Shown here: piece after piece, positions 1 through 43,781 of the stretch
Layout: each line of letters opens with the position of its first letter
Numbering within the stretch: position 1 is the stretch's first letter
Source: a virus
Virus record (IMG/VR): IMGVR_UViG_3300006923_000043
Span: 1 to 43,781 of that record
Length of the DNA: 43,781 bases
Direction: 5' to 3' (one strand)
Notes under the pieces: generated by a model
Databases searched by the model: none
Told to the model about the DNA's origin: nothing
Seen by the model: only the letters and a program-made list of their open reading frames with translations
Made by a program: the position numbers and the translations under genes

Positions 1-864
1 CAAACTTTGAGTCAGCAGCAGACGTTCGCTACTGGTCCAACTACTGAATCTGCTTATGCAACTGACTTAGGCGCTAGTGACCCAGGTAATATGTATGACC
101 AGACGTATGCTGACTCATCATCTCCTGCTACTAGTTCCACTGCTACTGCATACGATACACCTGTTAGAACAGGTTATGGCAACAACACAGCAGGTGCAAC
201 ACAACAAACAGCTGGAGTAAGCACAGGCGGTGCAACTCCTAAAACAGGTTGGGAAGGGTTCAAAGAAGGAATAGCTGAAGCATATAGCCCACAGAATTTA
301 GGTAAGCAATCAATGCAGATGGCAGGTAATGCACTCGTTAATGCAGTAACTGGTGAGGCTGGTCAATACACACCTGAGCAACAAGAACTAATCGATAGCC
401 GTAAAGCTGAGGTTGCAAGGCTAGAAGCACAAGGTGCTGAAGTAGATAAGATTAAACTGGCTGAAGCACGTAAGTTATTACAACAGGCTTTACAAGTAGA
501 CCCTACATATCTAGCACGACAGAAAGCAAATGCTGCTAAGAACCAAGCGTCACGAGCTACAAATGAGGCAGTGCGTAGAGCAGGTGCAACTGGTAACCGT
601 GCAGGTTTGTCTGCCTCCATCAAGCGTAGAGGTGAATTAGCAGGTGGTAAACACGCTGCATCAGCTTATGACGTTGGCTATCAAGGTGGCCTTAAAGAGA
701 AACTAGCATTACAAGAGAGCGGTGTAAGTATGCTACCAGATTCATCAAGTAAGCTATCGGGCTACTACACAGGCTTAGGTGCACAGTACACCAGTGGTCA
801 GGAAGCTAGAGACAAGGAACGTGAGGCGTATAATAAATTATTTGGTAATGCAACACTAAGCTAA
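1..864 (+). CDS. putative internal virion protein, 5' end outside window
   Basis: Open from the first base; the first possible start seen is a TTG at 7-9 with no ribosome site, so the true start probably lies upstream and at least 287 residues are visible. The visible N-terminal 80 residues are Ser/Thr/Ala/Gly-rich and low complexity. From about residue 115 the protein becomes helical and charged (EQQELIDSRKAEVARLEAQG), followed by an Ala/Arg/Gly-rich segment and a C-terminus rich in Gly and Tyr. This pattern, and its place immediately before two very long virion-type proteins, resembles the small internal virion/DNA-ejection proteins of podoviruses. No enzymatic motif is visible and the family is not recognised with certainty. 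The next gene starts 12 bases after the stop, so the two are probably cotranscribed. Confidence 0.6.
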   Translation, partial: QTLSQQQTFATGPTTESAYATDLGASDPGNMYDQTYADSSSPATSSTATAYDTPVRTGYGNNTAGATQQTAGVSTGGATPKTGWEGFKEGIAEAYSPQNLGKQSMQMAGNALVNAVTGEAGQYTPEQQELIDSRKAEVARLEAQGAEVDKIKLAEARKLLQQALQVDPTYLARQKANAAKNQASRATNEAVRRAGATGNRAGLSASIKRRGELAGGKHAASAYDVGYQGGLKEKLALQESGVSMLPDSSSKLSGYYTGLGAQYTSGQEARDKEREAYNKLFGNATLS

Positions 865-876
865 TAGGGGAAATTT

Positions 877-2898
877 ATGGCGATGAATTGGTATGACGCA
901 CAGGCAGCAGGTCGAGATGACCGCCGCAGAATAGAGGCAGAAAACCTCGCGGCTAAAGAGGCAGCGATTACCCTCCAGCGACAGCGTGCAGCAGAGGACA
1001 GAGACACTGCGTATAACGAAGAAATTAGACGTCGGAAAATTGCAGAGCTGCAACGCTTAGACAATATACGAAATGCTAAAGCTAGTAGAAGCCCAACAGA
1101 TATAACAAACTTCGAGAAATCAATCGGCGGTGTTGGCACAGGTATAGGCCCAGGTCAAGATGGGCAGGCTACATATGGACAAATCCCAGAGTTCAACTTA
1201 GATGCACAAAGTAAACTAGCAACAGAACGTGACGCTGCAATTCTTCAAGGTACTAAGGATTATGACCAAGCTCGATTAGATGAATCCATGCGCTTAACTG
1301 GTACTCAGAATGCTAGAGATGCGCTACTTAAATTACAAGAAGCACAAAAGGCTAAAGGTTCCGAGCAATATTTACCACCTCCTAATGCTGCAACAGCTGC
1401 ATCAGAAGTGGGTAGGAGTAATTTCCAGCAGGTGTTTACTGATTCTCCTGAAACAGACCGTATACAATCTCAAGTGCAGGACTTTGCAACCTTCGTCCGT
1501 TCAGGGAGCGGCACCGTATCAGGCTCGGGGTCAGATATATTTGATATCACAAACCCTTTCGCTACAGGGCAGTCAAAGATAGACTCTGCAGAGTCAGCAG
1601 AATTAGCGGAGTTCTATGAGACTGATGTATTTAGTAACAGTGCAGCAGAGCAATGGTTTATAAATAATCCAGGTGAGCTGGATAAAATACAAGCGCTCAT
1701 TGATGGGGATAAGAGTGATGCCTCAGCCAATACTAAGAAGCGTAATGCGTTAGTAACATACTACCGAGATACAATTAAACCAATGATTGAGAAAGGTGGA
1801 GACTATTTAACTGAGACTCAAGTAGAGACAGGTGTAGGCGCAGCTAAACCAGTTTATACCAAAGAACAAATTGCAGAAGCTGAAGCTAAGCATAAAGACT
1901 ATATGTCTAAGATTGCAACAGGCATCAACACATTGGATGACGACCTTAACAACGCACCTATATTCATGGAGAAACTCAACAAGGATAAACGTGCTAGCGA
2001 GAAGGCAATCCAGGATTTATATAAAGACCAACTTAGTAAGAGTGACGCACTACAGTTAGCGAAAGTTGCTTCTGTTAGATTAGACCCTAGCTTGTTAGAC
2101 CCAACCCAACTAGGTGGGTTAGTTGAGCAACACTACCAGCAACGACAGCTATTAATGTACAAGGCTCAAAACGCACGTAAGGTTGCAGAGATAAGTGGTG
2201 ACTGGACAGAGTACGATACACTAAGAGCTGAGATAGCTGAGAAAGATGTTTCGATTTATGAAGCCATTGGTCAGCAAGGTATATCAGACCTTACATTGAA
2301 CAACGACCCAAGTCGTATTTCAGCAGTGTTATCTGAGTTTGCCAATACTAAGACTATCGTCCAGCCTCGCTCCGATGGTACATACAATATTATCACTAAT
2401 GGTAGGATATCGGGTGAGCCTAGAACTGCTGCTGAGATTGGGGAATTAGTACAGATGTACTCTAGCCCTACATATAGAGCACAGTCAGCAGCGAACGCAC
2501 AGAAGCTAACTGAGCAACAGATTGAAGGGGCTGAAACTGGGCAATCTAAAGCGACGAATGAAACCAATATAATTAAGGAACTACTCACTGAGCAGCTTAA
2601 GGGTATCAATGAGCGTGATAAGATTGCCTTTGAACAACAGTTCAAGGACAGAGAAGTGAAGTTCAGTTCATTAGGCGATGGTAATGGTGGTGGGTTCTTA
2701 ACCAACACTGCGGGTGAGGTTGTACTATACAACCCAATGCCTGGTAAGTCACCATCTGGCAAACCTCTATCTAAGTTTACTGACATAAGTTCACAAATCC
2801 CATCAGGTGTATCCCAAGCGATTAGAAGTGGTACAATAGACTTTAATCAGTCAGCTTTCTGGAAGAATATAGGACTACCAGATTATCTAAATAAATAG
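877..2898 (+). CDS. putative internal virion / DNA ejection protein, 673 aa
   Basis: Starts at ATG 877 behind AGGGGAAATTT, 12 bases after the previous stop. The N-terminal 65 residues are Ala/Arg/Glu-rich and predicted helical (RRIEAENLAAKEAAITLQRQ). The rest is Gln-, Asn- and Asp-rich with further helical stretches and no Cys-based or catalytic motif. It has no signal peptide and no convincing membrane segment. Length, composition and position between a shorter virion-like protein and a 2788-residue protein match the middle member of the three-protein ejection set of podoviruses (gp14/gp15/gp16-like order in T7), although no sequence match to T7 is claimed. Functional assignment is by context only. 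Confidence 0.6.
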   Translation: MAMNWYDAQAAGRDDRRRIEAENLAAKEAAITLQRQRAAEDRDTAYNEEIRRRKIAELQRLDNIRNAKASRSPTDITNFEKSIGGVGTGIGPGQDGQATYGQIPEFNLDAQSKLATERDAAILQGTKDYDQARLDESMRLTGTQNARDALLKLQEAQKAKGSEQYLPPPNAATAASEVGRSNFQQVFTDSPETDRIQSQVQDFATFVRSGSGTVSGSGSDIFDITNPFATGQSKIDSAESAELAEFYETDVFSNSAAEQWFINNPGELDKIQALIDGDKSDASANTKKRNALVTYYRDTIKPMIEKGGDYLTETQVETGVGAAKPVYTKEQIAEAEAKHKDYMSKIATGINTLDDDLNNAPIFMEKLNKDKRASEKAIQDLYKDQLSKSDALQLAKVASVRLDPSLLDPTQLGGLVEQHYQQRQLLMYKAQNARKVAEISGDWTEYDTLRAEIAEKDVSIYEAIGQQGISDLTLNNDPSRISAVLSEFANTKTIVQPRSDGTYNIITNGRISGEPRTAAEIGELVQMYSSPTYRAQSAANAQKLTEQQIEGAETGQSKATNETNIIKELLTEQLKGINERDKIAFEQQFKDREVKFSSLGDGNGGGFLTNTAGEVVLYNPMPGKSPSGKPLSKFTDISSQIPSGVSQAIRSGTIDFNQSAFWKNIGLPDYLNK

Positions 2899-2909
2899 GG
2901 GGGTAGCTA

Positions 2910-5900
2910 GTGGCTATTAAAGCAGGTCTAAGTCCGTTTGCGGCGTCATCATTCGAGGTATCGAGTAACCCGTTCCAAGCGTTTAAGCTGCCTACTAATA
3001 AGTCATATAGTATGCCCAAGCTGGACGCAGTTATAAAGGGTACACTTGGACAGCCAACTGTTGCTGACTCGTTAGCACAGAGTAGAGGCCCATCCTCTGC
3101 GCTTGCACAAGCGTATGAAAATGCAGAGGGTCAAATCTTTGTTAATGGTTTAATGTTTGATGCAGATGACCATGGTAAGATGCTTGAGTCCGAGCAGTAC
3201 CTTAACGCCCCAGAAGTTAATACCCCACCGCCTGGCCAAGGGTGGCAGACATTAGACCGTAGTGCTTATCAGGCTGAGATTGATAGCATTAAAGACCCGT
3301 CGTTGGGGACACTCGCTAAGAAAAACTTCGGTATCGGTGTTGATAACCTACAACTACTTGGTGGTTATGGGCTTGAACTTATGGGTGCTACTGAGACTGG
3401 GCGCTCTGTTCAAGAACAACAGATTGAAGACCTAGCGAAGAACGACCCATACCAACGTGAGTTTTCTGAAGATGTTAAGTCTGTTGAAACAGGTATAGAT
3501 TGGTTCGTGGCGAACCTAGCCCAACAAGGGCCGAACATGATTGAGTCATTAGCCACGTTTGTACTTGGTTATGTAGGTGGTGGTGGTCAATTCACTGGAC
3601 TTGGTTCAGGCATCACAGCAGTAGCAGGCAAGGCATCATTTAAGAAAGCACTTAAGAAAGCTATTAAGAATAGGATGAAAGCCAAGGAGAAGGGTGAGGG
3701 CTTTAAATCCTTGAGTGCAGCAGACCAGAAGATTCTTAGGCAGACCTCGGGTATATCCGCAGTGCTTGCAAATAACTATGCGATTGGTGCATCGGATATA
3801 TTTGGTGAGGTTAAAGATACAGACCCAAACAACGCTAGATTAAAAGCATTCTTCGGTGCAATACCATACACACTATTAGAGACAGCTCCAGAAGCTTTAC
3901 TTGCATCACGCTTATTAGGCGGTATTAAGAGAGGTAAAGGTGGTATCGCTCGTAGGTTTGGTACAGGCGCAGGTGTCGGTGCTGTAGCTGAGGGTTCAAC
4001 TGAGGCAGGGCAAGAAGCATTACTTATGGGTCTTAACCCAGAGGCTAGCATTGATACACCAGAGGGTAAGAAGCGATTATTAAATGCGTTTGCCGCAGGT
4101 GCAGGTGTCGGCTCTCCTATCGGTGGTCTTGCAAACTTATCTGGTAGAAAGCCTAGTAAAGTAGACCTAAGTGGTAATGAAGAAGTAGACCTAGTTGCAG
4201 AGAAAACTAAGTTTTTAGATGAGCCCGTTGGGGGTGAACAAGTCGACCTCGATGGTACTGACGTACCACAACCTACAACTGACATCGATGCGCGTGCTGA
4301 GTTAGAAGCCATGATTGCAACTAATAATGAGTTGCTTAAGACGGTAACAAACAATGCAGAGCGTGATGAACTGATTGGTAAGAACGAGGCACTACAAGAA
4401 GAGATTAATGCTATTGACTCTGCTGCTATTATGCAGGCTGATGAGGTGGCGAACGCTGAGCAGGACAACGCGTTTCCAGATGTATGGCAGCAACAAGCAG
4501 CTGAAGACCCACGTTCCGACTCAACTGCCCCTGTGTTTGATGTGGTTGGTGAAGGCCAGGCTGAGTTATTCCCAGACGCTGAGGTACAACCTACAGTTGA
4601 GCAAGGGTTAGGGGCAACTGATGAGGCTTTACAGACCCAGCAAAGGCAAGGGTTAAAAGGGATAAACCAGCGTGACAGAGAGGTTGAAGTTAGGGAGAAC
4701 CCACTGGTTACTCCAGAGTATACTGCTGAGCAGCTTGAACAAGCTGAGATACAACGCCGTAGAGAGATTGCACAGAGGCAAGAGCAGAATGAACTACAGC
4801 GTCAGCGAATTGTACTAAGGAACGCTGAGATACAACGTCGTGAAGAAGAAGCAAGACAAGCACAATCAGATGAGGCTCGTCGTGAGAGAGCCAACGCTAT
4901 GCTTGAAATCATCCGACAGCGTGCTGAGACCCAACGTGCTGAAGCACAGCAGGCAGCTGAGCGTAGCACAGAAGTGGCAGCGATGACTAAGAAAGAGCGA
5001 GCGGCAGCAGATAAGGCTGCGCGTAAAGCGAATGAAGAGCGCTCACAGCAAGAGTACAACAAAGGTATCCCTGAGCAAGAAGAAATAGTTGAGGCAGTTG
5101 AGTCATCTGAAGAAACTAAGACTGAAGCAGAGAAAGCGTGGATTGAGTTACGCCCTAAGAATGCAGAGAACCTAGACTATGCTGATATACCCGACGACAT
5201 GCGTAAGCATTGGGAAGCCATGGTTGATAGGGGTCAGGTTAATAAGACTAACGCTAAACTCCTAGCTAAGATGGCTAAGGCTGCGAATGCTGGTAAGAAA
5301 GTAAACGAGCTAGCTAAGAAGACTGTTAAGAAAGTTAAGAAGGCTGTTGATGAGAACAAGATTGCAGCAGTGGGTGCAGTGAGTGGTGGCAAACCTAAGG
5401 TTAAGAAACAAAAGCCAAGGGATGAGGATGAAGAAGAAGTTGTAGCTCCTAAAAAAGTTGAGCTTAAGAAGAAGCCAGCTAAGAAAGTTGAGCTTAAGAA
5501 GTCGAAGTCGAAGGATAAACCAAAGCCTAAAGTTGTTGCTCCTAAGAAGAAGCCAGCTGAGAAGAAAGTGGTTGACACCCGTACTGCTAGACAGAAGTCA
5601 GTGGACACTGCCAATAAAGCTGACCCTATTAAGAAGAAGCAGAAGCTAAAGAGTAAGCAAGCCATCGGTGCTATGTATGCTAGAGTTAGACCAGAGGGTA
5701 GCGAGGTGCGTTACTCCAACTTAGACGATGCAACACGTAAAGAGTTTAACCAAGCTTACCTAGATGGTAAGTTAACTGAAGAACTTATAAACGATATTGA
5801 TAAACGTGGTACTAAAGCAATAGAATCAGCTAAGGCGATGGCTGCAGCAGAGGCTAAAGATAAGGCTAACTCTGAAGCAGTTAAGAAAGCAGAGCAGGAT

Positions 5901-8900
5901 GCAGTCAAAGAAGCTGCTAGGCTTAAGGATGAAGTTGAGAGAGTATGGTTGAGTCAGCAGACTCCATACCTTGAGTTCATCGATGTATCATTCGCTGACT
6001 TCACTAAGACTGGTAGGCAAAAGTTTGAGAACAAAATAAAAACTGGTGAGGTAACTAGAGAGGGGCAGAAAGAGAAAGCTGTTGATGACTTACTACTTAA
6101 CCAAGGTAAATTACCTAGAGCCATTACTAAAGCTATGCGTTCAGTAAACTCCCCGCTGTTTAAAGATGCTATGCGTGATGTGGCATACCTTACATATATT
6201 AAGAATGCTGGTAAGAAGAATGACATCTTAAAAGGCCCAGAGTTTATTGACTACATGCTTAACAACCTAAAGGTAGCACAAGTTGAACGCGATATCGTGG
6301 CTGACGCACTGCGCGAAGTTATGATGGATAACCCTATTGAAGGCACTCCTGTTGCTGAGCATCCTATTGCTAAAGTTGTACCACTTACTGCTAAGCAAAC
6401 TAGCGAAGTAGAGAAAACCTGGGGTATGGATAAACCTAAGCAGGCTAGAGCTAAGGTAGAGGAGGTCGAGGTAACAACCCCCGAGACTCTGACCAACCGT
6501 TTAGATAGGCTTAAGCTCAGCGGTGCTAATAGAAGAAATGATGCATCAGTGACAGAGATTGAGGGTTTATATAACCAGCTGACTGCTAAAGAACTACGTA
6601 ATACCAAGTGGCGTGACCATAATATTAAAGACTGGTTTGCAGACGGTAAGTTAAAACTTAACCAACGTTCATTCACTAACGCAGAAGGACAAACTACGCA
6701 ACGCTTCGCACCTACTACTGCTGAAGTTGGTATTAAGAAAGATGAAACCACTTACGCTGACAAACTTAAAGCTGTTGCAGCTAAGCCTAACAAGACAGCC
6801 CAGATGGCTGAGCGTAAGAAGCAAGGGTTAACACAGAGTCTCGCAGATATCCTTGAAGAAGCAGCACAGATAGCAGAGCAAGAAGATATAGCGAAGGCGG
6901 CAACAGAGTCACGTACTAGACAAGCAGATGAGTTTGGTTTATTAGACCAGTGGGGTACTAACGAAGATGATGACGTTATGTTCTTCGGTGAGGATGGTAA
7001 TCCGCTCTATGCTAATGTTGGTGTAGGGCAAGTTGAAGTGATAGCTATTAACTTTATCAACAGTTTAAAGACCACGCTTAAGCCTGCTATCAAGGTATAC
7101 CACGACACTGCTGCGTTTAAGAAACAGAACAAAACTCTATTCGATAAAGCTAAAGCAACTGGTAAGTTTGATGAGAGCACTAATGTTATGGCATTCCATA
7201 TGGGTACTGATGTAGTCCTGTTCAGTGGAAACATTAAAACTGAGAAGCAAGTTAAGACAATTCTAGCTCATGAAATCTTAGGTCACCATGGTCTCCGCAC
7301 CGTTGTCCCTAAAGCGAAACTTAAGAAACTACTAGATAGTATCTATAACGCAGATGCTAACATCCGAAACATAGTTGACCACCAAGTTGATATCCACGAT
7401 GCTGATAAGTATGTAGCGATTGAAGAAGCCATTGCTGATAAGGCAATGATACTAGACACATCTCTACTTAATAGAGTGTGGACAATGATTAAGAACGCTC
7501 TTAATAAAGTCGGGCTTAAGTTTGGTGATGAGATGTCACGATACTGGGTAGGTAATATCCGCCGCTTTATACGCTATGGTAAGGGTATCGGTACATTCGA
7601 CGTTAATGATATTAGTCAAGCACTATTAGATATGCGTGAACGTGGTAACAGTATCCGCTTTACAGCACAAGCTAACAACGCTAACCTAGGTAGTGACTTC
7701 ATAGCGATGAACGCTCAGAATAAGATTGATACTATAACCGGTGGCTTAGGTGGCATTAAAGATTACATCCAGAGTAATGGTGTTCAAACTATGCTTAGGA
7801 AAGCAGGTGGCGTACAGTCAGCAGTAGGTAGTGTATTCGAAGCACTGCAAACTCTTAACCATAAAGCTACTCGTAGTGAAGGACTAACAGATTTATATGG
7901 TTTCTTTGTGGCGGTATCCAACGCTTCTAAAGATTACCTTAACCACTACCAGTTAAAAACTAAGACGCAGTACGGCGCCAACACTTGGCTTAAGCCTTAT
8001 GCTACTGCAGATGATAAGTTAAAAGCAGGTGAGATACTAGCATATACTGCTATCTATAAGAAGAACCAACTGTCTGAAACAGACTTAAATAAAATCCCAG
8101 ACCTTGTTATAACTGATGAAGAAGGGAATGTAACAGTTAATGAGGACGCATTTAAACGAGCATCAGAGTTCGGTGCTATATCACTAGCTGACTTACGCAA
8201 AGGTATTAAGGTAGGTGAAGATGGTTCGATATGGGGTACGAAAGCAACAGCACCTTGGCTACATGATGAGTCATTTACTGAAGACCATGTTATTTGGAAG
8301 ATGTATCAAGAGAACCGTAGTGCTACTGACCAGGCTACAGTTGACGTATTAGTTGCTGATGTGCGTAGTGCATTCACAGAGCGTGTTGCTTACATCGATG
8401 ACCTACGCAAACAACGTGGTGGTGCAGGTGTACATATAGACAGTACAGATATAGAGTTTATCCATAAGGTGATGAATGAGTATTACGACATTCGAGTTGA
8501 GGGTTCTATCCTTGATGATGAGGATACGTACAGGCTATCAGATGAATCAAAGGATAAAGCTGAAGAGTTTTTATATGCAATCCAACGTAGCCTATATGAG
8601 CCGAAGAAGTTTAATGACCTTAAGCAGTCAGTAGAGCATGGTACTGGTGAGCATGGTAAGTTGTTCAAGGGGCGAACAGATATCCTTGAGCGTGTACAAG
8701 CACTACGCGATAAGAAACTTTCGAAAGCACAAGCCGAAGAAATCCAACATACAATCCAGACTTTATTCACAGTTAGTAACCAGATTGCTAACGCTCAGAT
8801 TGGTGCTAAGAGTACCATCATGGGTTCATATGTTCAGTTGGTTCGTGATGCGAAGTATCAAGTTAGAGTACAGGCGTACTTATATGACAAAGGAAAGCGT

Positions 8901-11276
8901 GGCGCTCCGATAGCATTAGATGAAGGCTTACAAGCACAGATGCCATACTACCAAGTTGACTCTACTCAGCAGGCGGCAGAGATTGTAGACTATTTAGATA
9001 GCACCTTAGGTAAGCATAAAGGTATTAAAGTTAAAGACCGAGATGGACATGAGCGATATGTGGAGTTCGTAGCCGAACGAGGTACTGCTGCTAAGCAGGC
9101 TCCAACTGCTGGTTCAGCATCATACAGGGACATCGCAGGTCTATTACTTAGATTAGATATTAACCTAACCCCCCGCCAACAAGAGCGGGTGGTTACTGCA
9201 ACATCACGTTACGAGTCACAAGCTCGTAAGCATTTGATGAGAACAGGTAACCCAGGTTGGGACAAGAATGTACTGAAACACATCGCATCTTATTTAGAAA
9301 CTAGAGCACACGTTGCTGCTAAGAGTGAGTATCGCTACGCTATTGATAGACTAATGGCTAACGACAGTAAGTGGCGTGGTGATAAACCAACACTTAAGCG
9401 TTTAGCTAAAGAGGTAAGTGAAGCGAAGAATGAAGAAGCTAAGTTTATTGCTAAGCAACGCTTTGACACATATGCATATATGTACCGACACTCTGCACCT
9501 ATAACTGGTAGTGGTATAGAAACCATCGTAGTAGATGGTGAAAACATTGAGTTAAAACTTGAAGGTCGTGGACAAGTTTACCGTGACGAAGGGCTGAAAC
9601 TACTAGCATGGTATGACCAGACCAGAAACATCGTGACAAGTACAGAGGATTTATTATCTGGTAAGGTTGGCTCGCAGCTGAAACTTGCAACTGTAATTAT
9701 GCAGTTAGGTATGAGTTTCGCTACAGCTGCAGTGAACTTAACTTCTATCCCCCTACTTACCATCCCGAACCTCGCAACTTACAATGACAAGCGTGGCTTC
9801 GGTGGAGGGTTTGGTTTCTCCAAGGCTGCTAAGGCAACTGGTGTAGCAATAGCTAATGTTAAGAACCCTAAGTTCGGTGAGACCGAGTTCCTATATGACA
9901 TGGTTAAGGACTGGGAAAAGACTAACGGTGATAATAAGTACAACGAATATGGACTAACAAAAGATGAAGCTGAGTTTATGCTATATGAAACTGAGCGAGG
10001 AACCATGGCTCCTGCACAGATGAATGCTCTACTAGGTTCATCGCGTGGTGGTGTACAGAGTGCTAAGGCTATCAAGGCAATTACAGCATGGATGTATATG
10101 TTCTCACAAACAGAGCAACTTAACAGACGTGTATCTGGATTAGCAGCATATCGATTAGAGCGAGATAGATATACAGCAGCAAACCCTAACGCTACCAAAC
10201 AAGAGATTGATGCCTACGCTAAGGACAAGGCAGGGCAATTTGTATATGATAGCCAGGGTAACTATGATATGTACAATAGACCAGAGATTGCACGTGGTAA
10301 CTTATTCCAGTACCCTATGATGTACAAGCAGTTCACTCTATCTGCCATCAAGCTATTTGCTCAGATGGATAAGAAGGGTAAGATTTACTCTATGGGTTTA
10401 CTGTTCTTAGTTGCGGGCCTAAAAGGTATGCCTTTCGCTGATGATATCATGGACTTACTAGATACACTAGCCCAGTCCTTTGGTATCAAGATGCCAACAG
10501 TCGAGAAGGCAGCACTAGAAATTGTCGAGGACATAGCCCCCGGCTTTGGTCCGTTGTTTATGAGAGGTGTGGTTGATAGGTCATTTGGTGGAACAGTATC
10601 GACTAGACTAGGCTTTGGTGATTTATTCCCACTTACTGGTTTGTTCAAAGCAGGCTCAGACCCATGGCGTGAAACAGAGAATGCCTTCGGCCCAGTATGG
10701 ACAACAGCAAGTGGTATTGTAGGCACAGCAGGACAGCTGAGTAAGTATGGGTTAGAAGCATTAGGGTTAAGGTCTGGTCATACGGATATGAAGACCATCT
10801 TAAGGGAGTCGCCTATCACTGCAGTACGCGCAATTACAGATGGATACACATTCCATAATGACGGTATGATTACTAATGCTCAAGGTAAAGTAGTGTCACG
10901 AGATGTGACAGCGTGGACAGCGTTTACAAGGATGCTAGGTTTCTACCCAGCAGTTGCAACAGCAGAGAATGATATTGTTAGGATGTCTAAACAGTCAGCA
11001 GACTACGCAAAAGATATACGCGCTGAGTTCCGTAATGCTTATATTAAAGCGAAGATTGTTGGTGATATGGATACTATGAATCAGATTGTACAGAATGTAC
11101 GAGAGTGGAATGAGGCTGCCCAAGGCTCTGAGTTCTACATTAGGAGTTTCCGTAAGTCTGCAAATAGAGCATACAGAGAATGGAACAAGACAACCTCAGA
11201 GAGGTATCTCAAGTCTGCACCTAAGAGTATCAGACAAGAGACTAACTGGTTAATGGACGTATTTGCTAACGACTAA
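2910..11276 (+). CDS. giant polyvalent virion protein with zincin-like motif, 2788 aa
   Basis: Starts at GTG 2910 behind a G-rich ribosome site (taggggggtagcta). Visible regions in order: a Gly/Ala-rich hydrophobic stretch near residues 210-245 and another near 345-410; a Gln/Arg/Glu-rich helical segment at about 604-727; a Lys/Pro-rich low-complexity linker at about 777-917; a metallopeptidase-like motif HEILGHHGLR at 1454-1463 (HExxxH with a GLR tail) followed by EEAIAD at 1505-1510, which could give the third metal ligand; hydrophobic segments near 2255-2288 and 2490-2520; and a charged helical C-terminus. Such very long multi-domain phage proteins (large polyvalent proteins, DarB-like or PLxRFG-type) are thought to be packaged and injected with the DNA. 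It occupies the T7 gp16-like position. Zinc binding and peptidase activity are inferred. Its stop overlaps the convergent primase-helicase stop by 4 bases. Confidence 0.8.
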   Translation: MAIKAGLSPFAASSFEVSSNPFQAFKLPTNKSYSMPKLDAVIKGTLGQPTVADSLAQSRGPSSALAQAYENAEGQIFVNGLMFDADDHGKMLESEQYLNAPEVNTPPPGQGWQTLDRSAYQAEIDSIKDPSLGTLAKKNFGIGVDNLQLLGGYGLELMGATETGRSVQEQQIEDLAKNDPYQREFSEDVKSVETGIDWFVANLAQQGPNMIESLATFVLGYVGGGGQFTGLGSGITAVAGKASFKKALKKAIKNRMKAKEKGEGFKSLSAADQKILRQTSGISAVLANNYAIGASDIFGEVKDTDPNNARLKAFFGAIPYTLLETAPEALLASRLLGGIKRGKGGIARRFGTGAGVGAVAEGSTEAGQEALLMGLNPEASIDTPEGKKRLLNAFAAGAGVGSPIGGLANLSGRKPSKVDLSGNEEVDLVAEKTKFLDEPVGGEQVDLDGTDVPQPTTDIDARAELEAMIATNNELLKTVTNNAERDELIGKNEALQEEINAIDSAAIMQADEVANAEQDNAFPDVWQQQAAEDPRSDSTAPVFDVVGEGQAELFPDAEVQPTVEQGLGATDEALQTQQRQGLKGINQRDREVEVRENPLVTPEYTAEQLEQAEIQRRREIAQRQEQNELQRQRIVLRNAEIQRREEEARQAQSDEARRERANAMLEIIRQRAETQRAEAQQAAERSTEVAAMTKKERAAADKAARKANEERSQQEYNKGIPEQEEIVEAVESSEETKTEAEKAWIELRPKNAENLDYADIPDDMRKHWEAMVDRGQVNKTNAKLLAKMAKAANAGKKVNELAKKTVKKVKKAVDENKIAAVGAVSGGKPKVKKQKPRDEDEEEVVAPKKVELKKKPAKKVELKKSKSKDKPKPKVVAPKKKPAEKKVVDTRTARQKSVDTANKADPIKKKQKLKSKQAIGAMYARVRPEGSEVRYSNLDDATRKEFNQAYLDGKLTEELINDIDKRGTKAIESAKAMAAAEAKDKANSEAVKKAEQDAVKEAARLKDEVERVWLSQQTPYLEFIDVSFADFTKTGRQKFENKIKTGEVTREGQKEKAVDDLLLNQGKLPRAITKAMRSVNSPLFKDAMRDVAYLTYIKNAGKKNDILKGPEFIDYMLNNLKVAQVERDIVADALREVMMDNPIEGTPVAEHPIAKVVPLTAKQTSEVEKTWGMDKPKQARAKVEEVEVTTPETLTNRLDRLKLSGANRRNDASVTEIEGLYNQLTAKELRNTKWRDHNIKDWFADGKLKLNQRSFTNAEGQTTQRFAPTTAEVGIKKDETTYADKLKAVAAKPNKTAQMAERKKQGLTQSLADILEEAAQIAEQEDIAKAATESRTRQADEFGLLDQWGTNEDDDVMFFGEDGNPLYANVGVGQVEVIAINFINSLKTTLKPAIKVYHDTAAFKKQNKTLFDKAKATGKFDESTNVMAFHMGTDVVLFSGNIKTEKQVKTILAHEILGHHGLRTVVPKAKLKKLLDSIYNADANIRNIVDHQVDIHDADKYVAIEEAIADKAMILDTSLLNRVWTMIKNALNKVGLKFGDEMSRYWVGNIRRFIRYGKGIGTFDVNDISQALLDMRERGNSIRFTAQANNANLGSDFIAMNAQNKIDTITGGLGGIKDYIQSNGVQTMLRKAGGVQSAVGSVFEALQTLNHKATRSEGLTDLYGFFVAVSNASKDYLNHYQLKTKTQYGANTWLKPYATADDKLKAGEILAYTAIYKKNQLSETDLNKIPDLVITDEEGNVTVNEDAFKRASEFGAISLADLRKGIKVGEDGSIWGTKATAPWLHDESFTEDHVIWKMYQENRSATDQATVDVLVADVRSAFTERVAYIDDLRKQRGGAGVHIDSTDIEFIHKVMNEYYDIRVEGSILDDEDTYRLSDESKDKAEEFLYAIQRSLYEPKKFNDLKQSVEHGTGEHGKLFKGRTDILERVQALRDKKLSKAQAEEIQHTIQTLFTVSNQIANAQIGAKSTIMGSYVQLVRDAKYQVRVQAYLYDKGKRGAPIALDEGLQAQMPYYQVDSTQQAAEIVDYLDSTLGKHKGIKVKDRDGHERYVEFVAERGTAAKQAPTAGSASYRDIAGLLLRLDINLTPRQQERVVTATSRYESQARKHLMRTGNPGWDKNVLKHIASYLETRAHVAAKSEYRYAIDRLMANDSKWRGDKPTLKRLAKEVSEAKNEEAKFIAKQRFDTYAYMYRHSAPITGSGIETIVVDGENIELKLEGRGQVYRDEGLKLLAWYDQTRNIVTSTEDLLSGKVGSQLKLATVIMQLGMSFATAAVNLTSIPLLTIPNLATYNDKRGFGGGFGFSKAAKATGVAIANVKNPKFGETEFLYDMVKDWEKTNGDNKYNEYGLTKDEAEFMLYETERGTMAPAQMNALLGSSRGGVQSAKAIKAITAWMYMFSQTEQLNRRVSGLAAYRLERDRYTAANPNATKQEIDAYAKDKAGQFVYDSQGNYDMYNRPEIARGNLFQYPMMYKQFTLSAIKLFAQMDKKGKIYSMGLLFLVAGLKGMPFADDIMDLLDTLAQSFGIKMPTVEKAALEIVEDIAPGFGPLFMRGVVDRSFGGTVSTRLGFGDLFPLTGLFKAGSDPWRETENAFGPVWTTASGIVGTAGQLSKYGLEALGLRSGHTDMKTILRESPITAVRAITDGYTFHNDGMITNAQGKVVSRDVTAWTAFTRMLGFYPAVATAENDIVRMSKQSADYAKDIRAEFRNAYIKAKIVGDMDTMNQIVQNVREWNEAAQGSEFYIRSFRKSANRAYREWNKTTSERYLKSAPKSIRQETNWLMDVFAND

Positions 11277-14119
11277 TCAACCATCTGTAACTGCCCTTGA
11301 AGTAAATCTTCAGCGGCTACATCAGCATCATCAAGTATGCCTTGTAGTCTAGGGTGGTTAAGGTTAACACCAACAACATAAGATTGACCTAATTTAATCG
11401 GTGTACTCTTACCTAAAAAACACTTCTTGGATTTAGGTGTTGCATCAATATGCTCAGTCTTTAACTCACCGCAGAAAGACTTGTAGTCATGGCCTTGCAT
11501 TGATAACCATTTACGGAAGTGGGTACGGTCTAACATAAGCGTTCCACTACTGAAGACATCAGTCATTGTCTTACGGAAGACATCGAACCTAACACGTATC
11601 TCTCCACGAGGTAAGCGTTGGAAGTCAACCACTGGCTTCTGCCCTGCTGTGTGCATAACAGTGACAGCAACATCAGCGAAGTCGTTAAGGTATGCAGCAA
11701 GGATATCGAATGAGTCCATCTTACTCTCAGCAGCAACAGTACGGATAGCACCAATCTGATTTAGTACCCACTCAGTCCCCTTCGTATAGTCGTAATCAAT
11801 CAAGCCCCAATCACTAGCAAGTTTAGATGCTAGGTCTGATAGAATGATGGCTTGTTCCCAGTAGCGTTCTTCACCACTGAACTCAGCGTCATACCTTTTG
11901 TGGAAATTCTCTGTTACTTCTGCAATCATTGCAGCTATATCATCAGCACCTATTTCTAACAACTTGTTTATGAATGTGTGGCCGACATGGCCGTAGTTAT
12001 TTGTAACAAAGTTATAGAGGTTTCGACCTGCCGTACTATTCTTAGTAAACAGCTCATGTGCAGGCACAGTTACCTCTAACAAACGTGCCATCTGTGCATC
12101 AGTATCTAACCCAGATGCTATCAGTTTAGATTGCATTGACTTGTTTGTAGATACAACAACTGGCGTTGCCCAAGTCTTAGCATCTCGCTCAACAGCAGTA
12201 CGACTAAGCCTAGCCTTATCCCTACCTTGACTCACCCAGTAACAGAAGTCACCTACCTCTTTATCTTGCATCATAGTTACTTCATCAATGGTCATCGGTA
12301 AGTGGGCATACAAACCCATACGGTTGAACAGTGTGTTCTGTGTGAACTTCGCAGCGAAGTGCAACTTGTCTGGGTTACCATAGATGGATTGTATCCAGTA
12401 TTGAGCTAGTGTTTTACCTCCACCTGTTGGCCCATATAATGAAACTGTTAGTCCTTTCAAGCCAGTGAAGTTGAATAGTGGTGCAGAAAACCCAACACCT
12501 AAAGCAAACATATGACTTGGCATATGTGCTTTCTCTAGCATGTTGGTCATCTTAGTCCACGCTTCACTGCTTCCTTTCTTGCCATACATATCACCGCTAA
12601 CTGAATTGGTTGCGGCAGATAATGTAACTTGTTCTTCTTTAACACTGCCATCACCGACCTTACTTATGACAGTATCTCCTATGACAAAGTGCGTGTTGTT
12701 TTCTTTCCAACCCATGGTTGAATAGAGGTTAGTCATGGTACGCATCTGCCTTAACTCTTCCATGTAGCTTCGTAACATAAGTTGAAAATACTCCGTTTGT
12801 CGTTTACTAATTAACACTATACCTTGGTCTGCAATAGCAGTGGGAAATTCTCTACTCCCATCAGTAAGGTATGCTTGTCTTAATTTAAGTTCTGTCCACC
12901 CAATATGAGGTCGCTTCCAGTGGTAGCGTACCACTTCATAATCAAGGTGGTCATCACGTCCATACCCAACTGGGTATATATCAAACTTACAAACATCGAT
13001 ATCAGTATCATCAATAGTCATCTTAATACCTTGAGCAGTTCGCTTGAACGGTTTCGGGATAGGTACTAAGTTCGCTACTTTATCTGGTGCTTCAGTGGTG
13101 ATTGCGACTTCTTGGTATTGGATACCCAGTCTTGCAGGTGAGCCTACCTTGCCTGCATATTTACACCCTCTACATCCATTTGGTCTATCAGATTTAAACT
13201 TGTCACAAGTTGTTGGGCCAGTAGCATTGTCTTTCCACTGGATAACTTTATCCCTTGTTACTGACTCAGAGTAAGCATCATGCCCCTCACTCCACTTGAT
13301 TGCTGTTTCTTCTGGGTCTACACAGAATGCAGCAACTCCGATAAGGCTATACCATAGTGGCTCGGGTACATCCTTCTGGTTCTTAACTGCCCACTCAATC
13401 TGCTGACACTTGCTTGCAACTACAGTGCCGACAGCAGGTGGATACTCTTGGGTTGCTGCAAGATTACCTAACAACGAACTCTCACGTGGTTGTCGACTAT
13501 TAGGGCCCGGGCTATACTGTACGTAGTTTGATAATACATCTGAAAGAACTTCAGGTGTAACAGGCTCAGCATCCATTAACAACTTTACCTCATTCCCATT
13601 CTTCGGGTTATGAGTTCCGACTGGTCGTAATACCAGTGCGCTGTTAGTTGTAAGACCTGCGTCTATCTCGAACTGTTTCTCTGCCGCTGCTAGTTTCATA
13701 GCACTAGCGAGTGGCTTCCATTTATGTGGTTCTAGTTCTCTGGTTAATACCCAGTAAACATGCAGTCCGTTGCCAGAGAATACTACCATAGGTTTAGGTA
13801 GTTTCATTTCTTCAAGGAACTTACCCAATGCTTTTAATCCTTCCTTCCAGTTTGGGTATGGTTTATTTTCACCACAGTCTACATCTAATGCAACAACTTT
13901 GGTTGCTCTGACATTATCCTGCTTCCTATTGCCTTTCGTTTTGAAGGCTGATATTGCGTAGTAGGTATTGTTTTTAGTTTGGTCTGACCTAATACAGACC
14001 TTTGCTAGTTCGTCTACACTATCGAAGAACCCTTGTCTATTACCATCTTTGTTGATGACAGTAGTGACATAGAAGCCCTCAGTAGGTAGAACGCGTTGTA
14101 AAAATTCCAACGTGTTCAT
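11273..14119 (-). CDS. primase-helicase: PrimPol-type N-terminus plus DUF927-like ATPase, 948 aa
   Basis: Synthesises primers and unwinds DNA at the phage fork (inferred from domains). The N-terminal part shows archaeo-eukaryotic primase signatures: VVALDVDCG near residue 72 (metal-binding acids), SGNGLHVYW near 115 (motif II with the conserved His) and RPVGTHNPKNG near 165. A cysteine group CDKFKSDRPNGCRGC near residues 305-320 may bind zinc. The C-terminal half is a DUF927-like SF3/AAA helicase, with Walker A GPTGGGKT near 563-570, Walker B MTIDEV near 612, and VVVSTNKS as a likely sensor. Start ATG 14119 follows GAGGAGGACAC. It is the last gene of the leftward operon and lies behind a hairpin terminator at 14134-14156, so its expression may be attenuated. 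The domain order is typical of phage and plasmid primase-helicases. Confidence 0.9.
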   Translation of the reverse strand: MNTLEFLQRVLPTEGFYVTTVINKDGNRQGFFDSVDELAKVCIRSDQTKNNTYYAISAFKTKGNRKQDNVRATKVVALDVDCGENKPYPNWKEGLKALGKFLEEMKLPKPMVVFSGNGLHVYWVLTRELEPHKWKPLASAMKLAAAEKQFEIDAGLTTNSALVLRPVGTHNPKNGNEVKLLMDAEPVTPEVLSDVLSNYVQYSPGPNSRQPRESSLLGNLAATQEYPPAVGTVVASKCQQIEWAVKNQKDVPEPLWYSLIGVAAFCVDPEETAIKWSEGHDAYSESVTRDKVIQWKDNATGPTTCDKFKSDRPNGCRGCKYAGKVGSPARLGIQYQEVAITTEAPDKVANLVPIPKPFKRTAQGIKMTIDDTDIDVCKFDIYPVGYGRDDHLDYEVVRYHWKRPHIGWTELKLRQAYLTDGSREFPTAIADQGIVLISKRQTEYFQLMLRSYMEELRQMRTMTNLYSTMGWKENNTHFVIGDTVISKVGDGSVKEEQVTLSAATNSVSGDMYGKKGSSEAWTKMTNMLEKAHMPSHMFALGVGFSAPLFNFTGLKGLTVSLYGPTGGGKTLAQYWIQSIYGNPDKLHFAAKFTQNTLFNRMGLYAHLPMTIDEVTMMQDKEVGDFCYWVSQGRDKARLSRTAVERDAKTWATPVVVSTNKSMQSKLIASGLDTDAQMARLLEVTVPAHELFTKNSTAGRNLYNFVTNNYGHVGHTFINKLLEIGADDIAAMIAEVTENFHKRYDAEFSGEERYWEQAIILSDLASKLASDWGLIDYDYTKGTEWVLNQIGAIRTVAAESKMDSFDILAAYLNDFADVAVTVMHTAGQKPVVDFQRLPRGEIRVRFDVFRKTMTDVFSSGTLMLDRTHFRKWLSMQGHDYKSFCGELKTEHIDATPKSKKCFLGKSTPIKLGQSYVVGVNLNHPRLQGILDDADVAAEDLLQGQLQMVD

Positions 14120-14133
14120 GTGTCCTCCTCAAT

Positions 14134-14156
14134 AAAAAGAGGGGAAGTTCCCCTCT
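14134..14156 (-). terminator. hairpin terminator/attenuator before primase-helicase
   Basis: On the minus strand AGAGGGG-AACTT-CCCCTCT forms a perfect 7-bp stem with a 5-base loop and is followed by TTTTT. It sits between the HTH gene stop (14166) and the primase-helicase ribosome site, so it would end or reduce transcription before the last gene of the operon. Confidence 0.8.
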
Positions 14157-14165
14157 CTAGTCTGC

Positions 14166-14453
14166 TTAATGATACTCCTCTAAATGTTTAAGAAGTCGCT
14201 TTTTTCTATCCTTTGGTTCAAGAACAATAACATCGGGTGATGGCCACCCTTTGTCCTGCATAACCAACAGTAGTTTTCGCAAGGTATCACGTAACTTATT
14301 ATCGTTGTGTCTACGGATGGTTGCACCCTTCTTCCAACTATGATAAGTCATGCGGGATACTCCCACCACTGACGCCATGTCAGTGATAGTAAGCATCATA
14401 TGCTTGCGAAGCGACTCCACTTTAGAAAAATCAAGTGGGGTCTGTTTAGTCAT
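14166..14453 (-). CDS. small helix-turn-helix DNA-binding protein, 95 aa
   Basis: The central segment MLTITDMASVVGVSRMTYHS fits a Cro/CI-type helix-turn-helix (helix, turn at GVS, recognition helix with MTYHSWK), followed by a basic C-terminal half. It is probably a transcriptional regulator or a replication-associated DNA-binding protein. I chose ATG 14453 because AGGAG lies 9 bases upstream of it; the alternative ATG at 14462 directly abuts that AGGAG. With this start the gene overlaps the end of the SSB-like gene by 8 bases (ATGACTAA), implying translational coupling. It is a candidate binder of the repeats at 29051-29758 or of the dyad at 31049-31066, but nothing in the sequence proves this. 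Confidence 0.8.
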   Translation of the reverse strand: MTKQTPLDFSKVESLRKHMMLTITDMASVVGVSRMTYHSWKKGATIRRHNDNKLRDTLRKLLLVMQDKGWPSPDVIVLEPKDRKKRLLKHLEEYH

Positions 14454-15396
14454 CAGCAACATCTCCTACAAGAGCAGCGATTTCATCAGCCAAGTTACCT
14501 GTCGCAGTGTCTGCAACTGGTGCAGCATCTGGTTCAGCAGCAGGTTTCTTTGCTTTAGGTTTCGCTTTAGCCTTAGGCTTAGGTGCTTCAGCAGGTGCGG
14601 CTTTACCAAATCCTTTTACAGCAGGTTCTTCCTTTGCTTCAACCACTGGTGCAGGTTTTGTTTCAACTTTAGGTACAGCAGGTGTGTCCATTTCTTTCTC
14701 ACCTGTTATCTTTAACACTTGGTCAGTACCAAACAGTTTATCTACTGCGGCTTGAGCTGCTTCGTCGATGAAGCCACCAAACCCGAACGCTAACTTAGGG
14801 TATGACGCATCAGTATCGAAAGACAACGTGGTCTTAACAATCTCTGGTGGGATACCTCTTGTAGATAGTTCTTTCTGGTAGGCGTTCAACCCTTTCAATG
14901 CACCTGGAGTTACTTGTAGTAGGTACACTGCACCACCTGCATCATCAGCAGCAACCACTGCTAATCGTTTCTGGTCTGCACAGGCTTTAATCTGCTGACC
15001 TTGTGGTGTTAACTTAGAACCCCAAGCATTCTGAGGACATGAGGCACACAAGTCATTCTGTGGGTTGGTACTATCAGCATGTGGGCCGACACCAGTCAAC
15101 GAGAAGCAGTCTGGTGCTGAAGGCTCTGAGTCTGGAGTCCATGCTTTCTCATACCATGTCTTAGATAATCTAGGGTTAGCACCCACAACGATTACATCAA
15201 TCTTGGTTGAGTCAAGTACAGTCTCATCACCTCCGTCCACAATACGGAAGCGACTGCCTTTGATGGATATACGTGGGAAGCCATCGCCTCCTGTTGCTAG
15301 TCCACCTGTTAACGATTGCGCCAATGCTGATGGCGTGCCTACTTTGCCTGCTAAGTGAGCAGGAACTTGGATATTACTGGGAACAATGTTTGACAT
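14446..15396 (-). CDS. putative single-stranded DNA-binding protein, 316 aa
   Basis: Probable ssDNA-binding or recombination-mediator protein, inferred from architecture rather than a sure family match. The N-terminal two thirds look like a compact beta-rich domain with a cysteine cluster near residues 98-138 (CFSLTG, LCASCPQN, then IKACADQ) that may bind zinc. Then comes a Pro/Lys/Ala-rich linker (about 235-295) and a short acidic tail ending VGDVADD. A folded domain, disordered linker and acidic tail is the layout of phage and bacterial SSBs, where the tail recruits replication partners. It lies among helicase, nuclease and primase genes. The start follows AGGAGAGAAATA. The Ala/Lys/Pro linker is encoded by imperfect repeats. 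An RNA-binding or structural role cannot be excluded. Confidence 0.55.
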   Translation of the reverse strand: MSNIVPSNIQVPAHLAGKVGTPSALAQSLTGGLATGGDGFPRISIKGSRFRIVDGGDETVLDSTKIDVIVVGANPRLSKTWYEKAWTPDSEPSAPDCFSLTGVGPHADSTNPQNDLCASCPQNAWGSKLTPQGQQIKACADQKRLAVVAADDAGGAVYLLQVTPGALKGLNAYQKELSTRGIPPEIVKTTLSFDTDASYPKLAFGFGGFIDEAAQAAVDKLFGTDQVLKITGEKEMDTPAVPKVETKPAPVVEAKEEPAVKGFGKAAPAEAPKPKAKAKPKAKKPAAEPDAAPVADTATGNLADEIAALVGDVADD

Positions 15397-15413
15397 TATT
15401 TCTCTCCTATTAG

Positions 15414-15818
15414 TTACACATCGAGTTTAGGTGCAGGCTTACGAACATTGACGTCAATCTTTGTACCGTATGTTACTCCTGCTGGAACAGCCTTGTTCAA
15501 GTCGATGTATCCTCGAACTGCTGTTTTACTTACACGCTTTTCGAACAGGTCGTATGCATTATTCTCTTGGATAAATCCTAGCATAGCGTCCCAGTCTGCA
15601 ACTCGAGCGTAGTCATTAGTAGTAAGGAATGCTGTACCATGATTGGTCTTGAAGGATGTTACTCCATCTGCATCTGCCTTTTCCTTTAACCACGCTTCCA
15701 GTTTGGTCATGTTTTCTTTTATGTCTTTGACTCTGGCTTTCGCTTCAGCTTCAATGACTTCTTTCTTTGAGCGTAACTTCATGTACGTCTCGATTATTTG
15801 GTCTACTGTTAGACTCAT
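15414..15818 (-). CDS. conserved phage protein of unknown function, 134 aa
   Basis: Helical, charged N-terminal half (residues 1-50, likely coiled coil, with KLRSKKEVIEAEAKARVKDI) followed by a more compact C-terminal half containing VTSFKTNHGTAFLTT, ADWDAMLGFIQEN and KRVSKTAVRGYI. Proteins with this layout are frequent in replication regions of phages, often labelled hypothetical and sometimes compared with Gam-type nuclease inhibitors. I recognise the pattern but cannot assign a function. The start follows GAGGTGACAT. It lies 3 bases downstream of the SNF2-type helicase stop and 17 bases before the SSB-like start, so it is expressed with DNA-processing genes. Confidence 0.75.
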   Translation of the reverse strand: MSLTVDQIIETYMKLRSKKEVIEAEAKARVKDIKENMTKLEAWLKEKADADGVTSFKTNHGTAFLTTNDYARVADWDAMLGFIQENNAYDLFEKRVSKTAVRGYIDLNKAVPAGVTYGTKIDVNVRKPAPKLDV

Positions 15819-15821
15819 ATG

Positions 15822-17375
15822 TCACCTCGTTTCTTGTTGTATTAAATCAAGAAGCAACCCTTGTAACTTTTGTTTGTTACGTAGTCTGTCATACATCTTA
15901 GACTCCACTGCTATGGATTCAATATGCACAACATTCGAAGTATGCTTCTTACCTATTCGTTCAATACGACCATTCGCTTGAACGTACTGCTCGTTACTTG
16001 TTATCGGCCCATACCATATGATGGTTGATGCTGATGTTAGTGTCAACCCATGTGCCATTGTTGCAGGGTGTGCAATCAATACCTGTGGGTCTTTACCATT
16101 TTGGAAGTCGTTGAATATCTGGTTACGCTTTGTTGCACTTACTGCACCATTAATAACTCCGACAGTCCAACGCTTCTTCAACTTCTCCTCCAACATATGT
16201 AATGTTCCAGTTAACGGAACGAACAATATAACTTTCTCTCCTGCTTCCTCTATCACCTCCTCTACTACTTTAACCCTAGGCGAACAGTCCAACTCAATGT
16301 TCTGTCCGTCATCATCATAGACCACACCACATGCTATCTGTACAAGTTTCTGTAATTTAACAGCCTCGTTAACAGCAGTGATAGAGCCTTCCTCCTCTTC
16401 CATTTCAATAACAAAACGCCTCAGCATTTCCTTGTAATACTTTTCTTGCTCTTTAGTCAGTGGTACTTTCCTTGTCTGCACAATAGTTTCTGGCAGGTCA
16501 AAGCACTCATCTCTTGTATACCTAACTGATGGTTGTAATACATCTTTCACAATGTCCACTGACTCTGGTCTAGGTAACCACTTCCACTGACCTATCTTCA
16601 TCATCACTTGGTCACGGAATGCAGTGTATGTGTTCGAACAGAACGGGCTGTTGACTAACTTCGCTAACGCCCAAGCATCAGTCGGGTCATTAGGTGTAGG
16701 TGTACCTGTCATCATCCATAGTCTTGTCTGCTTGTTACTCTCCATCCACTTACGGAATATCTTAAACCGATTAGTAGATGGGTTGCGTAGCACTGCTGCT
16801 TCGTCAACAATGATTAAGTCAAACATTCCCTTTGCTTCTTCTGCTATGATGTTAAACCCATCATGGTTAATAATGTAGAAGTCAGCATCAGTCTTTAATA
16901 ACTTCTTCCTACGTGCCGCAGTTCCATGCAGTGTTACAGCAGTACGGTGTATAAATCCAGTAAATATACTGTCACCCCATACTCTCTCAAGTGTAGACAA
17001 TGGCGATATGATTAGACACTTCTTAACCTCACCAGCGTTCATTAAATAATCTGCAGCCCATAGTGACGATTGTGTCTTACCTGTACCGATGTCATTAAGT
17101 ACCAGTGCTTTCTTATGCATAGTTAAAAACGCCGCTGTTAATCGCTGATGTTTATAAGGTGTAAACTTACCTACCCAATCATAGTAATGTAGGATAGGTG
17201 ATGGTACTGAGATACCTAAGTTGCGTAACACCTTTACTTCGTCTATCTTATGTGGTGTTACAACTATCTCACTCCCCTTAACCTTCATCACCTTAGCAGA
17301 TGGTATGCAACTAAGCACACGATTAGGGTTATCCAACTTTAGTGCAATCGCTTTTGCCTGTTCGACTACTACCAT
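15822..17375 (-). CDS. SNF2-type DEAD/H-box helicase, 517 aa
   Basis: ATP-dependent DNA translocase of superfamily 2. Motif I NDIGTGKT lies near residue 97, motif II IIVDEAAVL near 189 (DEAA rather than DEAD/DEAH), motif III MMTGTPTPND near 223, and motif VI QANGRIERIGK near 485. The last is the Q-x-x-GRxxRxGQ arginine-finger motif of SNF2 proteins with K in place of Q. The length is right for a two-lobe helicase core without extra domains. It overlaps the VRR-NUC nuclease stop by 7 bases and has AAGGAGGTGCA before its ATG. Phage SNF2-type helicases often sit with VRR-NUC and PD-(D/E)XK nucleases, as here, and are thought to act in replication, recombination or repair; the exact role is unknown. 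Confidence 0.93.
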   Translation of the reverse strand: MVVVEQAKAIALKLDNPNRVLSCIPSAKVMKVKGSEIVVTPHKIDEVKVLRNLGISVPSPILHYYDWVGKFTPYKHQRLTAAFLTMHKKALVLNDIGTGKTQSSLWAADYLMNAGEVKKCLIISPLSTLERVWGDSIFTGFIHRTAVTLHGTAARRKKLLKTDADFYIINHDGFNIIAEEAKGMFDLIIVDEAAVLRNPSTNRFKIFRKWMESNKQTRLWMMTGTPTPNDPTDAWALAKLVNSPFCSNTYTAFRDQVMMKIGQWKWLPRPESVDIVKDVLQPSVRYTRDECFDLPETIVQTRKVPLTKEQEKYYKEMLRRFVIEMEEEEGSITAVNEAVKLQKLVQIACGVVYDDDGQNIELDCSPRVKVVEEVIEEAGEKVILFVPLTGTLHMLEEKLKKRWTVGVINGAVSATKRNQIFNDFQNGKDPQVLIAHPATMAHGLTLTSASTIIWYGPITSNEQYVQANGRIERIGKKHTSNVVHIESIAVESKMYDRLRNKQKLQGLLLDLIQQETR

Positions 17376-17680
17376 TGCACCTCCTTTGCACTGATGATGT
17401 ATTGTTCTACCTCATCAATGGTTGCTTCATCAAAGACTAGAAAGCATTTACCACCTGCTTTTTCTATATCTTTCATACACTTAACTTGCAGTGGTGTAGG
17501 TTTCTTCTTACTGTCAGCCTTTGCCTCGACACCCAACAGTCTACCCTTAACTACTGCTAGTCTATCGGGTATACCTGCTCTTCCAAATGGGCCAGACTGT
17601 GGACTAAAGTACCATATCTTATGCTTCTTAAATACTTTATCCAGTCGACTCTTAATCCTACCTTCTGGTGTTGTTGCCAT
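17369..17680 (-). CDS. VRR-NUC domain nuclease, 103 aa
   Basis: Stand-alone VRR-NUC fold (PD-(D/E)XK superfamily). Visible elements are the N-terminal acidic helix TTPEGRIKSRLDKVFKKH, then GIPDRLAVVKGRLLGVEAKA (the conserved G-I/V-P-D and E-x-K catalytic residues), and QVKCMKDIEKAGGKCFLVFD. The family cleaves branched or flapped DNA; full-length FAN1 uses it in cross-link repair, and phage versions are minimal like this one. The start follows GGAAGAGGAGGAGTAA. A consensus sigma70-type promoter lies just upstream at 17702-17729, making this the first gene of a possible internal transcription unit with the SNF2 helicase. Confidence 0.92.
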   Translation of the reverse strand: MATTPEGRIKSRLDKVFKKHKIWYFSPQSGPFGRAGIPDRLAVVKGRLLGVEAKADSKKKPTPLQVKCMKDIEKAGGKCFLVFDEATIDEVEQYIISAKEVQW

Positions 17681-17701
17681 TTACTCCTCCTCTTCCTTTA
17701 C

Positions 17702-17729
17702 ATTATACTTATGTTTACAACAGTGTCAA
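17702..17729 (-). promoter_or_regulatory. consensus sigma70-type promoter, leftward
   Basis: On the minus strand TTGACA (17729-17724) and TATAAT (17707-17702) are separated by 16 bases, an exact match to both consensus boxes. Expected transcript start is near 17695, leaving a leader of about 15 bases that holds the ribosome site of the VRR-NUC gene. It lies immediately after the Cas4-like nuclease stop. Confidence 0.8.
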
Positions 17730-18389
17730 CTATAGTTTTGCATAGTCACACATATGTTTCGCTGGACACCAAGGGCATAACCCACTTGGCTTAGGCGGCC
17801 AGTTGTCACTCTCTGCTGACTCATATATCCTATTGATACGTGTCATCAAACGAGTCCACATCTCGTTAGACTGTTCACGTTTGTAAACTTCTGTGTCCAT
17901 CTGCTTAGTCTTTAACCATATCAATGAAGTCTTAACTGTGCTTACTTTAGGGTAGTGCTTGAATACTTGTAGTGCAAACATTTCCATCTGTGTAAAGTCT
18001 GGTCTACGCTTACCAGTTTTCCAGTCTATTACATATGCCTTGTCTTCATGTACAATCAGTACATCGAGTATAGACCTAAGCCATGCACCTGGTGCAAACC
18101 AATCTGTTGGTGTTAGGTTCTCATCAAGCGTCATCTTCTGCTCTACTAGTAACTCACCACCTTCTGCTGCTTCCTCTATAGGTACACACAGCCCCTCATA
18201 CAACTTGGCTTCATCAGTCAGTGGTGTCTTATCCCTAAGCCTTAACTCTAATGCTTCATGGATACGCTCACCATATAGGCTTGCTTCACCTCCCTCATCT
18301 TGTACTTCCTTGTTGATACGTTGGTGCATATATCTTTTCGGACAGTTCTCATACATCTTTAATGCTGAGAATGAATGTGATAACTTCAT
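17730..18389 (-). CDS. Cas4/RecB-like PD-(D/E)XK nuclease, 219 aa
   Basis: Single-strand exonuclease-like protein. The N-terminal FSALKMYENCPKRYMHQRI carries the first conserved cysteine pattern; GERIHEALELRL follows with the catalytic-core His; AYVIDWKTGKRR gives the D-x(n)-D-W-K-T-G active-site strand of the RecB/Cas4 group; and the C-terminal CPWCPAKHMC supplies three more cysteines. One N-terminal Cys plus three C-terminal Cys is the 4Fe-4S layout of Cas4 and AddB-type nucleases. No Cas1/Cas2 genes or CRISPR repeats are nearby, so a role in phage DNA processing is far likelier than CRISPR adaptation. The start follows GGAGGTGACAA and overlaps the upstream 40-residue gene by ATGA. Confidence 0.9.
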   Translation of the reverse strand: MKLSHSFSALKMYENCPKRYMHQRINKEVQDEGGEASLYGERIHEALELRLRDKTPLTDEAKLYEGLCVPIEEAAEGGELLVEQKMTLDENLTPTDWFAPGAWLRSILDVLIVHEDKAYVIDWKTGKRRPDFTQMEMFALQVFKHYPKVSTVKTSLIWLKTKQMDTEVYKREQSNEMWTRLMTRINRIYESAESDNWPPKPSGLCPWCPAKHMCDYAKL

Positions 18390-18508
18390 TTGTCACCTCC
18401 AAATACTTTGTCACATTTACCTAGGTATACCATGTGCATAGCACCTGCAGCGTACCCTAATGATAGTATTACTAATAACCCTAACCAACTTATTAATGTG
18501 TCAAGCAT
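18386..18508 (-). CDS. small single-span membrane protein, 40 aa
   Basis: Starts at ATG 18508 behind AAGGAGGAGGAAC, one of the strongest ribosome sites in the window, and stops inside the ATG of the Cas4-like nuclease (ATGA). It also overlaps the upstream 61-residue gene by 8 bases. Residues 4-29 form one hydrophobic span (TLISWLGLLVILSLGYAAGA and onward), followed by a short charged tail YLGKCDKVFGGDK that would face one side of the inner membrane. Function unknown. Its place amid replication genes makes a classical lysis holin less likely than an early membrane-acting host-takeover or exclusion protein. Confidence 0.75.
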   Translation of the reverse strand: MLDTLISWLGLLVILSLGYAAGAMHMVYLGKCDKVFGGDK

Positions 18509-18686
18509 GTTCCTCCTCCTTAGCCACTGGTTTAATCCTATATTCTTCATCTTCAAACCACATCGGTGTAGATGTACAGTCAACCCACCGTTTATATGAT
18601 TTATCACAGCACAATTTTTCAACTCGCTGTACTGTATAACCCTCTGCCCATGCATGAATTACTTCTGCGTGTATATGTTGTTGCAT
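18501..18686 (-). CDS. small phage protein with YRIKP-type C-terminus, 61 aa
   Basis: Starts at ATG 18686 behind AGGAGGAGTA, 8 bases downstream of the DNA polymerase stop. The segment MWFEDEEYRIKP near residues 42-53 resembles a motif found at the end of many short phage proteins of unknown function. It contains two adjacent cysteines (EKLCCDKSY). It overlaps the next small gene by 8 bases (ATGCTTGA), which implies coupled translation. No function can be given. Confidence 0.7.
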   Translation of the reverse strand: MQQHIHAEVIHAWAEGYTVQRVEKLCCDKSYKRWVDCTSTPMWFEDEEYRIKPVAKEEEHA

Positions 18687-18694
18687 TACTCCTC

Positions 18695-20557
18695 CTATTT
18701 TGCTTCACTATAATTATCACCAAGGTCTGCTTCACAAGCCACTGGTAAATCCTTCGCCCAACTTGGGGGCTTAGACATTTCATCTATCATAAATGCTAGT
18801 GCTTCATCTGCTTCTTCTTCCTTAACCACGATGATAATCTCATCATGAACTTGGAAAGACACATGGTATCGCTGTCCTATACGCACCATCTGCTCTGCAA
18901 CTACATTCCTAGCAAGGGCTTGGACTACATTCTCCACTACCTTACCACCGTATATCCGTGTCCAGTTATTACCTGCAACACCTTCACCACTCGAATGCTT
19001 TCTAAACACACGAGAGTCAGCAAGATAGGAGAACCCTCCCGAACCTGCTCTTAATGCAGGGTAATGAATACGCAAACCGTTCGGCATCAATATACCTTCG
19101 GAGTCGTATGACAGAATGTCGTTAATCTGCCCACTACCACCTGCTAACATGCCTGTAAGAACCGTGCCACATCTATTCCAGAGTGCGACAATCCTATGGT
19201 TCTTTTGTCTGTATAAATTTACTATTCGTTGTGCTTCAAATTCGTCGACATCAACGGACAGTCCACCCATACCTAGTGCTAAGGTATCTTTAAACTTAAC
19301 ATGACCCATGCCATAACCAAGACCAAGTATACATGTTTTACCAACGAAGCGTTTAACTTTATCAGTCTTTTTTACTTCATATCCATACACATCAGAAGCG
19401 AACTCACTATACACATCACGCCCCTCCCTAAAGGCTTCAAGTAAATCCTCTTGCCCTGCTACATACGCTGTCATTCGTGCCTCAATTTGTGATGAGTCAC
19501 AGGCAATCATCTTATACCCTAGTGGTACAGTCAGAGCCTCACGAATAGCACCGTTACGAGGTAAGTTCTGTAGGTTTAACTTGTCCCCACCAGAGAACCT
19601 ACCAGTATGAGCACCATAATACTTGAGCATAATAGGCAAGTATCCACGCTTGGAAGTTTCAATCAACCGTTGCGTTCTGGTTTCTTCTATGGTAGACTTG
19701 GTACCAAGTCTCGCCTTAACGAGGCTACGCACTTGAGGGTTGTCGTGTTCCAGTAAGTTTAAGAATGCTTTATCAGTCTTAGCAAATGCAAAAGCAACCT
19801 TACCTGTTCGTAGACTAGTCTTAGTTGGAATCTCTACACCTAATGACTCAAGCAACTTAGCAAACATATCATTACTCATCAGTACCTTCTTTATCTGTGC
19901 CTCTGTGAATTGACCCATTGATAGGTCATTGATTAAGTCTGTCTTGGTTTGCTTAACTTTAACAAGGTGTTGTTCCAGTACACTAGTGTCAAGTACCACT
20001 GTTGGCTCTGTGTACATACGCATAGTCTGGTCGATAATCATTAGTTCATGTGGTGGAAAGCCCTGTTTTAGTTTGTTAAATAACTTGTAGGTTAACTCAA
20101 CATCTTGGATACAGTAATCAGCGAAGTCTTTCATCTCGCTCTCACTAAAGTCTAAGCGTCGTTTACCTACTGTGTTCTCCACCTCTGCACCTTTCTCACC
20201 TATATTATAGTAATCTGCTAAGGCTTTCAAGGAACTACCCTCCGCCATCATATGCCTAGGTTTAGCCATGCACATAGTATCGAACCAAAACTTTGGTTTG
20301 ATGTTATACAACCATGATAAGATTGCACCATCAAAGTAAGTGTTATGGCAGAGGATAGCCTTGTCCGTATAGTCGAGGCTATTTAAGAACCCACCAACAT
20401 CTTCCCCACTGTACCAATCAGTGGGGTTATCATTAACTTTAATACCTACACCTATGACTTCAAAGTCTGCACTGCGTACATACTCCTCTGTTGTCATCTT
20501 AGATAGAGAGAACTTCTTATCCCAATAGGTTTCGAAGTCGATGGTTACTATGTCCAT
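18695..20557 (-). CDS. DNA polymerase, family A, with 3'-5' exonuclease domain, 620 aa
   Basis: The phage replicative polymerase. The exonuclease domain is intact: Exo I DFETYWD (D7, E9), Exo II region LCHNTYFDGAIL near 100-112, Exo III region YCIQDVELTYK near 150. The polymerase domain has motif A IACDSSQIEAR around residue 354, motif B KRFVGKTCILGLGYGMG around 395-412 and motif C QVHDE around 570. Length is normal for phage family A enzymes that lack a 5'-3' exonuclease domain. The start overlaps the preceding gene stop by one base (TAATG). Neighbours are an HTH-containing small protein upstream and nuclease/helicase genes downstream. Nothing suggests loss of activity. Confidence 0.97.
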   Translation of the reverse strand: MDIVTIDFETYWDKKFSLSKMTTEEYVRSADFEVIGVGIKVNDNPTDWYSGEDVGGFLNSLDYTDKAILCHNTYFDGAILSWLYNIKPKFWFDTMCMAKPRHMMAEGSSLKALADYYNIGEKGAEVENTVGKRRLDFSESEMKDFADYCIQDVELTYKLFNKLKQGFPPHELMIIDQTMRMYTEPTVVLDTSVLEQHLVKVKQTKTDLINDLSMGQFTEAQIKKVLMSNDMFAKLLESLGVEIPTKTSLRTGKVAFAFAKTDKAFLNLLEHDNPQVRSLVKARLGTKSTIEETRTQRLIETSKRGYLPIMLKYYGAHTGRFSGGDKLNLQNLPRNGAIREALTVPLGYKMIACDSSQIEARMTAYVAGQEDLLEAFREGRDVYSEFASDVYGYEVKKTDKVKRFVGKTCILGLGYGMGHVKFKDTLALGMGGLSVDVDEFEAQRIVNLYRQKNHRIVALWNRCGTVLTGMLAGGSGQINDILSYDSEGILMPNGLRIHYPALRAGSGGFSYLADSRVFRKHSSGEGVAGNNWTRIYGGKVVENVVQALARNVVAEQMVRIGQRYHVSFQVHDEIIIVVKEEEADEALAFMIDEMSKPPSWAKDLPVACEADLGDNYSEAK

Positions 20558-20916
20558 TACTTCTCCATCATTGGTTTGAGTAGACCATATAACTCCTTAG
20601 CTTCAGCCATACTCATGGTGAGTGTGCCTTCTGTCATCTCTATTTGTAGGCTCACCTTCATAGACTTTGTACCAACAACTTTCTGTTTGGTTGCCTTGCT
20701 TTTCTTACCAGATGCTTTCATTAAGGCATCAGTAATAGCATGCTTCATTGCATTATTGATTGGCTTCTGCTTAGGCTTAGTTAAACCTGCTGCAGACTTG
20801 GTTACGTACACATACTTCTGTCTAACACCTAACGCTTTAGCAACTTGTGCTGCAGTCTTGTTAGGGTTTGATTTAACATATGATATTATCTTTTCTTTCT
20901 TTGATGTTCCTTTCAT
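20557..20916 (-). CDS. small basic protein with N-terminal helix-turn-helix-like segment, 119 aa
   Basis: Residues 8-34 (IISYVKSNPNKTAAQVAKAL and onward) resemble a winged-helix/HTH segment of the kind that reads short DNA sites. A Lys-rich middle (about 45-85) follows, then a short C-terminal segment MSMAEAKELYGLLKPMMEK of helical type. The protein is strongly basic. It sits directly upstream of DNA polymerase with a one-base overlap, so a replication-linked DNA-binding role is reasonable, and it could recognise the origin-like repeats, but this is inference. The start follows AGGAGAGTAAAG. Confidence 0.75.
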   Translation of the reverse strand: MKGTSKKEKIISYVKSNPNKTAAQVAKALGVRQKYVYVTKSAAGLTKPKQKPINNAMKHAITDALMKASGKKSKATKQKVVGTKSMKVSLQIEMTEGTLTMSMAEAKELYGLLKPMMEK

Positions 20917-20918
20917 CT

Positions 20919-21353
20919 TTACTCTCCTAATAATGTGAATACATCTACACCATGCCCACAGTCTGCGACATATTGGTTTACTATACCCACTGCTTGTTCA
21001 GCACTAGCACCCATTGCTAATGCACCATAGGCAACATCTTGCCCACTTCCAAAAGCACAAGCCCTACGCCCATGCTCGATAGGTATCGGCGATTGTTCAT
21101 ATCGCATTAACCCATGTTCATTTACCACTATAAAGTGACACCATAGATTTCCCTTCTGTATCTCTGGAAAGTCCTCTGGCTTTGCACCTGCTTTGTACCA
21201 CTCTCGCATTGCAAGTATACATCCAAGTGAACCTGTACCTGTTAGCAGTACATCACCGTTCAACCATGCTTTATCAACACAGTGGTGTATGTTTCCATTA
21301 CTTGCTGACTTGTCAGTAGCAAGAGTCATACCGTCCCATACTACGACACTCAT
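20919..21353 (-). CDS. proteasome/HslV-like Ntn hydrolase, 144 aa
   Basis: The sequence follows the 20S proteasome beta/HslV pattern: short first strand SVVVWDG, then TLATDKSAS, then HCVDKAW, and later ACAFGSGQDVAYGALAMGAS and a C-terminal strand. Counting the residue after the initiator Met as 1, Asp13 and Lys27 match the catalytic Asp17 and Lys33 of proteasome beta subunits. The nucleophile position holds Ser rather than Thr; Met before Ser is normally removed, so Ser1 could act as the N-terminal nucleophile. No HslU-like unfoldase is beside it, although a MoxR-type AAA ATPase lies in the same operon. Phage relatives are usually annotated as HslV-like peptidases of unknown target. The gene overlaps the upstream stop by ATGA. 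Confidence 0.75.
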   Translation of the reverse strand: MSVVVWDGMTLATDKSASNGNIHHCVDKAWLNGDVLLTGTGSLGCILAMREWYKAGAKPEDFPEIQKGNLWCHFIVVNEHGLMRYEQSPIPIEHGRRACAFGSGQDVAYGALAMGASAEQAVGIVNQYVADCGHGVDVFTLLGE

Positions 21354-22252
21354 TTCTCAAACACTCCGAACTGTCTGCGTAGTTCTACACTATATGTACT
21401 ACATATCTTATCTACTGCTATAACAGCCTCAGCAGGTGTAGGTCTTGCCCAACTCCACGAGTGAGCAGGTCTATGGGTCTTAGTAATACCTACTAATAGT
21501 TCTTGTGAAAACTTATTATCTCTAATGCTTGTGAATAGTAGTTCTTTATACTTACCATGTGACCAATCTGGTCTGTCGTAGTAATGCAGATGTAGTACGT
21601 CTTCCGTTACTACTATATCAGAGATACCCTCAAACACATTCATCTTGGCTCTAACTTTAATACCCTTCTTGAACTCTCGCAATGCTCTCAACCATTCGCG
21701 TCGTTTCTCTGGGATAGGTTTTAACTTATCATCTGGTCTACGGTTAAGGCACTCGCCAGTCTTTAGGTCGAAAGTAATACCTTGAAAGTATTCGGGTGAC
21801 TCTTTCTTTAGCCACTTCCACCAGTCTGTATAGTGGTACGAATTATCACCTGCACCTTTTTTATTCTCAGCGTTCTTAATTACTTCTTCATTATGTGCAA
21901 CACGATACCTACCTTTAGCAATCCTAATCATAGTGAAAGGTATTGCTCTATGTAATGAGCCAACTAGGGTGCAAGAACTATGCCATATTTCCTCAGTTGT
22001 AGCAGTAAATACTACTGTGTTGTTAGGCTTGAACCTACATAATTCAGTCTGCCAGTTTTTAACATAGTAATCATCGCCATCTTTAAATATCCTTGCCCAA
22101 GAACGCAGAGGCTTACCCTTATCTGGAAACCTTGCTCGCTCAAAGAATGCTTTGATACTATCATAGTCTGTCACCGTTGCTTCTCTAAGCCAATGGCTAT
22201 TGCCGAGTAGTGTGTTTTGTGCTGTGTACCACTGTCCTGTATATGTACCCAT
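21350..22252 (-). CDS. hypothetical protein, 300 aa
   Basis: Not recognised. Rich in Trp, Tyr, Arg and Lys, with conspicuous segments HSSCTLVGSLHRAIPFTMIR, YHYTDWWKWLKKESPEYFQG and THRPAHSWSWARPTPAEAVI. It has no signal peptide, no membrane span and no nucleotide-binding loop. The aromatic and basic character would suit a nucleic-acid-binding protein, but this is weak inference. The start follows AGGAGGATAC. The gene sits between a 220-residue unknown protein and the Ntn hydrolase, overlapping the latter by 4 bases, so all three are made from one message. Confidence 0.75.
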   Translation of the reverse strand: MGTYTGQWYTAQNTLLGNSHWLREATVTDYDSIKAFFERARFPDKGKPLRSWARIFKDGDDYYVKNWQTELCRFKPNNTVVFTATTEEIWHSSCTLVGSLHRAIPFTMIRIAKGRYRVAHNEEVIKNAENKKGAGDNSYHYTDWWKWLKKESPEYFQGITFDLKTGECLNRRPDDKLKPIPEKRREWLRALREFKKGIKVRAKMNVFEGISDIVVTEDVLHLHYYDRPDWSHGKYKELLFTSIRDNKFSQELLVGITKTHRPAHSWSWARPTPAEAVIAVDKICSTYSVELRRQFGVFEK

Positions 22253-22261
22253 GTATCCTCC

Positions 22262-22924
22262 TTATCGTGTTAGTTTGTTAAGTGTTACTGTTGCTGTTAA
22301 ATTGTTTACATCAAGGTCACCAAGTTCTTTAGTAGTACCTCGCTTACGCTTGGTAATTTTCATGTGTCGTTCTTGGTACTCACTTGGTACTAAGTCCCAT
22401 AGTGCAGGGAATACCTTAAGGGCTGGGCCGAGTGTAGAGTATGTATTCATTATCTGTTTGATACCATCGATAAATACTTCACGCTTATCCCTAACAACCA
22501 TCTGTTTATCACGCCACACTTTAAACTCTGCTCGGATAGTTGCAAATCGTGGTGTGTTATAGTTAAGTGATACACCTCTCCACCCCATATAAAATTCGGG
22601 GTGCTCTGAGCCTTCGGGGATAGGCTTAGGTTCAGCGAAGGCGAGTCGTACATCAGTTTTTAAGCCCCAGAAAGCGTTACTCTCGCCCTCTGGTATATCC
22701 TTGAAACCACAAAGGTTTAATCGACTAGTTTGTTTCAGATACTTATCGGGTAGTGCATCCATCTTATCCCTAATGTCTTTAGGGAACACAGTGTTGTATA
22801 GATACTCAGCACTCCATGTTGCAGGTATGTCTGCTCGTATATCATTAAGTTCTTTTGCAAATATATCCTTAGCCTTGCGTTCAATTTCATCTTTTAGTTT
22901 GTCACTAAATCTTACTGTTGCCAT
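22262..22924 (-). CDS. conserved phage hypothetical protein, 220 aa
   Basis: Starts behind AGGAGAGTAACA. The N-terminal region is helical and charged (FSDKLKDEIERKAKDIFAKE); the middle carries PEFYMGWRGVSLNYNTPRFA; the C-terminal region ALKVFPALWDLVPSEYQERH is followed by a basic stretch KITKRKRG. The length and the Leu-Pro-rich pattern resemble a group of conserved phage proteins from early operons with no known function. No enzyme motif is visible. It lies two bases after the 185-residue gene stop. Confidence 0.7.
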   Translation of the reverse strand: MATVRFSDKLKDEIERKAKDIFAKELNDIRADIPATWSAEYLYNTVFPKDIRDKMDALPDKYLKQTSRLNLCGFKDIPEGESNAFWGLKTDVRLAFAEPKPIPEGSEHPEFYMGWRGVSLNYNTPRFATIRAEFKVWRDKQMVVRDKREVFIDGIKQIMNTYSTLGPALKVFPALWDLVPSEYQERHMKITKRKRGTTKELGDLDVNNLTATVTLNKLTR

Positions 22925-22926
22925 TG

Positions 22927-23484
22927 TTACTCTCCTATATCGTTTGCAATGATTGCCTCTTCCACGAGTTCATCGCTTGTTAAATGTTCATATTCTTTTT
23001 CTAGCGTTCTATACAACTGCCTCATGTGTCCTCTAAGCACATCAACAGCGTCGTTATACATCTCATCTATCTCTGGTTGTAGTATCCCATCAAGGGCATT
23101 GACTACCTCTTGGTGGAACTCGGTTGGTGTTTCCATAAACCGTAGGTCATAGTAGTTGTCGTTGTACAGGTCTATCTCTGTACACATCTCATGGTAATAG
23201 TGTCCACTGTGTGTTACCTTGAACTCTATCTGCCCACCTGCTTTAAGAAACTTCGTAGCCTCTGGATAACCACCCATGTCTAACAACTTGGATACATCAT
23301 CTACATACCCTTCAAAGCAAGCACCATCACCTTGACTCCAGAACCCACTGAAAAAGATGTTCTCTACCTTTACACCTCGCTTCTTCATGTCAGCAGTAAA
23401 GTCTGAATATACAAACTCATACCACTGGTCATAGACATTTATCTCTCTATGCTCGTCAAGTAGTTCTGGTGTTATCTTAATCAT
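22927..23484 (-). CDS. conserved phage hypothetical protein, 185 aa
   Basis: An acidic protein. Recognisable feature: FFSGFWSQGDGACFEGYVDD near residues 43-62, a signature of a family of phage proteins without assigned function, followed by an acidic, Tyr-rich C-terminal half (TEIDLYNDNYYDLRF, IDEMYNDAVDVLRGH). It has no strong ribosome site; its ATG lies inside the last codons of the VWA gene (8-base overlap), so it is probably translated by coupling. The stop is two bases before the next gene's start. Confidence 0.75.
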   Translation of the reverse strand: MIKITPELLDEHREINVYDQWYEFVYSDFTADMKKRGVKVENIFFSGFWSQGDGACFEGYVDDVSKLLDMGGYPEATKFLKAGGQIEFKVTHSGHYYHEMCTEIDLYNDNYYDLRFMETPTEFHQEVVNALDGILQPEIDEMYNDAVDVLRGHMRQLYRTLEKEYEHLTSDELVEEAIIANDIGE

Positions 23485-24607
23485 TCATCACCACCACTTC
23501 ACCAAACGGTGCATTAGTGCTATCCTTCTCTGTAGTTACCCACAGTGTAGGGAACGGTGGCTCATCACCAAAGTCATTACAGTACAAGTCAGTAAGGAAT
23601 ACACAGGCTACTGGTTCTATGTTATGCTCATCGATGTAATCAAACACAGGACTAAAGGCTGTACCTCCACCACCATGGGGTTCTATATGTAGTTCGTCAT
23701 CTCTTGTAAACTTCTCGTAGTGTGATACCCTATGGTCGAAGTATATAACATGGATAGCACTCGGGTTGCTGTCCTCTTTGATGGTCATTACCTCTGCTGC
23801 AAACTGTGATATCTCATCATCGCTAATAGAGCCAGAACAATCCACTGCTACTACAAGTTCGCCCATAGCCTCACCACTTGTACTTGGTAGGTACATACCT
23901 TGGGGTAAGAAGCGTCTGTTAGGTCTTGCCCAAGAGCGAGTGTCATCTTTACACTTCTCAACAAACCGTTGCAACACTTCACGCCAGTCCACCTTAGGTT
24001 GCAGTACAGTACCAACAAAGCGTTCCACTCCTGCACTCATCTTACCCATCATCTTGGCAGCCTGTGCTGCTTGGGCTACCTTAACTTTCCACTGTGCTGA
24101 TTGCTGTTCCTGTTCAGCAGGGCTACCTTCAGCATCAAGGCATTCATCAAGTGGGTTACCTACACCATTGCCACTACCGTCACCACCTTTGTCATCGCTC
24201 TCGGTAGGTAGTACCTTATATATACCATCTGTTGTACCACCACCCTGTTGCCATATATCGCTATTATATAGCCCACCTTTTGGCATCTTACCAATGCCTT
24301 CATCAACAAGTAGTTGGTTAATAATAAAGTCACCTGCTTGGTTCCACTTGCGTATGTCCCTCTCACCTCGTCTGAATGGGTGTTCTAGCATAGGGTGCAT
24401 ACACTCATGGGCAACAAGGAACTTTAATTCCTCATCACTTAACCCATCACAGAAGTCGGGGTTAAATCTTACCTCACTACCATTAGTTGCAGCAGTGGGT
24501 ACTTCATCTGTCACCTTAAAGGGCATGTTCAGTGCTATGTTCCCAACGAATGGGTGTTCCAGCACTAAAGATGTCTTTGCTTTACTCAGTCGTTTCTCTA
24601 TCTCCAT
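23477..24607 (-). CDS. VWA-like / HExxH metallopeptidase-like protein (DUF2201 type), 376 aa
   Basis: The N-terminal domain carries FLVAHECMHPMLEHPFRR around residues 60-77, a zinc-protease HExxH motif with a further His. The C-terminal domain is a von Willebrand factor A fold with an intact MIDAS motif VAVDCSGSIS near residue 255 and a later FLTDLYC segment. A Gly/Asp-rich linker joins them. Proteins of this type pair with MoxR-family AAA ATPases, and such an ATPase (26461-27453) and a DUF3150-like protein lie upstream in the same operon. ATG 24607 is preferred: AGGAG sits 7 bases before it, whereas the longer GTG start at 24625 would place that site inside the gene. Substrate and partner are unknown. 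Confidence 0.85.
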   Translation of the reverse strand: MEIEKRLSKAKTSLVLEHPFVGNIALNMPFKVTDEVPTAATNGSEVRFNPDFCDGLSDEELKFLVAHECMHPMLEHPFRRGERDIRKWNQAGDFIINQLLVDEGIGKMPKGGLYNSDIWQQGGGTTDGIYKVLPTESDDKGGDGSGNGVGNPLDECLDAEGSPAEQEQQSAQWKVKVAQAAQAAKMMGKMSAGVERFVGTVLQPKVDWREVLQRFVEKCKDDTRSWARPNRRFLPQGMYLPSTSGEAMGELVVAVDCSGSISDDEISQFAAEVMTIKEDSNPSAIHVIYFDHRVSHYEKFTRDDELHIEPHGGGGTAFSPVFDYIDEHNIEPVACVFLTDLYCNDFGDEPPFPTLWVTTEKDSTNAPFGEVVVMND

Positions 24608-24803
24608 TATGTTTCTCCTCTTCACGGATTGTTTTAATACAATGCTCTATGTTTATAAGCGATGCCAGTAATACTGACCTCGGCATATGTACAAGAAGCG
24701 TTTCAATGAGCATACCTGTCTGCATCTCATGCATGTTGTCATACCACACACTTAACGCAGTTGGAAACTCACTCTTTAACTTTATTAGTTCTTTGTCTGT
24801 CAT
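24582..24803 (-). CDS. small hypothetical protein, 73 aa
   Basis: Starts at ATG 24803 behind GAGGTAATCA and overlaps the start of the VWA gene by 26 bases. Predominantly helical and Leu/Glu-rich (MTDKELIKLKSEFPTALSVW, then SLINIEHCIKTIREEEK). No known domain. The strong ribosome site and tight overlaps on both sides support it as real. Confidence 0.65.
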   Translation of the reverse strand: MTDKELIKLKSEFPTALSVWYDNMHEMQTGMLIETLLVHMPRSVLLASLINIEHCIKTIREEEKHNGDRETTE

Positions 24804-24915
24804 TGATTACCTCATCATTGTAAGCCTTCCAATAGATTAGTATGTATGCCATCCATACTACTGAGCCTACCATTAATACCTCAAACAAATCAGCCGTTGT
24901 TATCCACTCTAACAT
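24769..24915 (-). CDS. small single-span membrane protein, 48 aa
   Basis: ATG 24915 lies 5 bases after GGAGGG, so the longer reading frame with upstream Met codons is rejected. Residues 9-28 (ADLFEVLMVGSVVWMAYILI) form one hydrophobic span, followed by a basic, polar tail of about 20 residues. It overlaps the next gene by 35 bases and the previous one by 26 bases. It is the second tiny membrane protein of the early operon; function unknown. Confidence 0.65.
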   Translation of the reverse strand: MLEWITTADLFEVLMVGSVVWMAYILIYWKAYNDEVINDRQRTNKVKE

Positions 24916-25081
24916 TATTACCCTCCACAAGTAGTTCATTACACATCTGTATCGCACTCTCTGATACAACCTTTACATTGTCGTCATTACTAACCCGACA
25001 TATCTGTTCAAGCAAAGACTTAATCCCTGCCACCTTACACTTACATTCATCGAATGTATGGTATCCAACTTTATCAGCCAT
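24890..25081 (-). CDS. small hypothetical protein, 63 aa
   Basis: ATG 25081 follows GAGGAGGAATATC and overlaps the previous gene's stop by 8 bases (ATGGCTGA). The segment FDECKCKVAGIKSLLEQICR has three cysteines within 16 residues, two of them as C-x-C; metal binding is possible but not shown. The remainder is helical and acidic. No family recognised. Confidence 0.65.
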   Translation of the reverse strand: MADKVGYHTFDECKCKVAGIKSLLEQICRVSNDDNVKVVSESAIQMCNELLVEGNNVRVDNNG

Positions 25082-25265
25082 GATATTCCTCCTCTTTAAA
25101 CGGTGCTGGTGTACCGTTGTTATTAACATATTCTTTACCTATGTGGTAGTCTCCCCCCATTCTCATCGATGCTTCTAATGCGTCTTGCTTGTTAAAGAAA
25201 CTGTGGAATGTTAATCCTGTTGCTGAATCAATAACGAAGTATCTAACTTGTGGTATATCACTCAC
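25074..25265 (-). CDS. small hypothetical protein, 63 aa
   Basis: Starts at GTG 25265 behind AGGAGG with 6-base spacing. The pattern VRYFVIDSATGLTFHSFFNK followed by DALEASMRMGGDYHIGKEYV looks like a compact alpha/beta fold. No known domain. The stop overlaps the next start by 8 bases, in line with the other coupled small genes here. Confidence 0.65.
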   Translation of the reverse strand: MSDIPQVRYFVIDSATGLTFHSFFNKQDALEASMRMGGDYHIGKEYVNNNGTPAPFKEEEYHG

Positions 25266-25266
25266 C

Positions 25267-25467
25267 CTATACCTCCTTATCTATTTCTTCAATAATCAAA
25301 TGCACAGCGTCATCCATCTCATCTTTATACTCTGTGTTTAGTAATGCAATAACGTCAAGCCATCTTTTCTGGCTATTAGCACTGTCCTTACGCCTTGTTG
25401 CCTCGAGATAATCCTCGTACTTCCAAGGTCTTGGTGTGTATGCTCTTATCCGTGGTGGTAATGCCAT
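25267..25467 (-). CDS. small hypothetical protein, 66 aa
   Basis: ATG 25467 is chosen because GAGGAG lies 6 bases upstream; an ATG one codon earlier is too close to that site, and a still longer frame reaching 25551 has no ribosome site and would begin inside the RNA structure at 25540-25611. The protein starts MALPPRIRAYTPRPWKYEDY and ends in an acidic helix. Function unknown. It stops one base before the next GTG start. Confidence 0.65.
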   Translation of the reverse strand: MALPPRIRAYTPRPWKYEDYLEATRRKDSANSQKRWLDVIALLNTEYKDEMDDAVHLIIEEIDKEV

Positions 25468-25539
25468 CATAATCTCCTCGATTAATTGTTTAATAAGTGG
25501 TTGCATGTACATACGATAGCAACCTGTACCGTGTTGATA

Positions 25540-25611
25540 ATGCTCTACCATGTATATAATGGGGTGAAGTAGAGCATAGGCAATGTACTTACCTCAATGG
25601 AGTCACCCCAT
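25540..25611 (-). other. possible H-type RNA pseudoknot at a gene boundary
   Basis: In the leftward message two perfect 9-bp stems interleave: AUGGGGUGA (25611-25603) pairs with UCACCCCAU (25567-25559), and AUGCUCUAC (25577-25569) pairs with GUAGAGCAU (25548-25540). The connecting loops are 25, 1 and 10 bases, a feasible H-type geometry. The first arm contains the stop codon of the DUF3150-like gene. The structure fills most of the 135-base gap before the next gene. Folding is predicted from complementarity only. Confidence 0.5.
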
Positions 25612-26448
25612 GAATGCACTCATTTTATTCATGATATCCTTAGCCTCTTGTGCTTTATCCTGTCGCACTACTGGGTTGTTCCTCAGTGCATCAGGGTGTA
25701 ACAGCAAAGAACCCTCAACTTGTTGTCGTAAGTTCTCAAGGTTAGGGTCATTAGCAAAGTTAAGGCGTGGCAGTAAAGCACACAACTCTCGTGTGTTCTC
25801 CACCATAGTATCTCTAAAGATAGCCTTTGGGTCTGCTAATTTATCACTCATATGTTTCACTCTATCATACAGTCTTTTCCATATGTCTGCCATAGCAATT
25901 TCACTCGCCTCTGCAACACGCCTCTCAACATCTTGCTGTATGCTATTGAGTTCAGCATCACCTATCTCAACCCTAAAATCATCACTCGGAACAGGGAATA
26001 CTGACATATCCATACGAAATTTCTCGTGTATACTGTCGTCACATGGGTAGTCTGCTTCGTTATACAGTCCATTAGGTAGTAGTCGTTTGGCGTCCTCCTT
26101 TAGTCTACTGTAATTGCTTATGAACTCACCAACAAGCGACTCCCATTCCGATTTCTCTTGCCTAAATTCAGTCATAAACTCCAAGTAGTTCGCACTAGGT
26201 AGCATCTGAGTCCCCTCAATACCCCACGGTAATGTGTTGGTGTAATACTTCTGCCTAATCGCAGTCGCCTTCTTATGCACCCTATCAAGGTAGTCGTTCA
26301 TAGGCAGTAGGCTCTTGTTGAACCGACCTGCCCCCATTGATGCACCATGTTGTGACAAGATGTCTTTAGTAACCTTACGGTCATACTTCCTCGCTGTCCA
26401 CTGACTGATGTTAAGTTGCACTAACAATGCTTTATCTGTTAACTTCAT
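25603..26448 (-). CDS. DUF3150-like protein linked to MoxR/VWA genes, 281 aa
   Basis: The N-terminal region matches my memory of the DUF3150 pattern: a beginning with LNISQWTARKYDRKVTKDIL, a grasp on GRFNKSLLP, then TLPWGIEGTQMLPSANYLEF, and later a NEADYP and FPVPSDDFRVEIGDAE segment. The second half is helical. Members of that family sit beside AAA ATPase and VWA genes in phages and plasmids, exactly as here (ATPase 13 bases upstream, VWA gene downstream). The role is unknown; it may be an adaptor or substrate of the AAA/VWA pair. The start follows GGAGGCAGATAAC. The stop codon is embedded in the predicted pseudoknot. Confidence 0.7.
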   Translation of the reverse strand: MKLTDKALLVQLNISQWTARKYDRKVTKDILSQHGASMGAGRFNKSLLPMNDYLDRVHKKATAIRQKYYTNTLPWGIEGTQMLPSANYLEFMTEFRQEKSEWESLVGEFISNYSRLKEDAKRLLPNGLYNEADYPCDDSIHEKFRMDMSVFPVPSDDFRVEIGDAELNSIQQDVERRVAEASEIAMADIWKRLYDRVKHMSDKLADPKAIFRDTMVENTRELCALLPRLNFANDPNLENLRQQVEGSLLLHPDALRNNPVVRQDKAQEAKDIMNKMSAFMG

Positions 26449-26460
26449 GTTATCTGCCTC

Positions 26461-27453
26461 CTAGAATAAGATGTCTTGATGCTTAACTGCCCAGTCTGTA
26501 AACGCCTTGGTCGACGCTAACTCTGGCTTCTTCCTCGCTGCATATGACACCGATAACACACTGAACTCTGGTGGCATACGCTCTGCATAAGTACACACCC
26601 TACCAAAGTTGTCCTCTGTTGCCCTCTCTGCTATCGCACCACTCAATGCATACAGTGTCGCTGGGTCTGTTGGCACATTAGCAGTAGATGGGTTAAGCAG
26701 GATAGCATCTGGGTTAGGTAGTTTACGGTATATCTGTACAAACCCCACAAACTCTGCCGCAGCACCCTCACCAACTGCCCCTTTAAAGCATTCATACTCT
26801 GCCTCTGGTGGCACTGTTCCAAGCACATCACTCACACCATCTACCCAACTTCTTGGCGTAGCATTCTGCTCTCTCTGTGGGTCGAAGTCATGCAGTAGGT
26901 TCGGTCTAAACCGTATGAATGCCACCACTTCAGCCTTCACCCCATGCTCTATTGCCCAAGCACTCCAGTCATCGAGGTGTGTATCAAGGTCAACGACTGT
27001 CTCCCTATTCCTAAGGTGTGATAAGACACGGTTAGCCCCTGCTCTATCCTTCTGCCTGTTACCTGTCGAGATAACCTGCCAACCATCTGGCAACTTATGT
27101 CCATGCAATGTTCTCGCTTGACAGATGTTAGCCAACACCTTCTGCAAGTCTGCACCTGCTTGGTTCCTATCGTCGAACAGTAGTATCCCTGCATCTGGTG
27201 CTTTCCCCTTCACTGGATACCACTCTGGTAAACGGTATGTAAGGCTGTCACTGTCCTCCTTGTCGGGGTACATTATCCCGAAGTCCTCCACCAACATAGT
27301 CGGCATATGCAACTCCCTGCACTCTACACCCAACTCATTAGCCACCTCATGGACTATCGTGGTCTTACCACCTCCTGGACTACCCTCTATACACAGCGTC
27401 CTCTGCTGTGGGAATAACGCCTTCACCGTTTCTTTCATCAATGTCGCTCTCAT
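26461..27453 (-). CDS. MoxR-type AAA+ ATPase, 330 aa
   Basis: ATP-driven remodelling protein. Walker A is GSPGGGKT at residues 24-31; Walker B reads GILLFDD at 89-95, with Asp95 in place of the usual catalytic Glu; sensor 1 is STGNRQ near 130; an arginine-rich RVLSHLRNRET follows near 142-152. The length matches single-domain MoxR proteins, which usually work with VWA partners to insert metals or mature complexes; the VWA/HExxH protein at 23477-24607 is the obvious candidate. The Glu-to-Asp change may slow hydrolysis but does not by itself show inactivity. The start follows AAGGAGATGTAAG and overlaps the preceding stop by ATGA. Confidence 0.9.
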   Translation of the reverse strand: MRATLMKETVKALFPQQRTLCIEGSPGGGKTTIVHEVANELGVECRELHMPTMLVEDFGIMYPDKEDSDSLTYRLPEWYPVKGKAPDAGILLFDDRNQAGADLQKVLANICQARTLHGHKLPDGWQVISTGNRQKDRAGANRVLSHLRNRETVVDLDTHLDDWSAWAIEHGVKAEVVAFIRFRPNLLHDFDPQREQNATPRSWVDGVSDVLGTVPPEAEYECFKGAVGEGAAAEFVGFVQIYRKLPNPDAILLNPSTANVPTDPATLYALSGAIAERATEDNFGRVCTYAERMPPEFSVLSVSYAARKKPELASTKAFTDWAVKHQDILF

Positions 27454-27647
27454 CTTACATCTCCTTTAACATAGTTATATTTCTTATGGTCAATGCCAAA
27501 TGACACCACCATACCTTCATCACGGTGCAGTTTCGCCAACCGTTTGTCACTGTAATACACAGGTTTACCCTCTACATCACACACCATCTGCCCACCTTTC
27601 CCCCACCGAAGGCAGAACAGTCTTAACCTCTGTCTAATATGTGTCAT
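27450..27647 (-). CDS. small basic hypothetical protein, 65 aa
   Basis: ATG 27647 is favoured: AGGAGG lies 9 bases upstream and the ATG overlaps the previous stop as ATGA; a longer TTG-initiated frame would contain the ribosome site. The N-terminus is very basic (THIRQRLRLFCLRWGKGGQM) and is followed by DVEGKPVYYSDKRLAKLHRD. Nucleic-acid binding is possible. It overlaps the AAA ATPase start by 4 bases. Confidence 0.65.
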   Translation of the reverse strand: MTHIRQRLRLFCLRWGKGGQMVCDVEGKPVYYSDKRLAKLHRDEGMVVSFGIDHKKYNYVKGDVR

Positions 27648-28063
27648 CTCCACTGCCCTCCTACCCAAGACTCAGCCCTTGTCAGTTTGGTTTTGTTACC
27701 TGCAACCCTCTGCTTAGTCATCTCTACCACCCCCATCTTGGTAAGGTTAACCATAAACTCATGGCTCTTGATGTGGGTTGAACTGTTAGGTTTAAGTTGT
27801 GCATAGTGCCTCTTAGATGAAGGTGAATCATACTTATCCCCATTCTCAAACCACTCGTTTAATAGGCTACTGTAGATATACATCGGATGATGCTCACCAT
27901 AACTATACACAACATAGATGTCATCACTAGGTTGCCATAGGTCACTATGCCTCCATCTACCGAAGGTGTTAGAACCATCGAATGACTCTTTCTTGGTGGT
28001 ATGCTGTGATGCATTTCTGTTAGATGTTCTGTGTATAGGATACCCCTTAATGTCAGTTTTCAT
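27644..28063 (-). CDS. hypothetical protein, 139 aa
   Basis: ATG 28063 (7 bases after GGGGAGG) is preferred over the ATG two codons upstream. It shares one base with the previous stop (TGATG). The protein is polar, His/Ser/Tyr-rich in its first 70 residues (GRWRHSDLWQPSDDIYVVYS) and basic at its end. The C-terminal portion (SHEFMVNLTKMGVVEMTKQR) may be a small winged-helix-like segment. Not recognised. Confidence 0.65.
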   Translation of the reverse strand: MKTDIKGYPIHRTSNRNASQHTTKKESFDGSNTFGRWRHSDLWQPSDDIYVVYSYGEHHPMYIYSSLLNEWFENGDKYDSPSSKRHYAQLKPNSSTHIKSHEFMVNLTKMGVVEMTKQRVAGNKTKLTRAESWVGGQWR

Positions 28064-28461
28064 CAGCATGCCTCCCCTATTATCATCTGCTTAAGCCTAT
28101 GATTAGGAATAGATAACTTGACGGTAATGCTCTTAGCTCCCACCTCATCAAGGTATGCTAGATACTTCGTAGCATCCACCTCAATAGGACAGATTTGATT
28201 AAAGAATGTGTAAAAGTGTCGGAGTAATACTTGCTTGTCAGTAACCTCCATCTCACCCATCGAGTTATACTCAAGCCAGTCATAGTTAGTATCATGCTGA
28301 GCACCGTATACCATAGCATCACTATGAGTATAAGCCTTGGCAATGTGAGTATGGTTAGGTCTAGTTGATGTTGATACATCAAGGTAGAGTGTGTTGAATG
28401 GTGCAACTGTTTGTTGTTGTTGTTGTTTATGTTGTTGTTGTTGTTGGTTTGATAAGTTCAT
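28063..28461 (-). CDS. hypothetical protein with N-terminal polyglutamine tract, 132 aa
   Basis: Starts at ATG 28461 behind AAGGGAGCATAATT. Residues 6-17 are five Gln, His-Lys, then five Gln, encoded by CAA repeats; a Thr/His-rich segment follows and then a more ordinary domain of about 90 residues (TDKQVLLRHFYTFFNQICPI, KSITVKLSIPNHRLKQMIIG). First gene of the main leftward replication operon after the terminator at 28502-28529. Function unknown. Confidence 0.7.
   Translation of the reverse strand: MNLSNQQQQQHKQQQQQTVAPFNTLYLDVSTSTRPNHTHIAKAYTHSDAMVYGAQHDTNYDWLEYNSMGEMEVTDKQVLLRHFYTFFNQICPIEVDATKYLAYLDEVGAKSITVKLSIPNHRLKQMIIGEAC
28411..28446 (-). repeat. CAA triplet repeat coding polyGln
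   Basis: Twelve codons: five CAA, then CAT AAA, then five CAA. Pure triplet runs like this can change length by replication slippage without breaking the frame. Confidence 0.9.
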
Positions 28462-28476
28462 AATTATGCTCCCTTA

Positions 28477-28494
28477 TAAGATGTTTAAGATGTT
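28477..28494 (-). promoter_or_regulatory. tandem 9-base repeat before the replication operon
   Basis: On the minus strand AACATCTTA occurs twice head to tail, directly after terminator T1 and upstream of the 132-residue gene's ribosome site. A weak promoter-like pair (TTGCGT and TATAAG, 19 bases apart) overlaps it. It may be an operator-promoter restarting transcription; low certainty. Confidence 0.35.
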
Positions 28495-28501
28495 AGAACG
28501 C

Positions 28502-28529
28502 AAAAAAGCCCCACTTTACAGCGAGGCTT
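28502..28529 (-). terminator. hairpin terminator T1 after the 99-aa gene
   Basis: Minus strand AGCCTCGCT-(loop)-AGTGGGGCT followed by TTTTTT; the stem closes with G-U pairs. It lies 17 bases after the stop of the gene at 28546-28845 and would limit flow from the upstream promoter into the replication operon. Confidence 0.75.
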
Positions 28530-28545
28530 AATGTTGTTGCTGGAA

Positions 28546-28845
28546 TTAACCAAGTACAGTCACAGTAGGACGAGATGAAGTAGCACCATCTTCCTTAGTT
28601 GGTAACATTGCAACATATGGTGAGTTACCACGACCACTTAGTAAGACTGGTGATAAGTCCTTCGCTTTAGTATCCGGAGTAAAGAAACTTAACTCAGCAT
28701 TATGTTGTTTAGCATAACCAACCATTGCTTTATGTAAGTCTGTTACATTCTCTTGGTTAAACTTACCAGATGCATTTGGTCTTACAGTGATTTTATTCTT
28801 AGTGTTTAAGATTACTTCTACGTTACCGCTATATATTCTAGCCAT
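28546..28845 (-). CDS. small protein A of a paralogous pair, 99 aa
   Basis: Starts behind AAGGAGAATATATC. The protein begins MARIYSGNVEVILNTKNKIT and has a C-terminal PYVAMLPTKEDGATSS. The product of 30074-30367 has the same plan (MSRIYEGMVSIVKNTKGEVA; RLTILPKQEKGASKSK) at nearly the same length, so the two are paralogues. Each lies downstream of its own copy of the same promoter and is closed by its own hairpin terminator. No known domain; the highly expressed, stand-alone setting suggests an early host-directed or DNA-binding protein. Confidence 0.8.
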   Translation of the reverse strand: MARIYSGNVEVILNTKNKITVRPNASGKFNQENVTDLHKAMVGYAKQHNAELSFFTPDTKAKDLSPVLLSGRGNSPYVAMLPTKEDGATSSRPTVTVLG

Positions 28846-28896
28846 GATATATTCTCCTTAAATGATGGGTATCAACCCTTATATTGTTTTTATTAA

Positions 28897-28927
28897 AGTG
28901 ATTAATAACACCATGTTACTAACCACT
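28897..28927 (-). other. leader hairpin in the early transcript
   Basis: In the transcript starting at P1, AGUGGUUAGUAACA pairs with UGUUAUUAAUCACU around a UGG loop: 14 consecutive pairs, two of them G-U. The G-U pairs exist only in the leftward RNA, so the structure is strand-specific. It sits about 50 bases before the ribosome site of the 99-residue gene. Confidence 0.6.
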
Positions 28928-28990
28928 GAAGTCTTTTTAATGAAGGTTAAGGAATTTAAAATAAAATCCCCAGCCCTCGACCTCGACAAA

Positions 28991-29019
28991 AGTCTGCCAC
29001 GCCGTCGCCGATTTGTCAA
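28991..29019 (-). promoter_or_regulatory. early promoter P1, leftward
   Basis: Minus strand TTGACA (29019-29014), 17 bases, then CAGACT (28996-28991), with TGG directly before the -10 box as an extended -10. The same -35, spacer length and TGGCAGAYT end occur in P2 and P3, while the spacer sequence here differs. It drives the 99-residue gene and possibly the replication operon by readthrough. Confidence 0.7.
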
Positions 29020-29050
29020 GTTTTGACCAGTACACAGAGAAAGTGGTCGG

Positions 29051-29758
29051 TGTAAAGTGTAAAGTTTAAAGGGCAATAGTAAGTAAAGTTATACCCAGTG
29101 TCTAATATAATGTGTAAAGTTATAGTAGTAATCGCGCGCGCGTAATTTAAATAGAGTGGCAAAAATCTAAAATAGATTGTAAAGTTACGTGGAATAATCC
29201 ATAAATAATCTACTTTGTGTGTAAAGTTATGGAAATAATCTATGTAAAGTTATGGAATGTATTAAAAAAATGTATCGCTGGAGGGTGCAGTACCATAGGG
29301 TTTGTGAAAAATAATCTATAAAATCTACTTTTTTTTCGGTAATGTGACGCTAAAAATATTATGTTATTGTCATTATGATACAAGTTACAAATTTTCGGGG
29401 CTTAACTAATAAATTGTTAGATTATATAGATTATTATATATGGACTTTTCAGATTGGTATTATGGATTTATGCTCTACAACCCGCATGGTATAAGGGTTT
29501 TCATTTGAAACTTTACACTTGTAAGGTGTAAAGTTCAGCCAATAATCTACCTAAAAATACTGCCAATATTAAGATTATCTTATATAGATTATTTGCAAAA
29601 CTTTACACGTTTTTTGTAGTAATATCAATGACTTACGAAATAATCTATTTTTTTTCTGTCGAAACTTTACTAGTAAAGTTAGGGGTATAGGTGTAAAGTT
29701 AGGGAAATGTAAAGTTAGATTGTAAAGTTAGCGTGGTCTAACCTCTTTAACTTTACAC
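29051..29758. repeat. iteron-like repeat field, candidate replication origin
   Basis: AT-rich, no credible gene. About 16 copies of GTAAAGTT(A/G) or close variants lie on both strands, for example at 29221-29229, 29244-29252, 29673-29681, 29693-29701, 29709-29717 and 29722-29730. Seven exact AATAATCTA copies are interspersed (29204, 29234, 29310, 29541 and 29639 forward; 29427 and 29585 reverse). Three sites join both motifs as GTAAAGTT-N5-AATAATCTA: 29221-29242, 29528-29549 and, reversed, 29585-29606. An 18-bp perfect palindrome of the first motif lies at 29663-29680 and a 10-bp inverted pair at 29509-29518/29526-29535. Such arrays are typical of replication origins or cooperative operator regions; which one applies here is inference. 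Confidence 0.7.
29133..29142. other. alternating CG tract
   Basis: Five consecutive CG steps inside an otherwise AT-rich stretch within the repeat field. It is self-complementary and of the type that can adopt left-handed DNA under supercoiling; function unknown. Confidence 0.5.
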
Positions 29759-29782
29759 TTTGTACTGAAGATGGTACTGTGG

Positions 29783-29824
29783 TATAACCCCCCGACGTAT
29801 GGCCGGGTTTGTTTAGAAATAAAA
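29783..29824. repeat. cassette boundary element E1
   Basis: Contains AACCCCCCGACGT followed about 20 bases later by TTTAGAAATAAA. Related elements lie at 30549-30590 and 30987-31017. E1 lies just to the right of the repeat field. Confidence 0.55.
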
Positions 29825-29863
29825 ACGTAGTTAACATAGGTTAACTTACTTTAGAGCAGACGT

Positions 29864-29889
29864 AAAAAAGCCCTGCTTTCGCAAGGCTC
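29864..29889 (-). terminator. hairpin terminator T2
   Basis: Minus strand AGCCTTGC-GAAA-GCAGGGCT with a GNRA tetraloop, followed by TTTTTT, 7 bases after the 42-residue gene's stop. Nearly the same hairpin recurs as T3. Confidence 0.85.
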
Positions 29890-29896
29890 TTAGTTG

Positions 29897-30025
29897 TTAC
29901 TTCTTGGTTAGTTTCTTGGCTTGTCTGAATCTATACAAATCAGTCTTGCTTTTGAACTCTTGTCTTATCCAGCGTTTGCCATCAATAGACTTTTCAAGTA
30001 GTATGTATTTACGTTCATTGTTCAT
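29897..30025 (-). CDS. 42-residue basic microprotein
   Basis: Starts at ATG 30025, 6 bases after AGGAG (AGGAGTTCACT), and ends with TAA just before terminator T2. The product begins MNNERKYILLEKSIDGKRWI and ends in a Lys/Arg-rich helix (RFRQAKKLTKK); about a third of residues are basic. The strong ribosome site, clean stop and terminator support it. It lies downstream of the 97-residue gene and is probably cotranscribed from P2. A nucleic-acid-binding or host-takeover role is possible. Confidence 0.75.
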   Translation of the reverse strand: MNNERKYILLEKSIDGKRWIRQEFKSKTDLYRFRQAKKLTKK

Positions 30026-30044
30026 AGTGAACTCCTGTAAATGT

Positions 30045-30066
30045 GAGTGGGAGGTTAATCCCACTC
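30045..30066. other. intergenic 8-bp hairpin
   Basis: GAGTGGGA and TCCCACTC are perfect inverted repeats around a 6-base loop, between the 97- and 42-residue genes. No T run follows on the minus strand, so it is more likely an mRNA stability or processing element than a terminator. Confidence 0.5.
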
Positions 30067-30073
30067 GGTTGCA

Positions 30074-30367
30074 TTAGGCTAGTTTTTCAATCTTACTCTT
30101 ACTAGCGCCCTTCTCTTGCTTAGGCAAGATGGTGAGTCTTGGGTTACCGTACCTATCAGCCATCAACACTGCATCAGTACCACCTTCAACTACGAAGTAA
30201 CTCCACTTGTGCACACTTGTATCCAGTTGGTCGGCTAGTTCTAGCATCTTAACTTTCAACGCCTCTGCGTTTTCGTTACTCCAGTCACCCTTATCATCTC
30301 TTTTAAGTGCAACTTCACCTTTGGTGTTTTTTACGATGGACACCATACCCTCATATATTCTACTCAT
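30074..30367 (-). CDS. small protein B of a paralogous pair, 97 aa
   Basis: Paralogue of the product of 28546-28845: same start pattern (M-x-RIY-x-G), same length, same C-terminal block PRLTILPKQEKGAS. The two share the overall plan but differ at most positions, so the duplication is old or each copy was acquired separately. Starts behind GGAGATATT. It is transcribed from promoter P2, whose leader contains a small GCAAC/GTTGC hairpin (30423-30436). Function unknown. Confidence 0.8.
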   Translation of the reverse strand: MSRIYEGMVSIVKNTKGEVALKRDDKGDWSNENAEALKVKMLELADQLDTSVHKWSYFVVEGGTDAVLMADRYGNPRLTILPKQEKGASKSKIEKLA

Positions 30368-30432
30368 AATATCTCCATTGAGTGGTTACGAGCCAACGAG
30401 ATTGTTGACCCGTTGTATCTAGGCAACGAGTG

Positions 30433-30482
30433 TTGCTTCGATGGTTCTAATCTGCCATAGATTTACTAAAATGTCAAGTTTG
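30433..30482 (-). repeat. 50-base promoter repeat, copy A
   Basis: Differs from 30874-30923 at a single position. It contains promoter P2 and extends beyond it on both sides, including the first transcribed bases. Confidence 0.9.
30449..30477 (-). promoter_or_regulatory. early promoter P2, leftward
   Basis: Minus strand TTGACA (30477-30472), 17 bases ending TGG, then CAGATT (30454-30449). Same design as P1 and P3. Drives the 97-residue gene and the 42-residue microprotein up to terminator T2. Confidence 0.75.
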
Positions 30483-30548
30483 TACTAATATGGAGTCGAT
30501 TAGCAATCATATACGCAGTATAGGTTGTAGAGCATTTTAGGGGTGTGC

Positions 30549-30590
30549 TTTGACCCCCCGATGTGATAACAATAGTTTTAGAAGTAAAAA
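30549..30590. repeat. cassette boundary element E2
   Basis: CTTTGACCCCCCGATGT followed by TTTTAGAAGTAAAAA. Related to E1 and E3. It lies between terminator T3 and promoter P2. Confidence 0.6.
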
Positions 30591-30600
30591 GTAATAGACG

Positions 30601-30653
30601 AAAAGAAACCCTGCTTTCGCAGGGCTCTTGGTTGTGAGGGCATCTCTGCCCTC
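30601..30653 (-). terminator. hairpin terminator T3 with preceding hairpin
   Basis: Minus strand order: a 7-bp hairpin GAGGGCA/TGCCCTC (30636-30653), then GCCCTGC-GAAA-GCAGGGT followed by TTCTTTTC (30601-30627). It follows the 60-residue gene. The second hairpin is almost identical to T2. Confidence 0.85.
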
Positions 30654-30659
30654 GGGTTA

Positions 30660-30842
30660 TTATTTAAGTTTGCCGTACAGCGTTTCGTATCTTGCTATCA
30701 CCGCTTCCATATCATCTAACTCTATGCCTTGAAGTGCTGCAACATCAGTACATGCTTCCAGTCGGCTCTCTATTCTTTCTATCTCCTTCTGCAGTTCGTC
30801 TATCTCCTTCTGCAGTTCTGCGTTGCGTTTCATTTCACTCAT
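30660..30842 (-). CDS. coiled-coil microprotein, 60 aa
   Basis: Starts at ATG 30842 behind GGAGTAATAT. Residues 3-30 form a heptad-like coiled coil with two near-repeats (ELQKEIDELQKEIERIESRL), followed by a helical acidic end (IELDDMEAVIARYETLYGKL). It is probably a dimer or trimer. Transcribed from P3 and ended by T3, so it forms its own one-gene cassette. Function unknown. Confidence 0.75.
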   Translation of the reverse strand: MSEMKRNAELQKEIDELQKEIERIESRLEACTDVAALQGIELDDMEAVIARYETLYGKLK

Positions 30843-30873
30843 ATATTACTCCGTTTGTTATATCGTTGCATCA

Positions 30874-30923
30874 TTGCTTCGATGGTTTTAATCTGCCATA
30901 GATTTACTAAAATGTCAAGTTTG
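30874..30923 (-). repeat. 50-base promoter repeat, copy B
   Basis: 49 of 50 bases identical to 30433-30482. Contains promoter P3. The high identity against diverged flanks suggests a recent duplication or strong constraint. Confidence 0.9.
30890..30918 (-). promoter_or_regulatory. early promoter P3, leftward
   Basis: Minus strand TTGACA (30918-30913), 17 bases ending TGG, then CAGATT (30895-30890). Drives the coiled-coil microprotein. Confidence 0.75.
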
Positions 30924-30968
30924 CCGTTGTATCGTAGTTGTTTCGGCGCTGTCGCACGGACAGGCACA

Positions 30969-31000
30969 GGGGGGCACTTGGACTCGAACTTTGACCCCCC
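30969..31000. other. GC-rich hairpin with T-arm-like sequence
   Basis: GGGGGGCA pairs with TG(A)CCCCCC, with one bulged A, around a loop that on the minus strand reads AAGTTCGAGTCC, like the T arm of a tRNA. No complete tRNA can be built around it. Possible tRNA-derived remnant or a structural barrier between divergent promoters. Confidence 0.35.
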
Positions 31001-31017
31001 GCCCCTATAGAAGTAAA
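30987..31017. repeat. cassette boundary element E3
   Basis: ACTTTGACCCCCCG followed by TATAGAAGTAAA; third member of the E family, overlapping the end of the GC-rich hairpin. Confidence 0.55.
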
Positions 31018-31048
31018 CCTCTCAACCCAAGACCTCCAAATAGTAACA

Positions 31049-31066
31049 CTTTACACATCTGTAAAG
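31049..31066. promoter_or_regulatory. operator-like dyad upstream of late promoter
   Basis: CTTTACA and TGTAAAG form a perfect 7-bp inverted repeat with a 4-base spacer. The half-site is the core of the GTAAAGTTA repeats at 29051-29758. It lies about 30 bases before the -35 box of the rightward promoter. Confidence 0.6.
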
Positions 31067-31093
31067 AACCCCCAAAAAAATTTACCAAAAAAT

Positions 31094-31122
31094 TTGCACC
31101 ACCTAGAAAACCCTGCTATAGT
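31094..31122 (+). promoter_or_regulatory. rightward promoter of packaging/morphogenesis genes
   Basis: TTGCAC (31094-31099), 17 bases, TATAGT (31117-31122), with TGC giving an extended -10. Two A-tracts (31074-31083 and 31087-31095) precede or overlap the -35 region like an UP element. The expected start is at 31128-31130, on the ATG of the terminase small subunit itself. Confidence 0.65.
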
Positions 31123-31128
31123 ACACCC

Positions 31129-31611
31129 ATGGATAGATTACCTCTCAATCATACAAAGTGGTCAGATAGACTAGCATTCGACATTGCATTGCTCTTAGAG
31201 AAGAGTGGTGAAACGCTGGATGAGGTTACTGAGCGCCATGGTATTACAGCCAGTGAGATGCTGGTGTTTAACGATGACCCTATATTCCGTAAGAAGGTAG
31301 ACGCTTATCGGGAAGAGATTAAAGAAAAGGGCATGACGTTCCGCCTTAAGGCGCGTGCTCAAGCAGAGGAGTTGTTGATGACATCATGGCAGCTTATACA
31401 TAGCCCAGAAGTTTCACCCTCAGTCAAAGCGGACTTGATTAAGTCGACGGTGAAGTGGGGAGACCTAGAGCCTAGGACATCTAGCCAAGACGTGGAAGCT
31501 GGTGGTGGTGTGAAGATTACAATTAACCTTGGTGATTCCACGCATCAGATGAATGTAATAGAGCATGAGCCTACAGAAGAGAGTGACACCCAGCTTATCG
31601 ACGCTGATTAA
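31129..31611 (+). CDS. terminase small subunit, 160 aa
   Basis: DNA-recognition subunit of the packaging motor. Residues 25-50 (GETLDEVTERHGITASEMLV) fit a helix-turn-helix, followed by a helical block with MTFRLKARAQAEELLMTSWQ and SVKADLIKSTVKWGDLEPR, a pattern I associate with podoviral small terminases. The C-terminal 45 residues are polar. It lies two genes upstream of the large subunit. ATG 31129 has no ribosome site, and the promoter at 31094-31122 would place the transcript start on it, so translation may be leaderless. DNA from here to about 33390 is richer in G+C than either flank. Confidence 0.75.
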   Translation: MDRLPLNHTKWSDRLAFDIALLLEKSGETLDEVTERHGITASEMLVFNDDPIFRKKVDAYREEIKEKGMTFRLKARAQAEELLMTSWQLIHSPEVSPSVKADLIKSTVKWGDLEPRTSSQDVEAGGGVKITINLGDSTHQMNVIEHEPTEESDTQLIDAD

Positions 31612-32011
31612 ACAGTTCGACCAGGAGTATGAAGAGTTACCTGCGACGAGGTTTAATACGACTAGGGCGTACCATGATTTTGCGAATGACCTGATAGAAC
31701 GGGGCGTATCGTTTCGGGTTAAGATACTGAAGAAGCGTAGGCGTAGGCCGAGTCAGATAGTGGTGATGTTGTTACAGGTGGTGGATATGACCAGACCAGA
31801 TGCTCCACCGCTTGAACCACATACACATAACGGTGGTACACCTACCGAAGCAGAGGCTACAGGCACCGCAGACGATACAGACACAGTGGATATAATCGGA
31901 GCATGCCCATCATGTGGTGTGCTTATGGCTAATAGTGAGTGGTGTGCGTACTGTGGGGAAGACACAGCGAAATTATACAAACAGGAGAGTGGGGATGAGT
32001 CAAGGCACTGA
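31565..32011 (+). CDS. zinc-ribbon protein between the terminase genes, 148 aa
   Basis: Overlaps the small subunit by 47 bases in another frame and the large subunit by 17 bases. The N-terminal half contains FNTTRAYHDFANDLIERGVS and a basic run KILKKRRRRPSQ; an acidic, Thr-rich linker follows; the C-terminus has two CxxC pairs (CPSCG, CAYCG) about 16 residues apart, a compact zinc ribbon. No strong ribosome site precedes ATG 31565; a GTG at 31583 is an alternative start. Function unknown; DNA binding or a packaging accessory role would fit the context. Confidence 0.65.
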   Translation: MSLQKRVTPSLSTLIKQFDQEYEELPATRFNTTRAYHDFANDLIERGVSFRVKILKKRRRRPSQIVVMLLQVVDMTRPDAPPLEPHTHNGGTPTEAEATGTADDTDTVDIIGACPSCGVLMANSEWCAYCGEDTAKLYKQESGDESRH

Positions 32012-33386
32012 GATAAATTACACGCCGCCGGCTACGGGCAGGGCGTTTATGATAAGTGATAAACCGATGAGGACGTTGATGGGGCCAGTTGGTAGTGGCA
32101 AATCGGTGGCGTGTTCATTCGAAGTTGTTAGAAGAGCAACGATGCAGAAGCCTAATAAAGATGGGATTAGAAAAACTAGGGCAGCCGTAGTTCGTGAGAC
32201 AGCACGTCAGCTAGCAGATACAACAATTAAAACATTTTTAGATTGGTTCCCGCCGGGGCAGTGTGGGCGGTACATGCGTACGACCAAGACGTATTTCATG
32301 AAGATGGGGGATGTTGAGTGTGAGGTGATGTTCCGAGCGCTGGACGACGCGGACGACGTGGCGAATCTTAACTCACTGGAGCTGACGTTCGCGTGGTTCA
32401 ACGAGTGCCGGGACATACACCCGGATATTATTGATGCGATGTCTAAACGTGTGGGGCGATTCCCGAGTAACAAGGACGGAGGGCCGACGTGGCATGGGAT
32501 GTGGGGGGATACCAACCCGCCGACGATGGACACATGGTGGTATTATCAGATGGAACATATCGACCCGAAGGATGGGGTGAGCCCTAACGACAACGGGTGG
32601 GATGTGTTTAAGCAGCCGTCAGGTCGGAGTCCGGAGGGGGAGAATGTTGAGAATTTGCCAGAGGGGTATTATGACACTCAGGGTAGGTCTGAAGAATATA
32701 TAAGGGTTTATATTGATGGTGAGTATGGGCTATCGAGCGCTGGCATGCCAGTGTACAAATACTTTCGCCCTGACTACCACATGGCACATGAGCCGCTTAA
32801 TCCGATTGTTAACGGTGTGAGGCCTGTCGTCGTTGGGATGGACTTGGGGTTGACCCCCGCTGCAGTCATCGGGCAGCAGGACGCTAGGGGGCGGGCGATA
32901 ATCCTTGACGAGGCTGTCAGCTTCGATATGGGTGTGCAGAGGTTCATGCGGACGGTACTCAAGCCGCTGCTATATGAGAGGTTTCCAGGGAGCCCAGTGA
33001 TGATAATCGTGGACCCAGCTGGTGTGCAGCGAGCGCAGACGGATGAGCGCTCGGCGGTGGACATAATCAAGGCTGAAGGGTTTAAGGTGAGGCCTGCGAA
33101 GACGAACAGTGTGTCGGCGAGGCTCAACGCGGTGGACGAATACTTGATGAGGCACGTAGACGGGGACACGGCGTTCCTAGTTGACCCTAGATGTACGAAG
33201 CTTAAGAGTGCGATGATGGGTGGGTATAGATATCACAAGAAGAATGGTACGATTGATAAGAACAAACACTCGCATGTTGCGGAAGCACTGCAGTATTTGA
33301 TGCTTCATATTGGTAGTATAGAGGAAGGAATAGAATTAAATCGCAGAAGGAATGTAAAACCTGCCCCAGCGATGGGTTGGACATGA
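31995..33386 (+). CDS. terminase large subunit, 463 aa
   Basis: ATPase-nuclease that pumps DNA into the prohead. Walker A is GPVGSGKS at residues 30-37; a Walker B-like LTFAWFNE lies near 130-137; the nuclease domain begins at VVVGMDLGLTP near 276 with the first metal-binding Asp, and MIIVDPAG near 338 gives the second; the C-terminal NKHSHVAEALQYLM carries the last acidic site. ATG 31995 lies 7 bases after AGGAG and is preferred to a frame-extended start inside the zinc-ribbon gene. The GC-rich codons (CGG, GGG, GAC) differ from those of the portal and coat genes, suggesting mosaic origin for the terminase block. Confidence 0.95.
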   Translation: MSQGTEINYTPPATGRAFMISDKPMRTLMGPVGSGKSVACSFEVVRRATMQKPNKDGIRKTRAAVVRETARQLADTTIKTFLDWFPPGQCGRYMRTTKTYFMKMGDVECEVMFRALDDADDVANLNSLELTFAWFNECRDIHPDIIDAMSKRVGRFPSNKDGGPTWHGMWGDTNPPTMDTWWYYQMEHIDPKDGVSPNDNGWDVFKQPSGRSPEGENVENLPEGYYDTQGRSEEYIRVYIDGEYGLSSAGMPVYKYFRPDYHMAHEPLNPIVNGVRPVVVGMDLGLTPAAVIGQQDARGRAIILDEAVSFDMGVQRFMRTVLKPLLYERFPGSPVMIIVDPAGVQRAQTDERSAVDIIKAEGFKVRPAKTNSVSARLNAVDEYLMRHVDGDTAFLVDPRCTKLKSAMMGGYRYHKKNGTIDKNKHSHVAEALQYLMLHIGSIEEGIELNRRRNVKPAPAMGWT

Positions 33387-33559
33387 TATGATACGCCCGG
33401 GTGTGGTTTACTCTCCTCTTCCACATTGTAGTTACGCACCCACTCCCTCGATGAGTCACCTCTCGGGGGAACTTTTATTATAAAATAGTTGCATATGACA
33501 AACAAAACGTGTAAAACTAGACATACATACCCATATATTAGGGTTTTTGGGGGAAATAA
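33387..33559 (+). promoter_or_regulatory. noncoding gap between terminase and portal, possible promoter
   Basis: No gene is credible here. The gap marks the change from GC-rich to AT-rich DNA. TTATTATAAAATAG near 33475-33490 and TTGCAT-N17-TAAAAC near 33489-33517 resemble weak promoter parts. A portal ribosome site GGGGGAAATAA ends the gap. Confidence 0.3.
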
Positions 33560-35626
33560 ATGCCAGGATTGACAGTTCTTAGAGTAGTGGATAATGCCAC
33601 AATGGTAGCGGATGAGCAGGAAAATGCTGACCGTGAGCTTCAAGAACGCCAGAATGAGCCCTTATTTCTAGGATTAACCTCCTATTTACACGAATGTTGG
33701 GATGCAGCTAAGCAAGCTAAGAAGCCAATTGAGACTCTTATGCTTAAAGCTATGCGTCAACGTAACGGTGAGTACGAGCCTGATAAGTTAACTGCGATTC
33801 AGAGTCAAGGTGGCTCAGCAATTTACATGGGGATTACAGAAGTTAAGTGTCGTGCTGGTGAGAGCTGGCTACGTGACATCTTATTAGACACTGGTACCCC
33901 ACCTTGGGACTTAGGTCCAACCCCCCTTCCTGATTTATCTCCTGCTCAGACGCAAGAGATTGAAGCAGTGTTCGCTGCTAACATCTTAAAGGTTGTTGAG
34001 ACGACAGGTCAGGCACCAACTCCGGGTGAGACGGCAGAGATGAAAGAGATGGTCACACAGGACTATCGCTTTAAGATATTACAAGAAGCACAGAATCGTG
34101 CTGACAAAATGAAGATTAAGATTAGCGACCAGTTTGCTCAAGGCGGCTGGGCTGATGCGTTCAACGAGTTTGTTACAGACATCGTTACCTTCCCTTGTGC
34201 ATTCATTAAAGGGCCCGTAGTACGACGTCAGCGTAAGTTGGAGTGGTCGCAGGACGAGACAGGTACGACAGTTGCTAAGGCGGGCGAAGAGTTAGCTCCT
34301 GAGTATGAGAGAGTTGACCCGTTTAAGATTTACCCTGAGCCAGGGATTACAGATATTGATGAAGGATACATGTTCGAACATCATCCGTTAACTCGTATGG
34401 AGTTATCAGAACTTATCGGTGTACCTAACTATGATGAAGAGGCTATACGTAAGTTGCTTCGCGAAGGTAATTCGAATAGCTGGGTTAATGAAGAGGTTAA
34501 GATTGAGAAGGAAGATGCAGAGCGTAAGCCGAACAGCCTCAATAGGCCAACAGAAATTTTTGATGCATTAGAGTTCCATGGTAAGGTTAGCGGTAAGATG
34601 CTACGTGAATGGGGCTTGGACGAGGAAGAGGTGCCAGATGAGGCGCGTGAGTATGAGGCTTGTGTATGGATATGTGGAAACTATATACTGAAAGCTGTTT
34701 TAAACTACGACCCACTAGGAGAAAAACCCTATGCTAAAACATCACTTATTAAAAGCCCAGGAGCTTTTTGGGGAAAAGGTATACCCGAAGTTATCGAAGA
34801 TGTACAGAACATTTGTAACGCAGCTGCGAGAGCTCTGGTTAACAACATGGGCATCTCTTCAGGTCCTCAAGTGGAAGTTAACCTCGAACGTATTCCCCCG
34901 AATGAAGACATTACTCAGCTCCACCCTTGGAAGATTTGGCAAGTTACTAACGACCCTATGGGGTCGAGTGCGCCAGCCGTAAGGTTCACGCAGCCTGACG
35001 ATAATGCACAAACACTTATGGGAGTGTATGAGAAGTTCAGCGCCTTAGCTGACGACCACTCAGGCATCCCGTCATATATTTCAGGTGACCTTAATGTTCA
35101 TGGAGCAGGACGTACAGCGTCAGGCTTATCCATGTTAATGGGCTCAGCTGGTAAAGGTATTAGACAAGTTGTCATGCATATTGACAGCGACATAATTAAA
35201 AAGATTGTTCATAGACAGTTTGTTTACAACATGCGCTATGATGAAGATGAAAGTATTAAGGGTGATGTTGAGATTATCGCTCGTGGCGCTATCAACTTAG
35301 CAGTTAAAGAAACTGTTAATGTACGCCGAATAGAATTTCTTAATGCAACCGCCAACGAAATCGATATGGAAATCGTTGGTAAGGATGGCCGTGCCGCGAT
35401 ACTTCGCGAAGTGGCTAAAGGGTTGCAGATGCCTGTGGATGACATCATTCCATCTCGGGAGAAGGCCGGTTTCGTTGAACGCGAGAATGCCAAGCTAGCT
35501 CAGCAAGCTGCACAACAGCAGCCTCAGCAGCAAGCAGGCGGAACTCCAACACAGCCAGACGGTAGTCCCAAAGGTGGCATGGAAGGAAACACAGTGAGTA
35601 ACCGTGTAACGGGAGGTGCAGGTTGA
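33560..35626 (+). CDS. portal protein, 688 aa
   Basis: Forms the ring through which DNA enters and leaves the head and on which the tail is built. Size and order (between terminase and scaffold/coat) fit a podoviral portal. Recognisable segments: GTPPWDLGPTPLPDLSP near 112-128, VDPFKIYPEPGITDIDEGYM near 253-272, SPGAFWGKGIPEVIEDVQN near 402-420, and SGIPSYISGDLNVHGAGRTA near 506-525, which resembles the conserved stem/wing region of this group. The C-terminal 50 residues are Gln/Gly-rich and probably disordered. Start ATG 33560. The stop overlaps the next gene's TTG start. Confidence 0.9.
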   Translation: MPGLTVLRVVDNATMVADEQENADRELQERQNEPLFLGLTSYLHECWDAAKQAKKPIETLMLKAMRQRNGEYEPDKLTAIQSQGGSAIYMGITEVKCRAGESWLRDILLDTGTPPWDLGPTPLPDLSPAQTQEIEAVFAANILKVVETTGQAPTPGETAEMKEMVTQDYRFKILQEAQNRADKMKIKISDQFAQGGWADAFNEFVTDIVTFPCAFIKGPVVRRQRKLEWSQDETGTTVAKAGEELAPEYERVDPFKIYPEPGITDIDEGYMFEHHPLTRMELSELIGVPNYDEEAIRKLLREGNSNSWVNEEVKIEKEDAERKPNSLNRPTEIFDALEFHGKVSGKMLREWGLDEEEVPDEAREYEACVWICGNYILKAVLNYDPLGEKPYAKTSLIKSPGAFWGKGIPEVIEDVQNICNAAARALVNNMGISSGPQVEVNLERIPPNEDITQLHPWKIWQVTNDPMGSSAPAVRFTQPDDNAQTLMGVYEKFSALADDHSGIPSYISGDLNVHGAGRTASGLSMLMGSAGKGIRQVVMHIDSDIIKKIVHRQFVYNMRYDEDESIKGDVEIIARGAINLAVKETVNVRRIEFLNATANEIDMEIVGKDGRAAILREVAKGLQMPVDDIIPSREKAGFVERENAKLAQQAAQQQPQQQAGGTPTQPDGSPKGGMEGNTVSNRVTGGAG

Positions 35627-35841
35627 TAAAGCCTTCGCCAGAGGTTATTCATGCATTAGGTGCGACTGTACGCCAGCATCCAGTTTTATTAGACTGGATA
35701 AAAGGGTGGCAGGAGCATGAACTAATGCAATTACCCCACGTTACTACGAATGTGGCACTAGCTCAGGGACGGTGTCAGGTTTTAAAAGAACTCTATGAGT
35801 TCGCAGAAAAGTCCCCAGAACACGCAGCAGAGTCAAAATGA
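35623..35841 (+). CDS. small head-region protein, 72 aa
   Basis: Starts at TTG 35623 behind GGGAGGTGCAGG; the TTG is formed by bases overlapping the portal stop. The sequence is helical (PSPEVIHALGATVRQHPVLL, ALAQGRCQVLKELYEFAEKS). It sits between portal and scaffold, a place where podoviruses often carry a short protein of unknown function. A chaperone-like or scaffold accessory role is possible but unproved. Confidence 0.7.
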   Translation: MIKPSPEVIHALGATVRQHPVLLDWIKGWQEHELMQLPHVTTNVALAQGRCQVLKELYEFAEKSPEHAAESK

Positions 35842-35880
35842 TAGCTGTATTTTATTACGCATACCAATAGGAGCGATAAC

Positions 35881-36879
35881 ATGGCAATACCAGAGCAAGT
35901 GAAGAAACAGTCAGAGGCTGTACAACAATTATATGAAGACCTTAATGAAGAGGGTGTAGAAGCCCAATCTACTGAAGAGGCAGAAGTAGTTGAAGAAGTA
36001 CAGGCCGACCGTGTTGATGAACAAGCAACCCAAGCTGCACCAGAAGAGCAAACGGAAGCAGCACCACAAGATGATAAATCATTAGAACAAAAGTATAAGA
36101 CACTACAAGGAATGTACAACGCAGAGATTCCACGTTTACACGCAGATAAACGAGAATTAGCGGGTAGAATTAGCCAGCTAGAGCAACTTCTTAGCTCAGC
36201 AGCGAGTCAACCAACACCTACACCGGCAGAGCCGGAAGCTCCGCACACTCTGGTAACAGAGCAGGACATAGAGGATTACGGTGACTCAATCGACGTTATG
36301 CGTCGTGTGAGCCAAGAAGAAACTAATGCTGCTAATCAGCGCATTGCTTATTTAGAACAGACAATTAATCAGATGCAAACTAATGTGATGCCTCGCGTAG
36401 AGCAGATAACACAGCAGCAAGCACAGAATAATGAACAGTCGTTCTGGTCAGCACTTGAGTCTGATGTCCCTAATTGGAGAGATATCAACGAGAAGCCAGA
36501 GTTTCAAAACTGGTTATTAGAGATTGACCCATTGACAGGAATTAGCCGCCAGACATATTTAGAGGATGCTCAGAGCAACTTCGATGTACGTAGGGTAGCT
36601 AGCTTTTTCTCAACTTGGGGGGATATGAACGGTATGTCACGAGCTCAGCAAGAAACAAAAAGCGCGCAGAGTCAACTAGAGAAGCAGGTAGCACCAGGTA
36701 AGGGTAAATCCGCCGGTGCCCCTGCAGTAAATGGTGACCAGACTTACACCCCGTCAGATATTGCACAGTTTTATGATGCAGTTAAGTCAGGGCATTATAA
36801 AGGTCAAGACAAAGAGCGTGCTAGAATAGAGCGCGACATTTTCGCTGCACAGCGAGACGGTCGTATTGTCACTGCATAA
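35881..36879 (+). CDS. scaffolding protein, 332 aa
   Basis: Prohead assembly scaffold by position (directly before the coat gene) and composition. The N-terminal 75 residues are very acidic (Glu/Gln/Ala-rich), the middle has coiled-coil stretches (RELAGRISQLEQLLSS, TNAANQRIAYLEQTINQM), and the C-terminal segment (SGHYKGQDKERARIERDIFA) is basic, as in coat-binding ends of scaffolds. There is no enzymatic motif and no separate prohead protease gene nearby. Start ATG 35881 follows AGGAGCGATAAC. Confidence 0.85.
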   Translation: MAIPEQVKKQSEAVQQLYEDLNEEGVEAQSTEEAEVVEEVQADRVDEQATQAAPEEQTEAAPQDDKSLEQKYKTLQGMYNAEIPRLHADKRELAGRISQLEQLLSSAASQPTPTPAEPEAPHTLVTEQDIEDYGDSIDVMRRVSQEETNAANQRIAYLEQTINQMQTNVMPRVEQITQQQAQNNEQSFWSALESDVPNWRDINEKPEFQNWLLEIDPLTGISRQTYLEDAQSNFDVRRVASFFSTWGDMNGMSRAQQETKSAQSQLEKQVAPGKGKSAGAPAVNGDQTYTPSDIAQFYDAVKSGHYKGQDKERARIERDIFAAQRDGRIVTA

Positions 36880-36898
36880 TATAATATAGGAGGCTACA

Positions 36899-37804
36899 AT
36901 GGCTTTTGCAGTATCATCCGGTAAACCGGCATACACTGGGAACTTTATCCCAGAGATTTGGTCAGGCAAACTTATTGAAAATTTCTACGACGCTACGGTG
37001 TTGTCAGCAATTTCTAATACTGACTATGAGGGCGAGATTAAAGCTTATGGCGACACGGTTAATATCCGTACTACACCTGAGTTAACAATCCGCGATTACG
37101 TTAAGGGTCAAACATTAAATGTTGAAAACCCAGATAAACCTAAGTTACAACTACTTATCGATAAAGGTGAGTATTTTGCTGCGGTTGAAGATGACGTAGA
37201 TAAAGTTCAAGCAGACATCAAGATGATGGACCAATGGTCTAAAGACGCTTCTGAGCGTATGAAGATTAAGATTGACCAACGTGTGTTAACTGATATCCTA
37301 CCAGATATTTCAGCTAGCAACAAAGGCGCAACAGCTGGTGCTATCTCTGGCAACATTAACTTAGGTGTAACTGGTACTCCAGTTGCTGTAACTAAGTCTA
37401 ACGTTATCGAGCACATCATCAATATGGGTCTAGCACTTGACGAAGCTAACGCTCCTGAGAGTGACCGTTTCTTAATTATCCCAGCTAAGATGGCTGCGTA
37501 CATTAAGCAATCTGACCTTAAAGATGCATCAATCACAGGCGACGGCTCTTCTCCTTTACGTAATGGTCGTTTAGGTATGGTTGACAGATTCACGTTATAC
37601 GTGAGCCACAACTTGAAGAAGACGGGCTCTGAGTTCGATGTAATTGGTGGTCATAAGATGGGTATGACATTTGCTTCGCAGATGACTAATCTTGAGACTT
37701 TACGTTCTGAAGCAACTTTCGGTAATATTATCCGTGGCCTACAAGTGTATGGTTACAAGGTAGTTAAGCCTGAAGCATTGTCTCAGTCAGTAATCACACT
37801 GTAA
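36899..37804 (+). CDS. major capsid protein, 301 aa
   Basis: Main shell protein. The sequence has the look of the HK97-fold coat proteins of podoviruses with short N-termini: AYTGNFIPEIWSGKLIENFY near residues 10-30, a beta-rich E-loop-type stretch YGDTVNIRTTPELTIRDY near 52-70, the spine-helix region ASERMKIKIDQRVLTDI near 113-129, and SDRFLIIPAKMAAYIKQSDL near 189-208. It has no cleavable delta domain, so a separate scaffold is expected and is present upstream. The ribosome site TAGGAGGCTACA is among the strongest, as expected for the most abundant protein. Confidence 0.93.
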   Translation: MAFAVSSGKPAYTGNFIPEIWSGKLIENFYDATVLSAISNTDYEGEIKAYGDTVNIRTTPELTIRDYVKGQTLNVENPDKPKLQLLIDKGEYFAAVEDDVDKVQADIKMMDQWSKDASERMKIKIDQRVLTDILPDISASNKGATAGAISGNINLGVTGTPVAVTKSNVIEHIINMGLALDEANAPESDRFLIIPAKMAAYIKQSDLKDASITGDGSSPLRNGRLGMVDRFTLYVSHNLKKTGSEFDVIGGHKMGMTFASQMTNLETLRSEATFGNIIRGLQVYGYKVVKPEALSQSVITL

Positions 37805-37818
37805 TATAGGAGGTTATC

Positions 37819-38295
37819 ATGGCTACATATACAGATGGAACTGGCTATAACTTAGGCTCAGCAGCTCACGTTGCTTCGGGTGTAAGTAAAGTTGGTGTAT
37901 TAGAAGTTACTATGGACTTCGCTAAAATCACTACTGACCGTGCAGCAGCGAGCTTAACAGCTCTTGGTGCAAACGACGTATTGACAGCACTACATATCCC
38001 AGCTAAGACTATGGTTTTAGCAGTGGGTTTAGATGTAACGACAGCAGAAGGTGGCACACTAACTATTGATGTTGGTGATGGCTCTGATGTTGACGGTTTC
38101 TTAGACGGTGTAAATGCTAACACAACAGCATCTTACGCTACGTCTTTGGCGTTAACTGAGGCAGCTCCTAATACTGTTACGGGTTACTCAAACGGTAAAT
38201 ACTACAGCGCAGCTGATACTATTGATGTTAAAACCATCAATGCAGCTGATACTGCAGTTATCCGCTTGTGGGCAGTTGTTGCAGATTGTTCGTAA
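37819..38295 (+). CDS. putative head decoration protein, 158 aa
   Basis: Small Ala/Thr/Val/Gly-rich beta protein with segments AGGTLTIDVGDGSDVDGFLD and TGYSNGKYYSAADTIDVKTI. It follows the coat gene by 14 bases with its own strong ribosome site (TAGGAGGTTATC) and is closed by a terminator, so it would be made at coat-like levels. This fits a capsid decoration or cement protein often found after the coat gene in marine phages. No enzymatic motif. Confidence 0.65.
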   Translation: MATYTDGTGYNLGSAAHVASGVSKVGVLEVTMDFAKITTDRAAASLTALGANDVLTALHIPAKTMVLAVGLDVTTAEGGTLTIDVGDGSDVDGFLDGVNANTTASYATSLALTEAAPNTVTGYSNGKYYSAADTIDVKTINAADTAVIRLWAVVADCS

Positions 38296-38304
38296 GTAAC
38301 TAAA

Positions 38305-38335
38305 GGTTGGGGGTTTCGACCCCCGCCTTTTCTTT
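38305..38335 (+). terminator. hairpin terminator after capsid block
   Basis: GGGGGT-TTCG-ACCCCC with a stable TTCG tetraloop, extended by an outer GG/CC pair, then a T-rich stretch (TTTTCTTT). It separates highly expressed capsid genes from adaptor and tail genes. Confidence 0.9.
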
Positions 38336-38349
38336 AGAGGAGATTTAAA

Positions 38350-38595
38350 ATGGAAGAACAAAGATGGTTACGTCATAAGATTGACGGCACAATATACGGA
38401 TGGGATAAATACCTAGCCGAAAACAAATTATGCGAAGAAGTTTCTGCAGAGATAGCATTTCCTGAGAAACATGTTCCAAAGAAACAAAAGAAACGGAAGG
38501 CAAAGATGGATTTAACTACTAAGAAAATACCTGAAAAACCTAACGTAGTTAATGTAGAATTAGATGCGGAAGCATCAAAAGGGTTACATAAATGA
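38350..38595 (+). CDS. small lysine-rich hypothetical protein, 81 aa
   Basis: Starts behind AGAGGAGATTTAAA just after the terminator. The N-terminus reads MEEQRWLRHKIDGTIYGWDK, followed by a basic middle (KHVPKKQKKRKAKMDLTTKK) and a short end. It overlaps the next gene by ATGA. The WLRHKxDGTIYGW pattern resembles short proteins located between capsid and adaptor genes in other phages; function unknown. Confidence 0.65.
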   Translation: MEEQRWLRHKIDGTIYGWDKYLAENKLCEEVSAEIAFPEKHVPKKQKKRKAKMDLTTKKIPEKPNVVNVELDAEASKGLHK

Positions 38596-39236
38596 TACTA
38601 AATGACGTAATTACTGAAGCTAGGCGTATCCTACAGGATATTGATTCGCCTCAGCGTTATTCTGACGAAGTGTTGTTAGGGTTTGCTAACCAAGCACTAA
38701 AGAGAATTGCAGTGTTACGTCCTGATTTATTTGCTTATGTGGGTGAAGTAACCTGTGTAGCAAATGCAGTATTACAAGATGCCCCTTCAGATTCAATACG
38801 GATTATAGAGGTTTATTCGGTAGTCGGCGGTAATGGCCTTATAGAAGTAAACCGTGAGACACTAGACCAGGCCCTACCATCGTGGATGAATGACACAGCG
38901 GCAGCGGCTACAAACTGGATGCGCCATGTACGCAACCCAAATAAGTTTTTTATCTACCCTAAGGCTACATCAGGGCAGAAGTTAGTCGTAGAGTACACGC
39001 AGTCTCCACCGGTATATGACGCTACTACAGCAGTCGCTTTACTATCAGATGCATACTTCCCTGTAGTATTAGATGCTACGGTATTCTTAGCTGAGTCTAT
39101 TGATAATGAGCATGTTAACTCTAATAGAGCTAAGTTATTCCAGGAGTCCTTTACGCAGGCCTTAGGTGTAGGTGCTCAAAGTCGACCAGTAACTGATACT
39201 GAGACTTCAGGTATGAAAGATGAGGAGGTTATCTAA
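38592..39236 (+). CDS. head-tail adaptor protein, 214 aa
   Basis: An N-terminal helical domain (NDVITEARRILQDIDSPQRY, SDEVLLGFANQALKRIAVLR) is followed by a beta-rich segment with NKFFIYPKATSGQKLVVEYT and a final helical part. This is the arrangement of the gp6-like adaptor (DUF6682-type) that sits under the portal. Position after coat and before a second adaptor agrees. It shares one base with the next start (TAATG). Confidence 0.8.
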   Translation: MILNDVITEARRILQDIDSPQRYSDEVLLGFANQALKRIAVLRPDLFAYVGEVTCVANAVLQDAPSDSIRIIEVYSVVGGNGLIEVNRETLDQALPSWMNDTAAAATNWMRHVRNPNKFFIYPKATSGQKLVVEYTQSPPVYDATTAVALLSDAYFPVVLDATVFLAESIDNEHVNSNRAKLFQESFTQALGVGAQSRPVTDTETSGMKDEEVI

Positions 39237-39889
39237 TGGCATCACGTAACTTTAGTGATATTGTAGCCCGTTTAGCCCCAAGCGTTCCAGGTTGCCCAAC
39301 GCCTATCATCGAACAGTATGTTCGTGACGCAGCTATCGAGGCATGTGAGAGGACGTTAGCTTGGCGTTATGAGCAGCCTAAGCTACGCTTAACCCCCGGA
39401 GTATATGATTACGCATATAGTGCTCCTACAGATTCAGAGGTACATGCATTCCTAACTGTAACATTAAACGGCCGTAGACTAGAGCCTGTTACACTAGAGC
39501 ATCTACACGATATACAACCTAAGTGGCCTGAAGCGACAACGGATGAACGCTCAGAGCCTAGATACATTACTCAATTCGACGCTGATAACTTTGCTTTAGC
39601 ACCTGTTCCTGACGATGCAACAAAGTATGATGTTAAGATGATTGTTGCATTAAAGCCGCTACGTACAGCGACTAAGATGGATAAGTCTATATTAGATGAG
39701 TTAGAGAATGTAATTATGCACGGTGCTTTGCAGCACTTACTTGTACTCCCAGGTAAAGAGTGGAGTGATAGAGAGTTAGCTACATACCATGCGAAACAGT
39801 ATTCATTCCAGATTTCAGAGCGTAGAGCTAGAACAAACCTAGGTGCAGCACGTGCGTCTATGACTGTTGAGATGCGCCCACTAGCTTGA
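39236..39889 (+). CDS. second head-tail connector / tail tubular A-like protein, 217 aa
   Basis: Begins with helices (SDIVARLAPSVPGCPTPIIE, DAAIEACERTLAWRYEQPK), continues through a beta region with GVYDYAYSAPTDSEVHAFLT and YVKM-type strands, and ends helical (ILDELENVIMHGALQHLLVL, YHAKQYSFQISERRARTNLG). This fold order resembles adaptor proteins of the T7 gp11 / P22 gp4-like set. With its neighbour it probably forms the connector ring stack. No catalytic motif. Confidence 0.75.
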   Translation: MASRNFSDIVARLAPSVPGCPTPIIEQYVRDAAIEACERTLAWRYEQPKLRLTPGVYDYAYSAPTDSEVHAFLTVTLNGRRLEPVTLEHLHDIQPKWPEATTDERSEPRYITQFDADNFALAPVPDDATKYDVKMIVALKPLRTATKMDKSILDELENVIMHGALQHLLVLPGKEWSDRELATYHAKQYSFQISERRARTNLGAARASMTVEMRPLA

Positions 39890-39896
39890 GGATAAT

Positions 39897-40229
39897 ATGG
39901 CTGATGTAATTAAATTAGTAAAAGGCGATGAGAAACCAGTAATAGTTTTAACCTTAACAGATGATGTCGCTGGCGGCGCCTTAGATTTATCAGCAGGTAC
40001 AACAGTTGTTACAGTTAAGTTTAGAGCTATGGGTAGCACAACATTATTATCTACTATATCTACAACTAAGCTAGATAGTGGTACAACAGGTAAGGTACAG
40101 TTTGATTTCAGCGGAGGTGTATTAGACGTCGACGCAGGTGCTTATGAAGGTGAGATAGTTGTATCATATGGTAGTGATGTACATACAGTATACGATACAT
40201 TAAGGTTTAGGTTACGAGATAATTTCTAG
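39897..40229 (+). CDS. small beta-sandwich structural protein (BppU/Ig-like), 110 aa
   Basis: Beta-rich throughout: VIKLVKGDEKPVIVLTLTDD, TVVTVKFRAMGST, GAYEGEIVVSYGSDVHTVYD. The pattern of low-cysteine, strand-rich sequence with a KGD start resembles the N-terminal domain of baseplate upper (BppU-like) or immunoglobulin-like phage proteins. It is followed, with a one-base overlap, by a repetitive fibre-like protein. Likely part of the tail or a collar fibre. Confidence 0.6.
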   Translation: MADVIKLVKGDEKPVIVLTLTDDVAGGALDLSAGTTVVTVKFRAMGSTTLLSTISTTKLDSGTTGKVQFDFSGGVLDVDAGAYEGEIVVSYGSDVHTVYDTLRFRLRDNF

Positions 40230-41857
40230 TGAACATAAAATTTACAGCCGCAATATCAACATTTATATTAGCCTCGGCTTCAGTGTCGAGTGCTTCTGCT
40301 GTAAAGACTGAAAATTCTATAGGTGTAACTGCTGCACCAGCAAGTTCAATTAGTGCCACAGCTTATATAGTACCACTTACAATATTAGCCGAACAGACGG
40401 TAACTGCTTCAGATGTAGTTAACTCCTTTGCTGTAACTAAGAGTGAGACGGATGTCGTCACTGCAGCAGATGATTTAATAGTAAATGTTACTAAATCATT
40501 TACAGACTCTGTGGCTGCGGATTCTACCCTCAGCAAGATATTCCACTCTACTGTTGACTTTGATTTAAGCGACGCTGATGTAGACCCTGACCCGATTACT
40601 GTAGTTGATACTACTGCATTTACTGTAGGTACATCAGCATCGAGTTCTGCTTCAGCTACTGATAGTATAAGTAATGCGCCAGGTAAGACAGTATCAGGTG
40701 ACGCTGTTATTGCGAGTGACGCAATAGATAAGAAAGATATTGGTGTAAATACTACTGATACTTTAATTGCGTCAGACTCAACTGCTAAAGACGTAACATC
40801 TACAGGTGCATCAAGTGTATCACCATCAGACAGTGTAACTAAAAGCGTTAATATTACCGAGGCTTCTAGTGTAAACGTTTCTGATACACCAAGTAAGATT
40901 ATTAATTCGTCTGTTGACTTCGACATGAGCGACCCTGATGTAGACCCTGACCCTATTAATATGGCGGACTCTACTGCTTTAAGCCCGGCGAAGAGTACAA
41001 CGAGCACACTTACAGCAACAGATTCTGACGTGAAGAGCGTTACTTCTGCAGCTGCATCGAGTGCAACAGCAGCAGACAGCATAGCCGCTGCCCCTACAAG
41101 CAACCAGACTGAGACCTTAACGGCTTCTGACTCTACAGTTCTTAACCCTACGTCTGTCCAGTCTGACCCTATTACAATGGCGGATGTATTAAATACATTC
41201 ACATATAACAAGTATGAAACTGATGCAGTAACAACATCTGATAGTATCAATTCATTCAGTATTACAAAAGCTATTACGAGTTCTATCTCTACAACAAGTA
41301 CGATTGTTAAGAACTTCACATCAGCCGTTGACTACGACATGAGTGACGTTGATGTAGACCCTGACCCGGTTACGGCTTCAGATAGCATTAGTACATTCGG
41401 TGTGACTAAAGCACTGACATCAACTGCATCTACAAGTGATTCAGATACTAAGAGTATTACATCTGTTCTTACTTCAGCAGCGTCAGCGACTGAGAGTATT
41501 GTACTTACCTTAACTCTAGGTGAGACAGAACAGTTTTGGGATGAGGTATTTGCATCTGACGGTGAGTCAGGCTTCCTACATACCCCGAGAGTTTTAGCTG
41601 TTATCAACTACGGCTGCCTATTAGGCGGTGAACACAGCTTAATAAATTCAGCCCGCTTCCCTGACGGATGCGCTGATAGCACGACGTACGAGGCGCATAC
41701 AGGCACCATCGGTGCGCCAGGTTTGATTCACGAACCTATTATGAACCACGGTTTAATTACATATCCTGATACAAGTAACGCAGGACTTGTGGTAGACTTC
41801 CACTATCCGACGTTGACAATCGGCGCGTATATGGCTAATATAACAACTATTACATAG
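40229..41857 (+). CDS. repetitive Ser/Thr/Asp-rich fibre-like protein, 542 aa
   Basis: Starts at GTG 40229, sharing its G with the previous stop; the ribosome site is weak, so coupling is likely. Residues 1-25 (MNIKFTAAISTFILASASVS) resemble a Sec signal peptide, odd for a virion protein made in the cytoplasm. Residues 60-440 are degenerate repeats of about 9-20 residues centred on T-x-SDS and SFxVTK. Within them a conserved 15-residue block of V-D-F/Y-D, then DVDPDP, recurs at about 108, 228 and 366. The C-terminal 110 residues are different, with several Cys, His and Trp (FLHTPRVLAVINYGCLLGGE), and may be the head or receptor-binding end. Similar DS-rich repeats occur in tail proteins of marine phages. 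Confidence 0.65.
   Translation: MNIKFTAAISTFILASASVSSASAVKTENSIGVTAAPASSISATAYIVPLTILAEQTVTASDVVNSFAVTKSETDVVTAADDLIVNVTKSFTDSVAADSTLSKIFHSTVDFDLSDADVDPDPITVVDTTAFTVGTSASSSASATDSISNAPGKTVSGDAVIASDAIDKKDIGVNTTDTLIASDSTAKDVTSTGASSVSPSDSVTKSVNITEASSVNVSDTPSKIINSSVDFDMSDPDVDPDPINMADSTALSPAKSTTSTLTATDSDVKSVTSAAASSATAADSIAAAPTSNQTETLTASDSTVLNPTSVQSDPITMADVLNTFTYNKYETDAVTTSDSINSFSITKAITSSISTTSTIVKNFTSAVDYDMSDVDVDPDPVTASDSISTFGVTKALTSTASTSDSDTKSITSVLTSAASATESIVLTLTLGETEQFWDEVFASDGESGFLHTPRVLAVINYGCLLGGEHSLINSARFPDGCADSTTYEAHTGTIGAPGLIHEPIMNHGLITYPDTSNAGLVVDFHYPTLTIGAYMANITTIT
40552..40597 (+). repeat. DVDPDP block repeat, copy 1
   Basis: Codes for VDFDLSDADVDPDPI. Near-identical DNA recurs at 40912-40957 and 41326-41371, spaced 360 and 414 bases, so the gene grew by duplication of units of about 120-140 codons. 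Confidence 0.85.
40912..40957 (+). repeat. DVDPDP block repeat, copy 2
   Basis: Codes for VDFDMSDPDVDPDPI; second copy of the internal block. Confidence 0.85.
41326..41371 (+). repeat. DVDPDP block repeat, copy 3
   Basis: Codes for VDYDMSDVDVDPDPV; third copy of the internal block. Confidence 0.85.
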
Positions 41858-41866
41858 GAGAAACTA

Positions 41867-42313
41867 ATGTTAGAAGACAGCATTAAATTAACAGGTGAGC
41901 TAAAGCTTACCCTTACAAATGAGAAAGGTGATGTTACTAAAGAGGTAATTGTCCCTAATACTGTAGTAACAGTCGGTAAGAACTTTATTGCATCACGTAT
42001 GAAAGATGCATCTGCGACAGCGATGTCACATATGGAAGTTGGCTCAGGCTCAACAGGTGCAGTTGTTGGTAACACAACACTCCAGACTGTAATTTCAGGT
42101 AGCAGAACTGCATTAACTTCTACAACTGTTACTACTAACAGTGTAGCATATGTAGTGACTTTCCCTGCAGGTACAGGTACAGGCGCAGTAACAGAAGCAG
42201 GTATTTTTAATGCTTCTTCAGGTGGTACGATGTTATGTAGAACAACGTTCAGTACAATTAACAAAGCAGCAGCTGATACACTAGGTATTACTTGGACGGT
42301 TTCTGTAAACTAG
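41867..42313 (+). CDS. tail/fibre structural protein, 148 aa
   Basis: Beta-rich. Starts behind AGGAGAAACTA. The segments KLTGELKLTLTNEKGDVTKE and IVPNTVVTVGKNFIASRMKD, followed by SHMEVGSGSTGAVVGNTTLQ, form a pattern common in short phage fibre or baseplate-associated proteins. The middle TGAVTEAGIFNASSGGTMLC is typical of that group. No enzyme motif. Confidence 0.7.
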   Translation: MLEDSIKLTGELKLTLTNEKGDVTKEVIVPNTVVTVGKNFIASRMKDASATAMSHMEVGSGSTGAVVGNTTLQTVISGSRTALTSTTVTTNSVAYVVTFPAGTGTGAVTEAGIFNASSGGTMLCRTTFSTINKAAADTLGITWTVSVN

Positions 42314-42322
42314 GAGTAAATT

Positions 42323-43057
42323 ATGGCAGTTAAATTTGCTAATAATGCATATTCAACTCTAGCAGCCAGTATTTCGGATAGTGCTACGAGTATTACGCTC
42401 ACGACAGGTGAGGGTGCGAGATTTCCTTCGCTCACAGGCGCTGATTATTTTTACGCAACACTTATTGATAGTTCGAATAATCTTGAGATTGTTAAAGTAA
42501 CTGCCAGAGCTACTGATGTACTAACAGTAACGAGAGCCCAAGAGAGTACAACAGCTAGAGCTTATGCTTCAGGCGATAGGATTGAGCTCCGTGTCACAGC
42601 TGCAGGGTTAGATGCTATTGCGGCAGATTCATCTATAGCAGGCGATGGTTTAGACCTAACAGGTGATACACTTAGCCTTGATTTAAAAGCAAGCGGTGGC
42701 TTAAAGATAACAGCAACAGAGTTAGAATTAGACACAGCTACAGCTTTATCTTGGTCAGAAGACCAAACATTTGAAGCAATTACTGAAACTGTAACTGCTA
42801 AGTCAGCAGGATTCACACCAGATTTATCTAACGACGGTACTGTTTATAATGTAACTGGAGCAGTGGCTGTAACTATGCCTACCGCAGAAGCAGGTAAGTC
42901 ATTCACTATCATAGCATCAGCACCAGTATCTAGTTGGACTGGCACTATTAAGTGGGCGAGTGCTACTGTACCTAGTGGTACTGGTATTGTTATCTATTCC
43001 TTTGTATCAGATGGAACAAACTGGTATGGCTTTGAAGCAGGAAACGCTTTCGGATAA
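42323..43057 (+). CDS. tail fibre-type protein, 244 aa
   Basis: Starts behind AGGAGTAAATT. The N-terminal 95 residues (FANNAYSTLAASISDSATSI, FYATLIDSSNNLEIVKVTAR, RAQESTTARAYASGDRIELR) form a recognisable phage tail domain that often begins fibre proteins. A DLTGDTLSLDL segment and a beta-rich end with FVSDGTNWYGFEAG follow. It probably joins the fibre to the tail hub. It shares one base with the next start (TAATG). Confidence 0.75.
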   Translation: MAVKFANNAYSTLAASISDSATSITLTTGEGARFPSLTGADYFYATLIDSSNNLEIVKVTARATDVLTVTRAQESTTARAYASGDRIELRVTAAGLDAIAADSSIAGDGLDLTGDTLSLDLKASGGLKITATELELDTATALSWSEDQTFEAITETVTAKSAGFTPDLSNDGTVYNVTGAVAVTMPTAEAGKSFTIIASAPVSSWTGTIKWASATVPSGTGIVIYSFVSDGTNWYGFEAGNAFG

Positions 43058-43781
43058 TGGCATTTACTTCAGACAAGATTAGACAAGGCGTACAGAAGGC
43101 TAGTGGCTACACGATAGACCAGTCACTACGCTTTAATGATGATGACTCTGCTTATTTAAGTTGGACTCCTAGTAGTGCTGGTAATCGTAAGACTTGGACT
43201 TGGAGTGCTTGGGTTAAGAGAAGTAACCTTGGAATCACCACTGAGTTTATGATTTCATCAAATTCAGGAGATGGCTATTACCGAAGTTATGGTCATTTTT
43301 CTAATTCAGATGAGCTGGTGTTTGGAGATTACAAAAAAACGTGGACGAGTAAGATTGCGACCACACAGCGTTTTAGAGATACATCTGCTTGGTATCACAT
43401 TATTATTGCTTATGATACAACCCAGTCCACTAGCACTGATAGATTAAAGCTGTACGTTAACGGTCAACAAGTTACTGATTTCTCAAGTACAATCTACCCC
43501 AGCCAAAATTACGAGGGTTACATAAATAACACTAATGAACTTAATATTGGTTATCTAGGGTGTTTCGATATCAGGTATGCTGATATGCACCTAGCAGAAG
43601 TAAACTTCATAGATGGACAAGCCTTAACCCCAGCAGACTTCGGTGAAACTGGTGACTACGGTGAATGGAAGCCTATTGAATATGAAGGTACTTATGGTAC
43701 TAATGGTTTCTACCTAGACTTCTCTAATAGTGGCTCACTAGGTACTGATGCTTCTAGTAACTCAAATAACTGGACACCTAA
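43057..43781 (+). CDS. LamG/concanavalin-like tail protein, cut by window end
   Basis: ATG 43057 overlaps the previous stop by one base; 241 codons are visible and the frame is open at the window edge. It starts MAFTSDKIRQGVQKASGYTI and has DDDSAYLSWTPSSAGNRKTW, TWSAWVKRSNLG, a YDTTQSTSTDRLKLYVNGQQ strand and INNTNELNIGYLG. This is the LamG-like lectin fold pattern widespread in tail proteins of marine phages, expected to bind host surface glycans or to form part of a fibre. The receptor is unknown. Confidence 0.85.
   Translation, partial: MAFTSDKIRQGVQKASGYTIDQSLRFNDDDSAYLSWTPSSAGNRKTWTWSAWVKRSNLGITTEFMISSNSGDGYYRSYGHFSNSDELVFGDYKKTWTSKIATTQRFRDTSAWYHIIIAYDTTQSTSTDRLKLYVNGQQVTDFSSTIYPSQNYEGYINNTNELNIGYLGCFDIRYADMHLAEVNFIDGQALTPADFGETGDYGEWKPIEYEGTYGTNGFYLDFSNSGSLGTDASSNSNNWTP

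Follow-up and report, generated by a model that had tools for sequence, protein, structure and literature searches.

A field of two short repeated words in the marine bacterial virus contig IMGVR_UViG_3300006923_000043 is probably the main replication origin of the phage, of the iteron type, opened and primed by a protein that joins a PrimPol to a DUF927 helicase. The contig is linear, and the whole stretch of DNA analysed (the window) comprises 43,781 bases. Copying most likely starts in this field, because two repeated words are packed into it and dozens of related viruses have a like stretch in the corresponding location. Among relatives, the position of the field is kept while the letters of its boxes drift, which supports the origin reading; so does the initiator-like helicase that the phage encodes in fusion with a PrimPol. 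A preliminary description had presented the region as a candidate new origin or regulatory array. The array is real and selected, and both the relatives and the initiator-like protein support an origin, a function that we infer; "new" was an overstatement, as origins built of short-repeat arrays and an AT-rich stretch are already known. If the reading is right, a widespread and mostly uncultivated clade of aquatic phages gains a testable origin, and a DUF927 helicase of the SaPI/SCCmec type becomes linked to a tailed-phage replisome with a PrimPol in the same chain.

Surroundings and composition of the repeat field

The longest gene-free gap of the window (28846-29896, 1,051 bp) contains the field. 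The leftward operon codes for a DUF927 protein, a helicase, nucleases, a family A DNA polymerase, an HNH protein and an AAA ATPase; large terminase, portal and capsid form the rightward side of the window, where rightward genes begin at about 30991. A location between the leftward replication operon and the rightward virion genes, as first proposed, holds only loosely: the immediate neighbors, g99 on the left and a 42-aa ORF and g97 on the right, are all leftward. Longer relatives keep the same gene order and carry extra sequence past both window ends, which makes it probable that the window is incomplete. A Paraglaciecola MAG contig carries one terminase relative, too little to settle the host of this phage. 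The features in and around the field are the following.

28546-28845, minus strand: g99, which opens the leftward operon, left of the field, paralogue of g97
29051-29758, both strands: AT-rich repeat field with 15 GTAAAGTT (A) and 7 AATAATCTA (B) boxes, recognized by counts against shuffles and by its place in relatives
29133-29142, no strand: CGCGCGCGCG stretch, GC-rich within the AT-rich field, conservation 0.77
29204-29251, plus strand: conserved block of a B box, A-N5-B (29221-29242) and, one base on, a further A box (29244-29251)
29310-29327, plus strand: B box, then ATAAAATCTA; one of the best-conserved blocks (0.99 for 29313-29327)
29417-29435, minus strand: AT-rich core of tandem 9-mers TAGATTATA-TAGATTATT, seen in the alignment, candidate melting region
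29528-29606: inverted pair of composites, A-N5-B at 29528-29549 (plus) and at 29585-29606 (minus)
29663-29680, no strand: 18-bp perfect palindrome AACTTTACTAGTAAAGTT, two A boxes arranged as AACTTTAC-TA-GTAAAGTT
29781-29802, plus strand: C6 element GGTATAACCCCCCGACGTATGG, right edge of the field and its most invariant part across the clade
29866-29891, minus strand: terminator-like hairpin with a T-run, for leftward transcripts, between the field and the g97 side (-16.5 kcal/mol, z -4.7)
29897-30025, minus strand: 42-aa ORF, right of the field, its DNA partly conserved in relatives
30074-30367, minus strand: g97, right of the field, paralogue of g99 (28% identical)

Within 29051-29758, the A box occurs in 15 exact copies (11 on the plus strand, 4 on the minus strand) and the B box in 7 (5 and 2), which bears out the earlier estimate of about 16 A-type and seven exact B motifs. 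These counts lie far above the chance level, taken from 2000 dinucleotide shuffles of the field (A mean 0.14, maximum 3; B mean 0.04, maximum 2), the comparison that the preliminary description had proposed. The rest of the 43,781 bases holds two copies of A and none of B, and the field is the most repeat-dense 700-bp segment of the whole stretch (score 346, median 13). Being almost confined to the field, the boxes are not like a genome-wide regulon. The three composites in which A and B are joined at a 5-base spacing are exact (29221-29242, 29528-29549 and, on the minus strand, 29585-29606), and such a set is unlikely if 15 A and 7 B boxes are placed at random: at least three same-strand pairs at gap 5 arise in 0.01% of trials (P 1e-4), and at least three in any gap/orientation class, with gaps of 0-20, in 0.37% (0.004). 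The palindrome at 29663-29680 is perfect, as had been claimed, and ten fields together contain 7 head-to-head A pairs separated by 2 bases.

A blastn search of the field against INPHARED phages gave no match. The exact composite is found at 39 viral loci, with dense arrays only in those of this clade; the loci outside it carry a single copy each, probably by chance in AT-rich DNA, and a motif common to many phages can be discarded.

Conservation in relatives and the C6 element

Relatives were taken as IMG/VR contigs with a related polymerase, terminase or ATPase. The close ones carry A and B boxes in the same location, flanked by the same genes, and conservation of the repeats, which had been named as a check, is thus what is found. 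In the alignment of the field with seven relatives, box identity to the window is 63.5%, vs. 49.4% for the surroundings. The best-conserved blocks are AATCTATAAAATCTA, GGTATAACCCCCCGA, AGATTATATAGATTA and AAATAATCTATGTAA; the AT-rich core reaches 0.97 over 29419-29433, and the CGCGCGCGCG block is present, with small changes, in 11 of the 11 aligned fields. Most of the wider terminase relatives with enough upstream sequence have an AT-rich repeat field some 2-4 kb upstream of the terminase (6 kb in L047). There the A box drifts to AACTTTACA, AACTTGACA or ACCTTACA, and the B box reads AATAATCTA, AACTATCTA or ACTAATCTA. Copy number differs between relatives and both orientations are used. No clear box appeared in the box scan of L041, L044-L046, L056 and L057, which are short contigs or have divergent fields.

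The 5-base spacing had been taken to mean that one protein or complex reads both halves. Among close relatives, A and B follow each other on the same strand at 4, 5 or 6 bases in 21 pairs and on opposite strands at those gaps in none; homologous positions are among these counts, which therefore do not represent independent events. Both composites of the inverted pair have a 4-base gap in L108 and L106, and B-N1-A pairs also recur in close relatives. In 27 more distant fields, no A-B gap dominates, and B-type 9-mers stand in tandem at 8-9 bp. The spacing rule is therefore real but local: a joint reading of both halves finds support in the closest relatives (4-6 bases, same strand), and a fixed 5-bp spacing as a rule of the clade is unsupported beyond them.

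The right edge of the field extends past the limits first drawn for it. The sequence CCCCCCGANNNATGG (29788-29802), part of C6, is conserved more than either box, and it or a close variant edges the fields of clade members on the right (for example at 7959 in L055, 8485 in L083 and 5214 in L099), always on the terminase-gene side. In a scan with the pattern AACCCCCCGANNNATGG, 52 of the 80 loci examined carry clade proteins, among the matches listed. Since a scan with C6 recovers the clade, and C6 is conserved above both boxes, the element serves as a signature of the clade; with one 17-base C6 pattern, many members could be picked out of 2.9 million viral contigs, which makes it a usable sequence tag. 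Loci picked by C6 and clade proteins, rather than by repeats, were compared over 900 bp on each side: among the matches listed, repeat density to the left of C6 exceeds all 100 shuffles in 36 of 36 loci, and to the right an equally good result (at most 1 of 100 shuffles) is reached in 11 of 36. Folding and the relatives do not support C6 as a conserved hairpin. A C6-like sequence, AACCCCCCGACNATGG, also lies inside the terminase coding sequence (TerL) of L054, L055, L086 and L102, probably a coding coincidence. Drifting boxes beside a fixed C6 would provide a natural series in which initiators can be matched to their sites.

Candidate initiator and comparison with known systems

The two candidates for reading the boxes are adjoining leftward genes.

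11273-14119, minus strand: PrimPol and DUF927 helicase fusion, 948 aa, candidate initiator and primase (Pfam, PDB profiles, fold)
14166-14462, minus strand: HTH-like protein, 98 aa, alternative candidate box reader, next to the PrimPol-helicase gene

The larger protein matches Pfam DUF927 (E 1e-27) and, below cut-off, NCBIfam Cch1. PDB profiles relate its helicase part to a SaPI protein (8tch, E 1.2e-9) and to SCCmec Cch (5dgk, E 4.5e-9); by these sequence matches, it is homologous to the SaPI Rep and SCCmec Cch helicases (DUF927/MCM-like). Residues ~1-200 adopt a PrimPol fold in Foldseek comparisons, with a TM, normalized by target, of 0.68 to 6zp9 (S-2L PrimPol) and 0.61 to 3h25 (RepB'). The AF2 model of the 948-aa chain is weak in the helicase and at the C-terminus; it places helices and strands at 858-931, and this part is too weak to serve as evidence for a DNA-binding domain.

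Two HTH proteins had been named earlier as possible readers. One, at 14166-14462, gives a weak HTH_3 match (E 5e-4, below Pfam's cut-off) and is kept in 7 of 7 large relatives; the other, at 20557-20916, gives no credible HTH match and occurs only in the closest relatives. The paralogues g97 and g99 are not present in all seven large relatives; members of their family occur more widely in the clade. Several large relatives keep the field with no orthologue found there, which argues against either as a universal box reader. For g99, comparison of an AF2 model (pLDDT 73) with the PDB gave nothing convincing among solved structures, and there is only one viral match.

In SaPIs, Rep recognizes an iteron origin via its C-terminal domain, the origin lies next to rep, and SaPIbov1 Rep has a relative in the DUF927 protein Cch; Cch2, which belongs to a different helicase family, depends on direct repeats for binding to its putative origin (PMC7581432). 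Like SaPIs, the phage has short repeats arrayed in noncoding DNA and a DUF927/Cch/Rep helicase. It differs in having two unrelated box families, a 700-bp field, an invariant C6 and a PrimPol fused to the helicase, whose gene is 15 kb away rather than beside the origin. SCCmec Cch supplies the solved homologue of the helicase part (5dgk), whereas the Cch2 system combines its other helicase family with three short iterons and a primase in a separate polymerase complex. The α protein of P4 and plasmid RSF1010 exemplify repeat-based origins with primase and helicase functions; α is a primase-helicase that binds origin repeats by a winged helix, then unwinds and primes (PMC4234260). Its primase is of the Toprim type, whereas the phage protein is PrimPol-like, with no winged helix shown. 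RSF1010 oriV has iterons and separate primase start sites, and its RepB' is the fold match to the PrimPol part; there, in contrast, three separate proteins (RepC, RepA, RepB') act and the ssi sites are stem-loops, whereas C6 is without a conserved hairpin. Initiation by a PrimPol at a short, defined template sequence has been demonstrated (PMC8718748).

The Pseudomonas phages KPP25 and Rollin share the DNA polymerase and carry, at a comparable position, a repeat field that is AT-richer, with less GC than their genomes. In KPP25, it occupies the gap between divergent operons, with the rightward replication genes next to it and the leftward terminase side close by. The repeat words (TGTTACGA/TCGTGACA and AAAAGGTAG) are unrelated to A and B, and CCCCCCGA has no match in the stretches of both genomes searched. 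These fields (KPP25 NC_024123 26219-26894; Rollin OR577172 1-700) look undescribed. The part of RHph_TM3_14A that was scanned holds no comparably strong field, so the architecture is common to some relatives and has not been seen in all. No phage origin with a DUF927 helicase was found in the literature covered, and as far as that coverage goes, the conservation across the clade alongside drifting boxes, the invariant C6 and the fused PrimPol-DUF927 pairing are new.

Initiation at the field and alternative readings

Short repeats clustered far above chance, as in iteron origins, are present in the field, and the conserved AT-rich tandem 9-mers at 29417-29435 are a candidate for the neighboring region that would unwind. 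Initiation could proceed as follows. The PrimPol-DUF927 helicase, perhaps joined by the HTH protein encoded next to it, would bind the boxes and assemble as rings; the bound initiator would melt the AT-rich 9-mer core; the helicase would be loaded, and the PrimPol would prime synthesis on the opened strands, C6 possibly acting as a fixed primer start or a strand-processing site. Forks would then exit both ways through mostly co-oriented genes. The cumulative GC skew is lowest at about 28.5 kb, a point in favor of an origin here that nevertheless coincides with, and is inseparable from, the change in gene direction. A more far-reaching version can be put forward tentatively: a three-part origin throughout the clade, with two drifting box families and an invariant C6, a single fused PrimPol-DUF927 initiator and CCCCCCGANNNATGG as the programmed primer start, the boxes co-evolving with their reader while the start stays fixed. 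Against an origin, the helicase gene ends 15 kb from the field whereas the SaPI origin adjoins rep, and an operator array would look much alike.

Such an array, in which a regulator like the 14166-14462 protein controls the leftward operon from g99, and perhaps the late switch, while the origin lies elsewhere, is an unlikely account of the field. The field does lie directly upstream of g99, its head-to-head A boxes resemble dimer sites, and the HTH protein is retained by all seven large relatives. However, 15 and 7 boxes over 700 bp are many for one promoter, other operons are without boxes, and the late genes start 1.2 kb past the right edge of the field. In tests that cover sigma-70-like promoters, no -10 hexamer stands at the right distance from the A boxes: read as -35 hexamers (TTTACA, with a -10 at 16-18 bp), they have a mean best match of 2.82/6 vs. 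2.95 at random positions, and the field contains 8 promoter-like sites, vs. 8.7 expected from shuffles.

The invariance of C6 and its constant orientation toward the terminase genes would suit a packaging site, with the terminase starting to cut or fill at the field or at C6. This is improbable: the terminase genes are 1.2-2.1 kb off with g97 between, and tandem AT-rich 9-mers and drifting boxes are unexpected at such a site. Contig ends near C6 start at different sequences, with no common end, which as weak evidence from contig ends also speaks against a fixed genome end at the field. The field might instead combine an origin with the operator of the leftward operon, as self-regulated plasmid origins do, a double role that fits its position upstream of g99 and its origin-like features; the absence of a promoter signal leaves this highly improbable. 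A structured RNA or other repeat element with no role in replication is scarcely credible, because even though the inverted composite pair can fold into a long hairpin (z -4.9), an Rfam search of the field matched no known RNA family, the boxes occur in both orientations and in varying numbers among relatives, and the bases between A and B in the inverted pair match imperfectly across the arms.

Two further observations concern the window outside the field. The rightward strand encodes a 2788-aa protein at 2910-11276, which has no credible Pfam match and whose conservation in relatives is only partial. Terminator-like hairpins occur on both strands at 30606-30654, in the second longest noncoding gap, which precedes the rightward genes.
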